Assembly: GCF_900104695.1 (NCBI RefSeq) | Contig: NZ_FNSW01000002.1 | Coordinates: 124,001-188,000 of the forward strand | Direction: 5' to 3' | DNA: 64,000 nucleotides | From: Paenibacillus sp. GP183 | Lineage (GTDB): Bacteria > Bacillota > Bacilli > Paenibacillales > NBRC-103111 | Shown here: positions 1 to 64,000 of the stretch, one piece after another | How positions within the stretch are numbered: the first letter of the stretch is position 1 | How the letters are laid out: each line of letters begins with the position of its first letter | Notes under the pieces: model-generated | Database searches by the model: none | Told to the model about the DNA's origin: nothing | What the model saw: only the letters and a program-made list of their open reading frames with translations | Program-made: the position numbers and the translations under genes

Positions 1-541
1 TGTCCAACCAACGGATGAGCCGATTCTGCAGACGGACGCTATGAGTCACCCAAAATTCCCGATCACTCATCATCGTACGCAACCTTTGGAACACGCTTGC
101 CTGTCGAGTATAATCGTAGTAGTATCCTCGACAGACGACGTCTGCAATGACAAGTGCGTCCTTGGGGTCACTCTTGGATGGACTGTTATCGCGGTTCTCC
201 TTGTTTCTTTTGGTGGTGGCCGGGTTCACCATGACGACGTTAAGGCCTTTGTTTGCAAGCCAATTCGCCAAGTTCCACCAATAGTGTCCTGTAGGTTCCA
301 TACCGATGATGACGGTCTTCAGTCGGTGCTTTCGTTGTAATTCATCCATCCAACGTTGTAATTTTTCATAACCTTCAAGCGCATTTTTGAACGTGAGATG
401 TCGCTTAGCAAGAACGATGCCTCGAAAGTTAGTGGCTTGAGCTACATGAGTTTCCTTTGCCATGTCGATGCCTACAACGAGCTGAGTCGGGGAAATTCGT
501 TCAATCCGTTGATTTTGTCCGTTGATTTGTTTAAACTTCAT
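1..541 (-). CDS. IS110-family transposase, N-terminal part (cut by window edge)
   Basis: The frame is open from an ATG at 541 to the window start (180 codons), so only the N-terminal half is visible. It begins MKFKQINGQNQR and contains the DEDD RuvC-like motifs of IS110 transposases: GIDMAK near residue 24 (first Asp), GMEPTGHYW (Glu), and KSDPKDA. These enzymes are guided by a bridge RNA from the element's non-coding end. The Shine-Dalgarno GGAGG sits inside an inverted repeat (547-556 with 589-597). IS110 versus IS1111 subgroup cannot be decided without the far end. Confidence 0.9.
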   Translation of the reverse strand, partial: MKFKQINGQNQRIERISPTQLVVGIDMAKETHVAQATNFRGIVLAKRHLTFKNALEGYEKLQRWMDELQRKHRLKTVIIGMEPTGHYWWNLANWLANKGLNVVMVNPATTKRNKENRDNSPSKSDPKDALVIADVVCRGYYYDYTRQASVFQRLRTMMSDREFWVTHSVRLQNRLIRWLD

Positions 542-638
542 AATAAGAGCGCCTCCTTTGATGTTGTTGTGGAAAAACCCATCATACCGAGGCGCTCCTT
601 TTTTAGCAAAGGCCATTTCTTAGCCCATACAGGAATGT
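542..638 (-). mobile_element. IS110 non-coding end with RBS-sequestering hairpin / possible bridge RNA region
   Basis: This roughly 100-bp stretch separates the transposase start from the DUF2384 unit. On the coding strand GAGCGCCTC (589-597) pairs with GAGGCGCTC (547-555), and the second arm carries the transposase ribosome binding site. In IS110-group elements the bridge RNA comes from this upstream end, so the stem may be part of it, or may limit translation. The element boundary near 638 is inferred only because similarity to the second copy of the neighbouring unit starts at 639. Confidence 0.5.
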
Positions 639-999
639 TTAGCGTAACGAAGGGCTGCTGGATGCATCATAATCTCACCTTCATCAACCTAATCAGGCAT
701 CCGCATAAGTGCAACCCTCAGTATGTTTTTGCCCTCTTCACTATTCAATAAATCGATAGGCTTGACGTTATCTAAAGCTGGTACCGATTTAAATAACCAT
801 GTTCTAGCATGATTCCTAAGTCTATAGTTCAGTACAATCGCAATATCTTTCGGTACACTGATATCACCGAATTCGATTTCACTCTCAACAACACTTTTAC
901 TGCAATTGTCTACAAACTTGAGCCAATGATCTTCGTGATAGTCTTTTAAGGATACTTCAAATCCCATGACCATTCTCACCTCTTGTATCCGTTAGCTCA
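639..999. repeat. 361-bp duplicated cassette-like unit, copy 1
   Basis: Bases 639-999 match 26316-26676 with one difference seen (g/a in the tract cttttaaggata). Similarity starts at TTAGC and stops just after CCGTTAGCTCA, so both ends fall in the GTTAGC-containing repeat that separates genes in the 26-34 kb array. The unit contains exactly one gene plus its site. To the left is the IS110 end, to the right a different gene remnant. Confidence 0.85.
689..973 (-). CDS. DUF2384 (Xre/MbcA/ParS toxin-binding) antitoxin-like protein, copy 1
   Basis: About 94 aa. The C-terminal half (PALDNVKPIDLLNSEEGK, then an Arg-rich helix ending in MRMPD) matches the toxin-binding domain of Xre/MbcA/ParS antitoxins, usually partners of RES-domain toxins. 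No HTH is evident and no toxin gene lies beside it, so this may be an orphan. Start: the ATG at 973 follows AAGAGGTG closely; ATG at 967 has better spacing and an upstream GTG at 979 is also in frame. It is identical to the protein at 26.4 kb except one Ser/Phe change. Its upstream edge is the repeat TTGAGCTAACGG-type site at 986-999. Confidence 0.75.
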   Translation of the reverse strand: MVMGFEVSLKDYHEDHWLKFVDNCSKSVVESEIEFGDISVPKDIAIVLNYRLRNHARTWLFKSVPALDNVKPIDLLNSEEGKNILRVALMRMPD

Positions 1000-1128
1000 G
1001 TCCTTTAACTTTTTCTTCAACAAAAGCTCGTCATCTTTAATATAGTTGCAATGATACCAGAATGATGCACTTCCACGACAGAGTAGTTTAGTGCAATCGT
1101 TGACTGCTTCTTTATGGACGACGTGGTA
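993..1128 (-). pseudogene. 3' fragment of an unidentified gene ending at a repeat site
   Basis: On the minus strand a frame of about 43 codons reads like coding sequence (HKEAVNDCTKLLCRG, then SFWYHCNYIKDDELLLKKK) and ends in a TGA that is the first part of the TGAGCTAACGG repeat. No plausible start is present and the 5' part is missing. A gene whose stop codon lies in the repeat is the pattern seen in other units, so it is probably the remnant of a neighbouring cassette-like gene. Confidence 0.4.
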
Positions 1129-1205
1129 TCAAGACTTTGTTTAATCAATATTAATGTCACCTCTATATTACTCATATAGCCTCTGCCGGAGGTATAAATT
1201 ATTGG

Positions 1206-2138
1206 CTACAATTCATTGATAAATGCATAATTTCCTTGAACTTGTACGTATTCGTGTGCTGGTGCAGAAATCTTGTCTACCTTGCTCGCTTTAATCATTA
1301 TGACTTCATTTCCTTTATACGTTGTTTTACTTATTGTACCTGTAACTTTAATCCAATTGTCTTTGGCAAATTTCTCAGCATGGTCGAATTGGACCAATAC
1401 TCCGAAAGGGAGAGCATCAGCCGAACAGCATTGAATTTCAAATCTGGAAATCGAAAACATGTTCTGCGGCATCGCCTGTTCTCGATAAACAAATCCGCTG
1501 TTGATTTCGATCTGTTTTCCAACAAAGCTGTCTTTGAACATCTCAAGTGTGGACAATACTTCTACAAATCCTTTGTCTTTAACCTTAATCTTCTCTTTTT
1601 TATACAACTGTATGGCGAAATTTGCAAAATCATTGCTATATTTGTCCAATTTAAGTTCTTCTTTAATTTGTTCATCTTCCTTAGTCAATGACTCTGTCTC
1701 AGTGTTGTGTACTATGGCTGGATTGTAGGAAACACCGGATGATGAATATGCAGCTTTAACAATATTAGCCGAACCAGTCAGATTCATTCCCTTTTTGGCA
1801 GCCATTGCACTGCCGACCGACGTATCAGGAAGGATAAACCCAAGCATCAGAGGAAATAAGAACAAGCCGTAAATCGTACCTCTAAGTATGAGCGAATTGG
1901 AAGGTTCATGGTGGCAATCGCAGTCGATCTGCTGTCCCCGGAAGATGCGGTAAGCCGAATAGCCTTGATAGGCCGCTATAACGTATAATCCGACTGCCGA
2001 TGCCTTCACATAGATTTCCATATTCGGTGCAATATAATAAGAGATATGGCCGGAACGAACAAGATATATAATATAAACGGCAAATCCACATAAAATGATA
2101 GCCCGGGCCAAAAAGTGATTCATACGGTTACTTTCCAT
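1206..2138 (-). CDS. ycgQ: TIGR03943/DUF1980 (YcgQ-type) membrane protein
   Basis: About 310 aa. Three or four hydrophobic segments in the first 110 residues are followed by a large soluble domain. This is the layout of the TIGR03943 family, which always accompanies a YcgR/DUF318 permease, here encoded just upstream. Function is unknown; in the family it is discussed as a two-component transporter. Start chosen at 2138 (MESNRMNHF) because AGGGGGA lies directly upstream; the frame opens 12 codons earlier but would overlap the preceding gene. The 16-bp gap to that gene indicates an operon. Confidence 0.8.
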   Translation of the reverse strand: MESNRMNHFLARAIILCGFAVYIIYLVRSGHISYYIAPNMEIYVKASAVGLYVIAAYQGYSAYRIFRGQQIDCDCHHEPSNSLILRGTIYGLFLFPLMLGFILPDTSVGSAMAAKKGMNLTGSANIVKAAYSSSGVSYNPAIVHNTETESLTKEDEQIKEELKLDKYSNDFANFAIQLYKKEKIKVKDKGFVEVLSTLEMFKDSFVGKQIEINSGFVYREQAMPQNMFSISRFEIQCCSADALPFGVLVQFDHAEKFAKDNWIKVTGTISKTTYKGNEVIMIKASKVDKISAPAHEYVQVQGNYAFINEL

Positions 2139-2154
2139 AAAAATCCCCCTATTG

Positions 2155-3252
2155 TTAAAACGGTAGCTCTCCAATTGGCATTATTAGTATAACCGTTGCA
2201 AGTATCAACACAGTGAGCAACAACACAAATTTACTTTTGAATATAGACAAAAGCATGATCGTACCCTTTAAGTCTAGCATAGGACCAAAAACCATAAATG
2301 TAAGAAGCGATCCTTTGGAAAAAATCGGTACAAACGATGAAGCGACGAATGCGTCAGACGTGGAACATAAAGACAAGAGATAGGCATAAGCCATCATAAA
2401 GAAGTGTGAGCTCCAGTAACCCGTTCCCAAAGATTCAAGATTTTCTCTGGATACCAGAACTTGAATAAATGCAGTAATCAGAGAACCGATCAGCAAATAT
2501 TTGCCCATTTCAAAAAATTCCTCACCCGCATGGCTAAGAACATCGGTAAAACGATTTTCGCCATGATTGGGATCGTTTGGATTAATCCCATGCCGGACTC
2601 GTATCATATTTGTGAAAGTTTTGCGCTGAATACGAATCGGTTTATTAACATGCTTTACAACTGATTTTTTCAGTTTGGGCCACGAAGATTTGGATTCGGC
2701 ACGCAGTGGATTTGTTTTGATAAACTTGTAAACGATCAAGCCAATAATACATGCGATAAAAAATGCTAGGATCAACCGGGTATAGGCCATTCCCGGTTCC
2801 GTACGAAACGCCATGTATGTCGAAAAGAAGACGACTGGATTAATGATAGGGCCTGCAAGGATAAAAACAATCGCCACATAAAGCGGCATGCCTTTATGCA
2901 TTAAACGTCTTACGACAGGCGTAAGTCCACATTCACAAATCGGAAAGACAAAGCCAAGTACGCAGGCAAACATGACAGCAAGTAATGGATCACGGGGTAT
3001 GAACCTTTGCACAGTCCGTTCCGACACGAAAACCTGCAGGATGGAAGAAAAAAGAACTCCTAGCATCATGAAAGGAAGCGCCTCAAGAATGATACTGATA
3101 AATAAAGTTTTAAAGGTGGACAGAAACTCGGATGAAGAAGTTGAGTTGGTGTACATCTTGATAATAAGTACAGCCAGTCCGATCATGATGGCGGGTGCGG
3201 CTAATGGCAGGATTGTACTCATATAGCTGTTCCTTTTAATGGAGACCTGCAA
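2155..3252 (-). CDS. ycgR: YcgR-type permease (DUF318/ArsP_1 family)
   Basis: 365 aa integral membrane protein with about eight hydrophobic segments in two blocks separated by a basic cytoplasmic loop (residues about 180-235). The repeated segments FVFPICECGLTPVVRR and the PIINPVVFFST region are typical of the DUF318/YraQ permease family, where the Cys-containing loop recurs. It pairs with the downstream TIGR03943 protein. Start is uncertain: TTG at 3252 has GGGAGG seven bases upstream, while the internal ATG (MSTILPL) has only AAGGA. Confidence 0.8.
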   Translation of the reverse strand: MQVSIKRNSYMSTILPLAAPAIMIGLAVLIIKMYTNSTSSSEFLSTFKTLFISIILEALPFMMLGVLFSSILQVFVSERTVQRFIPRDPLLAVMFACVLGFVFPICECGLTPVVRRLMHKGMPLYVAIVFILAGPIINPVVFFSTYMAFRTEPGMAYTRLILAFFIACIIGLIVYKFIKTNPLRAESKSSWPKLKKSVVKHVNKPIRIQRKTFTNMIRVRHGINPNDPNHGENRFTDVLSHAGEEFFEMGKYLLIGSLITAFIQVLVSRENLESLGTGYWSSHFFMMAYAYLLSLCSTSDAFVASSFVPIFSKGSLLTFMVFGPMLDLKGTIMLLSIFKSKFVLLLTVLILATVILIMPIGELPF

Positions 3253-3374
3253 ACGAAATCCTCCCTAACAGTGTTTTTCTATATTATATTCCTTAAAATG
3301 ACATACTGCATCCAATCTTTTAAACAGAGATTGATTCGCAGTAATGGTTATGAAAATTTCGAGATGGATTAATT

Positions 3375-3412
3375 AAGGAAGGATCTTGCCGTAGCAAGAT
3401 CCTTCCTTATTT
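3375..3412 (-). terminator. Intrinsic terminator after phoU
   Basis: AAGGAAGGATCTTGC (15 bp) repeats inverted around a 4-base loop. It lies just past the stop of phoU; the T-rich tract is stronger on the plus side (ATTTTT), so it may act in both directions. Confidence 0.75.
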
Positions 3413-3439
3413 TTCCAAGATCTCATTCTTGTTATCACA

Positions 3440-4099
3440 TTAATTGTTCAAAATTTTTCTTATTCCCGTTACCATGTAAATGACCCCTTCACCAATATTG
3501 GTTATATGGTCCGCAACTCGTTCTAAGTGATGTGCTACCAAAATCAAATGGGTTAGTTGACGGTTTTTCGCTGTTTCAGAACCCATTAATTCAACCATTT
3601 CGGACATAATCTTGCTGTAAAGTGTATCGGCTTGCTCTTCCTTCTCCGAAAGTGCGGCGGCACGATGCACGTTTCGCTCCGTGTAAGACAACAAACTCTC
3701 CAACAGCATTTCCTTAGGCAGATTTACCATTCGGGGAATGTCTTCCACCGCCTGTACCAGTTCTTCGCCACTCAATCGAATGGTAATCTTTGCAATATCG
3801 ACAGCATGGTCAGCGATACGTTCCAAGTCTGTGGATATTTTCAGTACCGTTCCAATAATACGAAGATCGCTGGCCATCGGCTGCTGCAGGGCGATCAATT
3901 GCAAGCATAGTTCTTCAATATGTTGCAACGACTCATCAATTTTATCATCGCTATCTATAACATCATTCGCCAACTTATCGTCGTGACGAGCTAGGGACTC
4001 CCCGGCTGAATGGATCAAATGCTCCACACTTGCTCCCATATCAAGCAATTTTCGTTGCAATTCATCTAAAGAATGGTGAAAACTGGATCTAGTTTCCAT
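3440..4099 (-). CDS. phoU: Phosphate signalling complex protein PhoU
   Basis: 219 aa, the usual PhoU length, formed by two repeats of a three-helix bundle. Family signatures are visible: IIGTVLKISTDLERIADHA around residue 85 and LILVAHHLERVADHITNIGE near 190, both carrying the E-R-x-x-D-H metal-binding pattern. PhoU restrains the Pho regulon by linking the Pst transporter to the PhoR kinase. No pst genes are next to it in this window. The ATG at 4099 is preceded by AAAGGAGGC. Confidence 0.95.
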   Translation of the reverse strand: METRSSFHHSLDELQRKLLDMGASVEHLIHSAGESLARHDDKLANDVIDSDDKIDESLQHIEELCLQLIALQQPMASDLRIIGTVLKISTDLERIADHAVDIAKITIRLSGEELVQAVEDIPRMVNLPKEMLLESLLSYTERNVHRAAALSEKEEQADTLYSKIMSEMVELMGSETAKNRQLTHLILVAHHLERVADHITNIGEGVIYMVTGIRKILNN

Positions 4100-4364
4100 G
4101 CTTTAGCCTCCTTTACCCATATCGGAAAGATTTTCACTGGAAAATCTCACTTACCACATATTTCCAAATCCAATAATAATTAAACTATGCCCCTCCTTTA
4201 AACCTATGTCAAAGTTCGCTCAGACATATTTTTAAAAAATGGCATGTAGGTTTTTTTGGGCTTTTGGGAAGGCTTTGTTTACGGACATGATCACAAAAGC
4301 GAGTGTTTTTGTTCAGATGACCTTTTTTTGAGCTATCATTCTCAGTTAGCATTGAAGGGGTGGA
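4100..4364. other. Intergenic region with one B-type repeat site
   Basis: No gene seen. It holds the phoU 5' region and, at 4328-4356, a hairpin repeat of the array type (TTGAGCTA, ATCATTCTCAG loop, then TTAGCATTGAA), positioned just past the 3' end of the broken GNAT gene. Confidence 0.6.
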
Positions 4365-4870
4365 TTATATAAGTGCCTTTTTATATCTGATTTGACTTAG
4401 TTCTATATCTCTAAAGATTTTCCTTTCTATTCCGTCATGCCAAAACCCTTGTTTTTCATAAAAGCTAATAGCATTTTTATTTTCTTTAAGTACCCATAAT
4501 ATTGCCGTAGTATATCCAAGATCTTTTAATTTTTCTAAGCACCAGTTCAACAACTGTTTTCCAAGCCCGATAGCCCTAAAGTTTTGAACAAGATATATTG
4601 CTGAGATTTCACCACTACATTTTTCCAATCCTTGTCACTGCAAGCTTTTAGTATCAAACAGCCAACAGCTTTATTATCAACTAACATGATTGCTATTCGT
4701 TCCGCACCTTGAATAAGAGTATTATAAAAGTACCTCTCTCTAGCGACGGGTGTATACTGATTTAGAAACTCATCAGGCATTATGCCATTATATGTATTTC
4801 GGTAAGATTCTGAATGGACAAACCCCAAGTTCCTTGCATCTTCTAACCTAGCCCATCGTATTTCTGTCAT
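4365..4870 (-). pseudogene. GNAT N-acetyltransferase, frameshifted
   Basis: Two overlapping frames together make one GNAT protein. Residues MTEIRWARLEDARNLGFVHS to about KACSDKD (4870 down to about 4625) give the N-terminal half; EISAIYLVQNFRAIGLGKQL to the end (4365-4628) give the acetyl-CoA loop (R-x-x-G-L-G) and the FYEKQGF C-terminus. The shift lies near 4622 around a run of A's (TTGGAAAAATG). It could be a sequencing error. An A-type site (4935-4960) lies upstream and a B-type site (4328-4356) downstream, so it is a cassette-like unit. Confidence 0.8.
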
Positions 4871-4934
4871 TAGAAGATCTCCTTTAAATCAGGTATTTCC
4901 TAACATTATTCGGCAATTCTTCACCCATTCCTTC

Positions 4935-4960
4935 TTCAACTAATCTGCCCGTTTAGTTGG
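4935..4960 (-). repeat. A-type hairpin repeat
   Basis: On the plus strand TTCAACTAATCTGCCCG followed by TTTAGTTGG; arms CAACTAA and TTAGTTG. It shares the CTGCCCGTT loop with the A sites at 11.4, 27.7, 28.9, 30.4 and 34.7 kb. Confidence 0.75.
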
Positions 4961-5011
4961 TTGTTCCATCAACTCACGAAGTCCTTTTTTATGATGTTCT
5001 AATTTCCCCAT
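4940..5011 (-). pseudogene. 3' half of a 46-aa protein interrupted by IS605 copy 1
   Basis: Joining this segment with 6774-6842 restores a single frame of 46 codons without any lost base: MDQKIFRVSGISALNTPQ in the 5' half and KLEHHKKGLRELMEQPTKRAD in the 3' half. The stop TAG lies within the A-type repeat at 4935-4960. Function unknown. Frame continuity across the insertion is the main reason to call it a gene. Confidence 0.55.
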
Positions 5012-5180
5012 GTGACATGCTCCCATGCCTAAAGGCAGGGGCTTCTCAGATCATCGGGGATCGTAACCTTTCCCCTCCTTGGAGGCTCTATCCAAGCCTA
5101 GTCTTTTTTAGGTTACGATACGTTTTTCAAAGCTAGGTTTAGTATGTTAATCGCCGCATTTACGTCCCGATCTGCAACAT
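5012..5180 (-). ncRNA. Probable omega RNA (reRNA) of IS605 copy 1
   Basis: By family knowledge the guide RNA covers the last part of tnpB and the 3' end of the element and runs into the flank. This tract contains two GC hairpins (around GGCTCTATCCAAGCC and GCCTTTAGGC). The 5' limit is an estimate. The guide would be the adjacent flank, beginning ATGGGGAAATTAGAAC. Confidence 0.55.
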
Positions 5181-6198
5181 ATCCGCAAGAACATTGATGC
5201 GTTCGTTCGGATAGTGTTTTTTTGACGATTTCACCACAGTTGGAGCATTGTTGAGATGTGTTGTATGGATTCACTTGCACGACTTGACGACCGGCACTTT
5301 CAGCCTTGTACATCACGAATTGTACGAGTTGCTGCCATCCTGCATCAACAATGCTTTTTGCAAGATGATGGTTCTTAACCAACCCTAATACGTTTAAATC
5401 TTCAAAAGCAATCAATTGGTACTGGTTTACGAGTTTACGAGAAACTTTGTGCGCATGATCTTTTCGCTGATTGGCTACATGCTCATGCAATTTCGCCAAT
5501 TGATGTACAGCTTTGCTTCTACGTTTCGAACCTTTTTTCTTTTTGGATACGGCACGTTGTAGATGTTTCAATCGTTGTTCACTTAGACGAAGATATTTGG
5601 GTGATTCTATCGGTTCTCCTTCAGATGGTATTGCAAGGTGTTTGAGTCCTAAGTCTATACCAACCTTCATGTTTGTTATAGGCAAAGGTTTGGCTTCAAC
5701 TTCACACGAAAAACAAGCATAGTATTTTCCGTTTTTGACAAGGATGGAACAGGTTTTCATCTTGCCTTGCAGTTCTCGATGTAGTTTTATTTTCACTTCA
5801 CCGATCTTGGATAGCTTTATTTTATTGCCATGGATTGTGTACCCGCCTTGCGGATAGGTAAACGAATCGTACCTTGATTGTGGTTTGAAACGTGGGAACC
5901 CTGGAGTCTCGGCTTGCTTCACTCGTCTAAAAAATGCTTGATACGCCTTATCCAATCGTTTCGCAACATCCTGTAACACTTGCGAATGCACTTGCTTTAA
6001 TGCCGGAATGTGTTGTTTACGCTCGTTGAACGTGTTTGCTTGATCGTAGTAGTTCGGTGTTTTCCCTTCTTGTTTGTAGGCAAGAATACGTTCCTCTAGT
6101 AACCGGTTATACAACAAACGGCAGCGTTCAAGAGTAAATTGTATCTGCTGTTTTTGCTCTTTTGTTGGGTATATTCGGTATTTGTAGGCAACAAGCAA
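5113..6198 (-). CDS. tnpB: TnpB, RNA-guided nuclease of IS605 copy 1
   Basis: 361 aa. N-terminal OrfB helix-turn-helix region, then RuvC-like motifs: GIDLGLKHLAI (Asp, about residue 180), FEDLNV (Glu, about 265) and DRDVNAAINIL (Asp, about 343), with a CSNCG...CSCG zinc ribbon between the last two. TnpB cuts DNA next to the target-adjacent motif using an omega RNA from the element's 3' end, which helps the element persist after excision. It starts 2 bases after the tnpA stop. All catalytic residues are present. Confidence 0.95.
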   Translation of the reverse strand: MLVAYKYRIYPTKEQKQQIQFTLERCRLLYNRLLEERILAYKQEGKTPNYYDQANTFNERKQHIPALKQVHSQVLQDVAKRLDKAYQAFFRRVKQAETPGFPRFKPQSRYDSFTYPQGGYTIHGNKIKLSKIGEVKIKLHRELQGKMKTCSILVKNGKYYACFSCEVEAKPLPITNMKVGIDLGLKHLAIPSEGEPIESPKYLRLSEQRLKHLQRAVSKKKKGSKRRSKAVHQLAKLHEHVANQRKDHAHKVSRKLVNQYQLIAFEDLNVLGLVKNHHLAKSIVDAGWQQLVQFVMYKAESAGRQVVQVNPYNTSQQCSNCGEIVKKTLSERTHQCSCGYVADRDVNAAINILNLALKNVS

Positions 6199-6200
6199 TA

Positions 6201-6614
6201 CTATTCACCTCGTTCTTTTTGGCTTTCAATATATTTTTTGATTACATCCCGTTGAACTGTACCTACGGTTGCAACAAAATACGAGTTTGTCCATAGGGAA
6301 GGGAGTCTACTTTTTAGATGGCTAAACTCTAGTCTTAGCACTCTTGACGTGTACCCTTTCAAATGTTTCACTACTTTGTGGATTCCAAACTGTGGATCGC
6401 ATTTGATGAGCAAATGAACATGATCGGGCATAATTTCCATTTCAACGATTTCTGTGTTTAACGCTTTAGACTTCTCTAAAAACAAACTTTTTAGCCTTGT
6501 ATCAATTGGTTCTTTGAGTACCTTTTTTCGATACTTAGGACAAAAAACAACATGATATTTACAATCAAAAACGATATTATGATTACTTTCTGCTTTTCTA
6601 CTCAATGTCATCAC
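6201..6614 (-). CDS. tnpA: TnpA, Y1 HUH transposase of IS605 copy 1
   Basis: 137 aa, standard length for IS200-type TnpA. The HUH pair is HVHLL in PDHVHLLIKCD (about residue 65) and the catalytic Tyr is in KKYIESQ near residue 130. The enzyme cuts and joins single-stranded element ends at hairpins. Start read as GTG at 6614, directly followed by ATG; AGGTGATG overlaps it, so the third-codon region (TTG at 6605) is a possible alternative. Confidence 0.93.
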   Translation of the reverse strand: MMTLSRKAESNHNIVFDCKYHVVFCPKYRKKVLKEPIDTRLKSLFLEKSKALNTEIVEMEIMPDHVHLLIKCDPQFGIHKVVKHLKGYTSRVLRLEFSHLKSRLPSLWTNSYFVATVGTVQRDVIKKYIESQKERGE

Positions 6615-6773
6615 CTACAGTAAATTGTACCACAAATAGTTAGTTTAATGTAGTTTATCTAACATGTTTTAAAGAGAGAATTTAAGAATTTTGCTCTTAA
6701 CATCCCTAAAGGGATGCAGAGCAAATTGCCTTATATCCCCATGGCTAAAGCAAGGGGTTTTACGGCGAATTTG

Positions 6774-6842
6774 ATAAGTTGCTAAAGTTTGTGGAGTGTT
6801 CAAAGCAGAAATCCCACTAACCCTAAATATTTTTTGATCCAT
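6774..6842 (-). pseudogene. 5' half of a 46-aa protein interrupted by IS605 copy 1
   Basis: Begins ATG at 6842 and runs 23 codons to the element. See the 3' half at 4940-5011, with which it is in frame once the element is removed. Ribosome binding site is weak (TGGTGTTG). Confidence 0.5.
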
Positions 6843-6917
6843 TCAACACCAGTGTACCGGAACCTAATTAAGTATTCGCTTATAAAAACAGGGAAATATT
6901 GACATAATATAGTAGAG

Positions 6918-7634
6918 GTGATGCCCTTGAATTTTGAACTTTACATTAAACTAACCTATGCCCTGTTTTTAGGATTGCTTATCGGTATAGACCGGCAACT
7001 CAAACACAAACAACTGGATATTAATACGACCATTGTAATTTGTGTTGCTTGTTGTTTAATTACGATCATATCTATAGAATCGGTAACGAAGTTTGCTGTC
7101 CTTGGGCTTAACAACCGGGATCCCATGCGTTTAGCAGCACAAATTGTAAGCGGAGTGGGTTTCTTAGGCGCCGGAATTATTTTGAGAAGAAACAATGATG
7201 TGATTTCTGGGCTTACTTCTGCAGCCATGATCTGGGCCGCTTCCGGTCTCGGTATCGCAGTTGGCGCAGGCTTTTATTTAGAAGCGTTGTACGTAGCGGG
7301 TCTTCTTTTACTAGCCGTTAATGTATTTCCTCATGCGATTAAACGGTTGGGTCCGGTCAAATTAAGACAGCGGGATGTATCCGTAAAAATTGTCATGGAA
7401 GCCAATTACAAACTAACCGATCTGATCAAAACCATTGAGGGTAAGAAGCAAACAGGAATAGAACACAATCAAAAGGTAATGGATATTAGACATTTGAAAA
7501 TTAAAGATTTGGATTCAAGCTTCCAACAAGTCGAATTAATTCTAGCCGCACCTGAGAAACAATTTACAAGCGAGATCTATTATTTTATTAAACGCATTGA
7601 TCATGTTGTATCGGTGGAGGTAGAGCATCTATAA
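6918..7634 (+). CDS. MgtC/SapB family membrane protein
   Basis: 238 aa. Four or five hydrophobic segments in residues 5-140 carry the family signatures LGLLIGIDRQLKHK and QIVSGVGFLGAGIILRR, followed by a soluble ACT-like C-terminal domain (about 150-238). MgtC-type proteins modulate F-ATPase and magnesium or membrane-potential homeostasis; the C-terminal domain is typical of the longer MgtC group. Start uncertain: GTG 6918, ATG 6921 or TTG 6927; TTG has GAGG at the best distance and gives MNFELYIKL. Confidence 0.85.
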   Translation: MMPLNFELYIKLTYALFLGLLIGIDRQLKHKQLDINTTIVICVACCLITIISIESVTKFAVLGLNNRDPMRLAAQIVSGVGFLGAGIILRRNNDVISGLTSAAMIWAASGLGIAVGAGFYLEALYVAGLLLLAVNVFPHAIKRLGPVKLRQRDVSVKIVMEANYKLTDLIKTIEGKKQTGIEHNQKVMDIRHLKIKDLDSSFQQVELILAAPEKQFTSEIYYFIKRIDHVVSVEVEHL

Positions 7635-7639
7635 ATAAA

Positions 7640-8269
7640 TAGCCCCCATATCGTTACACCAGAACCTCAAAAAAAACAAGATTGTTAATTTTAGCAATTG
7701 TGACTTAAAAAAAAGAAAAAACAGCCTGAATTGGCAACTAATCTCAACTAAAGCACCCATTCGTGAAAAATAGAAAGAATGCTCAGGACATACAGCAGTT
7801 CTCTTGTACCCCCTGCTGCTAGCGAACTGCTTGAAAATAATAGCCACTAACTAAATATAGGGGAAATAATGAAGATTGGTTTGCTCATTCATTACTTAAC
7901 GAAGTTGGTCATCATCATCAACCAAAAGAAATGGATTATGAGGAATCAGAAATTAGACGCCCATTGTTAAGCATTGAAATACTTGCAAAATTTTAAAAAA
8001 CAATTGAGCTTAATCCTCATCCCAGATACTGGCCAATACATTTGACTGATAAGAACAAGAATCCGAGGGAGAAATTTTAAAGTTTGAAAGTTCAAAGAAA
8101 ACCCTGGGTCAAAATAATCCATTATATGGGCTGGGTAACAAAAAGAAAAAGAATCCATGGATGCTTAGTTGTTCGTTAATGTAGGTAATCCGTAATAAGT
8201 GAAGACGTAAAATCCAATTCTATAATGGTTGTGGAAATGAATATGTTTTGATTGTAAGGAGCGTAGATA
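7640..8269 (+). other. Non-coding or decayed stretch with ORF debris
   Basis: No intact gene. On the plus strand three short pieces in different frames look coding: one around 7850-7996 (NEDWFAHSLLNEVGHHHQPK), one at about 8005-8080 (ELNPHPRYWPIHLTDKNK), and one at about 8070-8180 (LKFESSKKTLGQNNPLYGLG). They are consistent with one gene broken by frameshifts. I could not assign a family. Confidence 0.35.
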
Positions 8270-8698
8270 ATGAAACATACAGATAGTTTAAGCCCGATGA
8301 ACCTGTTTGACGAAAACATTTCCAATTTAAGCGTAGAAGAGTTCATGTATTTGTTCTTACATTGTGCAGCTCATGGAGTTGCGATACCAAGGGTTTATTT
8401 TCTCTATCCAAGCAAGCCAAATCCTGCATATAATGCAATCGTCAATTTGTTAAACAAGGAGTATTTATTCTCTAGTGCTCCAGTCACTAAAGATGAGCAT
8501 AGTTTTCCTAATTATGATCAGATATCCTTTAAGTTTCAGGGATATGAATCATTTTTGATCAGCAATGATGGCTTAGAGTACTTAAAGTTTAACTCCAAAA
8601 CAGAGAAAGCGATGGAAGCTATCGAGCGTGTCGGGGAAGTCGCTGCGAATTTAGCTAGGCCTTTTGAGGTACTTTTTATGTTAACGCTCGTAGAATGA
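8270..8698 (+). CDS. Hypothetical protein, 142 aa
   Basis: I do not recognise this protein. It starts at ATG 8270 with TAAGGAG eight bases upstream. It is soluble, mildly acidic and has no signal peptide or membrane segment; the C-terminal third (KAMEAIERVGEVAANLARPF) is likely helical. No operon partner. A weak trace of the array repeat (ATTATCCGTTAGT, 8821-8833) lies downstream, so it could be a cassette-like gene in the opposite orientation. Confidence 0.7.
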   Translation: MKHTDSLSPMNLFDENISNLSVEEFMYLFLHCAAHGVAIPRVYFLYPSKPNPAYNAIVNLLNKEYLFSSAPVTKDEHSFPNYDQISFKFQGYESFLISNDGLEYLKFNSKTEKAMEAIERVGEVAANLARPFEVLFMLTLVE

Positions 8699-9228
8699 GT
8701 GTCGTGTGTTGAGGTATCCTAAGTCACCTGAACAATTGCATAGGTTCTGCGTGCTTCGTTTGCGCAATAATTCAAGTTATATCTCGTGAAGTATTGGTCA
8801 AATTAACAGGTGTAAACCCCATTATCCGTTAGTCATTCATACAGCGCAAGAACAGCGCTGCACCACAGAGGATGAAAATGGATAAAAGCGGTCAATACTG
8901 CTACTACGGCTGGGTGAGGAAGGTCGATCAACTATGGTGCCATAGAGCCCATCCGTTTGTCTGACTCCAACGACCACGGTGCATCACAGAATGTCGCTCC
9001 CTTTCGGGAAGCACTCATGGTAGATTAATCCTATTTTGGTTTTTGCACCAGCCTTACCTTCATCTAAGAAGAAAGTTGCTTAAATACCACCCAAGTCTAT
9101 AAGGATCAATCAGAGGCTCAGCCTTTTTTTAAATTTTAAAAAGTGTTTTCCTGGGTCTGCTTTAATTTGCTCTTTTTTAACATTTAAAGCATTTTAATTT
9201 TCATGGGAGCTTAGTAAACGCTTCGATC
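8699..9228. other. Intergenic stretch without a recognisable gene
   Basis: No supported ORF. It includes a weak GTTAGT repeat trace at 8822-8833. Bases about 9146-9200 (TTTTCCTGGGT followed by T-rich sequence) resemble 22336-22395, suggesting a shared element end or regulatory remnant. I could not identify it further. Confidence 0.4.
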
Positions 9229-9495
9229 TTATTGCTCGAGAACACGCTTAATGAATGCCGATTTCGCCTCTGTATATGCTTCCCGATCATGCATAAACTC
9301 TTGTGCCAGCTTAAGTTTTAGATTTTTGTATTCGTCCAATAAATGGGGATTTCCCCTTAAGCGGTCCCGAAACAAAAGTTGTTTCTCCCAACGTTCCTCT
9401 CCTGCTCGTATAAGGTGTAAGTGAGCGACTCGTTTATCGTCTTTAACTTTCACAAAAAATCTTCTCCACGGTTTATTGTCTAATTCATGAGGCAC
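9229..9495 (-). pseudogene. GrpB family protein, C-terminal part
   Basis: About 88 codons matching the C-terminal half of GrpB/UPF0157 nucleotidyltransferase-like proteins (RVAHLHLIRAGEERWEKQ, then LLFRDRLRGNPHLLDEYKNL). The frame continues into the 5' half at 11261-11355 across IS605 copy 2 (join KKEL-Y-VPHELDNK). The central core, including the usual HIGST motif, is missing, so the gene was deleted internally as well as interrupted. Confidence 0.8.
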
Positions 9496-9596
9496 GTGAC
9501 ATGCTCCCATGCCTAAAGGCAGGGGCTTCTCAGATCATCGGGGATCGTAACCTTTCCCCTCCTTGGAGGCTCTATCCAAGCCTAGTCTTTTTTAGG

Positions 9597-10682
9597 TTAC
9601 GATACGTTTTTCAAAGCTAGGTTTAGTATGTTAATCGCCGCATTTACGTCCCGATCTGCAACGTATCCGCAAGAACATTGATGCGTTCGTTCGGATAGTG
9701 TTTTTTTGACGATTTCACCACAGTTGGAGCATTGTTGAGATGTGTTGTTTGGATTCACTTGCACGACTTGACGACCGGCACTTTCAGCCTTGTACATCAC
9801 GAATTGTACGAGTTGCTGCCATCCTGCATCGACAATGCTTTTTGCAAGATGATGGTTCTTAACCAACCCTAATACGTTTAAATCTTCAAAAGCAATCAAT
9901 TGGTACTGGTTTACGAGTTTACGAGAAACTTTGTGCGCATGATCTTTTCGCTGATTGGCTACATGCTCATGCAATTTCGCCAATTGATGTACAGCTTTGC
10001 TTCTACGATTCGAACCTTTTTTCTTTTTGGATACGGCACGTTGTAGATGTTTCAATCGTTGTTCACTTAGACGAAGATATTTGGGTGATTCTATCGGTTC
10101 TCCTTCAGATGGTATTGCAAGGTGTTTGAGTCCTAAGTCGATACCAACCTTCATGTTTGTTATAGGCAAAGGTTTGGCTTCAACTTCACACGAAAAACAA
10201 GCATAGTATTTTCCGTTTTTGACAAGGATGGAACAGGTTTTCATCTTGCCTTGCAGTTCTCGATGTAGTTTTATTTTCACTTCACCGATCTTGGATAGCT
10301 TTATTTTATTGCCATGGATTGTGTACCCGCCTTGCGGATAGGTAAACGAATCGTACCTCGATTGTGGTTTGAAACGTGGGAACCCTGGAGTCTTGGCTTG
10401 CTTCACTCGTCTAAAAAATGCTTGATACGCCTTATCCAATCGTTTCGCAACATCCTGTAACACTTGCGAATGCACTTGCTTTAATGCCGGAATGTGTTGT
10501 TTACGCTCGTTGAACGTGTTTGCTTGATCGTAGTAGTTCGGTGTTTTCCCTTCTTGTTTGTAGGCAAGAATACGTTCCTCTAGTAACCGGTTATACAACA
10601 AACGGCAGCGTTTAAGAGTAAATTGTATCTGCTGTTTTTGCTCTTTTGTTGGGTATATTCGGTATTTGTAGGCAACAAGCAA
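9597..10682 (-). CDS. tnpB: TnpB of IS605 copy 2
   Basis: 361 aa with all RuvC motifs and the zinc ribbon intact. Differs from copy 1 at a handful of positions (for example GSNRRSKAV instead of GSKRRSKAV, VNPNNTSQQ instead of VNPYNTSQQ). Expected to be functional. Confidence 0.95.
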   Translation of the reverse strand: MLVAYKYRIYPTKEQKQQIQFTLKRCRLLYNRLLEERILAYKQEGKTPNYYDQANTFNERKQHIPALKQVHSQVLQDVAKRLDKAYQAFFRRVKQAKTPGFPRFKPQSRYDSFTYPQGGYTIHGNKIKLSKIGEVKIKLHRELQGKMKTCSILVKNGKYYACFSCEVEAKPLPITNMKVGIDLGLKHLAIPSEGEPIESPKYLRLSEQRLKHLQRAVSKKKKGSNRRSKAVHQLAKLHEHVANQRKDHAHKVSRKLVNQYQLIAFEDLNVLGLVKNHHLAKSIVDAGWQQLVQFVMYKAESAGRQVVQVNPNNTSQQCSNCGEIVKKTLSERTHQCSCGYVADRDVNAAINILNLALKNVS

Positions 10683-10684
10683 TA

Positions 10685-11098
10685 CTATTCACCTCGTTCT
10701 TTTTGGCTTTCAATATATTTTTTGATTACATCCAGTTGAACTGTACCTACGGTTGCAACAAAATACGAGTTTGTCCATAGGGAAGGGAGTCTACTTTTTA
10801 GATGGCTAAACTCTAGTCTTAGCACTCTTGACGTGTACCCTTTCAAATGTTTCACTACTTTGTGGATTCCAAACTGTGGATCGCATTTGATGAGCAAATG
10901 AACATGATCGGGCATGATTTCCATTTCAACGATTTCTGTGTTTAACGCTTTAGACTTCTCTAAAAACAAACTTTTTAGCCTTGTATCAATTGGTTCTTTG
11001 AGTACCTTTTTTCGATACTTAGGACAAAAAACAACATGATATTTACAATCAAAAACGATATTATGATTACTTTCTGCTTTTCTACTCAATGTCATCAC
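10685..11098 (-). CDS. tnpA: TnpA of IS605 copy 2
   Basis: 137 aa, HUH motif and catalytic Tyr present; VQLDVIKKY replaces VQRDVIKKY of copy 1. Start at GTG 11098 or the nearby ATG/TTG as in copy 1. Confidence 0.93.
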   Translation of the reverse strand: MMTLSRKAESNHNIVFDCKYHVVFCPKYRKKVLKEPIDTRLKSLFLEKSKALNTEIVEMEIMPDHVHLLIKCDPQFGIHKVVKHLKGYTSRVLRLEFSHLKSRLPSLWTNSYFVATVGTVQLDVIKKYIESQKERGE

Positions 11099-11256
11099 CT
11101 ACAGTAAATTGTACCACAAATAGTTAGTTTAATATAGTTTATCTAACATGTTTTATAGAGAGAATTTAAGAATTTGCTCTTAACATCCCTAAAGGGATGC
11201 AGAGCAAAGTGCCTTATATCCCCATGGCTAAAGCAAGGGGTTTTACGGCGAATTTG

Positions 11257-11355
11257 ATAAAGTTCCTTTTTTAGTGTCAGTCCTTTTTCTTTCCAGTTAG
11301 GATTGTAATCCTTTATTTCGACCGGCTCTGTTGCCCAAACAGGCCAATCTGTCAT
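11257..11355 (-). pseudogene. GrpB family protein, N-terminal part
   Basis: Starts ATG 11355 (MTDWPVWATEPVEIKDYNPN) with a good GGAGGGGA site. The YNPNWKEKGLTLKKEL stretch is the conserved N-terminus of GrpB proteins. After 33 codons it runs into IS605 copy 2. See 9229-9495 for the other part. Confidence 0.75.
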
Positions 11356-11414
11356 TTATATCAATCCCCTCCTTGAGCTATAAAATAATTAAAGATCAAT
11401 ATTCGTCATTTTAT

Positions 11415-11478
11415 TTCACTATCCTGCCCGATCGTATTATGAGGTCACCAGATCTTTCTGGTCGACCTCATTTTTATG
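11415..11478 (-). repeat. A-type repeat site plus terminator hairpin
   Basis: TTTCACTATCCTGCCCGATCG (A-type loop CTGCCCG) is followed by ATGAGGTC ... GACCTCAT with T-run on the plus strand. It lies between the GrpB remnant and the 3' end of the lipoprotein gene, as in the 26-34 kb array. Confidence 0.55.
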
Positions 11479-11534
11479 TGGTTGTAATACAAGGCACAAA
11501 TGTGCAAAATTCGATCTTTTGTGGAGTTGTCTTA

Positions 11535-11996
11535 TTACAAGGTTTTACTAAAGTAATCTAGTCCTCCGGACTTATAGAAATGATTAGAGTCTGTCAGTGT
11601 TCCTAAGTACCCCTTAAATTCTAAATCAGGGTGATTAGGATCTAAGTTCTGATTACCTTGGTAGTCCTCTTTAGGAACAAAAAAATTCAGCATTAGTTCG
11701 TTACCGGGTGAGATGTTGAGTTTGTTCCCTGTTGCCTCCACTTTAAGTTTATTGCCTTGACGCTGGAGTCCATTATTTGATGTGATAGGATAGCTCAAGT
11801 ACAACTCATTTTCCACTATTACATAATTTGACTTGTTACTGAGTTTAAAAGTATATGCTGTTCCACTTGGCTGCTCAGATTTATCAACTAATACAATTTT
11901 GATCTTATCCAGATCTTGAGGTTGAAAATGGTCTGTAGATTTGCAACCAGAAATAAGTATTAAGATAACTATTAGCGAAAAAATTATCCTTAACAA
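11535..11996 (-). CDS. Small lipoprotein, function unknown
   Basis: 153 aa. A short hydrophobic signal (IIFSLIVILILISGC) ends in a lipobox with Cys 18, so the mature protein is probably membrane-anchored outside the cell. The rest is hydrophilic with beta-rich character and no motif I recognise. Start at ATG 11996, preceded by AAGTGAGGTG. An A-type repeat and hairpin lie beyond its 3' end, and a GC hairpin (12101-12129) lies upstream. Confidence 0.75.
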   Translation of the reverse strand: MLRIIFSLIVILILISGCKSTDHFQPQDLDKIKIVLVDKSEQPSGTAYTFKLSNKSNYVIVENELYLSYPITSNNGLQRQGNKLKVEATGNKLNISPGNELMLNFFVPKEDYQGNQNLDPNHPDLEFKGYLGTLTDSNHFYKSGGLDYFSKTL

Positions 11997-11999
11997 AAA

Positions 12000-12459
12000 T
12001 ACACCTCACTTCAAATTTATTTCTAAATTATACCATGGTCTGTATAGGTCGTTCCCCTGATTTTAAAAATTATGTATAAAGACCCGTATTTTGTGAGGTG
12101 AAAAGGAGCTGCCGCGGCAGCTCCTTTTCAAGTAAGCATTAGACTGTCTTCATGCACCGAAAGCGATGCAGTAACCATTATTTTCACGGATGGTCATCCA
12201 CTCCATCCATCGGACAAATGAGGTCCAAATTTGGGGAACTGTATGACGTTTCCATCAGATTCTGAATGAAACCTTTTGGCCATTCGGCCACCCCTTTTTT
12301 CCAGAAGAGGAAGGGCACAAGAACTTTGGTTCATTCCATGTAAATGGGTGGGTAATTCAATATGTGTGAATAAGGGTGTTGAATTGCTGTGAGTCCAAGT
12401 TACCAGACCCCAAACGCATACCCTGGAATAGCAGAGGAACTAAAAGAGGTTGTTCTTAT
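12000..12459. other. Intergenic region with a GC-rich hairpin
   Basis: No gene supported. Hairpin AAAAGGAGCTGCC / GGCAGCTCCTTTT at 12101-12129 is a bidirectional terminator, the same stem used in the array at 26.25 kb, and is also preceded by ATTTTGTGAG. The remainder (12130-12459) shows nothing I can assign. Confidence 0.6.
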
Positions 12460-13041
12460 TTATAGAATCCGTCTTGCTTCCAACATACGTTGCATGGCCG
12501 TAAATAACTCTACGGCGAAAAAAATGACGGTCAACCAGATAAGCCACTGGGGCAGCAAAATCATCAAAGTAAAAAGAATAAACCCTTCCGTACGCTCAGC
12601 CAAACCTGCCTGATAGTAAAAGGATTTCATCCCCTTTTTCTCTGTTAAAGCGCCCACGGTCAGAAAAACCGTCATAGAGAACACAATGGAAGCGGTGAGA
12701 AGAAGAAGCACAAATTTAGCTTCTGGAAACTTCGCAGCCAATCCGATAATAACCGACAGTTCCACTATACGGTCAAATGTAATATCCATCAATGTTCCCC
12801 AAGCGGTCGATTTCTTTTGTATTCTGGCCATGGAACCATCTACGGCATCCAGGAATCCCGATATCCAGAGAATCGCAGCGGCCCAGTAAGAATGACCAAT
12901 ATATATAAGAACTCCCGTGGAAATACCAAGAAAAAAAGCAAACCAGGTCACCTGATTAACAGTAAAACGAAGCCTAATTAACAGATTTGCGGTTGCACCT
13001 ATAGCTGGCTGCACCAGATGCCTGGCATGCGTATCCAACAT
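12460..13041 (-). CDS. ynjF: CDP-alcohol phosphatidyltransferase family protein (YnjF-like)
   Basis: 193 aa, about six membrane segments. The CDP-alcohol phosphotransferase signature is complete: D-x-x-DG-x-x-AR in DAVDGSMARIQ (about residue 66), then G-x3-D-x3-D in WGTLMDITFD. These enzymes exchange CMP for an alcohol in phospholipid synthesis. The neighbourhood reproduces E. coli ynjBCD-F, which also ends in such an enzyme. The start lies 16 bp from the ATPase stop, so it is probably the last gene of the operon. The alcohol acceptor is unknown. Confidence 0.85.
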   Translation of the reverse strand: MLDTHARHLVQPAIGATANLLIRLRFTVNQVTWFAFFLGISTGVLIYIGHSYWAAAILWISGFLDAVDGSMARIQKKSTAWGTLMDITFDRIVELSVIIGLAAKFPEAKFVLLLLTASIVFSMTVFLTVGALTEKKGMKSFYYQAGLAERTEGFILFTLMILLPQWLIWLTVIFFAVELFTAMQRMLEARRIL

Positions 13042-13057
13042 CTATTCTTCCCTCCTT

Positions 13058-14158
13058 TCATGCAGCGTGTGGAATAAAATACGCTTGTCTAATGTCAAAC
13101 TGGACTGAGACCGCATCACCCGGTTTGGGTGGTGTTCGAAACCCTGGCTTCTCTATCATAAAAAGATCTTGAGTATCGAAACCTATCTTGAGATGATATA
13201 ATCCTTGGCGATATGAAATCTCCTGAACCGTGCCTTGGAGCGATCGAGAATACTTGTCTTTAGCAATATCCGTTCTCAAATCAAAGTCGGCCTCCGACAA
13301 ATGCACGCTTTCCGGACGGATCACGAGCCATCCTCGCCCGTTCAGTTCGTCCGTCGTTGGACCAAGCTTCACTTTTACACCACCGGAAATAAAATGTCCA
13401 TCTCTCGTCTCGCCTTCCCAAACATTTTTTGCCCCCATAAAAAAAGCAATCTCAGGACTTTGCGGATTTTCGTAAATATCCTGCGGGCTGCCGATCTGGC
13501 GTATGCTTCCTTGCATCATAACTGCCATGCGATCAGCTAACAGAAATGCTTCCTCCCGGTCATGGGTGACAAAAATAATGGTCGTCTTGTACTGACTATG
13601 AATGTACTTCACTAATTCCCTCATCTCATCTCGCAGGCCGGGATCAAGTGCACTAAATGGTTCGTCCATGAGCAGCAGTTTCGGGGTAGACACAATAGCC
13701 CGTGCTAGCGATACCCTCTGCAGTTGACCGCCACTCATTGCGGAAGGGTAACGAGGCCCGTAACCTTTCAATCCGACGCCCTCGAGGATTTGCTCTGCCT
13801 GATGCAAACGCTCTTGCCTGCGGATCCCCTGCATTTTCAATCCGAACGCCACGTTTTCCTGGGCGGTCATGTGCGGAAACAGCAGTGGTTGTTGAAACAC
13901 CATGCCGAAACCTCTTTTTTCTGCAGGCAGTGCGGAGACGTTTTCAGAGCCAAAGATGATCTCTCCTTGGTCGGCGTGGAGCAGACCTGCGATCAGCTTT
14001 AACAATGTGGTTTTGCCGCATCCTGAAGGTCCGAGCAGTGCAAAAAATTCACCTTCTTCTATGGTCAGGTTTACTGGCTGCAATGTAAACAAAGGGGAAG
14101 TATCCTTCATACCCCCTTTATAACTTTTCCCGATGTTCATTAGCTGTAAGTTCGGCAA
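13058..14158 (-). CDS. ynjD: ABC importer ATPase (YnjD-type)
   Basis: 366 aa. Walker A GPSGCGKTT (about 44), Q-loop in FQQPLLFPH, signature MSGGQLQRVSLARAI (about 142), Walker B LLLMDEPFSALD, H-loop VTHDREEAF, and a C-terminal TOBE-like regulatory domain (about 250-366). This is the spermidine/putrescine/thiamine/iron type importer ATPase. It couples the two permeases encoded upstream. Start at 14158 (MPNLQLMNIG); the previous gene stops 15 bp before. Confidence 0.93.
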   Translation of the reverse strand: MPNLQLMNIGKSYKGGMKDTSPLFTLQPVNLTIEEGEFFALLGPSGCGKTTLLKLIAGLLHADQGEIIFGSENVSALPAEKRGFGMVFQQPLLFPHMTAQENVAFGLKMQGIRRQERLHQAEQILEGVGLKGYGPRYPSAMSGGQLQRVSLARAIVSTPKLLLMDEPFSALDPGLRDEMRELVKYIHSQYKTTIIFVTHDREEAFLLADRMAVMMQGSIRQIGSPQDIYENPQSPEIAFFMGAKNVWEGETRDGHFISGGVKVKLGPTTDELNGRGWLVIRPESVHLSEADFDLRTDIAKDKYSRSLQGTVQEISYRQGLYHLKIGFDTQDLFMIEKPGFRTPPKPGDAVSVQFDIRQAYFIPHAA

Positions 14159-14173
14159 AGGTTCCCTCTCCCA

Positions 14174-14983
14174 TTAAACAAGAATGGTCATCTGTTTGCG
14201 GTAATACCGCCGCAAAGCGATATCCATCAGCCAAAGTAATATAACCGAGACCGCAGCAAAGAGTAATGTATAGGTAGATCCAATGGCGGGATCGCCGCCA
14301 CTGATAAATGGAAACAGGATAATCGGCAGCGTAATCACTTGCCCGCCACCAACAAGAAACGTAATTAGATACTGGCTCATGGAAACGAGAATGCTTAAGC
14401 TTGCTCCTGCAACCATTCCCGGTAAAATGTGAGGCAATACGATATATCGGAACCGATGCCATTTTCCTGCCCCCAGCATACGTCCCTGATCCTCCCACTG
14501 AAGACCAAGCGTGCCAAAGCTTACCATAAGTGCCCGTATCATATAGGGCATCGTTGGCGAAAGGTGAGCTAGGACTACTCCGGTAGTTGTTTCTGTCAGA
14601 TTGAGTCGGATAAAAGTGGTATAAAGCCCCATTACAGCAACGAACGACGGTACGATCATAGGCGCATACAACATGCCTTCCACGATCCGTTTACCTTTGA
14701 AATCCATTCTTGCGAGCGCATCTGCCGCCGGAACGGCAAGAACCAAATTAATGAGGGTAACGAGTAATGCAATGAAAACGCTCGTCCCGATGGCATTCCA
14801 TGTTCCGGAGTTTACGGAGAACACATAAGCCCATGCACGGCCGCTAAACGATTCGGGCCAAATCTCCGGCCATCGCCATCCTGCAGAAAAAACGGAGAAG
14901 ATGAGCGGAATAAAGGGCATGACAATGACGACAATTAATATTGTCGTAACGAACGAGTGTACCCTATGCATCCGTTTGCCCAT
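14174..14983 (-). CDS. ABC importer permease (second half of YnjC)
   Basis: 269 aa, six membrane segments with the EAA loop region LGAGKWHRFRYIVLPHILPG. In E. coli YnjC is one protein with two permease domains; here the C-terminal-equivalent domain is a separate gene. It forms the membrane channel with the product of 14988-15875. Only 4 bp separate it from that gene. A start at ATG 14983 is preceded by GGTGAGG. Confidence 0.9.
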   Translation of the reverse strand: MGKRMHRVHSFVTTILIVVIVMPFIPLIFSVFSAGWRWPEIWPESFSGRAWAYVFSVNSGTWNAIGTSVFIALLVTLINLVLAVPAADALARMDFKGKRIVEGMLYAPMIVPSFVAVMGLYTTFIRLNLTETTTGVVLAHLSPTMPYMIRALMVSFGTLGLQWEDQGRMLGAGKWHRFRYIVLPHILPGMVAGASLSILVSMSQYLITFLVGGGQVITLPIILFPFISGGDPAIGSTYTLLFAAVSVILLWLMDIALRRYYRKQMTILV

Positions 14984-14987
14984 TACC

Positions 14988-15875
14988 TCACCACCCTTCT
15001 CTTGCCCCCGTTAACCAGCGTTTACTTATCCGGTACGCCAGCCAGCCTAACACTGCCGTTATCAGTGCCAGCAGAACATTCACCGCCAGCGCTTCCGGGC
15101 GCTGTTCGAGCCCGCCGCTCGTATACAGTTCGTACGAAAGGACAGGAAGCATTTTGGGATAAGTGACCCCAAGCAGAAAAGGGACCTCAAACGCAGAGAA
15201 GGAAAAGGCAAACACAATAAATGAGGCAGACAGCCAAGCCGGAAGAAGAAGCGGAATCACGATTTCCCGCAGAAAATTCCATGAATTTGCACCGAGCACC
15301 TGAGCGGCTTCATACCAGGAGCCATGTATCCGCAGCAGAACCGGATAGACCATCAATGCAATAAAAGGCGCTTCTTTCCAAGCATAAGTGAACACGATTC
15401 CCCATCCGAACGGATCATTAATCCATACTGGGAAATCACTAATTTCTCGGATCAACCCCAAATGGAAACCGATTCTCGACAACCAGCCACTTTGCATGAA
15501 CAGAAGTACCATCAAATAGGCGCCAACAAGATGAGGAATGATTAAGGGAAGCTCGAATCCTTTCGCCAGTAAGCTTCTCCCAAAGTTATTCCCTTTTTGT
15601 TTCAGCATAAACAAGCAAACCGCAACAAATACTCCCAATACGCCGGCTGTAAGGGTAGACAAAGATGATATTCGCAGTGTAAGCAATAATGAACTCCAAA
15701 ATTCCTCGGAACCGAGGAGCTCAGCATAAGCAAATAAGGAAAAACGGGATTGACCCGCTGCAGGAAAATATCCCATACTTTGGATCAATCCTTCAGCGAG
15801 TCCGCCAAAAAACAATACCGTAATCACGATCCATGCGGGCAATACAAGAACATACGGCTTACTTCTTAGCCACAT
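14988..15875 (-). CDS. ABC importer permease (first half of YnjC)
   Basis: 295 aa, six membrane segments and the EAA loop LGANSWNFLREIVIPLLLPAW split over the predicted cytoplasmic turn (about residue 205-225). Equivalent to the N-terminal permease domain of YnjC. Its 5' end overlaps the binding-protein gene by 17 bp, indicating translational coupling. Confidence 0.9.
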   Translation of the reverse strand: MWLRSKPYVLVLPAWIVITVLFFGGLAEGLIQSMGYFPAAGQSRFSLFAYAELLGSEEFWSSLLLTLRISSLSTLTAGVLGVFVAVCLFMLKQKGNNFGRSLLAKGFELPLIIPHLVGAYLMVLLFMQSGWLSRIGFHLGLIREISDFPVWINDPFGWGIVFTYAWKEAPFIALMVYPVLLRIHGSWYEAAQVLGANSWNFLREIVIPLLLPAWLSASFIVFAFSFSAFEVPFLLGVTYPKMLPVLSYELYTSGGLEQRPEALAVNVLLALITAVLGWLAYRISKRWLTGAREGW

Positions 15876-17154
15876 TGGAAGCCCACCCTTTGTCCAGAAC
15901 GTCTACATATTGGGAAAGCATTTCAGGAACACGGTGACTGGCCAATACCTCTGAAGGAAGTGTTGCCTCTCCTCGGTCTATCACCGCTACCCTCTTTTGA
16001 TCCTCAGCCGACAGCTTTTTAGGGTTGAGAGACATGTCTTCTCCCCAAATTGCCGAGTCCATCTTGGCAATTTGGGCATCTGGGGAAAGCATCAGATTAA
16101 TTGCGGCCATCGCACCTGCTTGATGGACAGAATTAAATGGGATAGACAAATAGTGGGTGTTGGACAGCGTACCGTGCTCGAGCACAAAGGTTCGTGTCGA
16201 TTGGGGAAAAAATCCTTTTTTGATTTGATTTGAAGCATTAGCCGGGTCATATCCCATTGTCATCCATACTTCGCCGCTGCCGAACAATTGATCCAGTTTG
16301 GTAGAGCTTTCGGGGTAGGTTTTGCCTTCCCTCCACAAAAATGGTTTAAGTTGATTCAAATACGCCCATGCTGGTTTAGCTTTGTCTTCCAGAGTTTTGG
16401 CATCAATTGATTTCGTATACTGCTCGTATCCACCCGTTTGTTCATAAAGAACGTGACGAATAAAGGCGCTTCCCGTGAAATCCGGAGGAGCCGGATACGT
16501 AAATTTACCAGGGTTTTGCTTTGCCCATTGAAGCAGTTCGTTCATCGATTTGGGCGGATTCCTCACCTTGTTCGAATCGTAGACGAAGACAAACTGGGCT
16601 TTCCCCCACGGTGCTTCCTTTCCATCCGTCGACAGGCCAAAATCATTTGCGATATCCGGGGCGTTAACGTCGACATACTTCTGAATATTGGGGAGCGTAC
16701 CTACAAAAGATCCCCACAACAACGAGTTGTCTTTCGCCGTCTTAAAGTTTTCTCCATTAATCCACATAATATCGATACTTCCGTCTTTTTTCCCCGCCTG
16801 CTTGTCGGCTAGCAGCTTGTTAATGGTATCCTTGGAATCGTTTACTGGGATGCGTCTTAGGTTAACGCCGGTTTCATTCTTCAGTCGGGGCGCCACCCAC
16901 TCGTCGATATATTTGTTAATGGAGTCACTCCCGCCCCACATATACATTTTAACATTTTGACCCTTGGCCTCAGTCAAAACATCATCCCATTTTGCGCTGA
17001 GCAAGCTGCTTGAACTGTTGCTTTTCGACGCTTCATTTGCATTTGATTTTTTAGATATTTGCGAGCAACCCGCCGAGAGGATTCCGAATGCAATGATAAA
17101 CGCAACACTAATCCAAACCAATCTTTTCTGCAAATCGAATCCCTCCCAGAACAT
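15859..17154 (-). CDS. ynjB: ABC solute-binding lipoprotein (YnjB-type)
   Basis: 431 aa. Signal WISVAFIIAFGILSAGC with lipobox Cys near residue 30, then the YnjB-type fold: MYMWGGSDSINKYIDEW (about 70), LLADKQAGKKDGSIDIMWIN (about 112) and NGENFKTAKDNSLLWG. It delivers an unknown substrate to the permease pair; E. coli YnjB has no established substrate. Starts at ATG 17154 or at an in-frame TTG/ATG nearer the signal (a GGGAGG lies at 17140-17150, favouring TTG about 17136). Confidence 0.88.
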   Translation of the reverse strand: MFWEGFDLQKRLVWISVAFIIAFGILSAGCSQISKKSNANEASKSNSSSSLLSAKWDDVLTEAKGQNVKMYMWGGSDSINKYIDEWVAPRLKNETGVNLRRIPVNDSKDTINKLLADKQAGKKDGSIDIMWINGENFKTAKDNSLLWGSFVGTLPNIQKYVDVNAPDIANDFGLSTDGKEAPWGKAQFVFVYDSNKVRNPPKSMNELLQWAKQNPGKFTYPAPPDFTGSAFIRHVLYEQTGGYEQYTKSIDAKTLEDKAKPAWAYLNQLKPFLWREGKTYPESSTKLDQLFGSGEVWMTMGYDPANASNQIKKGFFPQSTRTFVLEHGTLSNTHYLSIPFNSVHQAGAMAAINLMLSPDAQIAKMDSAIWGEDMSLNPKKLSAEDQKRVAVIDRGEATLPSEVLASHRVPEMLSQYVDVLDKGWASNVAKK

Positions 17155-17304
17155 TTTGTTTTCTGCAATTCAATACTAACAAATTTTATGTTCAGGGCTC
17201 TGTATGCTACCTTACAAAGCTACAATTTTTCGTTTTTAAATATGGAGCACTCCTCAAAGACGATCTCTTTAATCCCTGTCAAACCCATTATAATCACTCT
17301 ATTC

Positions 17305-18387
17305 CTAGACTCGATATTTGTCCATAAAAGCTTTATCGATATGTCGCTTAAGCTTCCAACACCATCTACCGTGCATAGCCATACTGCCGTACAAAAAAAG
17401 TGCCTCTCGGTTACCCGTAGAAAGCAGTGACAAAGATCTTTTCTGCGGGTGATATTTCTTCATAGCAATACCCCTAAAATACGCTTTCAAGTTGCTCCAT
17501 AAAACGGGGGCTTCTTTCACAGCATAAACCCCTGATTTCGGCAGATCGGGATAACCGATGATTGAAATACAGTCACCTGCACCAAATACATTCGTATATT
17601 CTGTTGATTGCAACGTCGGGAAGACTTTCATATATCCATGATCATCTGTATTCAAACCGGATTTTGCAAAAAGGGAGGGCGCCTCAGGTCCCGTGACCCA
17701 GATTAGCTCATCGCACTGAAGTTTTGCACCTGATTTCAAACAAACGTGGTCCGAGAAAACGGATGTGACCGCATCGCCTACGCAAAGCCGAACCCCTTTT
17801 TGTTTGAAGATATTGGTTAATTTTAAGGAAGTGTGGTGCCCAGTATTTAGCATAAGGGCCTCTGTACTGATCAGAGATACATGCTTCGTCTTCCTGCCTC
17901 CACTCGCTCTTATCGCCAAGCTTAATTCGATACCGGATGAGCCCCCACCAGCCACTACAATTTGTTCAGCAGATTTTAGCTTCTCCAATAAATGAACAAA
18001 ACGGTCCATTGGTTTGACTAAAATTGCATGTTCTTTAACTCCAGGAGTGGCGGTTTGCGCTGTAACGGATCCCATGTCTAGCGATATTGCGTCATATGAC
18101 CAGCTTCCACTCTGCTCCGTGTACAGAATTCGTTTCGCCGGATCCACAAGGACTGCAATGTCCTGAATGAACTGTATGCTGGCTGATTGAGACAAGCGGC
18201 GCAAATCGATCCTGATTTCATCCAATGTATAAAGATTTTCCACATAACCGGAAATCATACCCGAATAATATTGATACACTGAAGGGGAAATTAGGACAAC
18301 CTTGACATTCGGCAAAGGTTCCGACTGCAGCATTTTCAGGATATGAAGATGAGCGTGCCCGCCGCCGATTAACAATAATGTTTTCAT
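17305..18387 (-). CDS. FAD-dependent oxidoreductase, NDH-2/SelD-neighbour type
   Basis: 360 aa. N-terminal FAD-binding GGGHAHLHILK (residue 8), second Rossmann motif GGGSSGIELSLAI (about 147) for NAD(P)H, and the late FAD motif VFGAGDCISI (about 295). The GGGHAH start is that of the TIGR03169-like group related to type II NADH dehydrogenases and to the domain fused to SelD. Likely a membrane-associated pyridine-nucleotide oxidoreductase. The 16-bp gap to the upstream reductase gene indicates co-transcription; electron acceptor not known. Confidence 0.85.
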   Translation of the reverse strand: MKTLLLIGGGHAHLHILKMLQSEPLPNVKVVLISPSVYQYYSGMISGYVENLYTLDEIRIDLRRLSQSASIQFIQDIAVLVDPAKRILYTEQSGSWSYDAISLDMGSVTAQTATPGVKEHAILVKPMDRFVHLLEKLKSAEQIVVAGGGSSGIELSLAIRASGGRKTKHVSLISTEALMLNTGHHTSLKLTNIFKQKGVRLCVGDAVTSVFSDHVCLKSGAKLQCDELIWVTGPEAPSLFAKSGLNTDDHGYMKVFPTLQSTEYTNVFGAGDCISIIGYPDLPKSGVYAVKEAPVLWSNLKAYFRGIAMKKYHPQKRSLSLLSTGNREALFLYGSMAMHGRWCWKLKRHIDKAFMDKYRV

Positions 18388-18403
18388 TGGCCACCTCTCC
18401 CGC

Positions 18404-19834
18404 TCAACGGAACCATTCTATATACTTTTTTAGAATTTTCCCAATTGTCCCCTCAAATAACCGTCTCCGCCAGTACAGGTCTGCGGTCTGCTGAAGCGCA
18501 GCGGCGTGCGTCGGGTATGGATGAATGACGGTCGAAATGTCCCCGATTTTATGCCCGTGCTGTTTAGCGAAGACGATTTCCTGCATCCAGTCCCCTGCAT
18601 TTTTTCCTGCAGCATGGGCACCAAGAATTCGACCTTTCGCATCGGTTATGACTTTGACCAAACCAACTGTGTTTCGATCTGCAATGAACCGATCCACTTC
18701 GCCAAGTGTGACCTGATGCACACGAATGCCATCACCATGCTTTTCTTTCGCTTGCTTTTCTGTAAGGCCAAGGTGAAATACTTCAGGGTCTGTAAAGGTT
18801 ACCCAAGGAACATGGTCATAGTTCACTTTTCTTCGTAATCCGAGTAAAGCATTACTTACAATTATCTTGCCTTCCATAGCCGCTGCATGCGTAAACGGAA
18901 AATCTCGTAGTACATCACCGGCTGCATAAATATGTGGTACTGTTGTCTGCAACCTATCATTAACAATAATATATCCCTTTTCCGTTTTCACTCCTGCTTC
19001 ATCCAAACCGAGATTGCCCGTATTCGGCTTACGGCCGGCGGCCACCAGAATCCCATCTGCCTCCAGTTGGATTTCTTTCTGCTCCTGTGACACCACGACT
19101 GCTTTGCGTCCATTATGTAATTTTTTAACCTGCCGAACTTTGGCATTGAAAAGAAATTGAATTTCCTTCTCCAAAGCCGCTTTAACGAATGGCACCATAT
19201 CAGCGTCTTCTTTTTCCATCAAAGCTGGAGAATGCTGAATCACAGTCACCCCAGAACCCAAACGTGAAAAAGCTTGTCCAAGCTCCAATCCAACAGGACC
19301 GGCACCAATCACAATTAAAGTCTTCGGTAGTTGATTCAAATCGAAAATGGTTTCGTTGGTTAGGTATTCGACTTCGTTGATCCATTCAATGTCTGGAATG
19401 ACTGGCTGGGAGCCAGTTGAAATGACGATTCGTTTTCCAAGAATGACCTGGCCGTCACTGATTTCCACTTGATGACTACCTTTTAACCGACCAAAGCCAT
19501 AATAAACATCCACTCCCATTTTATGAAATCGTTCTGCGCTATCGTGTTTTTGGATTTTTTCAATTGCCGCTTTCACCCGTGTTGCGACTGCGGAAAAATC
19601 AACTTCTCCTTGCAAATCGAAACCGAATTCGAGCGAACTCTTTTTCGCATAATATACTTGCTTGGCCGATTCGATCAACGCCTTTGAAGGGATGCAGCCA
19701 TAATGCAAGCAGTCTCCTCCGAGATTACTCTGCTTTTCGACCAATGCCACGTTCGCCCCCATGGCGGCGGCACCGGCGGCAACGGTTAGACCTCCGGAAC
19801 CGCCGCCGATCACAACAAGATGATATTTTTTCAT
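18404..19834 (-). CDS. Mercuric-reductase/lipoamide-dehydrogenase-like flavoprotein
   Basis: 476 aa. Class I pyridine nucleotide-disulfide oxidoreductase: FAD motif GGGSGGLTVAAGAAAMG (residue 9), redox-active GGDCLHYGCIPSK (about 40), NAD(P) motif VIGAGPVGLELG, and the C-terminal dimer domain with HPYPTHAAAL instead of the usual HAHPT. The last feature and the next gene (TVP38, overlapping by 4 bp) place it in the group often fused to TVP38 proteins, not in the Lpd of pyruvate dehydrogenase. It lacks the MerA C-terminal Cys pair, so it is probably not a mercuric reductase. Confidence 0.88.
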   Translation of the reverse strand: MKKYHLVVIGGGSGGLTVAAGAAAMGANVALVEKQSNLGGDCLHYGCIPSKALIESAKQVYYAKKSSLEFGFDLQGEVDFSAVATRVKAAIEKIQKHDSAERFHKMGVDVYYGFGRLKGSHQVEISDGQVILGKRIVISTGSQPVIPDIEWINEVEYLTNETIFDLNQLPKTLIVIGAGPVGLELGQAFSRLGSGVTVIQHSPALMEKEDADMVPFVKAALEKEIQFLFNAKVRQVKKLHNGRKAVVVSQEQKEIQLEADGILVAAGRKPNTGNLGLDEAGVKTEKGYIIVNDRLQTTVPHIYAAGDVLRDFPFTHAAAMEGKIIVSNALLGLRRKVNYDHVPWVTFTDPEVFHLGLTEKQAKEKHGDGIRVHQVTLGEVDRFIADRNTVGLVKVITDAKGRILGAHAAGKNAGDWMQEIVFAKQHGHKIGDISTVIHPYPTHAAALQQTADLYWRRRLFEGTIGKILKKYIEWFR

Positions 19835-20496
19835 GGCCGATGCCTCCCTTCACGAGAACCTAACAGATCAACCTTTTTTCGAAAAATGAAAGGAATGGCT
19901 AGAACCACGGCAAACATCAAAGCTGCGATGACGATAGCGTATATAGATCCTTTCGTAAAGCTGGATCCCAGAAAATTGTAGGCAAATGTTGCCGGAATGA
20001 TTCCGATAAACGTTCCGAGCAAATAAGGCAGTAGTCGTATTTTCGACACACCGGCAGCATAACTAACAAAATCAAACGATACGACAGGAATTAAGCGAAT
20101 GAGAAGCGTATAAAGGAAGCCATGCTCTTCCAGCTTCATTTCAAGCTTGCTCCATTTACCTGTCCATTGTTTATTGACCAGCCGTTTGCCGAAATAACGT
20201 GAAACGAGAAACGACAACAACGCCCCCAGTGTGGCTCCGATGATCGTGTATACGGATCCCCACAAAGCGCCGAACGCAAGGCCCCCGGTCAACGACAACA
20301 GTGATGCCGGAAATAAAATCAGGGGCCTAAAGGTGTATAAAAAAATATACAGCGGCGGAGCCATCCATCCGAACGACAAAATCCAATCACGGATGTTCTG
20401 CGGAGTAATATGCAAATATTGGTGATTCATCCAAAGCAATATAGAGATTACAAAAAGCAGAAATACGAGTTTTATGACAAGCGACTTCTTTTTCAA
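19831..20496 (-). CDS. TVP38/TMEM64 (DedA-like) membrane protein
   Basis: 221 aa with five or six membrane segments. Family signatures are PASLLSLTGGLAFGALWGS (about 62-80) and the RLIPVVSFDFVSYAAG stretch (about 140). TVP38/DedA proteins act as lipid scramblase-like or transport proteins in the cytoplasmic membrane. The gene overlaps the following flavoprotein by ATGA, and the two are single fused proteins in other bacteria, so they probably work together. Confidence 0.9.
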   Translation of the reverse strand: MKKKSLVIKLVFLLFVISILLWMNHQYLHITPQNIRDWILSFGWMAPPLYIFLYTFRPLILFPASLLSLTGGLAFGALWGSVYTIIGATLGALLSFLVSRYFGKRLVNKQWTGKWSKLEMKLEEHGFLYTLLIRLIPVVSFDFVSYAAGVSKIRLLPYLLGTFIGIIPATFAYNFLGSSFTKGSIYAIVIAALMFAVVLAIPFIFRKKVDLLGSREGRHRP

Positions 20497-20519
20497 GTCG
20501 TCACACTCCTTCCTTCCTT

Positions 20520-21200
20520 TTAAACGTTTAGCATTTGTTCCGCCCGTTCGATATCGATATGGACGGACATTCTACCGGTTTGAATCACACTTTCTTTAGA
20601 CAATTCGTTTAAGACGACCGTAACGGTTTCACGGGTGGAACCGATCATATTGGCTATCTCTTGATGGGATAATGGCATATCAATATTATGATATTTCTCT
20701 TCACGTACTCCGAACTTTCTCGCTAAATTGACCAGCAAATGCAGCACTTTATCTCGAACATTGCCCATAGCCAACTGGACAAGAAGAGCATCTCTTTCCT
20801 GTAAAAGCGTGCTTAGCTCTTTCATTATTTTCACGGCGAGATGAGGCCGATCGATCAGCAACTGCTCAAATTGTTCTTTCCCAAGCGAACAGAGAAGCGT
20901 ATTCTCCATGGTTTCAATAAACGTATCCCGAGTCCCGAGAGAAAAGGAGTCGATTTCACCGAACACATTCCCTGCACCCAAAATGCTCACGATAAATTGC
21001 TTGCCGTCCGAATTCATTTTATATAACTTGAGCTTACCTTCCTTGATCATGTACAACCCTTCATGGAAAGTCTCAGGAGTTTGGATTAACTCACCTTTTT
21101 TCAATTTGGTCATTGGACTCATTTTATCGATTTCCATAAGATCTTCCATAGGCAGCGCATCAAAAAGGCTGATTTGCGATAAATACCAAAGTTTATTCAA
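20520..21200 (-). CDS. Crp/Fnr family transcriptional regulator
   Basis: 226 aa. Cyclic-nucleotide-binding-type beta roll (residues 15-130) and C-terminal winged helix with recognition helix GSTRETVTVVLNEL (about 183). No Fnr-type N-terminal cysteine cluster is seen, and the cNMP-binding arginine region is not clearly conserved, so the effector is open. It overlaps the glutaredoxin gene by 4 bp. Two dyads TGTAA-N6-TTACA at 21499-21514 and 22319-22334 are likely its operators, giving autoregulation and control of the thioredoxin unit. Confidence 0.9.
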   Translation of the reverse strand: MNKLWYLSQISLFDALPMEDLMEIDKMSPMTKLKKGELIQTPETFHEGLYMIKEGKLKLYKMNSDGKQFIVSILGAGNVFGEIDSFSLGTRDTFIETMENTLLCSLGKEQFEQLLIDRPHLAVKIMKELSTLLQERDALLVQLAMGNVRDKVLHLLVNLARKFGVREEKYHNIDMPLSHQEIANMIGSTRETVTVVLNELSKESVIQTGRMSVHIDIERAEQMLNV

Positions 21201-21430
21201 TGGACTCCCTCCAACATTCGATCCAGTTTCTGACGGTCAAACGAATGAATGACATGCTCTCCAATCACAATCAGCGGCGTGGCAATCCCGCCCAAACTGA
21301 GCATTTCTTGAAATTTATCTTGATCATACGTTACATCGATTGTATCAACCGGCAATTTCTTCTCTTCAAAATATTCTATGACGCTTTTGCACTGGCTACA
21401 ATGTTCTCTCCAATAGACTTTGATACTCAT
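21197..21430 (-). CDS. Glutaredoxin-like protein
   Basis: 77 aa, thioredoxin fold of NrdH/glutaredoxin size. Active-site CSQC follows the first strand (KVYWREHCSQCKSVIEYF), and the cis-Pro loop is IATPLIVIGE. Likely a thiol-disulfide exchange protein. It precedes the Crp/Fnr gene (ATGA overlap), and the palindrome TGTAAGTTAACTTACA lies about 70 bp upstream. Confidence 0.88.
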   Translation of the reverse strand: MSIKVYWREHCSQCKSVIEYFEEKKLPVDTIDVTYDQDKFQEMLSLGGIATPLIVIGEHVIHSFDRQKLDRMLEGVH

Positions 21431-21498
21431 TATTCAATTACTCCTTGTAAGAAGGAATGACTACGTATTGAATATAACATACAATGACCAAATCCTAC

Positions 21499-21514
21499 TG
21501 TAAGTTAACTTACA
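21499..21514. promoter_or_regulatory. Crp/Fnr-type operator
   Basis: Perfect 16-bp palindrome TGTAAGTTAACTTACA, fitting the Crp/Fnr pattern TGTRA-N6-TYACA, upstream of the glutaredoxin-crp genes. Confidence 0.7.
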
Positions 21515-21521
21515 CAACAAA

Positions 21522-21558
21522 GGACCGCCAGCTGTGGTGACCCACAGTCTCAGCGGTC
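21522..21558 (-). terminator. Intrinsic terminator after the DsrE gene
   Basis: Stem GGACCGC...GCGGTCC with inner CTGTGG/CCACAG; followed by TTTGTTG on the minus strand and TTTTTG on the plus strand. Confidence 0.7.
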
Positions 21559-21570
21559 CTTAGGTTTTTG

Positions 21571-21924
21571 TTACAGTGTAATAATTTGATAATCCTCAGA
21601 TGCTAATTGCGCAATACTTGGATGTCCGTTTCGATCCCCAAGCATCGTCAAGCCGGATGTTTTCACTTCTTCGCTGACACCAAATGCACCAGCGCAATAT
21701 TCGCAAACCCCTGTGATGACGCCAAGGTTTTTTACAGCTTTATATAAAGGATTGTACTTGTTTGCAGGATCTTCAAAATGTTTAACCCATACGGTTCCGG
21801 CACCATCAAAAATGACCTTTACCTCGTTACCGGCTTCTTTCAGTTCCTGTGCATATAATAAAGCATGCAGCGCTCTCCCCGATTCCTTTTCAGATGCGTG
21901 CAAGATAATGGCAAATTTTTTCAT
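21571..21924 (-). CDS. DsrE-family protein
   Basis: 117 aa with the DsrE/DsrF-like fold pattern: hydrophobic strand FAIILHAS, helix RALHALLYAQELKEAG, strand VKVIFDGAGTVWV, and a CEYCAGAFG segment (about residue 76) holding two cysteines. DsrE-like proteins handle sulfane sulfur or act as thiol carriers. Its placement between glutaredoxin and thioredoxin genes supports a thiol or sulfur-redox role. Start at ATG 21924 with AGGAGGAGT upstream. Confidence 0.82.
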   Translation of the reverse strand: MKKFAIILHASEKESGRALHALLYAQELKEAGNEVKVIFDGAGTVWVKHFEDPANKYNPLYKAVKNLGVITGVCEYCAGAFGVSEEVKTSGLTMLGDRNGHPSIAQLASEDYQIITL

Positions 21925-21950
21925 GATACTCCTCCTGTTTATTGCTTTTA

Positions 21951-22261
21951 TTATTGTTCCAATTTGTTCTTCAAAAATTCCTTGCTATGAACTCCTACCA
22001 TCGTGTCCACCAATTTTCCGTCTTTGAACATAAGCAAAGTCGGAATGCTCATTACCCCGTATTCAGACGCTAGCTCCGGTTCGTTATTTATATTCACCTT
22101 CGCAATGGTGGCCTGACGGCCCATTTCTTGAGCCAATTCCTCGACGATCGGTAGTTGGATCTTACATGGGCCGCACCAAGGTGCTCAGAAATCCACTAAC
22201 GTAGCTCCTCGTTCAACTTGCTTGTTAAAAAAGTATCTTTTGTTAACACAACCGCTCCCAT
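21951..22261 (-). pseudogene. Thioredoxin, broken by a frameshift and a Trp-to-TGA change
   Basis: The 3' part (21951-22136) reads as normal thioredoxin (IPTLLMFKDGKLVDTMVG). Upstream the active site is readable as APWCGPCK, but the preceding conserved Trp codon of DFWAPWCGPC is TGA at about 22188-22190. Further upstream a T run (TTTTTT where seven are needed) breaks the frame with the start at ATG 22261. Both lesions inactivate it unless recoding occurs. The dyad at 22319-22334 lies upstream. Confidence 0.85.
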
Positions 22262-22318
22262 GGTACTCAATCCTTTCGGTTAGATGAGTCCATCGTATCT
22301 GAATTCAGCGCTCCCTTC

Positions 22319-22334
22319 TGTAATGTAACTTACA
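22319..22334. promoter_or_regulatory. Second Crp/Fnr-type operator
   Basis: TGTAATGTAACTTACA; same half-sites TGTAA and TTACA as the palindrome at 21499, located 58 bp upstream of the thioredoxin pseudogene start. Confidence 0.6.
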
Positions 22335-22399
22335 ATGGTTTTCCTGGGTTTATTTTTATTTGCCCTTTTTTAAGATTTCGAGCTATTAATTTTGAAAAA

Positions 22400-23296
22400 C
22401 TAATTGCCGGGCAGTTGGATGCCGCGCCAGCCGCTTACATCGCATTGGCCATATTCATTATCACCCACAGCAACCACCGTGCCGTCCGATTTAAGGCCGA
22501 GAGTATGAGCGCAACCCGCCGCAACCGCCACAATATCGCGCCAGCCACTTACATTGCATTGGCCATGCTCATTCCAACCCACAGCCGCCACAGCACCGTC
22601 CGATTTAAGGCCGATGGTATGATTACTACCCGCCGCTATCGCCACAATACCGCGCCAGCCGCTTACATCGCATTGGTCATGCTTATTCCAACCCACAGCC
22701 GCCACCGTACCGTCCGATTTAAGACCGATTGTATGAAGATAACCCGCCGCGACCGCCACAATATCGCACCAGCCGCTTACATTGCATTGGCGATACCGAT
22801 TATTACCCACAGCCGTCACCGTGCCGTCCAATTTAAGACCGATGGTATGCCAGTCACCCGCCGCGACCGCCACAATATCATGCCAGCCGCTTACATTGCA
22901 TTCACCTTCATTATTTCGGCCCACTGCTACCACCGTGCCATCCGATTTAAGCCCAATGGTACGACGCCAACCCGCCGTAACCGCTACAATATCGCGCCAG
23001 TCGTTTACATCGCATTGGTCATGCTTATTCCAACCCACAGCCGCCACAGTACTGTCAGATTTAAGACCGATTGTATGAGCATTACCCGTGTTCGTCGCCA
23101 TATGAACATTACCAGCCGCGACCGCCACAATATCGCGCCAGCCGCTTACATCACATTGGCCATATTTATTATCACCCACAGCCGTCACCGTTCCGTCAGA
23201 TTTAAGCCCAACGGTATGACGACGACCCGCCGCTATGGTATCTTTAGGCCAGCGTTTCACCTTTAACGCCGCTTCTTTCGGAGAAATGTAATCCAT
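22400..23296 (-). CDS. RCC1-repeat protein
   Basis: 298 aa made almost entirely of seven RCC1-type repeats of about 40 residues, each with a core like HTIGLKSDGTVVAVG, N-x-x-GQC-x-V and GWRDIVAVAAG. This predicts a seven-bladed beta propeller. There is no signal peptide. In bacteria such propellers are poorly understood binding modules. The repeats are very similar at the DNA level too, so copy number may vary between strains. Start at ATG 23296 after AAGGAGGTAAG. Confidence 0.88.
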   Translation of the reverse strand: MDYISPKEAALKVKRWPKDTIAAGRRHTVGLKSDGTVTAVGDNKYGQCDVSGWRDIVAVAAGNVHMATNTGNAHTIGLKSDSTVAAVGWNKHDQCDVNDWRDIVAVTAGWRRTIGLKSDGTVVAVGRNNEGECNVSGWHDIVAVAAGDWHTIGLKLDGTVTAVGNNRYRQCNVSGWCDIVAVAAGYLHTIGLKSDGTVAAVGWNKHDQCDVSGWRGIVAIAAGSNHTIGLKSDGAVAAVGWNEHGQCNVSGWRDIVAVAAGCAHTLGLKSDGTVVAVGDNEYGQCDVSGWRGIQLPGN

Positions 23297-23421
23297 GTCT
23301 TACCTCCTTGAAAACATGACCTATTTTATTATATAAATTCATGCACCATATACTTCTGTATTCAACCGATAGAGATGATTGAGCAATAATAATCGGGTGT
23401 CTATTGCCATCATCGAACTGA

Positions 23422-23895
23422 TCAGTAAGTGAATAAATACCAGCAGTCCTCATTTCGCAACCTCTGGTCGTCAAGTACGAGCTCCCGTATTTGGTCGTGA
23501 AGTTGTGCACGTTGCCACCGGCACTCCCGGCGACCAGACTCATCACGCTCATCTTCAGGAACCGCCGCACGTATGGCCCTAATCCCATAGGCTGCTGCAC
23601 CCAACTCGTGAGCGGCTACATGCGCCACTGCCACGGCTTGTCCAGCGTGAGCCGCTTCCCTTGCAGCGCCGGTCACCTCTCTGGCTGCGGCGTTAGCAGC
23701 AAAGGTGTCCTTACGTGCTTGAGTCATTGTTATTTCGCCCCGAACCCAAGCGTGAGTGAGTTCAATTGCTCGGCGCGGACGGTCGTCATTTGGTTGTGCT
23801 TGCTCGAAATAATGTAGCACATGTTTTGTCCAATCGGCCGCCCATATTGCAAGAAGATGATGATCCGTATCCTGCAAGGTACCACCGCGACGCAT
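23422..23895 (-). CDS. Putative immunity protein (Imm5-like), N-terminus uncertain
   Basis: 157 aa from ATG 23895. Alanine-rich helical pattern (HLLAIWAADWTKHVLHYF, DDRPRRAIELTHAWVRGE, AAHAGQAVAVAHVAAH) matches a family annotated as putative immunity proteins. The family-like N-terminus continues upstream (DPRFVTMRRGG), but in that frame a stop follows; the natural start ATGGGTAAACG with a good RBS lies one frame away (about 23945). So a frameshift near codon 5 is likely, or translation begins at 23895. No toxin gene is adjacent. Confidence 0.65.
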   Translation of the reverse strand: MRRGGTLQDTDHHLLAIWAADWTKHVLHYFEQAQPNDDRPRRAIELTHAWVRGEITMTQARKDTFAANAAAREVTGAAREAAHAGQAVAVAHVAAHELGAAAYGIRAIRAAVPEDERDESGRRECRWQRAQLHDQIRELVLDDQRLRNEDCWYLFTY

Positions 23896-24007
23896 AGTGA
23901 CGAACCTAGGGTCTCGGATCTCGCTGAAATCATTCGTTTACCCATATTAATAACTCCACCACTTTACATTCATAGTTGGCTGGGGATGTGCTCGTTTTCC
24001 ATCTTTA

Positions 24008-24691
24008 TCATGGAAGATTCATTTTTAAAGCAGGACGCACACCATAACCGTCTATACTGTTATTCCCATAGCTGCGAATACTGCAACCTGTACCTACAAA
24101 AAACGCACGTGAAGGCTTGTTTCCTTGTGTTCGCAGCCACCACCAGGAACAGCCAACTTCTTCGCCGTCTCTGATGATATAGTCATCTTTGTTCGTTTTT
24201 TCATATACATATAAGCTGCATCCATCGGGCTTTTTCGTCTTGGCAAAATCGGTTCCAACAGCGCGCCTCAAATCCTTGCCGTGGATCTCAGATAAATCTT
24301 TTATCTCGGCAACGCTAAGCAGAAAGACCTTGTCCTCCGTATCCGGGCAGCCCTCTCCGTTGTCCGTGCAATGAGTCGTCTTTATGAATTGCTTTTCGGC
24401 GGCATTTAATGCGGCGTTATAGAATTCATTATTCAGCCACTCGCGCAAATCGCAGTCATGCCACGTAATTTCCATGCAATCACGCCACTTCAGATCCGCG
24501 CTCTTGCCGTGATACCTCTTGCAGTCCAAAATATACTCACTCAAAACAAACAGCTCGCTTCCTGAATTTTGAAGAACACGCCATTTAATCGCCAGTTCTT
24601 TACCGTCTACAGACTGCGGATACGTGCCGAACGTAATGAATTCGCCGGGCTTTAGGTTCCGGTACGTTAAAGCAAAATGACCCTTTTCCAT
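24008..24691 (-). CDS. DUF6273 domain protein
   Basis: 227 aa. Pattern FGTYPQSVDGKELAIKWRVL near the start, W-L-N-N-E-F-Y in the middle and GCSWWWLRTQGN...GVRPAL at the C-terminus are typical of DUF6273, a domain common in Firmicutes and related in layout to formylglycine-enzyme-like folds. No signal peptide or anchor is visible, so this is a stand-alone cytoplasmic version. Function unknown. Start at 24691 with GAGGAGGAAAAC upstream. Confidence 0.85.
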   Translation of the reverse strand: MEKGHFALTYRNLKPGEFITFGTYPQSVDGKELAIKWRVLQNSGSELFVLSEYILDCKRYHGKSADLKWRDCMEITWHDCDLREWLNNEFYNAALNAAEKQFIKTTHCTDNGEGCPDTEDKVFLLSVAEIKDLSEIHGKDLRRAVGTDFAKTKKPDGCSLYVYEKTNKDDYIIRDGEEVGCSWWWLRTQGNKPSRAFFVGTGCSIRSYGNNSIDGYGVRPALKMNLP

Positions 24692-24846
24692 TAAGTTTTC
24701 CTCCTCGATTTTTCATTCCAACTTCGATCATATAACATTCATGCAAGATTTCATTTGATATACCAAGAATCCTTGTGTGGACGGCCATTGTCTCTTATAA
24801 TATTGTTGCCGTACTTTAGAGTTTGACTTTAAGAAAGGTGTCGCAG

Positions 24847-25521
24847 ATGGACAAAACCTTTACGCCGAAACAGATGGCCAAGAGACTTCATGTCAGCACC
24901 ACAACCTTGCGAAGATATGAAAGTCTCGATTTGGTGCCTGACGTACCTCGGACAGCCAGTAATAGAAGATATTATACTCCGTTGCATGTTCAAGCTTTCC
25001 TTGCTTTACGGTCCTTGATCAAAGGATTCGATCTGCCTATCGCCTACGATGTCATGAACTTATTAAAAAAAGGTCACGTTGAACAAGCACTTTGGATGAT
25101 CAATTTACAACAGTACAACATTCAGGTTGAGAAGCAACGAGTCGAGGAGGTCATGAGCCTCATTCATCAAACTGATTTCTCCATGTATAGGAATATTCAG
25201 GTCACGGATGAAATGAAAATCGGGGAGGTCGCCGTTATCGCTGGGGTAAACCCATCCGCTATTCGACATTGGGAAAAGGAGGGGCTTATTCGCGCTAAGC
25301 GGAATCCGGAAAACGGATATAGAGTCTTTACATCGCGGGAATTAAAAAAGATTATTGTGCTAAGCAGTTTAAGGAAAACCGTCTTTTTCATTGAAAGCAT
25401 GAAACAGTTGCTTGAAGCTTTAGAGACACATGATCTAACTACGATTGAACGCTCCTTCAAAGTGGCTCTTCAGAAGCTGAATGAGCAATTGGAAAAGCAA
25501 ATGAATGGCAATCAGAAATGA
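24847..25521 (+). CDS. Transcriptional regulator with two MerR domains
   Basis: 224 aa. A first MerR-type helix-turn-helix (PKQMAKRLHVSTTTLRRYE, about residue 5-25) is followed by a second one (GEVAVIAGVNPSAIRHWEKE, about 130-150) and a C-terminal coiled coil (about 185-220). Duplicated HTH in one chain could read both half-sites without dimerising, unlike ordinary MerR dimers. Start chosen at ATG 24847 after AAGAAAGGTG; the frame extends eight codons upstream. It is a lone plus-strand gene, divergent from the DUF6273 gene. Confidence 0.85.
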   Translation: MDKTFTPKQMAKRLHVSTTTLRRYESLDLVPDVPRTASNRRYYTPLHVQAFLALRSLIKGFDLPIAYDVMNLLKKGHVEQALWMINLQQYNIQVEKQRVEEVMSLIHQTDFSMYRNIQVTDEMKIGEVAVIAGVNPSAIRHWEKEGLIRAKRNPENGYRVFTSRELKKIIVLSSLRKTVFFIESMKQLLEALETHDLTTIERSFKVALQKLNEQLEKQMNGNQK

Positions 25522-25658
25522 TGAGATATATACAATTTTGCAAAATAGAGTAAGTGGTTCAAATTGCATCGCGGCACCTTTCATTTCATTTTCCTAATTA
25601 CATCTGAGATTTTTCAACCACAAAGTCCGATATAACAATGTTATTGAGCGTCATTCAA

Positions 25659-25871
25659 CTATATTTTCCGAAGAGCCAATTTTTCTAATGCAGTAACAAG
25701 CTCTTTTACCAGCATGTCATCGATTTGTTTAATTAACTGTGAACCGGCATCTTCCTCACCATTCCATGAACGAACAAAAACCCGGCTACCTTTTATACTA
25801 AGTGCATAGCAATTGCTTTCAAAAATTTCATTCAAATGATACTCACGCAAAAGGGAATCAAGAATTGTCAT
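25659..25871 (-). CDS. Small hypothetical protein, 70 aa
   Basis: Starts MTILDSLLREYHLNEIFES after TTAGGAGGCACTTT. Alternating pattern suggests a small alpha/beta domain ending in an amphipathic helix (KQIDDMLVKELVTALEKLA). I do not recognise the family. Confidence 0.6.
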   Translation of the reverse strand: MTILDSLLREYHLNEIFESNCYALSIKGSRVFVRSWNGEEDAGSQLIKQIDDMLVKELVTALEKLALRKI

Positions 25872-25996
25872 AAAGTGCCTCCTAAGTAAAGTTATGATCA
25901 TGTAGGGGTCACCTCACGAAACGGAAATAATCGTACGCTAAGTAATGCATCCGGGTACTTTCTCTTTGGACATTTACACAAAAGGGATGCTGCCTT

Positions 25997-26179
25997 TTAA
26001 GGATTGAATACATATCCTGCAATTGATATTAACGCTAGGATGACAAATATAATCATAAACCATATCATGCAACCCAACTTGGGTTTATTCGTGCGTTTCT
26101 TATTTCTGAAATAGTAGTTTGTGAAATGCCTCGTTAATACCTTTGCAAAGATTCTTGATCCACCATTATGACGAGACAT
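25997..26179 (-). CDS. Small membrane protein, 60 aa
   Basis: Begins MSRHNGGSRIFAKVLTRHF after AAGGGAGGGG; a basic N-terminal half is followed by one membrane segment (MIWFMIIFVILALISIAGYV). Single-pass, positive-inside orientation expected. Function unknown. It is the gene immediately downstream of the array's first terminator hairpin (26255-26270). Confidence 0.65.
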   Translation of the reverse strand: MSRHNGGSRIFAKVLTRHFTNYYFRNKKRTNKPKLGCMIWFMIIFVILALISIAGYVFNP

Positions 26180-26297
26180 TATAAAAATCCCCTCCCTTAC
26201 TTGTGTGAAGGTATATATGTACAAAACCACTTATTTTGTGAGCATGTCAAAAGAAGCTGCCGCGGCAGCTCCTTCATCGGTTGTATAGAATCCTTTA

Positions 26298-26320
26298 TTG
26301 AGCTATCGTTCTCCGTTAGC
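26298..26320 (-). repeat. B-type hairpin repeat
   Basis: Plus strand TTGAGCTATCGTTCTCCG then TTAGC; it marks the left edge of the duplicated antitoxin unit. Terminator stem AGCTGCCGCGGCAGCT lies at 26255-26270. Confidence 0.75.
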
Positions 26321-26676
26321 GTAACGAAGGGCTGCTGGATGCATCATAATCTCACCTTCATCAACCTAATCAGGCATCCGCATAAGTGCAACCCTCAGTA
26401 TGTTTTTGCCCTCTTCACTATTCAATAAATCGATAGGCTTGACGTTATCTAAAGCTGGTACCGATTTAAATAACCATGTTCTAGCATGATTCCTAAGTCT
26501 ATAGTTCAGTACAATCGCAATATCTTTCGGTACACTGATATCACCGAATTCGATTTCACTCTCAACAACACTTTTACTGCAATTGTCTACAAACTTGAGC
26601 CAATGATCTTCGTGATAGTCTTTTAAGAATACTTCAAATCCCATGACCATTCTCACCTCTTGTATCCGTTAGCTCA
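26316..26676. repeat. 361-bp duplicated cassette-like unit, copy 2
   Basis: Matches 639-999 with one base difference. Flanked by B site 26298-26320 and the site at 26663-26677. Beyond TTAGC on the left and GTTAGCTCA on the right the two loci are unrelated. Confidence 0.85.
26366..26650 (-). CDS. DUF2384 antitoxin-like protein, copy 2
   Basis: Same protein as at 0.69-0.97 kb except Phe for Ser in the segment FEVFLKDYHEDHW. The toxin-binding signature PALDNVKPIDLLNSEEGK is intact. No RES-type toxin gene is adjacent. Start choices as for copy 1 (ATG 26650 or 26644, GTG 26656). Confidence 0.75.
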   Translation of the reverse strand: MVMGFEVFLKDYHEDHWLKFVDNCSKSVVESEIEFGDISVPKDIAIVLNYRLRNHARTWLFKSVPALDNVKPIDLLNSEEGKNILRVALMRMPD

Positions 26677-26777
26677 ACGATGACGTTCATCCTTTTTTGT
26701 TTTTGCTTCATAAAGACAATGTTACATAAAATAAATAAGCGATAAGATTTTGTTCCCTATCGCTTTGAAGTGATTCC

Positions 26778-27593
26778 TTAATTATTATTTATAAAAGACG
26801 TCACTATTTCATTAAACTCATCTGGACTATCAATGTTAGGGAAGTGGGCTGAGTTTTTAAATGTTAAGTGTTTCGCATTAGGGATATTGGTTACTAACAA
26901 ATCTGCTGTTTTTATAAAATCGAGATGGTCTAATTCCCCTGAAACTACTAAAGTCGGTACTTGCACTTCAGATAAACGTTCACTAGGATGAGGATCCAAC
27001 CATTTTGGTTTGCTCTGATTCATGGGTTTGCTATATATATCACGAAAAATCTCTTTTAACCATTCCCTATTTATTTGTACTCGACCTATATCCTGTTTTG
27101 GACCATCTAAAAATAAATGAAGGTTTATTTCTAATGCTCTCTCAATATTTCCTGAGCTCAATTCTTCATAGAACTTTTTCATCAGCAATTGCCTGTCCTC
27201 GGATATTGGGGCGAAACCGCCTGAACAAACAAGAATTAGACTTTGTACCATGTCTGGATATGCCAATGCGAATTCTACACCTGCATAACCACCAAATGAA
27301 ACACCTATAAAATTAGCACTTTGGATATCCAACTTTATAAGCAAAGCATGGAGATCCTCATAAAATGTAAAAGGCAAACCAGGGTCAATTGTTTTCCCTA
27401 GACCTCTCATGTCAAATCGAATTACTTGGAACTTTTTAGACAGAGCATCCATTTGCGGTTCCCACATACGACTATCCAATGGAAATCCGTGTAGAAGTAC
27501 AAGCGGTTTTCCTTCCCCAGAGACTTCATAATAAACATCTATACTGTTAACATTTACAAAACCAGTTTGTCCCAAAGTTTTCACCCTCTTCAA
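26778..27593 (-). CDS. Alpha/beta-fold hydrolase
   Basis: 271 aa. Catalytic triad visible: nucleophile elbow GVSFGGYAG (Ser about 101), acid in VSGELDHLDF (Asp about 222) and His in KNSAHFPNIDSP (about 250); oxyanion region LLHGFPLDSRMW (about 34). Similar to haloperoxidase/3-oxoadipate enol-lactonase type hydrolases; substrate not predictable. Single-gene unit between the repeat at 26663 and the A/B pair at 27714-27762. Start 27593 is possible; ATG or TTG a few codons in cannot be excluded. Confidence 0.85.
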   Translation of the reverse strand: MKRVKTLGQTGFVNVNSIDVYYEVSGEGKPLVLLHGFPLDSRMWEPQMDALSKKFQVIRFDMRGLGKTIDPGLPFTFYEDLHALLIKLDIQSANFIGVSFGGYAGVEFALAYPDMVQSLILVCSGGFAPISEDRQLLMKKFYEELSSGNIERALEINLHLFLDGPKQDIGRVQINREWLKEIFRDIYSKPMNQSKPKWLDPHPSERLSEVQVPTLVVSGELDHLDFIKTADLLVTNIPNAKHLTFKNSAHFPNIDSPDEFNEIVTSFINNN

Positions 27594-27713
27594 TAGAAGT
27601 TAACCCATTATTTTCTATATAGTAACATTTAACCTGCATGTTCACAGTGAAAATATTGTGACAATACAGAATTTATTATCTCATCTAAGGTAGCAGTAAA
27701 ATCTGGTGGTTTT

Positions 27714-27762
27714 GTTACGCTATTCTGCCCGTTCGTTGCACTATCATTATCCGTTAGCTTAA
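27714..27762 (-). repeat. Fused A and B repeat sites
   Basis: A site GTTACGCTATTCTGCCCG at 27714 runs straight into B site TTGCACTATCATTATCCG / TTAGCTTAA (27736-27762) with no terminator between, showing the two sites are separable from the GC hairpin. Confidence 0.7.
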
Positions 27763-27886
27763 TGACGTAAACGTTGCATAGATGTGATGTCAGCAAAACC
27801 ACCTTCAATACAAGTGTGGTAAAATGATTGCAATCAAATGATAAAATGGTATAATATGTTAATTAGTTAGGGAAAGGTGGTCGCTA

Positions 27887-28159
27887 ATGTTAAGACAAAT
27901 CTCAGATTATTTGTTTATGGGTTCGTTACTTCTTCTTGTAATTACATTCATATTGTATGGACCAGGTAAACGAGGGACGACGGCGATACAAATGAACAAT
28001 GATGGGTTCACTGGTGCTATTACTGACTTACAAATGGCACAAAACCATAAAGAGGTCACAACTAGACAAGATAGCATGCTGGGACGGATTTTAAAATCAT
28101 ATTTGTTTTGGATTGGTATTATTGGAATAATTGTATCAATTGTCTTATCAAAGATTTAA
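27887..28159 (+). CDS. Small two-pass membrane protein, 90 aa
   Basis: Two hydrophobic segments (FMGSLLLLVITFILYG near residue 10 and FWIGIIGIIVSIVLSKI at the C-terminus) flank a hydrophilic middle. Layout resembles DUF3899-type proteins, function unknown. Start at ATG 27887 after GGAAAGGTGG. It is one of the few plus-strand genes within the array and has its own terminator (28258-28290). Confidence 0.75.
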   Translation: MLRQISDYLFMGSLLLLVITFILYGPGKRGTTAIQMNNDGFTGAITDLQMAQNHKEVTTRQDSMLGRILKSYLFWIGIIGIIVSIVLSKI

Positions 28160-28257
28160 GAGCGATATTCTAGCCAAAGCGAAGCAATAAGCCATGAATT
28201 AAAGAAAGTGGTTCAAGCATCAAATAAGCATAGTTCAATGAAAGATTCTGTTAAAAT

Positions 28258-28290
28258 GCCACTCCATTTATTGGGAGTGGCTTTTATCTT
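28258..28290 (+). terminator. Intrinsic terminator
   Basis: GCCACTCC, 8-base loop, GGAGTGGC, then TTTTATCTTT; follows the 90-aa membrane protein gene. Confidence 0.85.
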
Positions 28291-28337
28291 TATTCACATA
28301 TAATTATTTCAACTTATTTTGTCAGCCCTGTTTGGTA

Positions 28338-28363
28338 TTGAACTATGGTATCCGTTAGTTCAA
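28338..28363 (-). repeat. B-type hairpin repeat overlapping a stop codon
   Basis: Arms TTGAACTA and TAGTTCAA with GGTATCCGT-type loop. The TGA stop of the GNAT gene is supplied by the repeat. Confidence 0.75.
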
Positions 28364-28782
28364 TCAAAATTCTTGTAATGATAGACTACCTCAGTAAATG
28401 GACGCCACCCATTGTGATTCCAAAAAGAAAGAGCATTTTCATCTTTTGTGCTTACAAATAAAAATCCATTATCTATTCCCGCTTCTGTTAAACAATTTAT
28501 ACATCTTTCGATCATTTGTTTTGATAACCCCATTTTTCTATGATCTTTAGAAACTACGACATGATACAACGAACCACGTCGTCCATCATGTCCACACAAA
28601 ACTGTGCCCACTACTTCTCCATTAAAATATGCAATACTGCTGAATCCTGGATTCCTTCTAAGATATGAATCAATTCTGTTCTTACTATCAAATTCCAATG
28701 AGATCGTAAATTCTTTGACCTCACTCCAAAACTTTGAAACACCTTCATAATCTTGTATTGTCATAGCTTTAATTTCATACAT
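28360..28782 (-). CDS. GNAT family N-acetyltransferase
   Basis: 140 aa. GNAT core: MTIQDYEGVSKFWSEV helix 1, central strand YFNGEVVGTVLCGHDG, the acetyl-CoA loop VVSKDHRKMGLSKQMIERC (R-K-M-G-L-S), and C-terminal ALSFWNHNGWRPF. Acetylates an unknown amine. It ends inside the B-type repeat and begins just left of a full A-terminator-B module, making it a typical single-gene unit. RBS AAGGAGGTAC precedes ATG 28782. Confidence 0.9.
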   Translation of the reverse strand: MYEIKAMTIQDYEGVSKFWSEVKEFTISLEFDSKNRIDSYLRRNPGFSSIAYFNGEVVGTVLCGHDGRRGSLYHVVVSKDHRKMGLSKQMIERCINCLTEAGIDNGFLFVSTKDENALSFWNHNGWRPFTEVVYHYKNFD

Positions 28783-28867
28783 AAAGTACCTCCTTTTTTG
28801 CTACCCTTGCCTTTTATCTTATTTGAATTATTATACGTTTTAGATAACCCATTTTCCTTCTAAACAT

Positions 28868-28952
28868 TCCGCTAAACTGCCCGTTACTTCAATAAACCAA
28901 AAAAGGAGCTGCAACTAGTCAACTCCTCCGCTCTCGTTCTCCGTTAGCTGAA
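28868..28952 (-). repeat. Complete A - terminator - B module
   Basis: A site TTCCGCTAAACTGCCCGTTA (28868), hairpin GGAGCTG...CAACTCC with A-run on the left (28901-28928, terminator in the minus direction), then B site CGCTCTCGTTCTCCG / TTAGCTGAA. Confidence 0.75.
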
Positions 28953-29050
28953 TCGACCTGATTGATATTTTCCTGATGTTTATTCAGCTATCTTACCGTA
29001 ACATTTAGGACTAAATAATTTTCGAACTTTTCGTCCATTTGTTCCTCCGC

Positions 29051-30055
29051 TCACGGACCTGTGCCGAATTCGCTGACTTTCCAGCCGTTTGCGAATTTCA
29101 TCATTATAGCGAAGCGAGTATTGATACCGGCTTCATCGTCATTATGTGTATTGAATGCATTGTCCCTCCATTTAAGCCTGAGCCGAACCTCGATTTCTAA
29201 AGTCGTGCGGTCCCCAATGTCGTTGATTTCGGTTATGGTCTGGGGGTCCATGAGCTTGAAGGAAGTGGGTTTTGCCATAAGGAGATTTTCAACCATAGAG
29301 TTGTTCTCGCCGAATCCGGAATTGTAGAGCAGCGGCTTTCCGGCAATATTCACGATTAGCGAGTTCAACATTTCATTTGGACTCAGGCATGCATAAGCCC
29401 GTGTTTTGTTGCCCTCGTCCGCAGCTTTCAGGAACGCCGCAAGCACTTCTGTCGGACCCATCGCCCCCAAATCCGCGTTCTTGCCGGGATCGCTGAATAA
29501 GCCTTGCAGCGCGACCCACTTATCGAATGGCAGACCGGTGATTTCGGGCAAGTACCGTTTATTTACAGAAGGTCCAATGCTGAAATAATTGAAGGCGAGC
29601 CAGGCGCCGGCCGTATTCCCCGAGTCGACAAGTAGCACGACATTGGAAGGGTAATCGAAGTTGTTTTGTGGATTCGGGGCACGCAGTCCTTCGGCCAATG
29701 CATAACGCCAAACTACCACGGTTTTCCCTTTTAACTGAACCAAGTCAAGGCCCGCGTCTTTGGAATATTCGTTGGCAAGCCGCCAAAACAAACCCTGCGG
29801 AAATTCGCCCAGTTTTACGTCCCAGTTTTGAGGCACCTGTACGGTGAACTTCTCCGGTTCTCCCTTCACCTTGAGACCTTTAGAGTTTAGGAAATCCTCT
29901 GGCGATTGCAAAACAGTTGCTGTCGGGGTTTCGATTGCCGGGGCAAGTTGGATCTTATTTACGTGTACTGTGTTTTCTGGAGTGTTTTTTCTGTCTGTTA
30001 TTGTACATCCCGTAGTTATAATAGCAATGGATATGATAATTGCAAAAATCCGCAT
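29051..30055 (-). CDS. Lipoprotein, DUF4830/NTF2-like C-terminus
   Basis: 334 aa. Signal FAIIISIAIITTGC with lipobox Cys 17. Residues about 55-110 (EDFLNSKGLKVKGEPEKFTV, then a WDVKLGEFPQGLFW strand) resemble DUF4830; residues about 210-334 look like an NTF2-like fold (AFLKAADEGNKTRAYACL). Both modules occur in Firmicutes surface lipoproteins of unknown function. Stop lies about 100 bp right of the repeat module at 28868-28952. Start at ATG 30055 after GGAGGTGC. Confidence 0.75.
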   Translation of the reverse strand: MRIFAIIISIAIITTGCTITDRKNTPENTVHVNKIQLAPAIETPTATVLQSPEDFLNSKGLKVKGEPEKFTVQVPQNWDVKLGEFPQGLFWRLANEYSKDAGLDLVQLKGKTVVVWRYALAEGLRAPNPQNNFDYPSNVVLLVDSGNTAGAWLAFNYFSIGPSVNKRYLPEITGLPFDKWVALQGLFSDPGKNADLGAMGPTEVLAAFLKAADEGNKTRAYACLSPNEMLNSLIVNIAGKPLLYNSGFGENNSMVENLLMAKPTSFKLMDPQTITEINDIGDRTTLEIEVRLRLKWRDNAFNTHNDDEAGINTRFAIMMKFANGWKVSEFGTGP

Positions 30056-30118
30056 ATAAGCACCTCCAATTCTTAGACGTACTGAATAACAAAATTGTTA
30101 CTTTTTACCATTAGGCTA

Positions 30119-30199
30119 TTGAACGAATCTGCCTGTTCGGAGCAATAAAAAGCGGCTGTCGAAGCAACCGCCATTTTGCTATCGTTCTGCGTTAGTGCA
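30119..30199 (-). repeat. Complete A - terminator - B module
   Basis: A site TTGAACGAATCTGCCTG / TTCGGAGCAA, hairpin GCGGCTG...CAACCGC (30151-30172) with A-run to the left, B site TGCTATCGTTCTGCG / TTAGTGCA. Confidence 0.7.
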
Positions 30200-30208
30200 G
30201 AAAAAATT

Positions 30209-30301
30209 TTACAATTTCTTCTTCCATCCACGGAGTTTAATGTAATAGTAGGTCGGTATTACTGCACACAGTATTATTAGGACCGCCATAAGGAATTTCA
30301 T
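30209..30301 (-). CDS. 30-aa membrane peptide as sole gene of a unit
   Basis: ATG 30301 follows TGGAGGATTGAACT, a near-ideal ribosome binding site. The peptide has a hydrophobic core (FLMAVLIILCAVIPTYYY) and a basic tail with four Lys and one Arg. It lies alone between B site 30177-30199 and A site 30390-30414, i.e. it is the only coding capacity of that unit. Its size and layout recall small membrane regulators or type I toxins, but nothing proves either. Too short for routine gene calling. Confidence 0.65.
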   Translation of the reverse strand: MKFLMAVLIILCAVIPTYYYIKLRGWKKKL

Positions 30302-30389
30302 ATAGTTCAATCCTCCAGTCGGTGATTATTCCGAAATAAATACTATACTAAATATACACTAAGGCAATAACTTTTTCCAATTTTTGTAA

Positions 30390-30483
30390 CTCAACTATAC
30401 TGCCCGTTAGTGCAGCGAGGCGACCGATAGTTGTGTCGGTCGCCTCTCTTTTTTTATTCAGCTATCGTACCCCGTCGTTCAAC
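30390..30483 (-). repeat. Complete A - terminator - B module
   Basis: A site TCAACTATACTGCCCG / TTAGTGCA; perfect hairpin GAGGCGACCGA / TCGGTCGCCTC (30417-30446) with T-run on the plus side; B site TTCAGCTATCGTACCCCG / TCGTTCAA. Confidence 0.8.
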
Positions 30484-30487
30484 AAGA

Positions 30488-31297
30488 TTAAACATTTCTA
30501 CCGATATACAGTAAATGTGAAGCCGTTGCTCCTAATATGTAAGGGTCTTCAGCTGATTCATAAATTAATTCCATAAGCATTTCTTCTTCACCACGTGAAG
30601 ACCAGTAGTCCCAATTTTCTTTAGTTAATCTTCCACCTATACCTGCCGAAGAAAGTAATTTTAATGTTTCAAAGCCATTGCTTTCAAAAAAAGGTTTGAT
30701 ATCTTCAATATTAAAAAAATATGCTCCTGTAAACCTGCCTTTGTCTGCATGATTAAACACACCCGTTTTTTTAAATTCATTTATTTCTGCCATACCGTCT
30801 AATGGCTTCCATTGTGTTGGGAACATTAATGTAGTTAGAACCTTACTTATTCGTGGCCGGATTGCAACAAAAACCGTACCTCCATCTTTTGTAACCCTTC
30901 GAAGTTCCTGAACAGCTTTAACTCGGTCTTGTTCATTTTGTAGATGATATAGTGGCCCTAACATAAGTGAAGCATCAAATTGATCCGATTCTAAACCAGA
31001 TAAATCTCTTGCATCTTTGACTAGAAAATCCGAAAAATTATTTACAAGACCGAGTTCAGTTGCTTTTTCCTTTGCTACATTAACTAACCTTGGTGTTAAA
31101 TCAGTAATTGTTACGTTATATCCAAGTTTCGCTAACTCCATCGAGTATTTCCCTGGTCCCGCCCCGTTGTCGAGAATTTTGCCTTTAGGAGGAAGGTTAG
31201 TCTTAATAAAATGCCAGTTAATCATGAATTCAAGTGGTTCTCTATCTAACCGTCCCCACTCATCAAAACTTGAATAATAATCAATTATGTCACTCAC
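30488..31297 (-). CDS. Class I SAM-dependent methyltransferase
   Basis: 269 aa. SAM-binding motif I LDNGAGPGKYSMELA (about residue 45), acidic end of strand 2 (TITDLTPRLV), motif II region DASLMLGPLYHLQ (about 112) and motif III VTKDGGTVFVAI. The rest resembles small-molecule methyltransferases of the Methyltransf_25 type. Start chosen at GTG 31297 because GGAGGTG lies 6 bases upstream; the frame runs 14 codons further into the repeat region. Single-gene unit. Confidence 0.85.
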   Translation of the reverse strand: MSDIIDYYSSFDEWGRLDREPLEFMINWHFIKTNLPPKGKILDNGAGPGKYSMELAKLGYNVTITDLTPRLVNVAKEKATELGLVNNFSDFLVKDARDLSGLESDQFDASLMLGPLYHLQNEQDRVKAVQELRRVTKDGGTVFVAIRPRISKVLTTLMFPTQWKPLDGMAEINEFKKTGVFNHADKGRFTGAYFFNIEDIKPFFESNGFETLKLLSSAGIGGRLTKENWDYWSSRGEEEMLMELIYESAEDPYILGATASHLLYIGRNV

Positions 31298-31321
31298 TAG
31301 GCACACCTCCAAAAATAATGT

Positions 31322-31388
31322 CTTCCGCAATACTGCCAAGAGAAGCTGTCACGAAGCAAGCTTCTTCACTATTGTTATCTAGCTTAAT
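31322..31388 (-). repeat. Degenerate A - terminator - B module
   Basis: TTCCGCAATACTGCC (A half), hairpin GAAGCTG...CAAGCTTC (31341-31365), then CACTATTGTTATCTAGCTTAA (B half). Confidence 0.55.
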
Positions 31389-31428
31389 AAGAAAAAGACC
31401 AAGTTAATTCGTGAGAACAAATTATTCA

Positions 31429-31893
31429 TTATTTAACACACATTCTTTTTTTCAGTTCGTTTACAATTGGTATAACTGGCGGACTTATTTCTTTAGGAAT
31501 ATCAAAGATATGTACGAATGAACCTTTCCTACTTTCATTATTTATCTTGACTTTACCACTAAATTTGTTAGTTATATATACAATATCTACGTTGTAGACT
31601 TCATCTCCATGCGGATATATATAATGTAAGTCTGGTCCCGAAAACACGCCAAATAACTCTAAGTCTTCAACCTCAACTTTTAATCCTGTCTCTTCATATG
31701 CTTCTCGCATAGCCGCTTCCTCTACTTTCTCTCCAAGCTCAACCGCACCACCTGGGAAACACCAACTGTGATTATCAGCCCTGTGTAACATAAGAACTTT
31801 GCCTTCTTCATCAAATATAATCACACTTGCACCGCACAAGAGAATCGGTCTTTTGCCAACGAAACTTCTTAATTCTTTAATATAATCTTTCAC
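31429..31893 (-). CDS. NUDIX hydrolase
   Basis: 154 aa. The Nudix box is complete, running from GGAVELGEKVEEAA to MREAYEETGL (about residues 67-90) and fitting G-x5-E-x7-R-E-U-x-E-E-x-G-U. It hydrolyses a nucleoside diphosphate linked to another moiety; substrate unknown. Start taken as GTG 31893 (MKDYIKELRSF) after AGGGGGAGAAAA; the frame is open 17 codons further. It shares its unit with the HIT gene 76 bp upstream, with no repeat between. Confidence 0.88.
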   Translation of the reverse strand: MKDYIKELRSFVGKRPILLCGASVIIFDEEGKVLMLHRADNHSWCFPGGAVELGEKVEEAAMREAYEETGLKVEVEDLELFGVFSGPDLHYIYPHGDEVYNVDIVYITNKFSGKVKINNESRKGSFVHIFDIPKEISPPVIPIVNELKKRMCVK

Positions 31894-31969
31894 TTTTCTC
31901 CCCCTTAAAACTACATGTAAAAAGTCACTTTCACCACTGTACATACTTTTAAGACGGCTTGATTAGGGA

Positions 31970-32419
31970 TTAGACAACTTTATTCAACTCAACTAATAAC
32001 TTATTCTTTAATTCTTCCAATGCATCGTTACTTGGTTTAACACTTTCTGAATACATGGTATCTTTTGGAGTCCACCAAACAGGAAATTTGGGGTTGGTTT
32101 CAGTCAATCGTCTGGGGAAAATGTGCCAATGCATATGTGAATCACCGTTTCCAAGAAGTTCGTAGTTAAGCTTGTCTGGCTTGAACGCTCTATAAACTGC
32201 TTCAGATACTTTACTCATTTCATCTAGAAACTTCTGCTTATAATCGCTATCTAATTCGTGAAGCTCATTCTTGTGTACCTTACAAATATACAGTGTATAG
32301 CCTTCGAAATATTGATGGTCTCCAATCACCACATAGCCCGTTTCGAGTTCAGCTACAAAATATTTATTTATGCCTTCTTTAATCATGTTAATACGGTTGC
32401 ATATTAAGCAATCTTCCAT
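31970..32419 (-). CDS. HIT-family hydrolase
   Basis: 149 aa. Catalytic HIT motif GDSHMHWHIFPRRL (H-x-H-x-H, about residue 96) and the preceding TLYICKVHKNELHEL strand. HIT proteins hydrolyse or transfer nucleotides from phosphoanhydride substrates. N-terminal CLICNRINMIK gives two Cys of a possible metal site as in Hint-type proteins. Start ATG 32419 with AGGAGGTTCC. Likely co-transcribed with the NUDIX gene. Confidence 0.9.
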   Translation of the reverse strand: MEDCLICNRINMIKEGINKYFVAELETGYVVIGDHQYFEGYTLYICKVHKNELHELDSDYKQKFLDEMSKVSEAVYRAFKPDKLNYELLGNGDSHMHWHIFPRRLTETNPKFPVWWTPKDTMYSESVKPSNDALEELKNKLLVELNKVV

Positions 32420-32550
32420 TAATGGAACCTCCTAAATATAATTGTAAATCCAACTTATTCCACAGTATCACAAAATTTTCCTGCATAGAGACAGAAGTTA
32501 AAATAGGAATGTAAAAATAGCAGCAATATTTATAAAAAGAGCCATTAGAA

Positions 32551-32603
32551 AAGAGGAGCTGCCACGAAACAAGCTCCTCCACTATCGTTCTCCGTTAGCT
32601 TAA
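32551..32603 (-). repeat. Terminator hairpin plus B site
   Basis: Hairpin GAGGAGCT...AGCTCCTC (32554-32580, A-run to the left) followed by CACTATCGTTCTCCG / TTAGCTTAA. No A site is evident on its left. Confidence 0.7.
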
Positions 32604-32720
32604 CACTTTATTCCGTCCACCAATAATAATGGGTGTTTTGGGGTGTTCATTTAAGACCCCAATTCGCTACAAAAGATTCGACGTATCTAATTAGTTTCAC
32701 CTCGCATCTTCGAGACGGAG

Positions 32721-33479
32721 TTAACCCTGCGCAGTGGGACGGACAATAATCTCGCTCACATCAACGTCGGCCGGCTGCTCGATCGCGAACGCAATAGCGC
32801 GAGCAATCGCATCAGGCGGCAGCGCGAACTTGTCCCGGGACGCTTCGAGTTGGACTCTCATCTCCGGATTTGTCACACCTTCGGCAAAGTTTGTCCTAAC
32901 GAAGCCAGGCGAGATGATCGTCACGCGCAGCTTATCGCCGGCCTCCTGGCGCAAACCCTCGGAGATGGCGCGCACGGCGAACTTCGTGCCGGAATAGACC
33001 GACTGGTTCGGTACAGTCTTATGTCCAGCTGTAGAAGCGGTGTTGACGAAATGTCCGAAGCCCTGCTTGCGAAAGACAGGCAGCGCTGCAGCGATGCCGT
33101 ACAAAACACCTTTAATGTTAACGTCGATCATCTCCTCCCAATCCTCGACGCGCAGGTCATCGAGGGGGGAAATTGGCATAACGCCGGCGTTGTTGACCAG
33201 AGCATCAAGTTTGCCGAACCGTTCGCATGCCAGCTTGACGAGGGCGGTTAGGTCGTCGCGTCGTTTCACGTCTGTGCGTGCATAAACGACTTCACCGCCC
33301 ATATTCGCGATGCGAGCCGCCACAGTCTCAAGGCGATCCAATCCGCGCGCCCCAAGCACAACTTTCGCGCCGCGCTCAGCGAGCAGAAGCGCAGTTGCCT
33401 CGCCAATTCCGCTGCTTGCGCCCGTAATTGCGATGACCTTGTCTTTGATTCCCGTCAAGAAGTTCTCTTCAAAACTCAT
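32721..33479 (-). CDS. SDR family oxidoreductase
   Basis: 252 aa. NAD(P) motif TGASSGIGEA (about 15), NNAG (about 90), catalytic Ser in NTASTAG and YSGTKF (Tyr-x3-Lys, about 160). Classical short-chain dehydrogenase; substrate unknown. Start set at ATG 33479 (MSFEENFLTG) after AAGAAGGA. The gene is visibly more GC-rich than its neighbours, suggesting separate origin. It is divergent from an AraC regulator 175 bp away, which probably controls it. Confidence 0.92.
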   Translation of the reverse strand: MSFEENFLTGIKDKVIAITGASSGIGEATALLLAERGAKVVLGARGLDRLETVAARIANMGGEVVYARTDVKRRDDLTALVKLACERFGKLDALVNNAGVMPISPLDDLRVEDWEEMIDVNIKGVLYGIAAALPVFRKQGFGHFVNTASTAGHKTVPNQSVYSGTKFAVRAISEGLRQEAGDKLRVTIISPGFVRTNFAEGVTNPEMRVQLEASRDKFALPPDAIARAIAFAIEQPADVDVSEIIVRPTAQG

Positions 33480-33653
33480 ATCCGAATCCTTCTTTCTTTT
33501 ACTTATTGGTAAAGGCTTTCCTGTTGACCTGCCCTGTAAATTATAGATATTATCCATTCGAAACAGGTAGACTATTCATGTCCGTTCCTTGCCTAATCCT
33601 ATCCGAATTGCTACACTGTGCTCATCAGACTGCACGTGAAAGGAACGCTGAAC

Positions 33654-34577
33654 ATGAACCAACTCATTGCTCCCCCTGCTATTGCGGCCTATCAACAAGA
33701 ACTGGCTATGCTGATTCAGCGTCATTCCCCATCGGACGGCACGCACGCTTCAGCTCTGCCTGAGCTTCGTTTCAGGCGCTCATCCCATGTATCGGAGCCG
33801 ATACATACCATTAACATGCCCTCTCTCTGCGTTATCGCACAAGGCTCTAAGACCGCCACATTGGCCGGAGAAAGCTACCGGTACGATCCGGCCACCTATT
33901 TCGTCAGCTCCGTTCATCTGCCGATTATCGGAAAGATTACTGAGGCCACTCCGCAAGTCCCTTACCTGAGTCTTCAATTAGACTTCAACGCAGATATCAT
34001 TCTGGATATCGTCAAGGAGACCAATCAGAAATGGAACGGGAAGACGGAACGCGCCATTTTAGTAAATAAATTCACCCCCCCGCTGCTAGATGCTATACTC
34101 CGGCTTGTCAAACTTTTAGATACGCCTGGGGATATTCCGATCCTTGCGCCACTCATCATCCGTGAGATTCTTTATAGGGTGCTACAAGGCGAGCAGGGAG
34201 AGTTAATTAAGCAATTCGCCTATATCGGCAGCCAGGCCTATCGCATCTCAAAAGCGATTCATCTGATTAACAGTGATTATTCCAAGCCTCTCCTGATTGA
34301 AGAATTGGCGAAGGAAGTAAACATGAGCCCCTCATCCTTGCACAAACACTTCAAAAAGGTAACCACTTTGAGCCCCCTGCAGTATCAGAAGATCCTCCGA
34401 CTACAAGTAGCACGCCGTTTGTTGCTTACGGAATCTTTGGACGCCGCCGATGCCGGATTTCGCGTCGGTTACGAAAGCCCTTCCCAGTTCAGTCGGGAAT
34501 ACGCCCGAATGTTTGGACGTCCGCCGAGTAGCGATGTCAAGCATTTACGTAATCTATTAAATGTACCGGTTATTTAA
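33654..34577 (+). CDS. AraC family transcriptional regulator
   Basis: 307 aa. N-terminal AraC_N-type sensing domain (about 20-190, with INMPSLCVIAQGSKTATLAG) and two helix-turn-helix motifs at the C-terminus (LLIEELAKEVNMSPSSLHKH and AADAGFRVGYESPSQFSREY). This type often regulates a divergent SDR or aldo-keto gene. Start ATG 33654 after GAAAGGAACG. With the SDR gene it forms a two-gene unit between B site 32580 and A site 34654. Confidence 0.92.
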   Translation: MNQLIAPPAIAAYQQELAMLIQRHSPSDGTHASALPELRFRRSSHVSEPIHTINMPSLCVIAQGSKTATLAGESYRYDPATYFVSSVHLPIIGKITEATPQVPYLSLQLDFNADIILDIVKETNQKWNGKTERAILVNKFTPPLLDAILRLVKLLDTPGDIPILAPLIIREILYRVLQGEQGELIKQFAYIGSQAYRISKAIHLINSDYSKPLLIEELAKEVNMSPSSLHKHFKKVTTLSPLQYQKILRLQVARRLLLTESLDAADAGFRVGYESPSQFSREYARMFGRPPSSDVKHLRNLLNVPVI

Positions 34578-34623
34578 AGTCAGTACCACGTTGAAATCAA
34601 AACCAAAAACGAATAATGGCAAA

Positions 34624-34679
34624 TAGGAGAGGACCAATTTTGTCCTCCCCTATTTAACTCTCCTGCCCGTTAGCTTAGC
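34624..34679. repeat. Terminator hairpin plus A site (right end of array)
   Basis: AGGAGAGGAC / GTCCTCCCCT hairpin after the AraC gene, then TTTAACTCTCCTGCCCG / TTAGCTTAGC. No B site follows. Confidence 0.7.
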
Positions 34680-34702
34680 GATGATCAATTAAAACCTGCG
34701 AT

Positions 34703-34822
34703 CACCACAATGTAGGAAGTTTTGTGCGTTTTTCCACGACACAAATCCTCCTACAATAAAAAAGAAAAGCCTGATTTCTCAAGCATTTTACTCTAATGTT
34801 ATGTAGGAACATTTGTGTCGCT
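34703..34822. repeat. Three copies of a TGTAGGA-N3-TTTGTG motif
   Basis: TGTAGGAAGTTTTGTGCG (about 34711) and its inverted partner CGACACAAATCCTCCTACA (about 34735-34753) face each other across 7-8 bases; a third copy TGTAGGAACATTTGTGTCG lies at about 34803. The facing pair has the geometry of a tyrosine-recombinase core site, or of a dimeric operator. Confidence 0.5.
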
Positions 34823-35273
34823 AGACATTTCCGGATTCTTCAATACCAGGAATGCGGCATGAATTCGGCCAAATGACGGTCTCCGGCTGCTGCGATCAGC
34901 CCGAATTTGCGAAAAAGGTCAAACTTCACCCGCTCCGCCTAGGCAAAATGATTGTTCATCCAGTGCCCCTCTCTTTAGGGCGCAGCTACTCCCTTTGTTT
35001 CGACGATATCGGTATTCAAACCGCAGACGTTTTACTTGCAAATCAGGGAACGTTCGTGTGCTCTTGGCGGGATTGGTTCGATTGGCATAAGATTTCTTTG
35101 ACCTCTGAAAACGTCCCAGCCTCAAGCGGCGGTCATGTTGAAGCGGATGCTTCAATATTTGCAATTCATTAACTAACGATAACCCGGTTACCCTCTTAAA
35201 AAAAGACCGCTCTTCCATCCTGCTTTCTTGGCAAGATAAAGGGCGGTTTTTCATTTATTTATACAAAATCATT
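34823..35273. other. Stretch without a supported gene; terminator at right end
   Basis: Overlapping short ORFs exist on both strands but none has a convincing start or family match. A hairpin with ACCGC/GCGGT ends (about 35203-35257) precedes the aldo-keto reductase stop and probably terminates it. Confidence 0.45.
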
Positions 35274-36215
35274 TTATGATGCAAGAATCGTTTCAATACG
35301 GTCGAGAACGTCTTGTTGCAGCTCGATTCCAGAGGCTTTCGTGTTTTCTTCAACCTGCGAGGGACGACTCGCTCCGACGAGCGCGCTGGCCACGTTCGGC
35401 TGGCGCAAAATCCAGGCGAGCGCCAACTGGCCGACGGTAATGTCCAGTTCGCCGGCGATTTTTGCGAGTTGGACGACTTTTTCGATCTTATCCTCGGTGA
35501 TGCCGTTACGTATATTTTCCAGCTTCGCAGCCCGGCTGTCCTGCGGAAAATCCGACGCAGACTTGTATTTGCCCGTCAGCAGGCCTTGCGCCAGCGGCGA
35601 GAATACAACTTGACCGACGCCTTGCTTTTCTCCGAGCGGGATGATCTCTTTTTCGATGTAACGGTTCAACATGTTGTAGACCGGCTGGTTGACGACAATG
35701 CGGTCGAGCAAATATTTATCGGAGACGGCGAGCCCTTCCGCTATTTGCGCTGCTGTCCATTCGCTGACCCCGGCGTACAAAATTTTGCCCTGTGTTACGA
35801 GATCGTCAATCGTGCGAAGCGTCTCTTCCACAGGAGTTGCCGGGTCGTATCTGTGGCAATAGTAAATGTCCACGTAGTCGGTGCCGAGCCGTTTCAAGCT
35901 GGCATGCAGCTGCTCGAATACGTGCTTGCGGGACAATCCGCGATCATTAGGACCATCGCCCATTGGCCAAAATACTTTCGTTGCAAGCACATAAGAATCG
36001 CGGGGATACGGCTTTAACGCTTCCCCTACTACCTTCTCGGCTTCGCCTCTCTCATATACGTTGGCCGTATCGAAGAAATTGATGCCTAGGTCATAAGCTT
36101 TATAAATGGAATTAACCGCGTTTTCTTTTTCGACGTATCCTCCATAGGTCAACCAGCTTCCCAAGCTGATTTCGCTAACCTTCAAGCCGCTTCCGCCCAA
36201 TCTCCGGTATTTCAT
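35274..36215 (-). CDS. Aldo/keto reductase
   Basis: 313 aa, full-length AKR barrel. Catalytic tetrad visible: Asp-Tyr in FDTANVYERGEAE (about 50), Lys in VLATKVFW (about 84) and His in IYYCHRYD (about 120); the NADPH-binding SRPSQVEENTKA lies near the C-terminus. Sequence type is the potassium-channel beta-subunit/YghZ-like group, which reduces aldehydes such as methylglyoxal in several bacteria. Starts ATG 36215 after GAGGAGTGG. Stands alone. Confidence 0.93.
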   Translation of the reverse strand: MKYRRLGGSGLKVSEISLGSWLTYGGYVEKENAVNSIYKAYDLGINFFDTANVYERGEAEKVVGEALKPYPRDSYVLATKVFWPMGDGPNDRGLSRKHVFEQLHASLKRLGTDYVDIYYCHRYDPATPVEETLRTIDDLVTQGKILYAGVSEWTAAQIAEGLAVSDKYLLDRIVVNQPVYNMLNRYIEKEIIPLGEKQGVGQVVFSPLAQGLLTGKYKSASDFPQDSRAAKLENIRNGITEDKIEKVVQLAKIAGELDITVGQLALAWILRQPNVASALVGASRPSQVEENTKASGIELQQDVLDRIETILAS

Positions 36216-36450
36216 GTTACCACTCCTCTATTATTAATATGCCGCTATATCTAGTATCATATCGAAGTTCCCTAAAGCTGAAAAGTACTGAAATATTAGT
36301 TAGATAGTTATATATAGTAAAGTTACCTAAAGTAGGGTAAGCCGACAAATTGACATATATAAAATGTTCACATATCATAACAATAATAATTGAATAGAAA
36401 AAAGTTCGTATAACCTCAAAAATTGGTTTGGGGGCTCTACTAGGGACCGA

Positions 36451-36509
36451 AAAAACCCTAACTACGAACGCAATATTTTCTTCGTATTGCGTTCGTAGTT
36501 AGGGTTTTT
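36451..36509. terminator. 25-bp perfect inverted repeat
   Basis: AAAAACCCTAACTACGAACG continues to a perfect 25-bp stem with a 9-base loop, T-runs on both strands. Much longer than needed for a terminator; lies before an amidohydrolase fragment. Confidence 0.75.
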
Positions 36510-36558
36510 TTATCAATTGAGGAATTTGGAATATTTTACATAGAAAGGGTTTGATAGA

Positions 36559-36705
36559 ATGTCTACACTGCTGATTAATAATGCGAGAAACATCATTACT
36601 ATGGATCCGTCGCGGAATCGTTTTCCCAATGAGTTCGTCCACATTTCAAACGAATTAACGATTCATGGCGTTGTTCTCAAACCACCACCTCAAATCCACT
36701 CATAA
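36559..36705 (+). pseudogene. Amidohydrolase (guanine/8-oxoguanine deaminase-like) N-terminal fragment
   Basis: 48 codons starting MSTLLINNARNIITMDPSRN then RFPNEFVHISN, the typical first strands of the composite domain of metal-dependent amidohydrolases. The family is about 450 aa, so over 90 percent is missing. RBS AGAAAGGG is retained. The 3' end joins unrelated sequence beside the GGDEF gene. Confidence 0.7.
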
Positions 36706-36706
36706 A

Positions 36707-37810
36707 TCAAGATGCAAATCGGACACACTTATTTTTCCCCGTTGTTTTCGCTTGGTACATTGCTATGTCTGCCTGTTTAATTAACACATCATGCGTGATA
36801 CCCTTACCTTCTAATTTGCTGTATCCAATGCTAACAGTAACTATCGTTTCCTTTTCAATCCTAAAACGAATGCGCTCAGTCAGTTGCTTCATATCTATGC
36901 TCGGATCGGAAATCATAGCTACGATCTCTTCCCCTCCATAGCGCCCCGCCAAGCCTATTCCACCGACTTCCTCTTTAACAATAGTCGCCACCTGCTTTAA
37001 AACATCGTCACCAGCTTTGTGGCCCTTCGTATCGTTCAATCGCTTAAAATTATCGATGTCGGAGAAGATTATGGACGGTTTCTGATCGGTACGTATGGAT
37101 TTTTCAACGGATAAATAAAAATGACGACGATTATATAGCCCTGTAAGTGCATCCGTGATGGAAGAAATATAAGACATTTGCATGACCTCGATTACACGTT
37201 CAAGCAAAAGGAAAAAGAGAATGGAATAGGATAAAGCAGGCAATGCCTTCTCTAAAAACGTTTCCCAATTAGCTGCTTGGTGCATGAAATGCTCATTCCA
37301 TACTTGAATGACATCAGTTAAGAGAAAGGATCCTAGCGCCCAGCGGAATTTAAAATCGTTACCTACTTTTCCACCCAACGCAAGCAAACTGCCAATAATA
37401 AAAATCAAGATAAATGCTCTCCCTATCCAAACATTAGCAATTTCAGCTCCGCAAGAGGCTGCGCATAAGCCATAGAAGATCCAATGAGTACGTTTCTGCG
37501 TTACATGGTACAATTGGTAAAAGCCAAGTATTAGAAGTATAAGCGCACAATTACCTAAACAGGTTATTGCGTTTTCTATTCTTATTACTTTGATGAAGTG
37601 CCCAGGTTTGGGGCCTAAAGAAAGCCATATCGCACATCCGCGGTCTAGAAGGGTCATTGTTAGTGCTATCGTAAGTGTGAGGTAAGACTTTTTCCTCCTG
37701 CGTTTATACAGGTGAAGGGTTATTAACCACATCAGAATGAAAATGGGCAGCAATATCAAAGAAGATATGATGGTTCCTTGCTGACCGGAGAACAGTTCAA
37801 GAAATTTCAA
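36707..37810 (-). CDS. Membrane-bound diguanylate cyclase (GGDEF)
   Basis: 367 aa. Six or so membrane segments (residues 10-205) then a GGDEF domain with ALTGLYNRRHFY (about 228), FSDIDNFKRLND and active site YGGEEIVAM (GGEEF-type variant GGEEI, about 305). It should make c-di-GMP, although the last residue of the signature is Ile instead of Phe. No RxxD inhibitory site is obvious. Start is TTG 37810 with AAGGGTGATG upstream. Confidence 0.9.
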   Translation of the reverse strand: MKFLELFSGQQGTIISSLILLPIFILMWLITLHLYKRRRKKSYLTLTIALTMTLLDRGCAIWLSLGPKPGHFIKVIRIENAITCLGNCALILLILGFYQLYHVTQKRTHWIFYGLCAASCGAEIANVWIGRAFILIFIIGSLLALGGKVGNDFKFRWALGSFLLTDVIQVWNEHFMHQAANWETFLEKALPALSYSILFFLLLERVIEVMQMSYISSITDALTGLYNRRHFYLSVEKSIRTDQKPSIIFSDIDNFKRLNDTKGHKAGDDVLKQVATIVKEEVGGIGLAGRYGGEEIVAMISDPSIDMKQLTERIRFRIEKETIVTVSIGYSKLEGKGITHDVLIKQADIAMYQAKTTGKNKCVRFAS

Positions 37811-38160
37811 TTACATCACCCTTCCTCTACAACTATGAACATTAATTGCTCAAATTCTCCTTTAGCGCTGCAACAAAGACATTGGTTTTTATTTCTTGTT
37901 CTCCATCGAAAAGTGGACAAATTACTCTCTTAAGATAAAACTTTTCATATTAACCCCGCTTCACGAAATAGAACATAAAAAGGGGCACACCATATAATGG
38001 CGTGCCCTTGAGTCATTCTCCCGAGGCATCTTGATTACAGTAATTATAATGCAAATTTTATACAGATGGCAATAGTGACTAATATCTCATTGATCACCTA
38101 TTCGTTATAATGAAGGAATTCACTTCTATGTGTAGAATCACTATTTATCGGAGGTGCATT
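37811..38160. other. Intergenic region with terminator
   Basis: Hairpin GGGGCAC...GTGCCC at 37983-38010. Promoter for the following small genes is probably around 38085-38120. Nothing else seen. Confidence 0.5.
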
Positions 38161-38337
38161 ATGTTAGAAAAATATCCTTTGCGGGAAGAATTGGGTAAAA
38201 CAATGTTTGTGTTTGAGAAATTTGGAAAGTATTATGGCCATATTATCAAAAACAGGACAGATAAGGCACCAGCTTTATTTTTATTCGAAACTACTAAGTT
38301 AAAAGCTGAATATCCTCCTTCTGTTGAGGAGGTGTGA
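38161..38337 (+). CDS. Small hypothetical protein, 58 aa
   Basis: ATG 38161 follows CGGAGGTGC. Sequence MLEKYPLREELGKTMFVFEK is soluble and mixed charge; no known family. Its stop is one base before the next start, so the two form a pair. Confidence 0.65.
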   Translation: MLEKYPLREELGKTMFVFEKFGKYYGHIIKNRTDKAPALFLFETTKLKAEYPPSVEEV

Positions 38338-38338
38338 T

Positions 38339-38536
38339 ATGTACAAAAGCGGATTCGTTATAAAAACAACTGCTGATTTCGATAATGCAATAATGTTTGG
38401 GCTTAAAACTGAAGTCTGGCAAAACGGAGAAATCATTGATTACGCGGGTGTTATTGAATCTCATACAAATGACTCCGTTACGTTTATGAATGAGTCAAAA
38501 TATTTAAAAGCCACTTGCGAATTCAGAGTTCGCTAA
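38339..38536 (+). CDS. Small hypothetical protein, 65 aa
   Basis: ATG 38339 preceded by GAGGAGGTG. Predicted beta-rich (SGFVIKTTADFDNAIMFGLK and SVTFMNESKYLKATCEFRV). Translationally coupled to the 58-aa gene. Hairpin AGCCACTTGCGAA / TTCGCTAAGTGGCT at 38511-38546 overlaps its end and can terminate transcription. Family unknown. Confidence 0.65.
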   Translation: MYKSGFVIKTTADFDNAIMFGLKTEVWQNGEIIDYAGVIESHTNDSVTFMNESKYLKATCEFRVR

Positions 38537-38585
38537 GTGGCTTCGTTTGTAGGCAGCCGCTCTTAATTGCTAAAAAGAATTTATT

Positions 38586-39260
38586 TCATTGGACCCATTC
38601 TTTAATCAACTCTTCTCCGTTATTTCTTACATTCCCGACTGCTTTTGAAACCGGATATGCTTTCATTTCTTCAGTTGGGTAGGGTACAAGTAAGTGACGA
38701 ACCATTTCAGGTTCTGTCATCCCCGGATCAAGCCATAATTCTTCATCTTCTTTCTTTAGTAAAACGGGCATTCTATCATGGATTTCAGCCATAAGTTCGT
38801 TAGGTGTAGTCGTTATAATTGAGCATGAATTAATTATGTTTCCTTCCGGATCTCTCCAGGACTCATATAACCCTGCCATGCTAAAAAAATCCTCATTCTT
38901 AAGTAATATCCTCATAGGCTGCTTATCTGCTCCGATCTTCTTCCATTCAAAAAATGAACTGGTCGGTATCAAACATCGTTTACGCTTTATTGCATTTCTA
39001 AAAGCTGGTTTCTCAGCTACAGTTTCAGCTCGGGCGTTAATTGTTGTATAAGCTATTTTAGGGTTCTTCGCCCAGGTAGGAATAAGGCCCCATTTGAACT
39101 GATCCAATTTAGTTATTTCACCGTCAATCATGATGGCCGGTATCATTTGAGTCGGAGCGACATTATAATTGGGTCGGTTAAAAGGTGAGATAATTTCATC
39201 AATATCGTAACGAGTGATCAGTTCATCCATTGTAGCTACAATCGTAAATCTACCACACAT
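38586..39260 (-). CDS. SOS response-associated peptidase (SRAP/HMCES, YedK type)
   Basis: 224 aa. Met-Cys-Gly-Arg-Phe start gives catalytic Cys2 after Met removal; YNVAPTQMIPAIM, TTINARAETVAEKPAF (active-site Asn and Glu) and HDRMPVLL (His) follow. The protein crosslinks to abasic sites in single-stranded DNA. RBS AGGAGGGG. It is adjacent and divergent to an ATP-dependent DNA ligase, fitting a repair context. Confidence 0.95.
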   Translation of the reverse strand: MCGRFTIVATMDELITRYDIDEIISPFNRPNYNVAPTQMIPAIMIDGEITKLDQFKWGLIPTWAKNPKIAYTTINARAETVAEKPAFRNAIKRKRCLIPTSSFFEWKKIGADKQPMRILLKNEDFFSMAGLYESWRDPEGNIINSCSIITTTPNELMAEIHDRMPVLLKKEDEELWLDPGMTEPEMVRHLLVPYPTEEMKAYPVSKAVGNVRNNGEELIKEWVQ

Positions 39261-39377
39261 ATAGATCCCCTCCTACTGGGATTATACCATTTTCCTTACT
39301 ATTACCATGTAATCTCCTTTAATTACCACTCCTCTAAACTATCGCCTATTGATAAAATTAATTTAGGTGATGCTTCT

Positions 39378-40238
39378 ATGTTTATTCCTCCAATGCTCCT
39401 CGAGAAGAGCGATGAACCATTTAACGATCCTGCATTTTTATTCGAACCTAAGATAGACGGCCATAGATTGATAATGACGTACAAGAATGGTGAAACAAGG
39501 TTATTCACAAGACACAACAATGAATGTACCCGGCAATATCCGGAGCTCTGGAATCCTGCAGTCTCAGGCGATAATTTCATACTGGATGGGGAAGTCTGCA
39601 GCATTGACCCAAATACTGGAGCAATCGATTTTGAAAGAGTCATGGAGAGATTCCAGCTATCCAAGCAAACAAAAATAAAAGCCGCGGTAAAGAATAGGCC
39701 TGTGCATTATATTGTTTTTGATGTTTTGAGACATAACGACCGGGATCTGCGTCGAATGCCATTGATAAAGCGGAAATCTATACTGGAATCCATAATAAAG
39801 CCGAATCCATACATCAGCATTATCCCTGCTACTGAGAACAATGGAACCGACCTTTACAACACTATTTGTACTAACAAAATGGAAGGCATTGTCGCCAAGA
39901 GAAAGGACAGTCTTTACGTCAGTAAGCGCAGCTCCGATTGGCTGAAGATAGTAAGGTATGAATATGCTGAAGTATTTATCTCGGGGTACCGTAAGAATGA
40001 TTTCGGTTGGATTGGACAAGTAGAGGAAAACGGTACAAAGCGGACGGCTGGCATCATTGAGCTCGGCGTACCTCCCAAACATAAAAAGGCATTCTACGGG
40101 ATCGCCAAACAGCTCATAACCGGAGAAGATAAGCACTTTGTTTATTTGGAGCCCGTATTAAAAGCCAGGATTAAATTCCGGAACTGGACCCGCAACAATA
40201 TGCTGAGAACTCCATCATTCGTTGAATTTGTTTTATAA
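39378..40238 (+). CDS. ATP-dependent DNA ligase
   Basis: 286 aa. Adenylation motif I FEPKIDGHRLI with nucleophile Lys about residue 25, motif III LDGEVCSI, motif IV EGIVAKRKDS and motif V DWLKIVRYE, then an OB-fold domain (about 195-286). Minimal ligase of the LigC/LigD-ligase or phage type without extra domains. Seals nicks with ATP; may serve end joining or repair. Start ATG 39378 after TAGGTGATG. Confidence 0.92.
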   Translation: MFIPPMLLEKSDEPFNDPAFLFEPKIDGHRLIMTYKNGETRLFTRHNNECTRQYPELWNPAVSGDNFILDGEVCSIDPNTGAIDFERVMERFQLSKQTKIKAAVKNRPVHYIVFDVLRHNDRDLRRMPLIKRKSILESIIKPNPYISIIPATENNGTDLYNTICTNKMEGIVAKRKDSLYVSKRSSDWLKIVRYEYAEVFISGYRKNDFGWIGQVEENGTKRTAGIIELGVPPKHKKAFYGIAKQLITGEDKHFVYLEPVLKARIKFRNWTRNNMLRTPSFVEFVL

Positions 40239-40251
40239 ATCAACAACATAC

Positions 40252-40297
40252 AATAGACTGTTATCACTCAGAGAATGGCGAGTGATAACAGTCTATT
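40252..40297. terminator. Bidirectional terminator
   Basis: 18-bp perfect stem AATAGACTGTTATCACTC with a short loop, between convergent ligase and SASP genes. Confidence 0.85.
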
Positions 40298-40311
40298 TGT
40301 CTTTATTTAAA

Positions 40312-40530
40312 TTACCGGGTTAAGCCACTCAATTGCTGCTCTGCAATCTGTACCATTCTTCTTACCATATGGCCACCAATAGCTCCTGTATCTCTTGTAG
40401 TCATATATCCGTAGTAACCATCTTGAGGAATCGCAATGCCCAACCCCTGAGCGACTTCATACTTTAATTGCTCTAATCCTTGTCGCGCTTGCGGGACTAC
40501 CAGAATGTTGTTGTTAGATCGGTTAGCCAA
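40312..40530 (-). CDS. Alpha/beta-type small acid-soluble spore protein
   Basis: 72 aa. Contains LEQLKYEVAQGLGIAIPQDG with the GPR germination-protease cleavage region, and GAIGGHMVRRMVQIAE, the DNA-binding helix 2 signature. It coats spore DNA and protects it against UV. Start taken at TTG 40530 (MANRSNNN) after AAGGAGTG; the GTG three codons earlier sits inside the ribosome binding site. Its presence marks a spore former. Confidence 0.93.
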   Translation of the reverse strand: MANRSNNNILVVPQARQGLEQLKYEVAQGLGIAIPQDGYYGYMTTRDTGAIGGHMVRRMVQIAEQQLSGLTR

Positions 40531-40703
40531 GAAAATCACTCCTTAAGTGAGATTAATGGGTAGTATGAGAAGTGTTTTACTTATTTATCCATGAATGCAA
40601 AAGAAAAAAAGTTATATTCCAAAAATTTCACTTGCATACTCCATACCTTTTCGTTATATAATACAAAATACGAATATATGTTCTTATTTTTGGGGTGATG
40701 AAT

Positions 40704-41075
40704 TTGAGTACAATTCCAAGGATTGAAACCGAAGAAGATTTTCAAGTTATCAAAGACTATACGCTGCTGCCCATTTTGCTGGATATGCTAGCCAGAGATA
40801 TCGCTGAATTGCAAATCAATCAGGACAAGATTGTATACAGTCATGTTATTTTTTACCTTAAAGAAGTTGAGAAATTGATATTTATAGAAATGCAAATTGC
40901 CAGGAACATGATGAAAAAGCTTGACATTAAAATATTGAGCACAGACATGAATGCAAAGGGTATTGAAGTAGAATACAAGGTCCGCGGCTATTTCCATCGT
41001 TTCTGTATGCTTAGGAGTTTGGTAAAGGCAGAACTGATGACTATGCTTATGAATTTAGGGGGGCGTTTGTGGTGA
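40704..41075 (+). CDS. Hypothetical protein upstream of YolD-like gene
   Basis: About 124 aa, helical, no motif recognised (LLPILLDMLARDIAELQIN, then FIEMQIARNMMKKLDIKIL). Overlaps the YolD-like gene by 7 bp, so the two are coupled; equivalent pairs occur in Bacillus/Paenibacillus prophage and UV-resistance loci. Start likely TTG 40704 with GGGGTGATG; GTG 40695 also possible. Confidence 0.7.
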   Translation: MSTIPRIETEEDFQVIKDYTLLPILLDMLARDIAELQINQDKIVYSHVIFYLKEVEKLIFIEMQIARNMMKKLDIKILSTDMNAKGIEVEYKVRGYFHRFCMLRSLVKAELMTMLMNLGGRLW

Positions 41076-41476
41076 GCAGCTTTGATGGATTAGGAGGTCG
41101 TTACACATTGGAAAAAAAACTCGACGGTCTGTGGAAATACTCACGGTTCTCCATTCCCCTGCATGCAGAACAAAGCCGAAGGTTGGAGATTCAGTCCAAG
41201 CGCCTGGAGCGACCGGTTCTAGACGATCAAGAAGTTGAGATCATTAGCACTGTTCTTTTTCAATCTCACCGATACCAAAAAGAGGTCAGGTTAACTCTAT
41301 ACACTGAGTACGATTCACGAAGCGTGACCGGCATTGTGACATGCTGCCAGCGTGACAGCTTCCGTCTGGATAACGAAGATCCCTATACAGGCGAAGCTGA
41401 TTGGGAGTGGATTATGTTTGGTGATGTGATTAAAGCGCAGTTGTCCCAGGAGTGGGATCGAGGCTTAAATGTTTGA
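41069..41476 (+). CDS. YolD-like family protein
   Basis: 135 aa. Residues 12-45 (KLDGLWKYSRFSIPLHAEQS) match the conserved N-terminus of YolD-like proteins, which are often encoded beside the Y-family polymerase UvrX. The rest (ITGIVTCCQRDSFRLDNEDP-like strand pattern) is also typical. No uvrX is present here. GTG start with GGGGGG seven bases upstream. Confidence 0.8.
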   Translation: MVSSFDGLGGRYTLEKKLDGLWKYSRFSIPLHAEQSRRLEIQSKRLERPVLDDQEVEIISTVLFQSHRYQKEVRLTLYTEYDSRSVTGIVTCCQRDSFRLDNEDPYTGEADWEWIMFGDVIKAQLSQEWDRGLNV

Positions 41477-41785
41477 TCCTTAGTCACGAAAAAACCTGAT
41501 GGATACTTTCTCCTTCAGATTTTACCAGCGATTCCGGAATAAATATTATAGATAGAAAATGAACTTTACTCTCATTCACAAAAAAAAGACAAGCAAATCC
41601 ATTACCGTAAGTCTTATTCTATTACAAATATATGATTACAAATCATGTTAATATGGAATATGGGTATAAAAACACAATTTACTAGTGAATACTATATTTG
41701 GAGATAATTTTGCGTCCGGACGCAATAGATCTACGTTTATTACTTATAGATATAGGCTTATTATTATATAATGAGAGGAGTGAAT
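41477..41785. other. Intergenic region with a 16-bp palindrome
   Basis: No gene. TTGCGTCCGGACGCAA at 41710-41725 is a perfect palindrome likely to be an operator for the gene starting at 41786. AT-rich promoter-like sequence surrounds it. Confidence 0.6.
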
Positions 41786-42055
41786 ATGGTAACGATGCAA
41801 CTTAATATACATATTAATAAGCAAAACCAGATAATCAACTTAGGACAACCTCTTGAAGTGGAATTGAAAGATGGTCAGATTATACAAGGATCTTTCTATG
41901 GAAAGCGGGAAATGACAAACAAAGAACTTGAAATGGTTATTATACAAAAAGTTTCGGATGAACAAGATAAAGTACATTACTTTAAAGAATCGATTATTTC
42001 AGAAGTACGTTTCCTCGGCCCACACGGCAAGCCTAACTTATATCGAATCAAGTGA
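41786..42055 (+). CDS. Small hypothetical protein; stop supplied by IS605 copy 3
   Basis: 89 aa, beta-rich (NLGQPLEVELKDGQIIQGSF resembles a small Sm/SH3-like barrel). ATG 41786 follows GAGAGGAGTG. The native end reads CGA ATC AAA TAA; after insertion it reads CGA ATC AAG TGA, so the element recreates Lys plus stop and the protein is unchanged. Function unknown. Confidence 0.7.
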   Translation: MVTMQLNIHINKQNQIINLGQPLEVELKDGQIIQGSFYGKREMTNKELEMVIIQKVSDEQDKVHYFKESIISEVRFLGPHGKPNLYRIK

Positions 42056-42152
42056 CATGCTCCCATGCCTAAAGGCAGGGGCTTCTCAGATCATCGGGGA
42101 TCGTAACCTTTCCCCTCCTTGGAGGCTCTATCCAAGCCTAGTCTTTTTTAGG

Positions 42153-43238
42153 TTACGATACGTTTTTCAAAGCTAGGTTTAGTATGTTAATCGCCGCATT
42201 TACGTCCCGATCTGCAACGTATCCGCAAGAACATTGATGCGTTCGTTCGGATAGTGTTTTTTTGACGATTTCACCACAGTTGGAGCATTGTTGAGATGTG
42301 TTGTATGGATTCACTTGCACCACTTGACGACCGGCACTTTCAGCCTTGTACATCACGAATTGTACGAGTTGCTGCCATCCTGCATCAACAATGCTTTTTG
42401 CAAGATGATGGTTCTTAACCAACCCTAATACGTTTAAATCTTCAAAAGCAATCAATTGGTACTGGTTTACGAGTTTACGAGAAACCTTGTGCGCATGATC
42501 TTTTCGCTGATTGGCTACATGCTCATGCAATTTCGCCAATTGATGTACAGCTTTGCTTCTACGTTTCGAACCTTTTTTCTTTTTGGATACGGCACGTTGT
42601 AGATGTTTCAATCGTTGTTCACTTAGACGAAGATATTTGGGTGATTCTATCGGTTTTCCTTCAGATGGTATTGCAAGGTGTTTGAGTCCTAAGTCTATAC
42701 CAACCTTCATGTTTGTTATAGGCAAAGGTTTGGCTTCAACCTCACACGAAAAACAAGCATAGTATTTTCCGTTTTTGACAATGATGGAACAGGTTTTCAT
42801 CTTGCCTTGCAGTTCTCGATGTAGTTTTATTTTCACTTCACCGATCTTGGATAGCTTTATTTTATTGCCAGGGATTGTGTACCCGCCTTGCGGATAGGTA
42901 AACGAATCGTACCTCGATTGTGGTTTGAAACGTGGGAACCCTGGAGTCTCGGCTTGCTTCACTCGTCTAAAAAATGCTTGATACGCCTTATCCAATCGTT
43001 TCGCAACATCCTGTAACACTTGCGAATGCACTTGCTTTAATGCCGGAATGTGTTGTTTACGCTCGTTGAACGTGTTTGCTTGATCGTAGTAGTTCGGTGT
43101 TTTCCCTTCTTGTTTGTAGGCAAGAATACGTTCCTCTAGTAACCGGTTATACAACAAACGGCAGCGTTCAAGAGTAAATTGTATCTGCTGTTTTTGCTCT
43201 TTTGTTGGGTATATTCGGTATTTGTAGGCAACAAGCAA
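42153..43238 (-). CDS. tnpB: TnpB of IS605 copy 3
   Basis: 361 aa, catalytic and zinc residues intact. Carries a few substitutions (GGYTIPGNKI for GGYTIHGNKI, SEGKPIESP for SEGEPIESP). Confidence 0.95.
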   Translation of the reverse strand: MLVAYKYRIYPTKEQKQQIQFTLERCRLLYNRLLEERILAYKQEGKTPNYYDQANTFNERKQHIPALKQVHSQVLQDVAKRLDKAYQAFFRRVKQAETPGFPRFKPQSRYDSFTYPQGGYTIPGNKIKLSKIGEVKIKLHRELQGKMKTCSIIVKNGKYYACFSCEVEAKPLPITNMKVGIDLGLKHLAIPSEGKPIESPKYLRLSEQRLKHLQRAVSKKKKGSKRRSKAVHQLAKLHEHVANQRKDHAHKVSRKLVNQYQLIAFEDLNVLGLVKNHHLAKSIVDAGWQQLVQFVMYKAESAGRQVVQVNPYNTSQQCSNCGEIVKKTLSERTHQCSCGYVADRDVNAAINILNLALKNVS

Positions 43239-43240
43239 TA

Positions 43241-43648
43241 CTATTCACCTCGTTCTTTTTGGCTTTCAATATATTTTTTGATTACATCCAGTTGAACTGT
43301 ACCTACGGTTGCAACAAAATACGAGGATAGGGAAGGGAGTCTACTTTTTAGATGGTTAAACTCTAGTCTTAGCACTCTTGACGTGTACCCTTTCAAATGT
43401 TTCACTACTTTGTGGATTCCAAACTGTGGATCGCATTTGATGAGCAAATGAACATGATCGGGCATGATTTCCATTTCAACGATTTCTGTGTTTAACGCTT
43501 TAGACTTCTCTAAAAACAAACTTTTTAGCCTTGTATCAATTGGTTCTTTGAGTACCTTTTTTCGATACTTAGGACAAAAAACAACATGATATTTACAATC
43601 AAAAACGATATTATGATTACTTTCTGCTTTTCTACTCAATGTCATCAC
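43241..43648 (-). CDS. tnpA: TnpA of IS605 copy 3 (two-residue deletion)
   Basis: 135 aa. Relative to the other copies the LPSLWTNSYF segment reads LPSLSSYF, an in-frame loss of two residues next to the core. HUH motif and Tyr remain. Activity may be reduced. Confidence 0.88.
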   Translation of the reverse strand: MMTLSRKAESNHNIVFDCKYHVVFCPKYRKKVLKEPIDTRLKSLFLEKSKALNTEIVEMEIMPDHVHLLIKCDPQFGIHKVVKHLKGYTSRVLRLEFNHLKSRLPSLSSYFVATVGTVQLDVIKKYIESQKERGE

Positions 43649-43702
43649 CTACAGTAAATTGTACCACAAATAGTTAGTTTAATGTAGTTTATCTAACATG
43701 TT

Positions 43703-44032
43703 TTAAAGAGAGAATTTAAGAATTTTGCTCTTAACATCCCTAAAGGGATGCAGAGCAAATTGCCTTATATCCCCATGGCTAAAGCAAGGGGTTTTACGGC
43801 GAATTTGATAATCGAATTGATGATTAACGTACCATACCATATCGGAGCGAACTGGATCACAGGGTTGGACATCAGGATATCCGCCATAAAGAGTTTGTCT
43901 CTTCCCTTCTATTTGCCAATCGTCGCTGTCTGTAAAGTATTTATAGTATGTGTCCACTTCATCGTTAACAAAAAGGTCCTTTAGATCCGGACGTTTTTTA
44001 TACTTCGCAGGAAATTGATAAAGCTTTCCCAT
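43703..44032 (-). pseudogene. GKLYQFP-type small protein, C-terminus replaced by IS605
   Basis: The native protein starts MGKLYQFPAKYKKRPDLKDL (ATG 44032 after GGGGAAAGCGAG) and runs 75 codons to VNHQFDY, where IS605 copy 3 enters; the remaining codons come from the element. Before insertion the frame continued LIRYKLGLPCG and beyond, overlapping the convergent gene. The same GKLYQFP start recurs in the protein at 50.8-50.9 kb. Function unknown. Confidence 0.65.
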
Positions 44033-44070
44033 CTCGCTTTCCCCTTTCTTGTTAAAAGTACTTAATCATA

Positions 44071-44391
44071 CTAATTAGTGCTATTTGCCGATTCCCCGTA
44101 GAATCCAAGAACGATGTACGGAAGTAAGATAAAGATAATTGTCAGAATAACCATTCCCCAAGAACTAAGGATCCAAAATTTTGCAAATACCATGTTCTTT
44201 CGGATCTTGGAAAGTTTATAAAAAAAGATAAACATAATACAGCACATGATGGTAACCAGAACGCCGTACTTTTGCATGATACCAAGAATATTCATAAGAT
44301 AATTTTCAACCGCTAGTGAGCTTGGCAAGCCAGGGAGTAAGTCTTTTCCACCGGTACTCGGAAGTTTATCAATTGCTAATAACGTAATAAT
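44071..44391 (-). CDS. Small membrane protein with non-standard start
   Basis: Two membrane segments (GVLVTIMCCIMFIFFYKL and MVILTIIFILLPYIVLGFYG). The frame is open upstream through LLAIDKLPSTGGKDLLPGLP to GGAGGAGG right after the stop of the preceding gene, with an ATT (about 44386-44388) at the right distance and no ATG/GTG/TTG there. So either ATT starts translation or a TTG at 44328 is used with poor RBS. Function unknown; resembles two-pass proteins of conjugative or phage modules. Confidence 0.55.
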   Translation of the reverse strand: MITLLAIDKLPSTGGKDLLPGLPSSLAVENYLMNILGIMQKYGVLVTIMCCIMFIFFYKLSKIRKNMVFAKFWILSSWGMVILTIIFILLPYIVLGFYGESANSTN

Positions 44392-44399
44392 CCCTCCTC

Positions 44400-44783
44400 C
44401 TAATAGTCACTGGCCAGCTTAGTGCTCTTGGTTTCAATATCAAAAATGCACCCTCCGCTGAAATAAAAGTTGATGCTTCCAGAATTCATTCGGCCTCGTT
44501 GTAAAATAGTTTCCATAAGGTCTAGTTGCCACGCTAAGTTATCTTCATCGATTTCATTTTTCACGAAATCAAGAAAAACTCTGCCTTTATCATACCGCGG
44601 CTGAATGGATGTCACTGTCTCTACGCGAGGCAGATCATGACGAGGTGTATAGTGCAGAATAATCGTGCCCTTATTTTCGCCACAATTTTGTTGGGTAATA
44701 AAAGGACACTCGGTAACAATCGTCTTTTTTATCAGTTCGATCGTGTGATCAATAACCAGTTGTTTCGGTAACATCGTAGTCAT
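44400..44783 (-). CDS. Hypothetical protein, 127 aa
   Basis: Soluble alpha/beta protein (ITQQNCGENKGTIILHYTPR, then KGRVFLDFVKNEIDEDNLAW). Stop is followed within 3 bases by GGAGGAGG of the next gene, so they form an operon. Not recognised. Start ATG 44783; a second in-frame ATG lies 4 codons later. Confidence 0.65.
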   Translation of the reverse strand: MTTMLPKQLVIDHTIELIKKTIVTECPFITQQNCGENKGTIILHYTPRHDLPRVETVTSIQPRYDKGRVFLDFVKNEIDEDNLAWQLDLMETILQRGRMNSGSINFYFSGGCIFDIETKSTKLASDY

Positions 44784-44991
44784 CCCCTCGAGATTAATGT
44801 ATAAAATATTATGTATGAAATATCAAAAAGTAGTAATTAGTACTACTTATTGATTTGGAATTCACTGATTTCAATATTATGGTAAATAGGCATTTCTTGT
44901 CAATACAATTTTTAGGATAAAAGTTATACAAAACTAATGGATTTTGGAAATTTTACAGCCTTTGGTCATGGGTCAAAAGATGGAAACAAAG
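44784..44991. other. Intergenic, AT-rich
   Basis: No gene seen; probable promoter for the 44783 operon (TTGTCAATAC-type sequence near 44896). Confidence 0.4.
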
Positions 44992-45015
44992 GTTGCCCAA
45001 TTAAGTGGGCAACCT
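44992..45015 (-). terminator. Intrinsic terminator
   Basis: GGTTGCCCA / TGGGCAACC followed on the minus strand by TTTGTTT, just after the 45.0 kb gene. Confidence 0.85.
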
Positions 45016-45020
45016 GAAAG

Positions 45021-45722
45021 TTATGCTGTAATAGCTGCTTTTTCAGATAGCCATACATTCACAACTTCTTTGTTCCTATCATTGACCAATACATGTAAAT
45101 CTACAGGATCGCCTACCTGAAAACCATGAAGCTTCTCTGTGGAAAAATGATACTGATGGGTTCCGTTCGAGATTAGAGAAAAATCTTCGCCAAATTTTTG
45201 AACAATAGTCCCCTTCCAGAAATAGAGACCATTTTTATTTAGCGATGGAGCAGAAGAGATATGGGCGATTTCAATCTCTTCAAATAAGGAAGGTTGCTCA
45301 AAATGGTAACTCTCTTCCGGCTGCTCCTCAATTTGAGGGATAGCATGAAATGTTTCAAGTTCCAGTTCCGCATGATTCAGATCCACGCCAAGCTTTTTCA
45401 GAAATGCTGCTTGAGTTTCTCCGATTTCCGTTACCTCCAAATCTTGTGGAGGTTCAGGCAAATCCATTACCGTATACATTTCATGGTAAGGTTCGTCTGA
45501 ATGTAACGGGTCAGCGTAATTTTGAGCAGCTGGTCGAAACGAAGTATCTTGACGCTGAATAAGTCTTGCTTTAAGCATCTCTACTTCCTGTTCCAAGTGT
45601 TCCTCTCTCATTAAAAAATCAAAAGCCTTACCTTCCAAAAAGGAAATGTCGGCTTTTGCTTTCTGCCATGCCATCAGAATAACAATGCACATGGCCATGG
45701 AGATCAGCAGAGCCCAATGCAT
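45021..45722 (-). CDS. Membrane-anchored coiled-coil protein
   Basis: 233 aa. One N-terminal membrane segment (MHWALLISMAMCIVILMAW), a coiled coil (FDFLMREEHLEQEVEMLKAR), a low-complexity acidic middle, and a beta-rich C-terminal domain (about 170-230: GTIVQKFGEDFSLISNGTHQ). Topology suggests a cytoplasmic tail tethered to the membrane. Not recognised. Start ATG 45722 follows GGAGGGG; a structured leader with terminator lies directly upstream (45758-45866). Confidence 0.7.
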   Translation of the reverse strand: MHWALLISMAMCIVILMAWQKAKADISFLEGKAFDFLMREEHLEQEVEMLKARLIQRQDTSFRPAAQNYADPLHSDEPYHEMYTVMDLPEPPQDLEVTEIGETQAAFLKKLGVDLNHAELELETFHAIPQIEEQPEESYHFEQPSLFEEIEIAHISSAPSLNKNGLYFWKGTIVQKFGEDFSLISNGTHQYHFSTEKLHGFQVGDPVDLHVLVNDRNKEVVNVWLSEKAAITA

Positions 45723-45757
45723 AAGCTGTCCCCTCCTCATATAGAAATATCTATAAT

Positions 45758-45866
45758 AAAAAAACCCCATTTGATGGATTTTCCTCAGGGAATGGTCTGT
45801 CCATTAAAGACGTAAAGTCAAAATGGACAGACTTATTCCGGGATCATTCCACCCAATAGGGTTTCT
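45758..45866 (-). ncRNA. Structured leader RNA with built-in terminator, copy 1
   Basis: Coding strand: AACCCTATTGGGTGGAATGA opens P1, an internal hairpin GTCTGTCCATT / AATGGACAGAC forms P2, then TGAGGAAAATCCATC closes P1 with GGGGTTTTTTT. Compared with the copies at 46.3 and 57.9 kb the P1 pairs change in step (GGTGGA-TCCATC versus GGCGGT-ACCGTT) and P2 has unrelated sequence at the same place. Conserved unpaired ATGA and GAGGAAA. It lies 35 bp upstream of a gene, suggesting transcription attenuation. Confidence 0.6.
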
Positions 45867-46083
45867 ATCTTCGGCATCGGGCTACTGCTTGCCTATAATA
45901 AATAGGTCAAGTGAGCAAATAGAACAGGTTACATCACGATTATATCATAACTCTCCATAGATCGACAATCCATTTCCAATTGTCACCAATAAAAAAGCGC
46001 CTTACCGGCGCTAGAATAATCTTAGTTGTTCTGGCATTGATAGTACAGTTAAGCTCATCGATTCCTCTTTTTCCTTCATGATA

Positions 46084-46209
46084 CTAGATCGAGAGTAAAC
46101 TCTCTAGACTTTTGGCCTTATCATCCCTAAGTCCATATCCCTCCAGAGAATGAGCAAAAAAGGCAGCATTAAAACGAATTTCATTTTCGGGCGGTTCCAA
46201 ATACGACAA
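46084..46209 (-). CDS. 41-aa protein with TTG start
   Basis: TTG 46209 follows AAGGAGGAGG by 8 bases. Sequence begins MSYLEPPENEIRFNAAFFAH, soluble and helical. The frame is open into the upstream leader RNA, but the ribosome binding site supports this start. Not recognised. Confidence 0.5.
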   Translation of the reverse strand: MSYLEPPENEIRFNAAFFAHSLEGYGLRDDKAKSLESLLSI

Positions 46210-46235
46210 ATGCCATACCTCCTCCTTGAGAAATA

Positions 46236-46280
46236 AAAAAGCCGAAAAAGCAAGGAATATATCCTTGTTCTCCAGCCTTT
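46236..46280 (-). terminator. Hairpin with T-run between leader and small gene
   Basis: Coding strand AAAGGCTGGAGAACAAGGAT and ATTCCTTGCTTTTTCGGC fold as a two-part stem followed by TTTTTT; a second terminator-like structure immediately after leader copy 2. Confidence 0.6.
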
Positions 46281-46301
46281 TCGTAAACCACTCCCGAAAC
46301 A

Positions 46302-46387
46302 CAAAAAAGCCCAGTAAGCGACTATCCTCCACTTAAGGATAGACATAGCTATCTTAAGCAAATTCATACCGCCAACTAGGGCATTTA
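46302..46387 (-). ncRNA. Structured leader RNA with built-in terminator, copy 2
   Basis: Same architecture: GCCCTAGTTGGCGGTATGAA, hairpin CTTAAGATAG / CTATCCTTAAG, then TGGAGGATAGTCGCTTACT and GGGCTTTTTT. Outer stem AGTTGGCG pairs with CGCTTACT, compensating differences from the other copies. The antisense ORFs here are by-products. Confidence 0.6.
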
Positions 46388-46638
46388 TCTCTTCGGGATC
46401 AAGCTCATCCAAGAGCAATTTAATGTACAACTAAATTTTACCATAGCATCGGAAAAAGACGCAACCAGCAATATGCTGATCGCGTCATTGATACTTCACT
46501 CTCTCCAATCTATTAAACTAGGTGGAAATGTCATTTCGGTCACGAGGATCACTGGCTCGGAATGAACCATGCATATAAGCAGACACTAGGACCATAAGTC
46601 ATCCATTCCAATCTTATCGCACATAAATAAGGCCCGCC

Positions 46639-46812
46639 TTATTGGCGAGCCTTGACACCAGTGCGTTCTTGTTTTAATTTAGCAATTGCTTCACTGATCA
46701 ACTTATCACGTTCCGGATTAGGACCCGGCATAGACTGCACAACATAATGTCCATTGGTGAACCGGCGGGCAGCATCATCAAGACTTTCGCGAGGATATTT
46801 ATCATTCTTCAT
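46639..46812 (-). CDS. 57-aa hypothetical protein
   Basis: ATG 46812 follows AGAGGTGATGACTT. Begins MKNDKYPRESLDDAARRFTN and ends with a basic helix (ISEAIAKLKQERTGVKARQ). The stop lies within a hairpin GCTCGCC / GGCGGGC (46625-46660) that can terminate transcription. Not recognised; located between the 156-aa gene and leader copy 2. Confidence 0.6.
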   Translation of the reverse strand: MKNDKYPRESLDDAARRFTNGHYVVQSMPGPNPERDKLISEAIAKLKQERTGVKARQ

Positions 46813-46825
46813 AAGTCATCACCTC

Positions 46826-47296
46826 TTAGGATAAGTATAGCATAATAAGCTCTTCAGCAACAGATTCAGATATGATCATGTGTCCGCCGCCAATATGCTG
46901 AGCATGTATATCACGTATGTAATAAGCAAGAAGTCTCGGCCTGGTCTTCGAACGGAAGGCTACAAGTCCATCATAGCCAATATCCATGCTCCGCTTACAA
47001 GCAAATGCTACCAGATGTTCGCCGATAAGATCAAACTCCTTATCGTAGCGATTATTAGGAGCGCTCTCTATAAGATGTATATACACATGATCCTCTTTAC
47101 GCTCCAAGGCAATAGCCCCTTGAATCACATCATTTCCTGTAATCAGCATCTTATACACTTCAACGCCAGGCTGGCCGAAATAAACTGTCCAATCGAATGC
47201 TTCATCCCAGTTATGTATCTGTTGTTTAACATCATATGGCTGAAGCGATAAGAATGAGACAGGATAAAGCTCATGACTTTTCACATGTAAGAGCAA
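46826..47296 (-). CDS. Hypothetical protein, possibly GNAT-like
   Basis: 156 aa. Starts TTG 47296 after GAGGAGG (8 bases). Segments VIQGAIALERKEDHVYIHLI and GEHLVAFACKRSMDIGYDGL are compatible with an acetyltransferase-like fold (strand 4-5 and helix), but the pyrophosphate loop is absent, so the assignment is tentative. The following 57-aa gene starts 14 bp after its stop. Confidence 0.65.
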   Translation of the reverse strand: MLLHVKSHELYPVSFLSLQPYDVKQQIHNWDEAFDWTVYFGQPGVEVYKMLITGNDVIQGAIALERKEDHVYIHLIESAPNNRYDKEFDLIGEHLVAFACKRSMDIGYDGLVAFRSKTRPRLLAYYIRDIHAQHIGGGHMIISESVAEELIMLYLS

Positions 47297-47376
47297 AACC
47301 GAGACCTCCTCAAAAATTACGACCCACCTCAGGTGAGTTCATGATCATCATCATAGTAGCACCCACCAAAAATCTG

Positions 47377-47974
47377 CTAAGTATTCATTTCTTTATAAGG
47401 TGTACATTCATGCAGTGACATGCTCCCATGCCTAAAGGCAGGGGCTTCTCAGATCATCGGGGATCGTAACCTTTCCCCTCCTTGGAGGCTCTATCCAAGC
47501 CTAGTCTTTTTTAGGTTACGATACGTTTTTCAAAGCTAGGTTTAGTATGTTAATCGCCGCATTTACCCGATCTGCAGCATATCCGCAAGAACATTGATGC
47601 GTTCGTTCGGATAGTGTTTTTTTGACGATTTCACCACAGTTGGAGCATTGTTGAGATACAGTAAATTGTACCACAAATAGTTATTTTAATGTAGTTTATC
47701 TAACATGTTTTAAAGAGAGAATTTAAGAATTTTGCTCTTAACATCCCTAAAGGGATGCAGAGCAAATTGCCTTATATCCCCATGGCTAAAGCAAGGGGTT
47801 TTACGGCGAATTTGATAAAGAAAATCTCCTGGCTGTAGTTTCCTCTTGCTTGTCCCCTGCATACCCTGCTTCGCTACACCTAACCCGAACCATCTTTTGT
47901 ACCTCGGAAAAGTAGTCCTGAATGGCTTCCTTCAGTTCTCGATCATATTCTAACAATTTCATTTGAACGAACAT
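47377..47974 (-). pseudogene. 65-aa protein interrupted by IS605 derivative
   Basis: ATG 47974 after AGGAGGATCC, MFVQMKLLEYDRELKEAIQD, coiled-coil-like; at 47818 the IS605 derivative enters. Across the insertion the frame is restored exactly (RRFSL-LHECTPYKEMNT, ending at 47377). With the insertion, translation stops at 47801 (57 aa). Function unknown. Confidence 0.6.
47415..47814 (-). mobile_element. IS605 internal-deletion derivative (MITE-like), keeps 3' end
   Basis: 400 bp. Both ends match the full-length copies, but tnpA and most of tnpB are gone (joined at about 47655). The last about 230 bp, covering the tnpB 3' end and the probable omega RNA, are kept. Coding-strand flank TTTAT at the 5' side; expected guide TGCATGAATGTACACCTT. 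It could be mobilised by TnpA from full copies and guide their TnpB. Confidence 0.88.
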
Positions 47975-48034
47975 ACTAGGATCCTCCTAATCAGAAAAGA
48001 GAGGGCAGCCGGAATACATACGGACATCCCTCTC

Positions 48035-48265
48035 CTAATATTGGTACAAACTCATTTCCAGTTGCAATTCAGCAACAGGGCATCGACTGAAGCCTGCTGC
48101 CACAAAGTCGCCTGTTTTCTTGACAATTCCGGCTTCCTCCAGAGCTTCCAAGATTCCTTCGTTTTCACTGTAGTTTTTAATTACGATGTGCCGTTTAGAC
48201 GGAAGTTTCTCTTTCGTATTGATGGTCGCCGTAGCTACAGGAAAGCCGTCTTCGACATCATTCAA
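48035..48265 (-). CDS. Hypothetical protein, 76 aa
   Basis: Beta-rich small protein (GFPVATATINTKEKLPSKRH and ILEALEEAGIVKKTGDFVAAG). Starts 15 bp beyond the primase-like stop, so it belongs to that operon. Layout recalls DUF4313-type phage/plasmid proteins; tentative. Confidence 0.6.
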   Translation of the reverse strand: MNDVEDGFPVATATINTKEKLPSKRHIVIKNYSENEGILEALEEAGIVKKTGDFVAAGFSRCPVAELQLEMSLYQY

Positions 48266-48280
48266 GATAGTATCACCGGA

Positions 48281-49672
48281 TTACAGAAGAAACGTTTGTC
48301 CCTTATAGCCAGAAAGGAATAAATCATCTATTCCTTTAGCAATTTCTTCCGGCCAGATCGAGATCGCAAGTTCGATACCCTTTTCGTTCAAGATCGGCTT
48401 TGCTTCTTGTACACACTTTAGAACGGCTTTACCGACACTATCATCTTTCGATTGAGAGTCGGCATCGAAACCGAGTATGACACGTTTGGGCTTGATCTTC
48501 AATGTGGGCTCTAAAAGAATTTTCCAAGAGGAAACACCGGCGACTTGAAGATGCAGTTCTTCGGTGTAATCCGAAGAAATATCACCCTTGATTGGGCCTT
48601 CACCCCACCAAATCGTTGACGTATCCATAACCTCTGAAATATGTTGTCCTGGGTGCCAGTGTTCAAGCACCTCAGTAGGAACAGCTGCATGATAAGGAGC
48701 AGGGTCTCCATTCGCAGTACCCTTCAATATTCCTCTCTCAGGGTCTGGATTGGATGCCAGCCAGCCATACCAACGATACTTCTTCGAAACCGATGCTCCG
48801 TTTTCGAATTTCATATGGTTAAGCTGATCTTCGGTCCCTTCCCACAATATTTCACTGGTTTCCAAATCAATCACTTGAAGTGGATTTTTTTCAATCACCT
48901 TGATATTCCCGTCTACTTTAAAATTGACATTGGGTCGATCATAGCGAATTTGAAAACCAGTAATGTGATTGTAAATGTCCCTAAACGGAAGAAGAATTCC
49001 TGCTTTGCCCAAAATGGTCCAATAGTTAAATTGACTACCTTTGCAGAAAGCAAAACCAGGAATTCCCTCGGGTTCACCCAACTCCTTCATCACTTTGTCT
49101 GCAACCTGATACCTTTGTGTTTTGTTATCGAATAATGACCTATACTCACGCGTATGGATCTGCCGATCATTCATCTGTCGCTTCGTTCTGAAATGCTGAG
49201 TATTTTCAACTGTGAGAGGAAATTCTCTCATCATTCGCCGGAAAAATCGATCGAGCGTCGGATTGTCTTTTTTTAAATTCTCTCTGATTAACTGCGGCGC
49301 AGCTTTAACTCGAGGTGCTCCTGTATACGCTGCCGGAGTTACAACCTTCCCATCCTCATACTCAATCAGGACTCCTGCGATCTGCGCCACAGCCTCTACT
49401 GCTTCAATAAATTGCTCACCTTTAGGTTTTGGCGTGTTCCACTTGCGATATGAAAAATAGCTTATGGCCCCAAAGCCAGATTCGGTCGAACCAAAAGCGG
49501 TCCACATCCGTTTTTCCGGAGTGATACATAGGCTTGGCGTTTTCTCACCACCATTTCGATAAGTGTAATAATGCCTCCCTTCCCGCTTCAATTGGTCACC
49601 TAATTGCATTGCAAAGTCTGCTAAATCTAATTCTTCAAGTCGGTCAATTGTCGTCTGGCTTATCCTGGCCAT
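48281..49672 (-). CDS. Primase-like protein with C-terminal Toprim (DUF3854-type)
   Basis: 463 aa from ATG 49672 (MARISQTTIDRLEELDLADF). The N-terminal part resembles a CHC2-like region without the cysteines (YTYRNGGEKTPSLCITPEK). The C-terminus has Toprim features: ILLEPTLKIKPKRVILGFDA followed by DSQSKDD, and EIAKGIDDLFL. Such proteins are replication primases/helicase loaders of phages and integrative plasmids. Neighbours RadC, DnaN and PAPS-reductase-like genes support an element-borne replication module. Confidence 0.75.
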   Translation of the reverse strand: MARISQTTIDRLEELDLADFAMQLGDQLKREGRHYYTYRNGGEKTPSLCITPEKRMWTAFGSTESGFGAISYFSYRKWNTPKPKGEQFIEAVEAVAQIAGVLIEYEDGKVVTPAAYTGAPRVKAAPQLIRENLKKDNPTLDRFFRRMMREFPLTVENTQHFRTKRQMNDRQIHTREYRSLFDNKTQRYQVADKVMKELGEPEGIPGFAFCKGSQFNYWTILGKAGILLPFRDIYNHITGFQIRYDRPNVNFKVDGNIKVIEKNPLQVIDLETSEILWEGTEDQLNHMKFENGASVSKKYRWYGWLASNPDPERGILKGTANGDPAPYHAAVPTEVLEHWHPGQHISEVMDTSTIWWGEGPIKGDISSDYTEELHLQVAGVSSWKILLEPTLKIKPKRVILGFDADSQSKDDSVGKAVLKCVQEAKPILNEKGIELAISIWPEEIAKGIDDLFLSGYKGQTFLL

Positions 49673-49803
49673 AATATCCACATCTCCCTTGTTGGATTTT
49701 TTTGCAGGCGGAATCCACTTTTTTGATGTATAGCAAAGGCCGGTGTTAGTCAAAAATGGTGTAGCTGGACTTGCTTAACAAATATTCCACTATATCCGAA
49801 AAA

Positions 49804-49828
49804 AAGAATCGGGTTAGCCCCGATTCTA
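49804..49828 (-). terminator. Intrinsic terminator
   Basis: GAATCGGG / CCCGATTC then TTTTTTT on the minus strand, overlapping the RadC-like gene end. Confidence 0.85.
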
Positions 49829-50272
49829 CATAAAGCCTTTTTCTTTAAGACTGCAGAAGTCATTTCCAACGATGACGTGATCGAGCACTTCTATACCTAT
49901 AACGCTACCGACTTCCACTAAACGCCCAGTCAACTGAATGTCTTCCGGTGATGGCGAACAGTCTCCGCTTGGATGGTTATGGAAACAGATAAGTGATGCA
50001 GCATTATTCAAAATAGCAGCTTTAAAAACTTCCCTCGGATGAACAAGTGAAGAATTGAGCGAGCCTTTAGATAAAATATGCATCCCAGCAATTACATTTT
50101 TCGTATTTAGAGTAATAATCCCAAATAACTCAGAAGCTTCATTGCTCAAATCGAGTACTTTTTCTACCAATTCATGAACATCTTTTGGCGAACGAATGAC
50201 TTTGGATTGAAGGTCATATAATCCCGCCTTCTCTTTGACTTGCTTGATGGAATAGATATTAACTTTAAACAT
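49826..50272 (-). CDS. RadC-like JAB-domain protein
   Basis: 148 aa, the JAB/MPN domain of the RadC family without the N-terminal HhH part. Metal-binding motif H-x-H-x7-D is seen in CFHNHPSGDCSPSPED (about residue 95), with the upstream Glu region GIITLNTKNVIAG. Short RadC-like proteins are common on mobile elements; activity is unproven. Start ATG 50272 after GGGAGG. Its start overlaps the stop of a possible 29-aa ORF (50265-50354). Confidence 0.88.
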   Translation of the reverse strand: MFKVNIYSIKQVKEKAGLYDLQSKVIRSPKDVHELVEKVLDLSNEASELFGIITLNTKNVIAGMHILSKGSLNSSLVHPREVFKAAILNNAASLICFHNHPSGDCSPSPEDIQLTGRLVEVGSVIGIEVLDHVIVGNDFCSLKEKGFM

Positions 50273-50354
50273 CGTTGAAAGCCTCCCTCGCATTATTTTC
50301 TTTCGCTATAAGCGCATCACATTGTGGCGCTTCTATGTACTTGACGCTCCCCAT
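50265..50354 (-). CDS. Possible 29-aa ORF coupled to the RadC-like gene
   Basis: MGSVKYIEAPQCDALIAKEN then AREAFNDV; stop TAA overlaps the radC-like ATG (GATGTTTAA). The composition looks coding, but no strong ribosome binding site is present. May be the end of a truncated longer gene. Confidence 0.35.
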   Translation of the reverse strand: MGSVKYIEAPQCDALIAKENNAREAFNDV

Positions 50355-50454
50355 GAGAGTGTAAGGTGTTTCATTAACTCAGGTTTACTCCACCCCATGC
50401 ACACTGCTCCACAGCCACAACATTCTACTTTAGACCATTATTCAAGAACTCGTC

Positions 50455-50537
50455 AGTACCGGAAATTTTATCGCTAAACCTACTTACGACCTTCACCATT
50501 ATTTTAATGCCATTTTTTTCTTAGTTGCTGTAGTCAT
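50455..50537 (-). pseudogene. Truncated duplicate of the dnaN 5' end
   Basis: Reads like the first 27 codons of the dnaN gene at 57.8 kb (MTTATK, then AAAATAATGGTGAAGG...), but with indels and stops. With the leader RNA at 50582-50657 it is a copy of the region 57760-58040. Confidence 0.75.
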
Positions 50538-50581
50538 ACTTCCATCTCCTTTAAATGTTTTGTATAACCTCCCAGGAACGC

Positions 50582-50657
50582 AAAAAAGCCCCGAGACGGT
50601 TTCCTCGCTTGAAATAGACGAAGCTATTCAAGGATTTCATACCGCCTCTAGGGCTTT
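50582..50657 (-). ncRNA. Structured leader RNA, copy 3 (recent duplicate of copy 4)
   Basis: Nearly identical to the leader at 57886-57966; differences fall mostly in the P2 loop and one P1 side (GTCTCGGGGC). A further hairpin GATTAACAAAGTGTTAATC lies upstream in both. Precedes only a dnaN fragment here. Confidence 0.65.
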
Positions 50658-50803
50658 AATCTTCAACGTAACGATTAACAAAGTGTTAATCAAAGGGAAA
50701 TAATACCTCTTTATTTTAGCACGAGACGTTAAGTGTGGCAATATGCTTCAATGGGTTTCTTTATTGTCAACTTCAAAACTTATTTGTAAACAAACGCCTC
50801 AAT

Positions 50804-50941
50804 CTATTTATCTTTTTTTCGCGGGAATTTTTCTCTAAGCTTCCTTATAGTTTCCTCACGTTGTTTTCTACGAACCTCTATAACGTCATTGATTGATTTC
50901 TTGGTTCGATGAATCGGAAATTGATAGAGTTTTCCCTTCAT
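50804..50941 (-). CDS. 45-aa basic protein (GKLYQFP type)
   Basis: ATG 50941 after GGGGGAG; MKGKLYQFPIHRTKKSINDV then a Lys/Arg-rich helix. Shares the GKLYQFP start with the protein at 44.0 kb, so a small family specific to this region. Probable nucleic-acid-binding or scaffold peptide, unproven. Confidence 0.6.
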   Translation of the reverse strand: MKGKLYQFPIHRTKKSINDVIEVRRKQREETIRKLREKFPRKKDK

Positions 50942-51007
50942 TTTACTACTCCCCCTATAAATGGAATAGTAGCAAGTATGGGCAAAATAATATAAAAACA
51001 AACATAA

Positions 51008-51034
51008 AAAAAGCCTTAGTTAGACTAAGGCTTT
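51008..51034 (-). terminator. Intrinsic terminator
   Basis: AAAGCCTTAGT / ACTAAGGCTTTTTTT on the minus strand, overlapping the end of the 50-aa gene. Confidence 0.85.
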
Positions 51035-51172
51035 AGCTTGTTCAACTTTTTTATGGACTTGATCACGAACTTGCTTGATCAGCTGCTCTCTTTTCTCACG
51101 GCGATGTTCAATGATCTCCTTTTGTGACCGTGAATCTATGATTCCATAATTCGTCTTAAGCGCGTGTCTCAT
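51020..51172 (-). CDS. 50-aa basic helical protein
   Basis: ATG 51172 overlaps the end of the 392-aa gene (GAGGAGGATGGTATCAATGAG), whose sequence supplies the ribosome binding site. Starts MRHALKTNYGIIDSRSQKEI and continues as one long Lys/Arg/Glu-rich helix. Short, translationally coupled, function unknown. Confidence 0.6.
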   Translation of the reverse strand: MRHALKTNYGIIDSRSQKEIIEHRREKREQLIKQVRDQVHKKVEQAKALV

Positions 51173-52334
51173 TGATACCATCCTCCTCTGAAAAAAGATT
51201 ACTCTTTTGCATTAGCAAACAAAGTGCATGAATTAACCGGAATATCTCATTTGTTTCAATTATATCATCACTAAATGTAAATAACAAAGCTTTCTCATTA
51301 TATGTTTCATCAATATGAAAATTAAATACCCATTTTTCTCCATTATGCATTTTCATAAAGTAAGAAACAATAACATGTCCATGGATCGAATTATTATAAA
51401 CAGGCTTTGTTTGCTCCTCCTTCACAGCAATTACAGCGGCATAATCCGCATAATTCGGATCATCTAAGGAGATTACTGCTGGTGTATGACCTGTTGTTCG
51501 AATATCGGCCCGCTTAATTAGTCTATCATTTTTCCTCACATAAATTGAATAGCCCGAAATAATATTTAAGTCAGACTTATCCAAAGCATTGTTGTTCATC
51601 CGAAAGAGGATAATATTTATATCCTTTATGAGTTGAATTAAATATCCGATCGCTTTTTCAGCATCATAAACTTGTTTGTTCAACTCATCAATAACATCAT
51701 TAAAGGCATCTAAAGCTTCCTCATATTTTTCTTCTAATTTATCAATCTTGTTTTCATACTTTGCTCGATCCTCATTAAAATGAGTCAAAATGAGCTGTAC
51801 GGCTTGCTTTTGGTCCCTTTCCCCTAATAAAGCACCTGTCACCATATCGTACAGACCCGTAAAGGTGAAATCTTTTCTCAGAGCGTGTCGCATCAACTCA
51901 TATTCCTTTGGTTTAAGGGTCTTGTACGCCCCTATGTGAAAATTAACATGGCCTAGTGTTGTCATCTGAAACAGGTATTTTGGGAGAATTAATACATAGA
52001 GCACAATAAAAGAGATTAATGCAATAACAATCTTTAACGACAAGTCAGCAGCAACAAAGTACCCGCCAATACCAACCAATATAGCTCCAAATACAGGCAA
52101 GGTTGCTACTTTTACAGACTTGAAGGATTTAGCTAGCTTTACTAGACTAACTAAATCCGAGATCGGTTTTGTCAGTAACGCACCTACCCATCCTTTTTCC
52201 CTGGTATCTATAAAACTATCTCGGAACTGTTTGAGCACGGGATCCCAAATTTCAGCTATCTCGCGTAATGAACTATGGTAATTCGTCCTTATTTCTTCGG
52301 TCAATTTTTTCACCTTCTCAACTTTTATTAGCAA
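51156..52334 (-). CDS. Membrane protein with coiled coil, function unknown
   Basis: 392 aa. A helical N-terminus, two membrane segments (VATLPVFGAILVGIGGYFV and KIVIALISFIVLYVLILP, about 75-125), a coiled coil (NKIDKLEEKYEEALDAFNDV, about 195-235) and a soluble C-terminal domain (SGYSIYVRKNDRLIKRADIR onward). Not recognised; topology suggests a membrane-tethered sensor or structural protein. TTG start at 52334 with GAGGGAGG; it overlaps the decayed 3' end of the PAPS-reductase-like gene. Confidence 0.7.
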   Translation of the reverse strand: MLIKVEKVKKLTEEIRTNYHSSLREIAEIWDPVLKQFRDSFIDTREKGWVGALLTKPISDLVSLVKLAKSFKSVKVATLPVFGAILVGIGGYFVAADLSLKIVIALISFIVLYVLILPKYLFQMTTLGHVNFHIGAYKTLKPKEYELMRHALRKDFTFTGLYDMVTGALLGERDQKQAVQLILTHFNEDRAKYENKIDKLEEKYEEALDAFNDVIDELNKQVYDAEKAIGYLIQLIKDINIILFRMNNNALDKSDLNIISGYSIYVRKNDRLIKRADIRTTGHTPAVISLDDPNYADYAAVIAVKEEQTKPVYNNSIHGHVIVSYFMKMHNGEKWVFNFHIDETYNEKALLFTFSDDIIETNEIFRLIHALCLLMQKSNLFSEEDGINETRA

Positions 52335-52512
52335 GGGCCTCCCTCGCTGCCTCTAAATGCGGCCCTTGGAAATTTCCAGGCTTGTCCCGCGGGAACAAAG
52401 ACATCCTCTGGGTTGAAAACTCCAGTCCTGATCTATTCAAGCGCCTTTGGCTCGACATCATCTATGCTGCTTTTAGCATCACCGATGAAAGTATTTAGAT
52501 CCACCTTGTTAT
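52328..52512 (-). pseudogene. C-terminal remnant of PAPS-reductase-like gene, with in-frame TAG
   Basis: After removing IS605 copy 4 the frame reads FTL-DNKVDLNTFIGDAKSSID to a TAG at 52433-52435 and continues (RTGVFNPEDVFVPAGQAWKF, then RAAFRGSEGGPC) to TAA at 52328. The post-stop part has the look of the conserved tail of phage PAPS-reductase-like proteins. So a nonsense change adds to the other lesions. Confidence 0.6.
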
Positions 52513-52670
52513 CAAATTCGCCGTAAAACCCCTTGCTTTAGCCATGGGGATATAAGGCACTTTGCTCTGCATCCCTTTAGGGATGTTAAGAGCAAATTCT
52601 TAAATTCTCTCTATAAAACATGTTAGATAAACTATATTAAACTAACTATTTGTGGTACAATTTACTGTAG

Positions 52671-53085
52671 GTGATGACATTGAGTAGAAAAGCAGAAAGT
52701 AATCATAATATCGTTTTTGATTGTAAATATCATGTTGTTTTTTGTCCTAAGTATCGAAAAAAGGTACTCAAAGAACCAATTGATACAAGGCTAAAAAAGT
52801 TTGTTTTTAGAGAAGTCTAAAGCGTTAAACACAGAAATCGTTGAAATGGAAATCATGCCCGATCATGTTCATTTGCTCATCAAATGCGATCCACAGTTTG
52901 GAATCCACAAAGTAGTGAAACATTTGAAAGGGTACACGTTAAGAGTGCTAAGACTAGAGTTTAGCCATCTAAAAAGTAGACTCCCTTCCCTATGGACAAA
53001 CTCGTATTTTGTTGCAACCGTAGGTACAGTTCAACTGGATGTAATCAAAAAATATATTGAAAGCCAAAAAGAACGAGGTGAATAG
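52671..53085 (+). pseudogene. tnpA: TnpA of IS605 copy 4, frameshifted
   Basis: One extra A in the run at 52793-52798 (six instead of five) shifts the frame after DTRLKK. The downstream part (from about 52801) is otherwise intact, including HVHLL and KKYIESQ. This copy can move only with TnpA supplied in trans. Confidence 0.88.
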
Positions 53086-53087
53086 TA

Positions 53088-54173
53088 TTGCTTGTTGCCT
53101 ACAAATACCGAATATACCCAACAAAAGAGCAAAAACAGAAGATACAATTTACTCTTAAACGCTGCCGTTTGTTGTATAACCGGTTACTAGAGGAACGTAT
53201 TCTTGCCTACAAACAAGAAGGGAAAACACCGAACTACTACGATCAAGCAAACACGTTCAACGAGCGTAAACAACACATTCCGGCATTAAAGCAAGTGCAT
53301 TCGCAAGTGTTACAGGATGTTGCGAAACGATTGGATAAGGCGTATCAAGCATTTTTTAGACGAGTGAAGCAAGCCGAGACTCCAGGGTTCCCACGTTTCA
53401 AACCACAATCGAGGTACGATTCGTTTACCTATCCGCAAGGCGGGTACACAATCCATGGCAATAAAATAAAGCTATCCAAGATCGGTGAAGTGAAAATAAA
53501 ACTACATCGAGAACTGCAAGGCAAGATGAAAACCTGTTCCATCATTATCAAAAACGGAAAATACTATGCTTGTTTTTCGTGTGAAGTTGAAGCCAAACCT
53601 TTGCCTATAACAAACATGAAGGTTGGTATAGACTTAGGACTCAAACACCTTGCAATACCATCTGAAGGAGAACCGATAGAATCACCCAAATATCTTCGTC
53701 TAAGTGAACAACGATTGAAACATCTACAACGTGCCGTATCCAAAAAGAAAAAAGGTTCGAAACGTAGAAGCAAAGCTGTACATCAATTGGCGAAATTGCA
53801 TGAGCATGTAGCCAATCAGCGAAAAGATCATGCGCACAAAGTTTCTCGTAAACTCGTAAACCAGTACCAATTGATTGCTTTTGAAGATTTAAACGTATTA
53901 GGGTTGGTTAAGAACCATCATCTTGCAAAAAGCATTGTTGATGCAGGATGGCAGCAACTCGTACAATTCGTGATGTACAAGGCTGAAAGTGCCGGTCGTC
54001 AAGTGGTGCAAGTGAATCCATACAACACATCTCAACAATGCTCCAACTGTGGTGAAATCGTCAAAAAAACACTATCCGAACGAACGCATCAATGTTCTTG
54101 CGGATACGTTGCAGATCGGGACGTAAATGCGGCGATTAACATACTAAACCTAGCTTTGAAAAACGTATCGTAA
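53088..54173 (+). CDS. tnpB: TnpB of IS605 copy 4
   Basis: 361 aa, RuvC residues and zinc ribbon intact; small differences such as KEQKQKIQFTLKR and CSIIIKNGK. Remains a potential guide-RNA nuclease although its tnpA is broken. Confidence 0.94.
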   Translation: MLVAYKYRIYPTKEQKQKIQFTLKRCRLLYNRLLEERILAYKQEGKTPNYYDQANTFNERKQHIPALKQVHSQVLQDVAKRLDKAYQAFFRRVKQAETPGFPRFKPQSRYDSFTYPQGGYTIHGNKIKLSKIGEVKIKLHRELQGKMKTCSIIIKNGKYYACFSCEVEAKPLPITNMKVGIDLGLKHLAIPSEGEPIESPKYLRLSEQRLKHLQRAVSKKKKGSKRRSKAVHQLAKLHEHVANQRKDHAHKVSRKLVNQYQLIAFEDLNVLGLVKNHHLAKSIVDAGWQQLVQFVMYKAESAGRQVVQVNPYNTSQQCSNCGEIVKKTLSERTHQCSCGYVADRDVNAAINILNLALKNVS

Positions 54174-54274
54174 CCTAAAAAAGACTAGGCTTGGATAGAG
54201 CCTCCAAGGAGGGGAAAGGTTACGATCCCCGATGATCTGAGAAGCCCCTGCCTTTAGGCATGGGAGCATGTCAC

Positions 54275-55372
54275 CCAGTGTAAATCCAAGCTCTTTCTCG
54301 GCGTCTACGACCTGCTGAAAAAGATTAGGGTAGATCAATTTGACCGATGCCCAGTGGCTCGGTGAATTGAATACGCAAATAGCACAGCTGCATCGATTGA
54401 AGATCTCATAAGTAGGACAAGGTTGAATCCGAAATCTACGAATTTTTTCCCACACATCACTTAATGACCAATCAATGATCGGCCGGAAGACGTGTACGGT
54501 TCGACGATTTCGGATTTCCGCATTCATGCCGTGAATTTCACACTCATTGTAACGGCTGCGATTAAGGCTCTCGCCTCTGCGTTCACCCGAAACCATGAGA
54601 ATCTTACAATTCGCCTTTGTCTCGCTTGAGTGAGCGATTGCTGTTGCACCGACCATGATTTTGAGATAAGCACTGCAGTACCGTGTACTGAGATCAGCTC
54701 CCTTTGCGGGAAACTTCATCCTAAGTCCCAGACCTTCAAGTTCTTCCTTACATTTCTGCAACAACACTAAATTATCCTCTAATTCAGCACTTGTTGCATC
54801 ATCTTTTTCAATTCCAACGAACGCTGCCAAGCTTTTGGCTCGATCGTTTTAATTCCTTTATCGTCTTCAAAACTAACTGGTGCCGTGGATCCGAGCCTGT
54901 AAACCTCGCCCCACCAACCGCCTTCGCGCCAGCTTAGCTTAAGTTTAATGCCCAGTGCCTTCGCTACAGCTTTTGCATACGGTAACGTCACTTTATGATC
55001 TACCTTCCGATCCGATCCCTTGTCCAAAATATGATGCCATAATTCAATCTTTTCCTTGGGAACACCAAGCTCCAGTAAGTGAAGCAAACTGGCCAGGCTG
55101 TCTTTCCCAGATGAAAACAGCACGATAATTTTTGAATAGGTCTCCAGTGGAAGCAGTTTCACCAAATAATGGGCTTTATCGTGGTCCGTCTCCGTTCGTC
55201 CCTTTACCCGAGGCACTAACTCGATGCCTTTGCCGTAAATCGGGTCAACGGGTCCACCGAACTTAACCGGTGTTTCGATCGAACAATCGATATCTTTAAT
55301 GACTTCAAATACATCCACTATATGGCCACTGTCAAAGTCAAATTGCATGCGTGTTACCACATCGCTACTCAT
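54275..55372 (-). pseudogene. PAPS-reductase-like (PP-loop) protein, frameshifted and interrupted
   Basis: The N-terminal half (54779-55372) carries the PP-loop VLFSSGKDSLASLLHLLELG (about residue 85). The second half lies in another frame (from 54830 down): DLSTRYCSAYLKI, VSGERRGESLNRSRY and a CPTYEIFNRCSCAICVF cysteine cluster. The frames meet near 54785-54830, then IS605 copy 4 cuts the gene at 54275. Intact homologues are phage/DndC-like sulfurtransferase-type proteins. ATGA overlap with the upstream 74-aa gene. Confidence 0.8.
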
Positions 55373-55593
55373 ACCACCACCTCACTCGGTAATCCTTCAT
55401 TCGGATCCACTGTCGGTTGAAAGCAGCAGTAAAAACCGGGGTAATACGAATCTGTCATTTGCAATGACACCTTTTTGGCAAAATCGGCGGATAAGGTCCG
55501 GATTCTAAACCAATTTCCGTCCTCTAACAATCCCCATATGGTTAAAAGTCCTTCTAAGCTGAGTGGGCATGATATTTCTAATTCGGTTTTCAT
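55369..55593 (-). CDS. Hypothetical protein, 74 aa
   Basis: ATG 55593 after CTTAGGAGGAATTCG. Beta-rich (WGLLEDGNWFRIRTLSADFA, then a Cys pair in PGFYCCFQP). Always-adjacent small partner of the PAPS-reductase-like gene here (4-bp overlap). Not recognised. Confidence 0.65.
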   Translation of the reverse strand: MKTELEISCPLSLEGLLTIWGLLEDGNWFRIRTLSADFAKKVSLQMTDSYYPGFYCCFQPTVDPNEGLPSEVVV

Positions 55594-55623
55594 CGAATTC
55601 CTCCTAAGGTTATTTTAAAAAAT

Positions 55624-55660
55624 AAAAGGGCACTGCATAAAAATGCAGAACCCTTATTTT
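55624..55660 (-). terminator. Intrinsic terminator
   Basis: AAGGGTTCTGCAT / ATGCAGTGCCCTT followed by TTATTTTT on the minus strand, after the zinc-finger gene. Confidence 0.8.
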
Positions 55661-55664
55661 TATT

Positions 55665-56114
55665 TCAGTGTGTCACGGAGAGCAGTTCGTCAAATTCCAT
55701 TTCATCTGGAATAGGTTGACGATGATTCAGCCTCCATAACATCTCCTCATCAATCACTGATTCAATTTGCACATCCAACAGAAAATCGCCCATTATCTGG
55801 CCACAATCTTTGCATTGACTGCGCGGTACACCTTTCAAAGTCAATGAACGGTCTGTACCCGCTACATCCAGCAGCAGATGTTGATCTTCATTAACGATAT
55901 GTAGCGACTCACTTCCGCAGCTGCAAGTCTCTACAGGCTTAGGTGTTCGATTATCATTGATCGCTAGATCACGGATATACGCCGAAACGTTACCTCCATT
56001 GTGTAGTTGTGCTTTCATTTGGATCATCCTTTTTTCCTCCCTGGTTAATCGAATTTCCGGCAGAGAGAACGTACGGGGGTTATCAGATTGGGGGCGGCCA
56101 CCTTTATTAGCCAT
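55665..56114 (-). CDS. Zinc-ribbon protein with basic N-terminus
   Basis: 149 aa from ATG 56114 (MANKGGRPQSDNPRTFSLPE) after AAGGAGTT. The N-terminal 60 residues resemble a ribbon-helix-helix or plasmid-mobilisation-type DNA-binding segment (IRLTREEKRMIQMKAQLHNG). Then CSCGSE and CKDCGQ give a CxC...CxxC zinc site as in YgiT-type antitoxin zinc domains (about 85-125). It could pair with the upstream DUF4258-like gene in the manner of toxin-antitoxin YgiT-MqsR modules. Confidence 0.65.
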   Translation of the reverse strand: MANKGGRPQSDNPRTFSLPEIRLTREEKRMIQMKAQLHNGGNVSAYIRDLAINDNRTPKPVETCSCGSESLHIVNEDQHLLLDVAGTDRSLTLKGVPRSQCKDCGQIMGDFLLDVQIESVIDEEMLWRLNHRQPIPDEMEFDELLSVTH

Positions 56115-56187
56115 AACTACCAACTCCTTCATCAAACTGTGTACGCTCATTATACCGAAAATATTGAGTTTTTGCACCTACAAAAAC

Positions 56188-56640
56188 TCAATTCCTTTGT
56201 TTGCTTTCACAAACACAAATACGCTGGCTATAACTTTTGTTCCACTTATATTTTTTGGTTCTCGGGTCATACACCGACTTTAACTCAATATGAAGCGGTT
56301 TGTCCTCTTTCATGACCACGGGTACATGAAAGGGACGATACTGGCCCGGACCAATTTTGAAGAAATGGCTGAGAAGAAAAATATATTCTCTGCTTTTCTT
56401 AAAGTAATGGCACTCAATAATCTCGCCTTGTTCTATGACTTCAAGTACTTGTCGCTTACTCACCGCACGATCTAATTCACGAAAAGTCTCGTGCGGCACA
56501 AACGTCATTGTTGCTCTCTTTTCCTCTAACGCCCTCCGATACTGCTCCATACGATCATAGGCCTTAGAAAAATGTGGCTCCATACGCACATAGCGTTCAT
56601 TCGTGATATCACGACATTCATCTGGATTTTTACAGACCAT
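56188..56640 (-). CDS. DUF4258-like protein
   Basis: 150 aa. The core RAVSKRQVLEVIEQGEIIEC, then a KSREYIFLLSHFF strand and FHVPVVMKEDKPLHIELKSV, matches the layout of DUF4258, a small RNase-like/RelE-related family. It precedes the zinc-ribbon gene by 73 bp. If DUF4258-type, the two could be a toxin-antitoxin pair. Start ATG 56640 after AAGGAGGGTTCGG. Confidence 0.6.
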   Translation of the reverse strand: MVCKNPDECRDITNERYVRMEPHFSKAYDRMEQYRRALEEKRATMTFVPHETFRELDRAVSKRQVLEVIEQGEIIECHYFKKSREYIFLLSHFFKIGPGQYRPFHVPVVMKEDKPLHIELKSVYDPRTKKYKWNKSYSQRICVCESKQRN

Positions 56641-56671
56641 CCGAACCCTCCTTCCAAGTTTCTAATGATAA

Positions 56672-56692
56672 AGGAGCCTCGAAGAGGCTCCT
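56672..56692 (-). terminator. Intrinsic terminator after dnaN
   Basis: AGGAGCCTC / GAGGCTCCT with a 3-base loop, TTTATC following on the minus strand. Confidence 0.8.
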
Positions 56693-56703
56693 GCTTTTTA
56701 AGG

Positions 56704-57843
56704 TCATTCTGTAATCCGAATAGGGATTACAAGACCTAAGCTTTTGACTTCGCCCACTGGTAAAACGAGAACCGGTTGAACCGGACTCATAAAACCCAAA
56801 CGAACCTCTTTTTCCCCAAATGTCTTCAAAGCTTCAATCAAGTAGAAGACGTCGATTCCAATCCGCATTTCTTTACCCAAGGTTTGGCAAGGCAACGAAT
56901 CAACCACCTGCCCCACTTCCGCACGGCTGGTAATAGACAATTCATTGTCTTTCAGATTAAAAATCGCCATTTTCTTGTTTTTCGCAAACACAGTGGCCCG
57001 GGTCAAAGCCCCAAGCAGTTTATCTCGTTCAAACGTGACTTCCACTTCGTAATTTTTGGGGATTAATTTATCCGTTTCAGGAAATTCTCCATCAAGCAGT
57101 TTCGTAAAGAACATCGTCCCCGGTCCGGTGACAGATAAAGCTGATTCGGTGACCGCTACCTTCAAATCGGTTTCGATTCCCTCAAAAAAGCGAATGATTT
57201 CTTTACATGAAACAGCAGACACTGATGCCTTAAAAGGATTGATTGCAATCTCATCGATTTGAAAGCGAGAGAGTCGATTCCTATCGGTTGCAGTAAATTT
57301 CAATTCGTTCTGACCTTCATGCGATTGGATGCAAACCCCTTGCAAGACTTGCATAGTTTGGTTAGTAGAGCATGCATACATTGTGCTCCGAAATGCAACA
57401 GTCAATTGAGAAGCAGGTATCGTGAAATTGGTTATCGCAGATCCCCCAAAAGAGATAGATGGATACTCCTCTACATCTAGCACCTGTAGCTCAAATTTGG
57501 CTGTGCCCGCTTTAATAAGAAGAGTCTTCTCACGTAGAGTCATTTCAACAGCACCTGACGGCAGCTTATTAATAATTTGGGAAAATAAACCAGCTGGTAC
57601 AGCAATAGCCGTATTTTCGTCTGCTTCCACAATATCTTTTTCTCCGATGCAAATTGTCCGGATCCCATCGCCACCCGTGAAAACTACACTACCAGCCTTG
57701 ACTTCAATTTTCATGCAGGTAAGGATCGGGATACTTGACGAATTCGAGCAAGCATCTGCAACACGGGAAATCTTATCGCTAAACCTACTTACGTCCTTCA
57801 CCATTATCTTAATGCCACTTTTTTGTTTAGTTGCTGTAGTCAT
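56704..57843 (-). CDS. dnaN: DNA polymerase III beta subunit-like sliding clamp (element-borne)
   Basis: 379 aa, the length of bacterial beta clamps, with three similar domains. Recognisable: SSSIPILTCMKIEVKAGSVV (domain 1), FAATDRNRLSRFQI-like strand FTATDRNRLSRFQI (domain 2) and the C-terminal tail VLVLPVGEVKSLGLVIPIR in place of the usual PMRL end. Divergence and neighbours (primase-like, RadC-like, no dnaA/recF) show it is a second, phage or integrative-element clamp. A structured terminator leader (57886-57966) precedes it. Confidence 0.85.
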   Translation of the reverse strand: MTTATKQKSGIKIMVKDVSRFSDKISRVADACSNSSSIPILTCMKIEVKAGSVVFTGGDGIRTICIGEKDIVEADENTAIAVPAGLFSQIINKLPSGAVEMTLREKTLLIKAGTAKFELQVLDVEEYPSISFGGSAITNFTIPASQLTVAFRSTMYACSTNQTMQVLQGVCIQSHEGQNELKFTATDRNRLSRFQIDEIAINPFKASVSAVSCKEIIRFFEGIETDLKVAVTESALSVTGPGTMFFTKLLDGEFPETDKLIPKNYEVEVTFERDKLLGALTRATVFAKNKKMAIFNLKDNELSITSRAEVGQVVDSLPCQTLGKEMRIGIDVFYLIEALKTFGEKEVRLGFMSPVQPVLVLPVGEVKSLGLVIPIRITE

Positions 57844-57885
57844 ACTTTCATCTCCTTTAAATGTTTTGTATAACTTCCCAGGAAC

Positions 57886-57966
57886 ACAAAAAAAGCCCGA
57901 GAACGGTTTCCTCGCTTGAAATAGACATAGCTATTCAAGGATTTCATACCGCCTCTAGGGCTTTAA
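57886..57966 (-). ncRNA. Structured leader RNA with built-in terminator, copy 4
   Basis: AAAGCCCTAGAGGCGGTATG opens P1; P2 is CTTGAATAG / CTATTTCAAG; CGAGGAAACCGTTCTC and GGGCTTTTTTT close it. It ends 43 bp before the dnaN start. An extra hairpin GATTAAC / GTTAATC (57981-57999) is upstream. I could not match it to a riboswitch class I know. Confidence 0.65.
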
Positions 57967-58066
57967 TCTTCAACGTAACGATTAACAAAGTGTTAATCAA
58001 AGGGAAATATTACCACATTATTGTAGCACGGGACGTTAAGTGTGGCAATATTGATTACGATACTAG

Positions 58067-58239
58067 TTTAATAATGAATAATAATAGATGTAGAATAGGC
58101 CGGAGTGCGGGAGCACCCCAACCAGGTCAGATTACATTACTGCAGTATATACTTTGAGAACCCATCAGTGTCTAAATAAAGTACAATCAATGTTGAATAA
58201 TTGACGCGCTTAGTAATCTTCGGTGGATATTCCACCTGT
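58067..58239. other. Intergenic, nothing recognised
   Basis: No ORF or repeat supported between the leader RNA region and the PBP fragment. Confidence 0.4.
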
Positions 58240-58485
58240 TCATAAATTGGCATCATAATCTGACATACTGGCCATTGCGATTACTTTACCTGTCTTCACG
58301 TCTATTACGACCGCATAGCCTGTTGTAGCATTTTCTCCTGGTTTAATATATGGATTACTTTTTGCTTTATGGGATTTGAAAAAAGCTAATTGCAGGGTAA
58401 TAGCTTTCTCTGTAGCAATCTGCTTATTAAGTGTGACCTGCAGGTTGCTCCCTTTGTCTATGGTTATCTGCTTGTTAATTCTCAT
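58204..58485 (-). pseudogene. Penicillin-binding protein fragment, Trp codon replaced by TGA
   Basis: About 80 codons (NATTGYAVVIDVKTGKVIAM then ASMSDYDANL) match the region before the transpeptidase domain of class B PBPs. The next codon is TGA where the family has Trp (DANL-W-TGGISTEDY), and the frame then runs to TAA at 58204. Both flanking parts of a full PBP (over 500 aa) are missing. Clearly non-functional. Confidence 0.7.
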
Positions 58486-58554
58486 TATAAGAAGCGATGA
58501 ATTGAACTATTGTTACATGAAAGTCACATCAGTCAAAATAAAATCATAGTGGCT

Positions 58555-59062
58555 TTATTCATAAATGGCACCGGCAGTTGACCCATCAGAATATACATAA
58601 TATGTGACTATTTTTCCTGATTTAGTGTCCTTGTACCATAGTTCTATTTTATCTACCTTACTTTCATTGGTCCAATTCACAATAAGTTGGGCACCTACTT
58701 TACCTTGTTCTAAACCTTTAAGATCAATGTTTAATCCGTCGTAGTGATAATCAGATGAGGGTGAAATATCATAACGCCAACCTGCTTTCTGCATATCGTC
58801 ATTTGTTCTTTCTGCTACAGGTTGACCAAGAAGTTCTTTGACATATTTTTGATCATTGCCTACATTCAGTCGATATTGGATTAGCCAAGCCTTTTTAGTA
58901 ACTTCATCAACGTTTGTAGGTTGATTCATAATTGAAATTACATTATCTCGATCAATATACCTTACACCTAAACCAAGACTTTCCCCTATAAAACGTATAG
59001 GAACATAAGCATGACCATTGTAATTCAAAACTTTGTATTCATTAGGTAATTCCTTACTTTGT
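58555..59062 (-). pseudogene. Stalk-domain (copper amine oxidase N-like) protein, 5' truncated
   Basis: Residues YVPIRFIGESLGLGVRYIDR are the classic end of a copper-amine-oxidase-N-like stalk domain, followed by a 130-residue C-terminal domain (VKELLGQPVAERTNDDMQKA onward). The frame continues upstream (KELPNEYKVLNYNG) to 59062, where an IS21 end begins, so the signal peptide and first stalk strands are lost. An internal ATG at 59028 could start a truncated cytoplasmic product. Confidence 0.7.
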
Positions 59063-59300
59063 TGTATTCGCTAAAATAGAATTGAGCCACTTAAGGGCAG
59101 TTTGATAACAATTTAAGTGAGCCACCGAATTACCAATTCTCTTAGAAACCTCGTATGCTAGAGTTTGCCGACAAACTAGCAGAGAGGAAGAAAAGGATGA
59201 TCACAGTGGCTCAATTCCATCTTATCAAACATTGCATCGAGCGTGAAGGGCTCAGCCAGCGGGAAACTGCTCAAAAGCTAGGCATTTCCCGGAACACATA
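59063..59300 (+). mobile_element. istA: IS21-family remnant with istA N-terminus
   Basis: Terminal sequence TGTATTCGCTAAAATAGAAT followed by TGAGCCACTTAAG is IS21-like. ATG 59197 begins MITVAQFHLIKHCIEREGLS, then QRETAQKLGISRNT, the HTH start of IstA. After 34 codons it ends at the junction near 59300 with the HNH fragment. The rest of the element is missing. Confidence 0.8.
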
Positions 59301-59742
59301 GGTAGGGCTCTCGAGCCAATTACTATATGATTCTTGAGCAATTCCCCATGCTTCAGTCCTCGATCTCCAACGATTATCTTTGAGAGTCGGTGGGGTAGGA
59401 GATCCCTGCTCCCTATCTAACCCGCATAAAGATATGATTGCGAATGCAAGACTCTGTTCGGAAGTATTTAAATGGTGAGCAGGCTGAATAGGAAAACCGA
59501 ATTTGTACTCTAATGCTCGAAAAGTGTTATCTTGGTCAGGCCAAATGTAACTGGTTCGATCTTTGTTATGGTCAAGTTTATTTACATTGCAATATTTGCA
59601 AGCAAGCAAGAAATTGTCCCAATCTAGCTCTGGCCCTTGGTTGGCTACAGGAATAACATGTTCCACTTCGGGCATGTTTTTTATTGGCATTTCACAGTAT
59701 GAACAATACCAACCAATTCTATTGCCCTTTTCAGAATCGTAA
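59300..59742 (-). pseudogene. HNH endonuclease fragment, truncated at both ends
   Basis: Reads IGWYCSYCEMPIKNMPEVEH then VIPVANQGPELDWDNFLLAC and KYCNVNK, a complete CxxC...EH...CxxC...HNH core of the TIGR02646/PtuB-like type. The 5' end runs into the stop region of the solute-binding gene (no start codon of its own), and the 3' end is cut by the IS21 remnant. In intact systems such HNH proteins accompany an ATPase in Septu-like or retron defence; no partner is here. Confidence 0.75.
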
Positions 59743-61479
59743 TTATTTTGAATACTTAGCCGCTAAATCTACCGCCTTGTTATACTCATCCGTATACCAT
59801 TTCACAAAGTCGTTGATCCCTACTTTATTCGCATCAGAGATCATTTTCTCCTTCAATGAATTATACTCGGCATCGTCTTTGGCAAAGACCATCTTCCAGG
59901 AATTGGTCTTAATGATATCCCCGGCTCTTGATGAAATATCTACCATAGCGTCCGTCAAGATCGGATATGTTGCTACCGCTTCTGTTTGTGTTTTGCTTGC
60001 GTTCTTTGTGAAGTAGCTATTCATATCATAAGCTCCAAAGTCGGCTTGCCACTCGAGTCTAAGCTTGGTATCTGCAGGAGCATAAGGCGATTTATCCCAA
60101 AATACATTTCCTACCGCAGCGCCGTCACTCGGGTTAATGCTGGAACCCCAAAGGGAAAGTGCATTCAGCGGTGAAGCACCCTTCGAATAGGTCTTGCCGT
60201 CAGCAAATACATAGTCCGGGTGCTGCTGTATATCATAGAATTTTTGTGTCAAAGCAGGCTTACCGTTTGCATCGATATCCCACGTAACACCCTTAGGACC
60301 ATTTTGCGTAATGCGTGCGGCGTCGAAAGAATAATTCCAGTTAACAAACTGCATTGCTTTTTCAATATTCTTGGAAGACGCGCTCACGGACAGCGTCCAT
60401 GGAACACCTACCGGCTGTAAAGCCGAAAGAAGCCTTGTGTAACCAAACGGGATCGGCATAAACCCAATATTCTGATTTTGTCTTTTCACTGTGGAGAAGT
60501 CACTGGTGCCCCAACCGTCAAGAGCAAACAGTACTCTACCCGCGGTTGTCTTTGCAACGGCATCGTTAAAACGCTGCGTAATTGAGTCAGGATCCAGCAG
60601 ACCCATTTGATTTGCTTTATAGAGGAAATGCAAGAAGCTCATGTAGGAGCTATCATCACTCAGTATGGACTCAACCTTGGACTGCCCATTGGCGTTATGG
60701 ATTTCTGCCAGACTTCTTTCATCGGGAATTTTACTGCCCATTAAAGGTGCTGCAAACATTCCCATTGTCATATAGGACTGGTCCCAGTCCTTCCAGATTG
60801 ATAAGGCGTAAACTTTCTGTCCGTCAGCATTCGTTGGTTCCGCATCCTGCATCTTCTTTAAAACAGTAAGCAGGTCATCCAAAGTATTGATTTTCGGAGC
60901 CCCAACTTTTTTATATAGATCATACCGAATAAACGGTCCGACATCTCCCTTTGTTTCAGGTGCTGTCTTAATCTTTACGCCTACTCCATAAGCTTTTCCC
61001 TTTCCTTGGCTTATGTTATCTGCATAATACTTCAAAGAAGTTGCTGCATTCGCATAAAGATTCGGAACAAGTTTCTTATAACCATCATATGCTAGGAGCA
61101 TACCAGCATCAACTGCATTCTCCACCTCTTTATAATCCTTAAATACAACGATATCCGGAAGACTTCCGCTCGCCATCAACGCTTGCAGTTTCTGTTCGCC
61201 CTTATCGCCGGCAGGCACAAAATTCAGGGTTACGCCTACCGCTTTTTTAACCTCATCTGCCCACCAGCCTTTCGCTACGCCCGATTCATTGGCCGGTAAA
61301 CTTAACACGGTAAGCTCTACATTGTCCTGAGAACTGCTTGTATTTGATGGACTTGCATCTGATGTGCTTGCATTGGGCGTACCCGAACTATTGGCATTAC
61401 TTGGTGTATTACCTTTGCAAGCTACCAAACTTGTCAGCATCACACTCGCAAGTAAAAATGCCAAAACTTTTCTTCTCAT
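59743..61479 (-). CDS. Carbohydrate ABC transporter solute-binding lipoprotein (LipO type)
   Basis: 578 aa. Signal KVLAFLLASVMLTSLVAC with lipobox Cys 21, a Ser/Asn/Thr-rich linker (about 22-55), then a family 1 solute-binding fold (GVAKGWWADEVKKAVGVTLN, LMASGSLPDIVVFKD, FALDGWGTSDF). Long binding proteins of this type serve oligosaccharide or uronide import in Paenibacillus with LplB/YtcP permeases, encoded directly upstream. The final codons meet the HNH fragment, a rearrangement edge, but the protein appears complete (KAVDLAAKYSK). Confidence 0.9.
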   Translation of the reverse strand: MRRKVLAFLLASVMLTSLVACKGNTPSNANSSGTPNASTSDASPSNTSSSQDNVELTVLSLPANESGVAKGWWADEVKKAVGVTLNFVPAGDKGEQKLQALMASGSLPDIVVFKDYKEVENAVDAGMLLAYDGYKKLVPNLYANAATSLKYYADNISQGKGKAYGVGVKIKTAPETKGDVGPFIRYDLYKKVGAPKINTLDDLLTVLKKMQDAEPTNADGQKVYALSIWKDWDQSYMTMGMFAAPLMGSKIPDERSLAEIHNANGQSKVESILSDDSSYMSFLHFLYKANQMGLLDPDSITQRFNDAVAKTTAGRVLFALDGWGTSDFSTVKRQNQNIGFMPIPFGYTRLLSALQPVGVPWTLSVSASSKNIEKAMQFVNWNYSFDAARITQNGPKGVTWDIDANGKPALTQKFYDIQQHPDYVFADGKTYSKGASPLNALSLWGSSINPSDGAAVGNVFWDKSPYAPADTKLRLEWQADFGAYDMNSYFTKNASKTQTEAVATYPILTDAMVDISSRAGDIIKTNSWKMVFAKDDAEYNSLKEKMISDANKVGINDFVKWYTDEYNKAVDLAAKYSK

Positions 61480-61533
61480 AAAGCGCCTCCAAATTTTATT
61501 TGTATTCCCTTAATTAGGGAATTACATTTGTTT

Positions 61534-62433
61534 TTATCCTTTGACTGCTCCAATCATGATACCGTTTACAAAGTACTTCTGTAAAAATGGATAGACACAT
61601 AAAATGGGTATAACAACTACCATCGATATCGTCATTTTTACGCCTGTCGGCGTTAAAACCGTCGCAAGATTTACCTGTGAACCGTTCGCCGCCGCTTGTC
61701 TCAGCGAATCCGCCAACGCATTGGACTCGTTTAAATACTGGTACAGCATATACTGTAAGGAGAAATATTTTGAATCCGTCATTAAAAACAGAGTATCGGT
61801 AAATGAATTCCACTGACCTACTGCGGAAAACACAGCCAGGGTTGCAACAATCGGTTTGGACAGCGGCATAATCAAGCGTACATATTTTGTGATATATCCC
61901 GCTCCGTCCAGGTCCGCAGATTCTTCCAAAGACGCAGGTATGCTCTCAACATAGGTTTTAAACAAAATTAGAGAAAACGGCGCTACAATTCCCGGTATGA
62001 TATAAGCTAAAAAATTATTTAAGAGACCCAGGTTTTTCATATTGATATACCAAGGTATGATTCCTGCATTAAAATACATGGTAATCAGTACGAAACGGTA
62101 CCATAACTTTCGTTTCCAGAACTCAGACTTACTGAAGGCATACCCTAAAAACGTTGTGCCAATCACAGTCAGCACTGTTCCCAGAACAGTCCTTCCTACT
62201 GAAACCAGAACCGAATTGGACAATCCATCAATTTTGAGGATCTGAATATAGTTCTCAAACTGAATTCCTTTTGGAAGCCAAGTGATAAGACCTTTTGTGA
62301 CTAAAGTGTTATCACTTATCGTATTGATAAACAGATAATAAAACGGTATCACACAAGAAAGAGTAAATAATGTCATAAATAAGTAATTTACGGAATTAAA
62401 AATATAATCGCCCATTGATAATTTATGTTTCAA
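61534..62433 (-). CDS. Carbohydrate ABC permease (YtcP/LplC type)
   Basis: About 299 aa, six membrane segments, EAA loop ESADLDGAGYITKYVRLIMPL (broken over the loop, about 190-212) and terminal MIGAVKG typical of the group. Start taken at TTG 62433 (MKHKLSMGDYIF) after GAAAGGAG; the TTG six codons upstream lies inside that ribosome binding site. Pairs with the permease at 62458-63381. Confidence 0.92.
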   Translation of the reverse strand: MKHKLSMGDYIFNSVNYLFMTLFTLSCVIPFYYLFINTISDNTLVTKGLITWLPKGIQFENYIQILKIDGLSNSVLVSVGRTVLGTVLTVIGTTFLGYAFSKSEFWKRKLWYRFVLITMYFNAGIIPWYINMKNLGLLNNFLAYIIPGIVAPFSLILFKTYVESIPASLEESADLDGAGYITKYVRLIMPLSKPIVATLAVFSAVGQWNSFTDTLFLMTDSKYFSLQYMLYQYLNESNALADSLRQAAANGSQVNLATVLTPTGVKMTISMVVVIPILCVYPFLQKYFVNGIMIGAVKG

Positions 62434-62457
62434 TACTCTCACTCCTTTCAATTACGA

Positions 62458-63381
62458 TTAAATGATTGATTCCCCTCTTGATATCTTTGACAAGAAATTT
62501 GCAAAGATCAGCAGTAAAACGCTTACTACTGATTTCAGCATGCCCACCGCAGTAGCGAAAGAGTAATGATACCCCACCATCCCTTGGTTATATACATAAA
62601 GGTCCAAGACTTCGATGGCATCTTTATTCATGGCATTCTGAAATACAAAATAATGTTCCAACCCGTTATTCAGCAAATTACCGATTGACAGCAATAAAAG
62701 AACGAAAAATGTTGGTAGCAGGCCTGGAACCGTGATATGCCAAATCGATTGCATCCTGCCTGCTCCGTCAATCTTGGCTGCTTCATACTGCTCGGCATCG
62801 ATACTAGTTAATGCGGCAATATATATAATTGCACTCCAGCCCAGACCTTTCCATATTCCGTAGCCCAACATGGAAAGCCAAACATGATGGCTGGATGCCA
62901 GAAAATTAATGCCTTCCTTCAAAACACCTGAATTTACCAATACTCTGTTTACAAGGCCGTCACTTGTAGAAAACATCGCATAGGCAATGGAATAAACCAA
63001 AACCCAGCTAATAAAATTGGGGATCGTTACCAGAGTCTGAACTGTTTTTCTGAATCGCATGATTTTTATTTCCGAGAGGAGTATTGCAAAAATCAATGGA
63101 AACACGGAAGTCACAATTCCCAAGAAACTCATTCCGAGCGTGTTTTTCATGACGCGTACAATATTTGTCATAGAGTAATGATCGGTAAACATCATTTTAA
63201 AATTCTGAAAACCGACAAAATCAGTGGAAAACAAATCTCTTCCCGGTTTGTAATTATAAAAACTATAGATCCATCCATAGAGTGGCATGTAAGAAAATAC
63301 AAACACCAATATCAGCAGCGGCAATACCAAAAGAAACAATCTAAAACCCTGTTGATTCAATAGCGTTTTAAAACCAACCAT
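62458..63381 (-). CDS. Carbohydrate ABC permease (LplB/YteP type)
   Basis: 307 aa, six membrane segments. Motifs FVFSYMPLYGWIYSFYNYKP near the start and EAA loop YEAAKIDGAGRMQSIWHITV (about 205) are typical of LplB/YteP proteins. First gene of the import operon. Start ATG 63381 after TTGGAGG; the ATG nine codons upstream overlaps that site. No ATPase gene is present, as usual for systems using a shared MsmX-type ATPase. Confidence 0.92.
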   Translation of the reverse strand: MVGFKTLLNQQGFRLFLLVLPLLILVFVFSYMPLYGWIYSFYNYKPGRDLFSTDFVGFQNFKMMFTDHYSMTNIVRVMKNTLGMSFLGIVTSVFPLIFAILLSEIKIMRFRKTVQTLVTIPNFISWVLVYSIAYAMFSTSDGLVNRVLVNSGVLKEGINFLASSHHVWLSMLGYGIWKGLGWSAIIYIAALTSIDAEQYEAAKIDGAGRMQSIWHITVPGLLPTFFVLLLLSIGNLLNNGLEHYFVFQNAMNKDAIEVLDLYVYNQGMVGYHYSFATAVGMLKSVVSVLLLIFANFLSKISRGESII

Positions 63382-63408
63382 TTTCAGACCTCCAATTGGC
63401 TTATTCAA

Positions 63409-63736
63409 AAATCCCTACAATATCAGACCAGCGGTCTTGTAATTGTCTCTATCATTTTTGCGTGTAGGTGCTGACAACGAATGTACGCGCGTACATTTTT
63501 TTCGTTAGTTGTTTTTACGCCTTACAATATTAAACATTTATGTAAACCAAAAAGACGAAAGCGCTCAATTGATGTAAGTTTATGTACATGTTAATTGCGT
63601 TAGTTGTTTAGCGCTCACATTGATGAAAATTAATGTACACGCGTACATTAATTAGTTGTAAGCGCCAACATTGTTTCAAAAATAATGTAACACAAGAAAA
63701 TACAGAGCGCAATATATTATTTGATAGGTTGTCCAC
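63409..63736. promoter_or_regulatory. Upstream region of the sugar importer with tandem operator-like repeats
   Basis: Three to four units of about 50 bp, each with a GCGC(T/C)CAxxATTG-like head, an ATGTAC...GTACAT palindrome and GTTAGTTGT tail. Palindromes: AATGTACGCGCGTACATT at 63479-63496 (perfect), TTATGTACATGTTAA near 63573, AATGTACACGCGTACATT near 63632. Likely binding sites for a cooperative repressor or activator of the operon. Confidence 0.65.
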
Positions 63737-63952
63737 TTACGTATTTCCATCTCGAGAATAAATAATCCATGTCCAATTAACATTTTCTTTGACTACATCA
63801 ATTCCTTTAATTTCATCCCAAATAGAATCCGCAATCTCGTTAAATGCTTCATGTAATGGTACACCTAAAAATAAATCAAATAAACTTAGAGTATGATTAT
63901 CGGCATTAACTTCAATCTCAAACCATAAATCTTCATTGAGACTTATAATCAC
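63737..63952 (-). CDS. Hypothetical protein, 71 aa
   Basis: GTG 63952 follows AAAAGGAGAG. Acidic, soluble, alternating strands and a helix (LSLFDLFLGVPLHEAFNEIA). Could be a small immunity or regulator protein; not recognised. Lies just upstream of the tandem repeats, transcribed in the same direction as the importer. Confidence 0.55.
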   Translation of the reverse strand: MIISLNEDLWFEIEVNADNHTLSLFDLFLGVPLHEAFNEIADSIWDEIKGIDVVKENVNWTWIIYSRDGNT

Positions 63953-64000
63953 TACAATACTCTCCTTTTGATAGCCAAAATTCGTGTCATTAGAGAGAAA

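Follow-up and report, generated by a model that had tools for sequence, protein, structure and literature searches.

A 400-bp IS200/IS605 derivative in Paenibacillus sp. GP183 that keeps both ends and a whole omega RNA scaffold, with a putative guide function in trans

Background

Can a transposon derivative that has lost its transposase gene and most of its nuclease gene still supply a guide RNA to the nucleases of its siblings? The question is raised by a 400-bp element in the 64,000-nucleotide stretch of DNA analysed here (the window), which corresponds to bases 124001-188000 of replicon C2 of Paenibacillus sp. GP183. The genome comprises 5.83 Mb in three contigs, and C2, with 398,744 bp, appears to be plasmid-like, judging from its size and from a relative of the gene flanking the element, which lies beside trfA on a P. 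sonchi plasmid. Elsewhere in the window are about seven tandem copies of a 114-bp repeat (22309-23233), which overlap long open reading frames on both strands, and a 300-bp direct repeat (639-938 and 26316-26615, 100% identical). Statements about published systems hold for the portions of each cited paper that were available.

Results

Structure of the element and its copies

The boundaries of the element are exact: its left end starts at 47814 and its right end (...ATGTCAC) stops at 47415. Counted from the TTAT, nucleotides 1-162 of the derivative equal those of E1, a full copy of 1,762 bp in the window, except for one C-to-A change; 1,359 bp are then missing, after which the match resumes and runs to the right end. 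In BLAST comparisons with the full copies, the left part (nucleotides 1-162) reaches at most 99% identity (E 4.8e-78) and about 245 nt on the right match at 98% (lowest E 2.7e-119), both far beyond chance. A single 1,359-bp deletion took out tnpA and most of tnpB, and brought the left end and its promoter-like site next to the final 142 nt of tnpB and the right end (Table 1). Further private changes of the derivative are one T-to-C substitution and a 3-nt deletion in the tnpB tail. The original prediction, of an IS605 derivative without tnpA and most of tnpB that keeps its ends, is therefore borne out: only nucleotides 942-1086 of tnpB, less 3 nt, are left, and both parts match full copies up to exact boundaries. 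Terminal hairpins were predicted at both ends and fold weakly better than shuffles (z -1.21 at the left end and -0.87 at the right). Lacking a transposase gene and retaining both IS605-type ends, the derivative has the make-up of a PATE (palindrome-associated element); full-length TnpA, which would be needed to mobilise it in trans, is encoded elsewhere in the genome. Stretches of 40-50 nt resembling the left end also occur in plasmids and phages of other phyla.

Table 1. Positions of the 400-bp derivative, its parts and possible protein partners in the window
Feature	Position	Strand	Remarks
Internal-deletion derivative (400 bp) of a 1,762-bp IS200/IS605 element	47415..47814	-	alignment and genome-wide copies
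TTAT at left boundary; insertion site and presumed target-adjacent motif	47815..47818	-	precedes the left end in 14/14 copies
Left end with imperfect terminal palindrome	47765..47814	-	folded as single-stranded DNA; common to the full copies of the window
TTGTGGTACAAT, promoter-like site of extended -10 type, taken over from the region preceding tnpA	47665..47676	-	present in full copies
Junction of the 1,359-bp internal deletion	47656..47657	-	no more than 1 nt common to both sides
Tail of tnpB, nt 942-1086 of 1086 less 3 nt	47516..47657	-	
152 nt containing the presumed omega RNA scaffold	47415..47566	-	identical to 10/12 full copies
Structurally conserved omega RNA core: GGAU-loop hairpin, two nested stems, terminal hairpin; 3' end GUCAC	47415..47502	-	
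Guide-encoding flank TGCATGAATGTACACC	47399..47414	-	
Intact TnpB, 361 aa, possible partner in trans	5113..6198	-	
Intact TnpB, 361 aa	9597..10682	-	
Intact TnpB, 361 aa	42153..43238	-	
Intact TnpB, 361 aa	53088..54173	+	in copy with frameshifted tnpA
Full-length Y1 transposase TnpA, 137 aa	6201..6614	-	
Full-length TnpA, 137 aa	10685..11098	-	
TnpA, 135 aa	43241..43648	-	6-nt in-frame deletion

A search of the whole genome found 12 full-length copies, the 400-bp derivative and a remnant that lacks a right end (C2:302055-302370). All 14 left ends are preceded by TTAT, which agrees with the flanking motif originally predicted, and the right flanks of the 13 elements that possess a right end all differ, with no TTAT repeat at the junction. 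Such insertion 3' to a fixed short motif, with no target duplication, agrees with an IS200/IS605 parent, and TTAT is presumably also the target-adjacent motif (TAM). A MITE needs the same short form at several sites, whereas the genome search gave a single copy of this deletion form, the remnant having arisen by a different deletion; a MITE family in this genome is therefore rejected, and the MITE label of the original prediction is unproven. Deletion in place is as possible as movement of the short form, and with one copy only there is no sign that the derivative ever moved or benefited.

All 12 full copies encode an intact TnpB of 361 aa, free of indels and stops, and four of these proteins are encoded in the window, in accord with the three or four that had been predicted nearby; a guide acting in trans, as was also proposed, is therefore possible. 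All four window copies match PF01385, PF07282 and PF12323 above cut-off, and so carry the OrfB and TNB domains, and the catalytic motifs of TnpB look intact by eye in the translation. Among solved structures, the 408-aa TnpB of entries 8bf8 and 8h1j (E 1.5e-64), which we take to be ISDra2 TnpB, ranked second to an AI-designed nuclease. In the set of 42 named loci with a TnpB relative, the best eight all belong to Paenibacillus, as do 14 of the 42 overall. TnpA is a Y1 transposase (PF01797, E 1.3e-42) with a full-length reading frame (135-137 aa) in 7/12 full copies; it is disrupted in the other five, four being frameshifted and one split by an insertion, and another copy has a 6-nt in-frame deletion. 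All 15 Y1 transposase matches of this genome fall inside these copies. Across the 12 full copies (L028-L041), tnpB seems to be kept longer than tnpA.

Omega RNA scaffold

In its last 152 nt the derivative is identical to 10 of the 12 full copies and departs from each of the remaining two by a single difference, so that the omega RNA part has been retained as predicted. A deletion in the TnpB-binding scaffold, the weak point that the original prediction had named for itself, was not found; the 3-nt deletion falls just outside these 152 nt. For a structural comparison, 27 of the 42 loci were taken and their right ends cut at [T/G]TCAC, one of them (L076) being dropped for want of such an end. 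The alignment combined 17 of the remaining 26 with the derivative and E1, giving 19 sequences (18 distinct); the nine left out were more distant, near-copies or carriers of longer inserts. Its consensus structure has 21 pairs, 16 of which are changed on both sides. Paired cells amount to 95.0%, compared with 73.1% in shuffles and at most 44.8% when the structure is slid, and none of 500 shuffles reached any of five measures, figures to be read with the structure having been derived from the alignment on which it was tested and the shuffles leaving relatedness in place. Single-sequence folds are moderately better than shuffles (z -1.6 and -1.8). The derivative thus has the conserved scaffold of a TnpB omega RNA, with a structure supported by covariation. 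Scored with the covariance model, among whose 19 rows it is itself included, the derivative reaches 86.6 bits, as do 11 full copies; the remaining full copy reaches 84.8.

The loop base of the GGA(A/C/U) hairpin matches the base five from the 3' end (U/G, followed by UC) in 25 of 25 recognised hairpins (A-U in 17, C-G in seven and U-G in one); the hairpin was unrecognised in two of the 27 rows, which include near-copies. Cutting the ends at T or G confines the base five from the 3' end to two letters. A TnpB tree of 22 rows (E1 and 21 of the 24 relatives with the hairpin; the other three aligned over too short a stretch) requires two changes to account for the G state (bootstrap 2-3), and the support for this pairing therefore amounts to about two switches, not 25. 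An upstream loop thus pairs with the scaffold's 3' end as in ISDra2, in whose omega RNA positions -5 to -3 contact -105 to -103 and whose 116-nt scaffold suffices (PMC10097598); the scaffold of AmaTnpB is given as 106 nt (PMC10278001).

In an Rfam search of the window, a purine riboswitch (RF00167, 60.7 bits, 36386-36484, + strand) was the only match. Eight tnpB-less and related loci, searched at E <= 0.1, gave nothing above the gathering score on the elements; a SNORD15 match over the L191 element (29.8 bits, the gathering score being 75) is below threshold and was taken as chance.

Promoter-like site, predicted transcript and guide

Besides the scaffold, the derivative keeps the promoter-like site from in front of tnpA, which the original prediction had not mentioned. 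By eye, six relatives show TGTGGTAT..T (four) or T(A/G)TGATATAAT (two) at the matching place before tnpB. A strict sigma-70 scan reported no promoter. Transcription starts about 6-8 nt downstream of a -10 site; such a start would fall on the deletion junction and yield an RNA of about 245 nt plus flank. With ends, promoter-like site and whole scaffold kept, the transcript would therefore be little more than an omega RNA running into the flank.

The sequence supports the original proposal of a putative guide in the element's own flank, and this guide, TGCATGAATGTACACC, differs from the guides of all 12 full copies. The further description of the element as a natural single-guide unit is a claim about function, and a putative one. 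The genome search for targets next to TTAT that had been suggested gave no match with three or fewer mismatches; the only match of the guide within three mismatches is the flank of the element itself, which bears TCAC instead of TTAT. Viral contigs held no exact guide match. A 14-base form of the guide has four matches with up to two mismatches in the window, its own flank included (shuffles gave a mean of 1.4, and two of 100 had as many). In the sequences searched, the only target to be expected is therefore the empty site of the derivative itself. The gene downstream of the element has DNA relatives in six of 102 other genomes of the family (two being short, weak matches) and on the P. sonchi plasmid, and no empty site could be read in any of these, because the similarity stops at about the gene start or before.

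Omega RNAs in related genomes

With the omega RNA model, a search of the family at E <= 1e-3 yielded 36 loci outside this genome, in 20 of 102 other genomes, and an order-wide search of 392 genomes at E <= 1e-8 added at least ten loci in eight genomes, a lower bound since fewer candidates were scored per genome. Forty-three of the 46 loci were assessed, the other three lying at contig starts. A full tnpB, taken as a TnpB match covering 355 or more of the 361 residues, lies directly upstream in 23 of the 43, 18 of these having a reading frame of at least 360 codons and five being counted by match only, with frames unchecked. The other 20 are omega RNAs without a full tnpB, 14 of which score at least 59.9 bits. 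Among these, at L168 the start of tnpB is fused to the scaffold, at L174 a left-end-like stretch is fused to it, and at L176 a TnpA match is present with tnpB deleted. Three more of them, elements of 306-336 nt, are bounded by TTTAT and GTCAC and have different flanks, their left boundaries being placed by the TTTAT. Two of them, 89% alike, are in genome G078, and the third, in genome G069, is 74% alike to the query copy. The two sites in G078 show that a short form bearing an omega RNA has moved as a unit. G078 (84% complete) and G069 carry these intact omega-RNA-only elements and gave no TnpB match at E <= 1e-30 and no Y1 transposase match; G078 also contains a decayed piece of tnpB (L187). 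An intact scaffold is therefore no proof of use.

Several further features of these loci were observed. A palindrome, GAAC-N4-GTTC, lies in the promoter region of the tnpB-less elements L166 (G069), L167 and L171 (both G078) and L191 (G010, with a decayed scaffold of 36.8 bits), and the same kind of palindrome precedes tnpB in L162, L163, L164 and L175; these are eight of the 12 such sites in the 36 loci, the other four lying elsewhere. The palindrome resembles the LexA box of Gram-positive bacteria, and this likeness suggests that elements with it might be expressed upon damage. In L166, L167 and L171, about 110 nt without a tnpB match separate the palindrome from the scaffold and fold into further stems with a few paired changes (z -3.1 for L166 and -1.7 for L167); the stretch may extend the guide RNA on its 5' side. 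RNAalifold likewise suggested extra 5' stems in four omega-RNA-only elements, but its covariation term is near zero for four sequences and we make no claim for these stems. Genome G010 has, in addition to three full TnpB copies, three right-end fragments of about 204-328 nt (L165, L169 and L172) whose scaffolds score high and whose upstream DNA is unrelated.

Discussion

A guide function of the derivative is plausible, and its best explanation, in our view, is a PATE-type derivative of a multi-copy IS200/IS605 element whose omega RNA works in trans with TnpB from its siblings; we hold the chances that this is correct to be about even. The promoter-like site would give rise to the omega RNA of about 245 nt running into the flank, and TnpB encoded by any of the 12 intact siblings would associate with this RNA, shorten it from the 5' side and be loaded with its guide. 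In the sequences searched, TTAT followed by the guide sequence would be expected only at the donor site after excision, or on a replicon copy without the element. A cut at such an empty site, repaired from the occupied copy, would restore the element, and the derivative would in this way profit from TnpB-mediated retention although it does not encode the protein. By analogy with systems studied experimentally, loading in trans is realistic: TnpB and reRNA supplied from separate plasmids form an active complex (PMC8612924), and AmaTnpB trims the 5' side, not the 3' side, of separately supplied RNA (PMC10278001). TnpB is also described as driving an insertion sequence through plasmid populations, the cutting of empty sites favouring occupied copies (PMC11870625).

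The strongest alternative is an inert deletion product: the full copy at this site would have lost its core by end joining so recently that there was too little time for decay. We regard this as a serious possibility, although we lean somewhat against it. Outside the deletion, the derivative differs from E1 by two substitutions and 3 nt, so few differences that the intact scaffold may just reflect youth, and it is present as a single copy. In the second derivative of the genome the right end is missing entirely, relatives contain five omega RNA remnants with low scores (37-47 bits) and no full tnpB, and the intact scaffolds of G078 and G069 stand in genomes where no full-length partner was found. 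Against inertness, neither the promoter-like site nor any part of the scaffold has been lost and 12 intact tnpB genes are present, so that a usable guide would be hard to avoid if the element is transcribed; moreover, short elements of this type have moved as units in relatives.

A role as decoy or competitor, in which the short omega RNA would sequester TnpB and reduce the cutting that serves the full copies, whether it parasitises the element in this way or benefits the host, appears improbable. The scaffold of the derivative is the same as that of the full copies, and a transcript without the body of tnpB would lack the region of AmaTnpB mRNA that inhibits cleavage (PMC10278001; its position is transferred by analogy only). 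However, one such locus faces 12 full copies. Still more improbable is a portable promoter, which would drive the same-strand open reading frame at 46826-47296 (start codon as listed by the tool), about 118 bp downstream of the element. Orientation, distance and the promoter-like site fit, and this frame has relatives in other genomes and on the P. sonchi plasmid, but a terminator-like hairpin on the same strand (47338-47322) lies between, and the strict scan gave no promoter. That TnpB and the guide regulate or cut some other cellular or phage locus is largely refuted and hardly credible, since nothing beyond the presence of guide and TnpB speaks for it, the searches gave neither a TTAT-flanked genome match within three mismatches nor an exact match in viral contigs, and the seemingly intact catalytic motifs are unlike those of a binding-only regulator.

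A more general and more doubtful proposition may be put forward, which we consider unlikely but worth stating: IS605 elements would repeatedly shed their genes while retaining a promoter joined to a complete omega RNA, thereby becoming non-autonomous, selfish guide RNAs that parasitise the selfish TnpB nucleases of relatives for guide-directed retention or gene drive. The derivative would be a young example, the 306-336-nt elements of G078 and G069 older cases that had spread as units. Were guides loaded in trans, the retention benefit of TnpB would be a public good open to non-coding elements, which would bear on the spread and decay of IS605 families and on why tnpB outlives tnpA. The system can be tested directly, with one strain, one distinct guide and a defined target (TTAT + TGCATGAATGTACACC).

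Comparison with known systems

Transposase-free IS605-type derivatives with near-terminal palindromes, some formed by core deletion, are known as the PATEs of Haloquadratum walsbyi (PMC3119063). Those PATEs, in contrast, are multi-copy families, one with 52-bp copies consisting of the termini only, and several of their deletions use direct repeats (PMC3119063), whereas the two sides of the junction here have no more than 1 nt in common. Closer still is the PATE-like element reported from Halanaerobium hydrogeniformans in 2020, about 271 nt comprising 28 nt of the left end, the last 58 nt of tnpB and the whole 160-nt right end (PMC7290912). Like the derivative it lacks tnpA, is present as a single copy and is made of the same parts, and its anatomy suggests that an omega RNA may be retained there, too. 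It differs in that its left end is much shorter, whereas the derivative keeps the promoter-like site of tnpA and coexists with 12 intact tnpB genes; the accessible part of that report holds no description of the element as a guide-RNA unit (PMC7290912). Since PATEs, one of them with the same parts, are already in print, the anatomy of the derivative is not new. Searches of the openly licensed literature gave no description of a tnpB-less element as guide donor, which is weak evidence, and the functional reading is possibly new.

As in ISDra2, the nuclease belongs to the TnpB family, the guide comes from the right flank and the 3' end of the scaffold pairs with an upstream GNA; the TAM of ISDra2, however, is TTGAT rather than the TTAT presumed here, and its omega RNA lies within a tnpB-bearing element (PMC8612924, PMC10097598). 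In the gene drive described for IS200/IS605 elements on plasmids, TnpB directed to the empty site favours occupied plasmids, and the derivative likewise resides on a plasmid-like replicon; the element there encodes its own TnpB, whereas here TnpB would come from other copies (PMC11870625).
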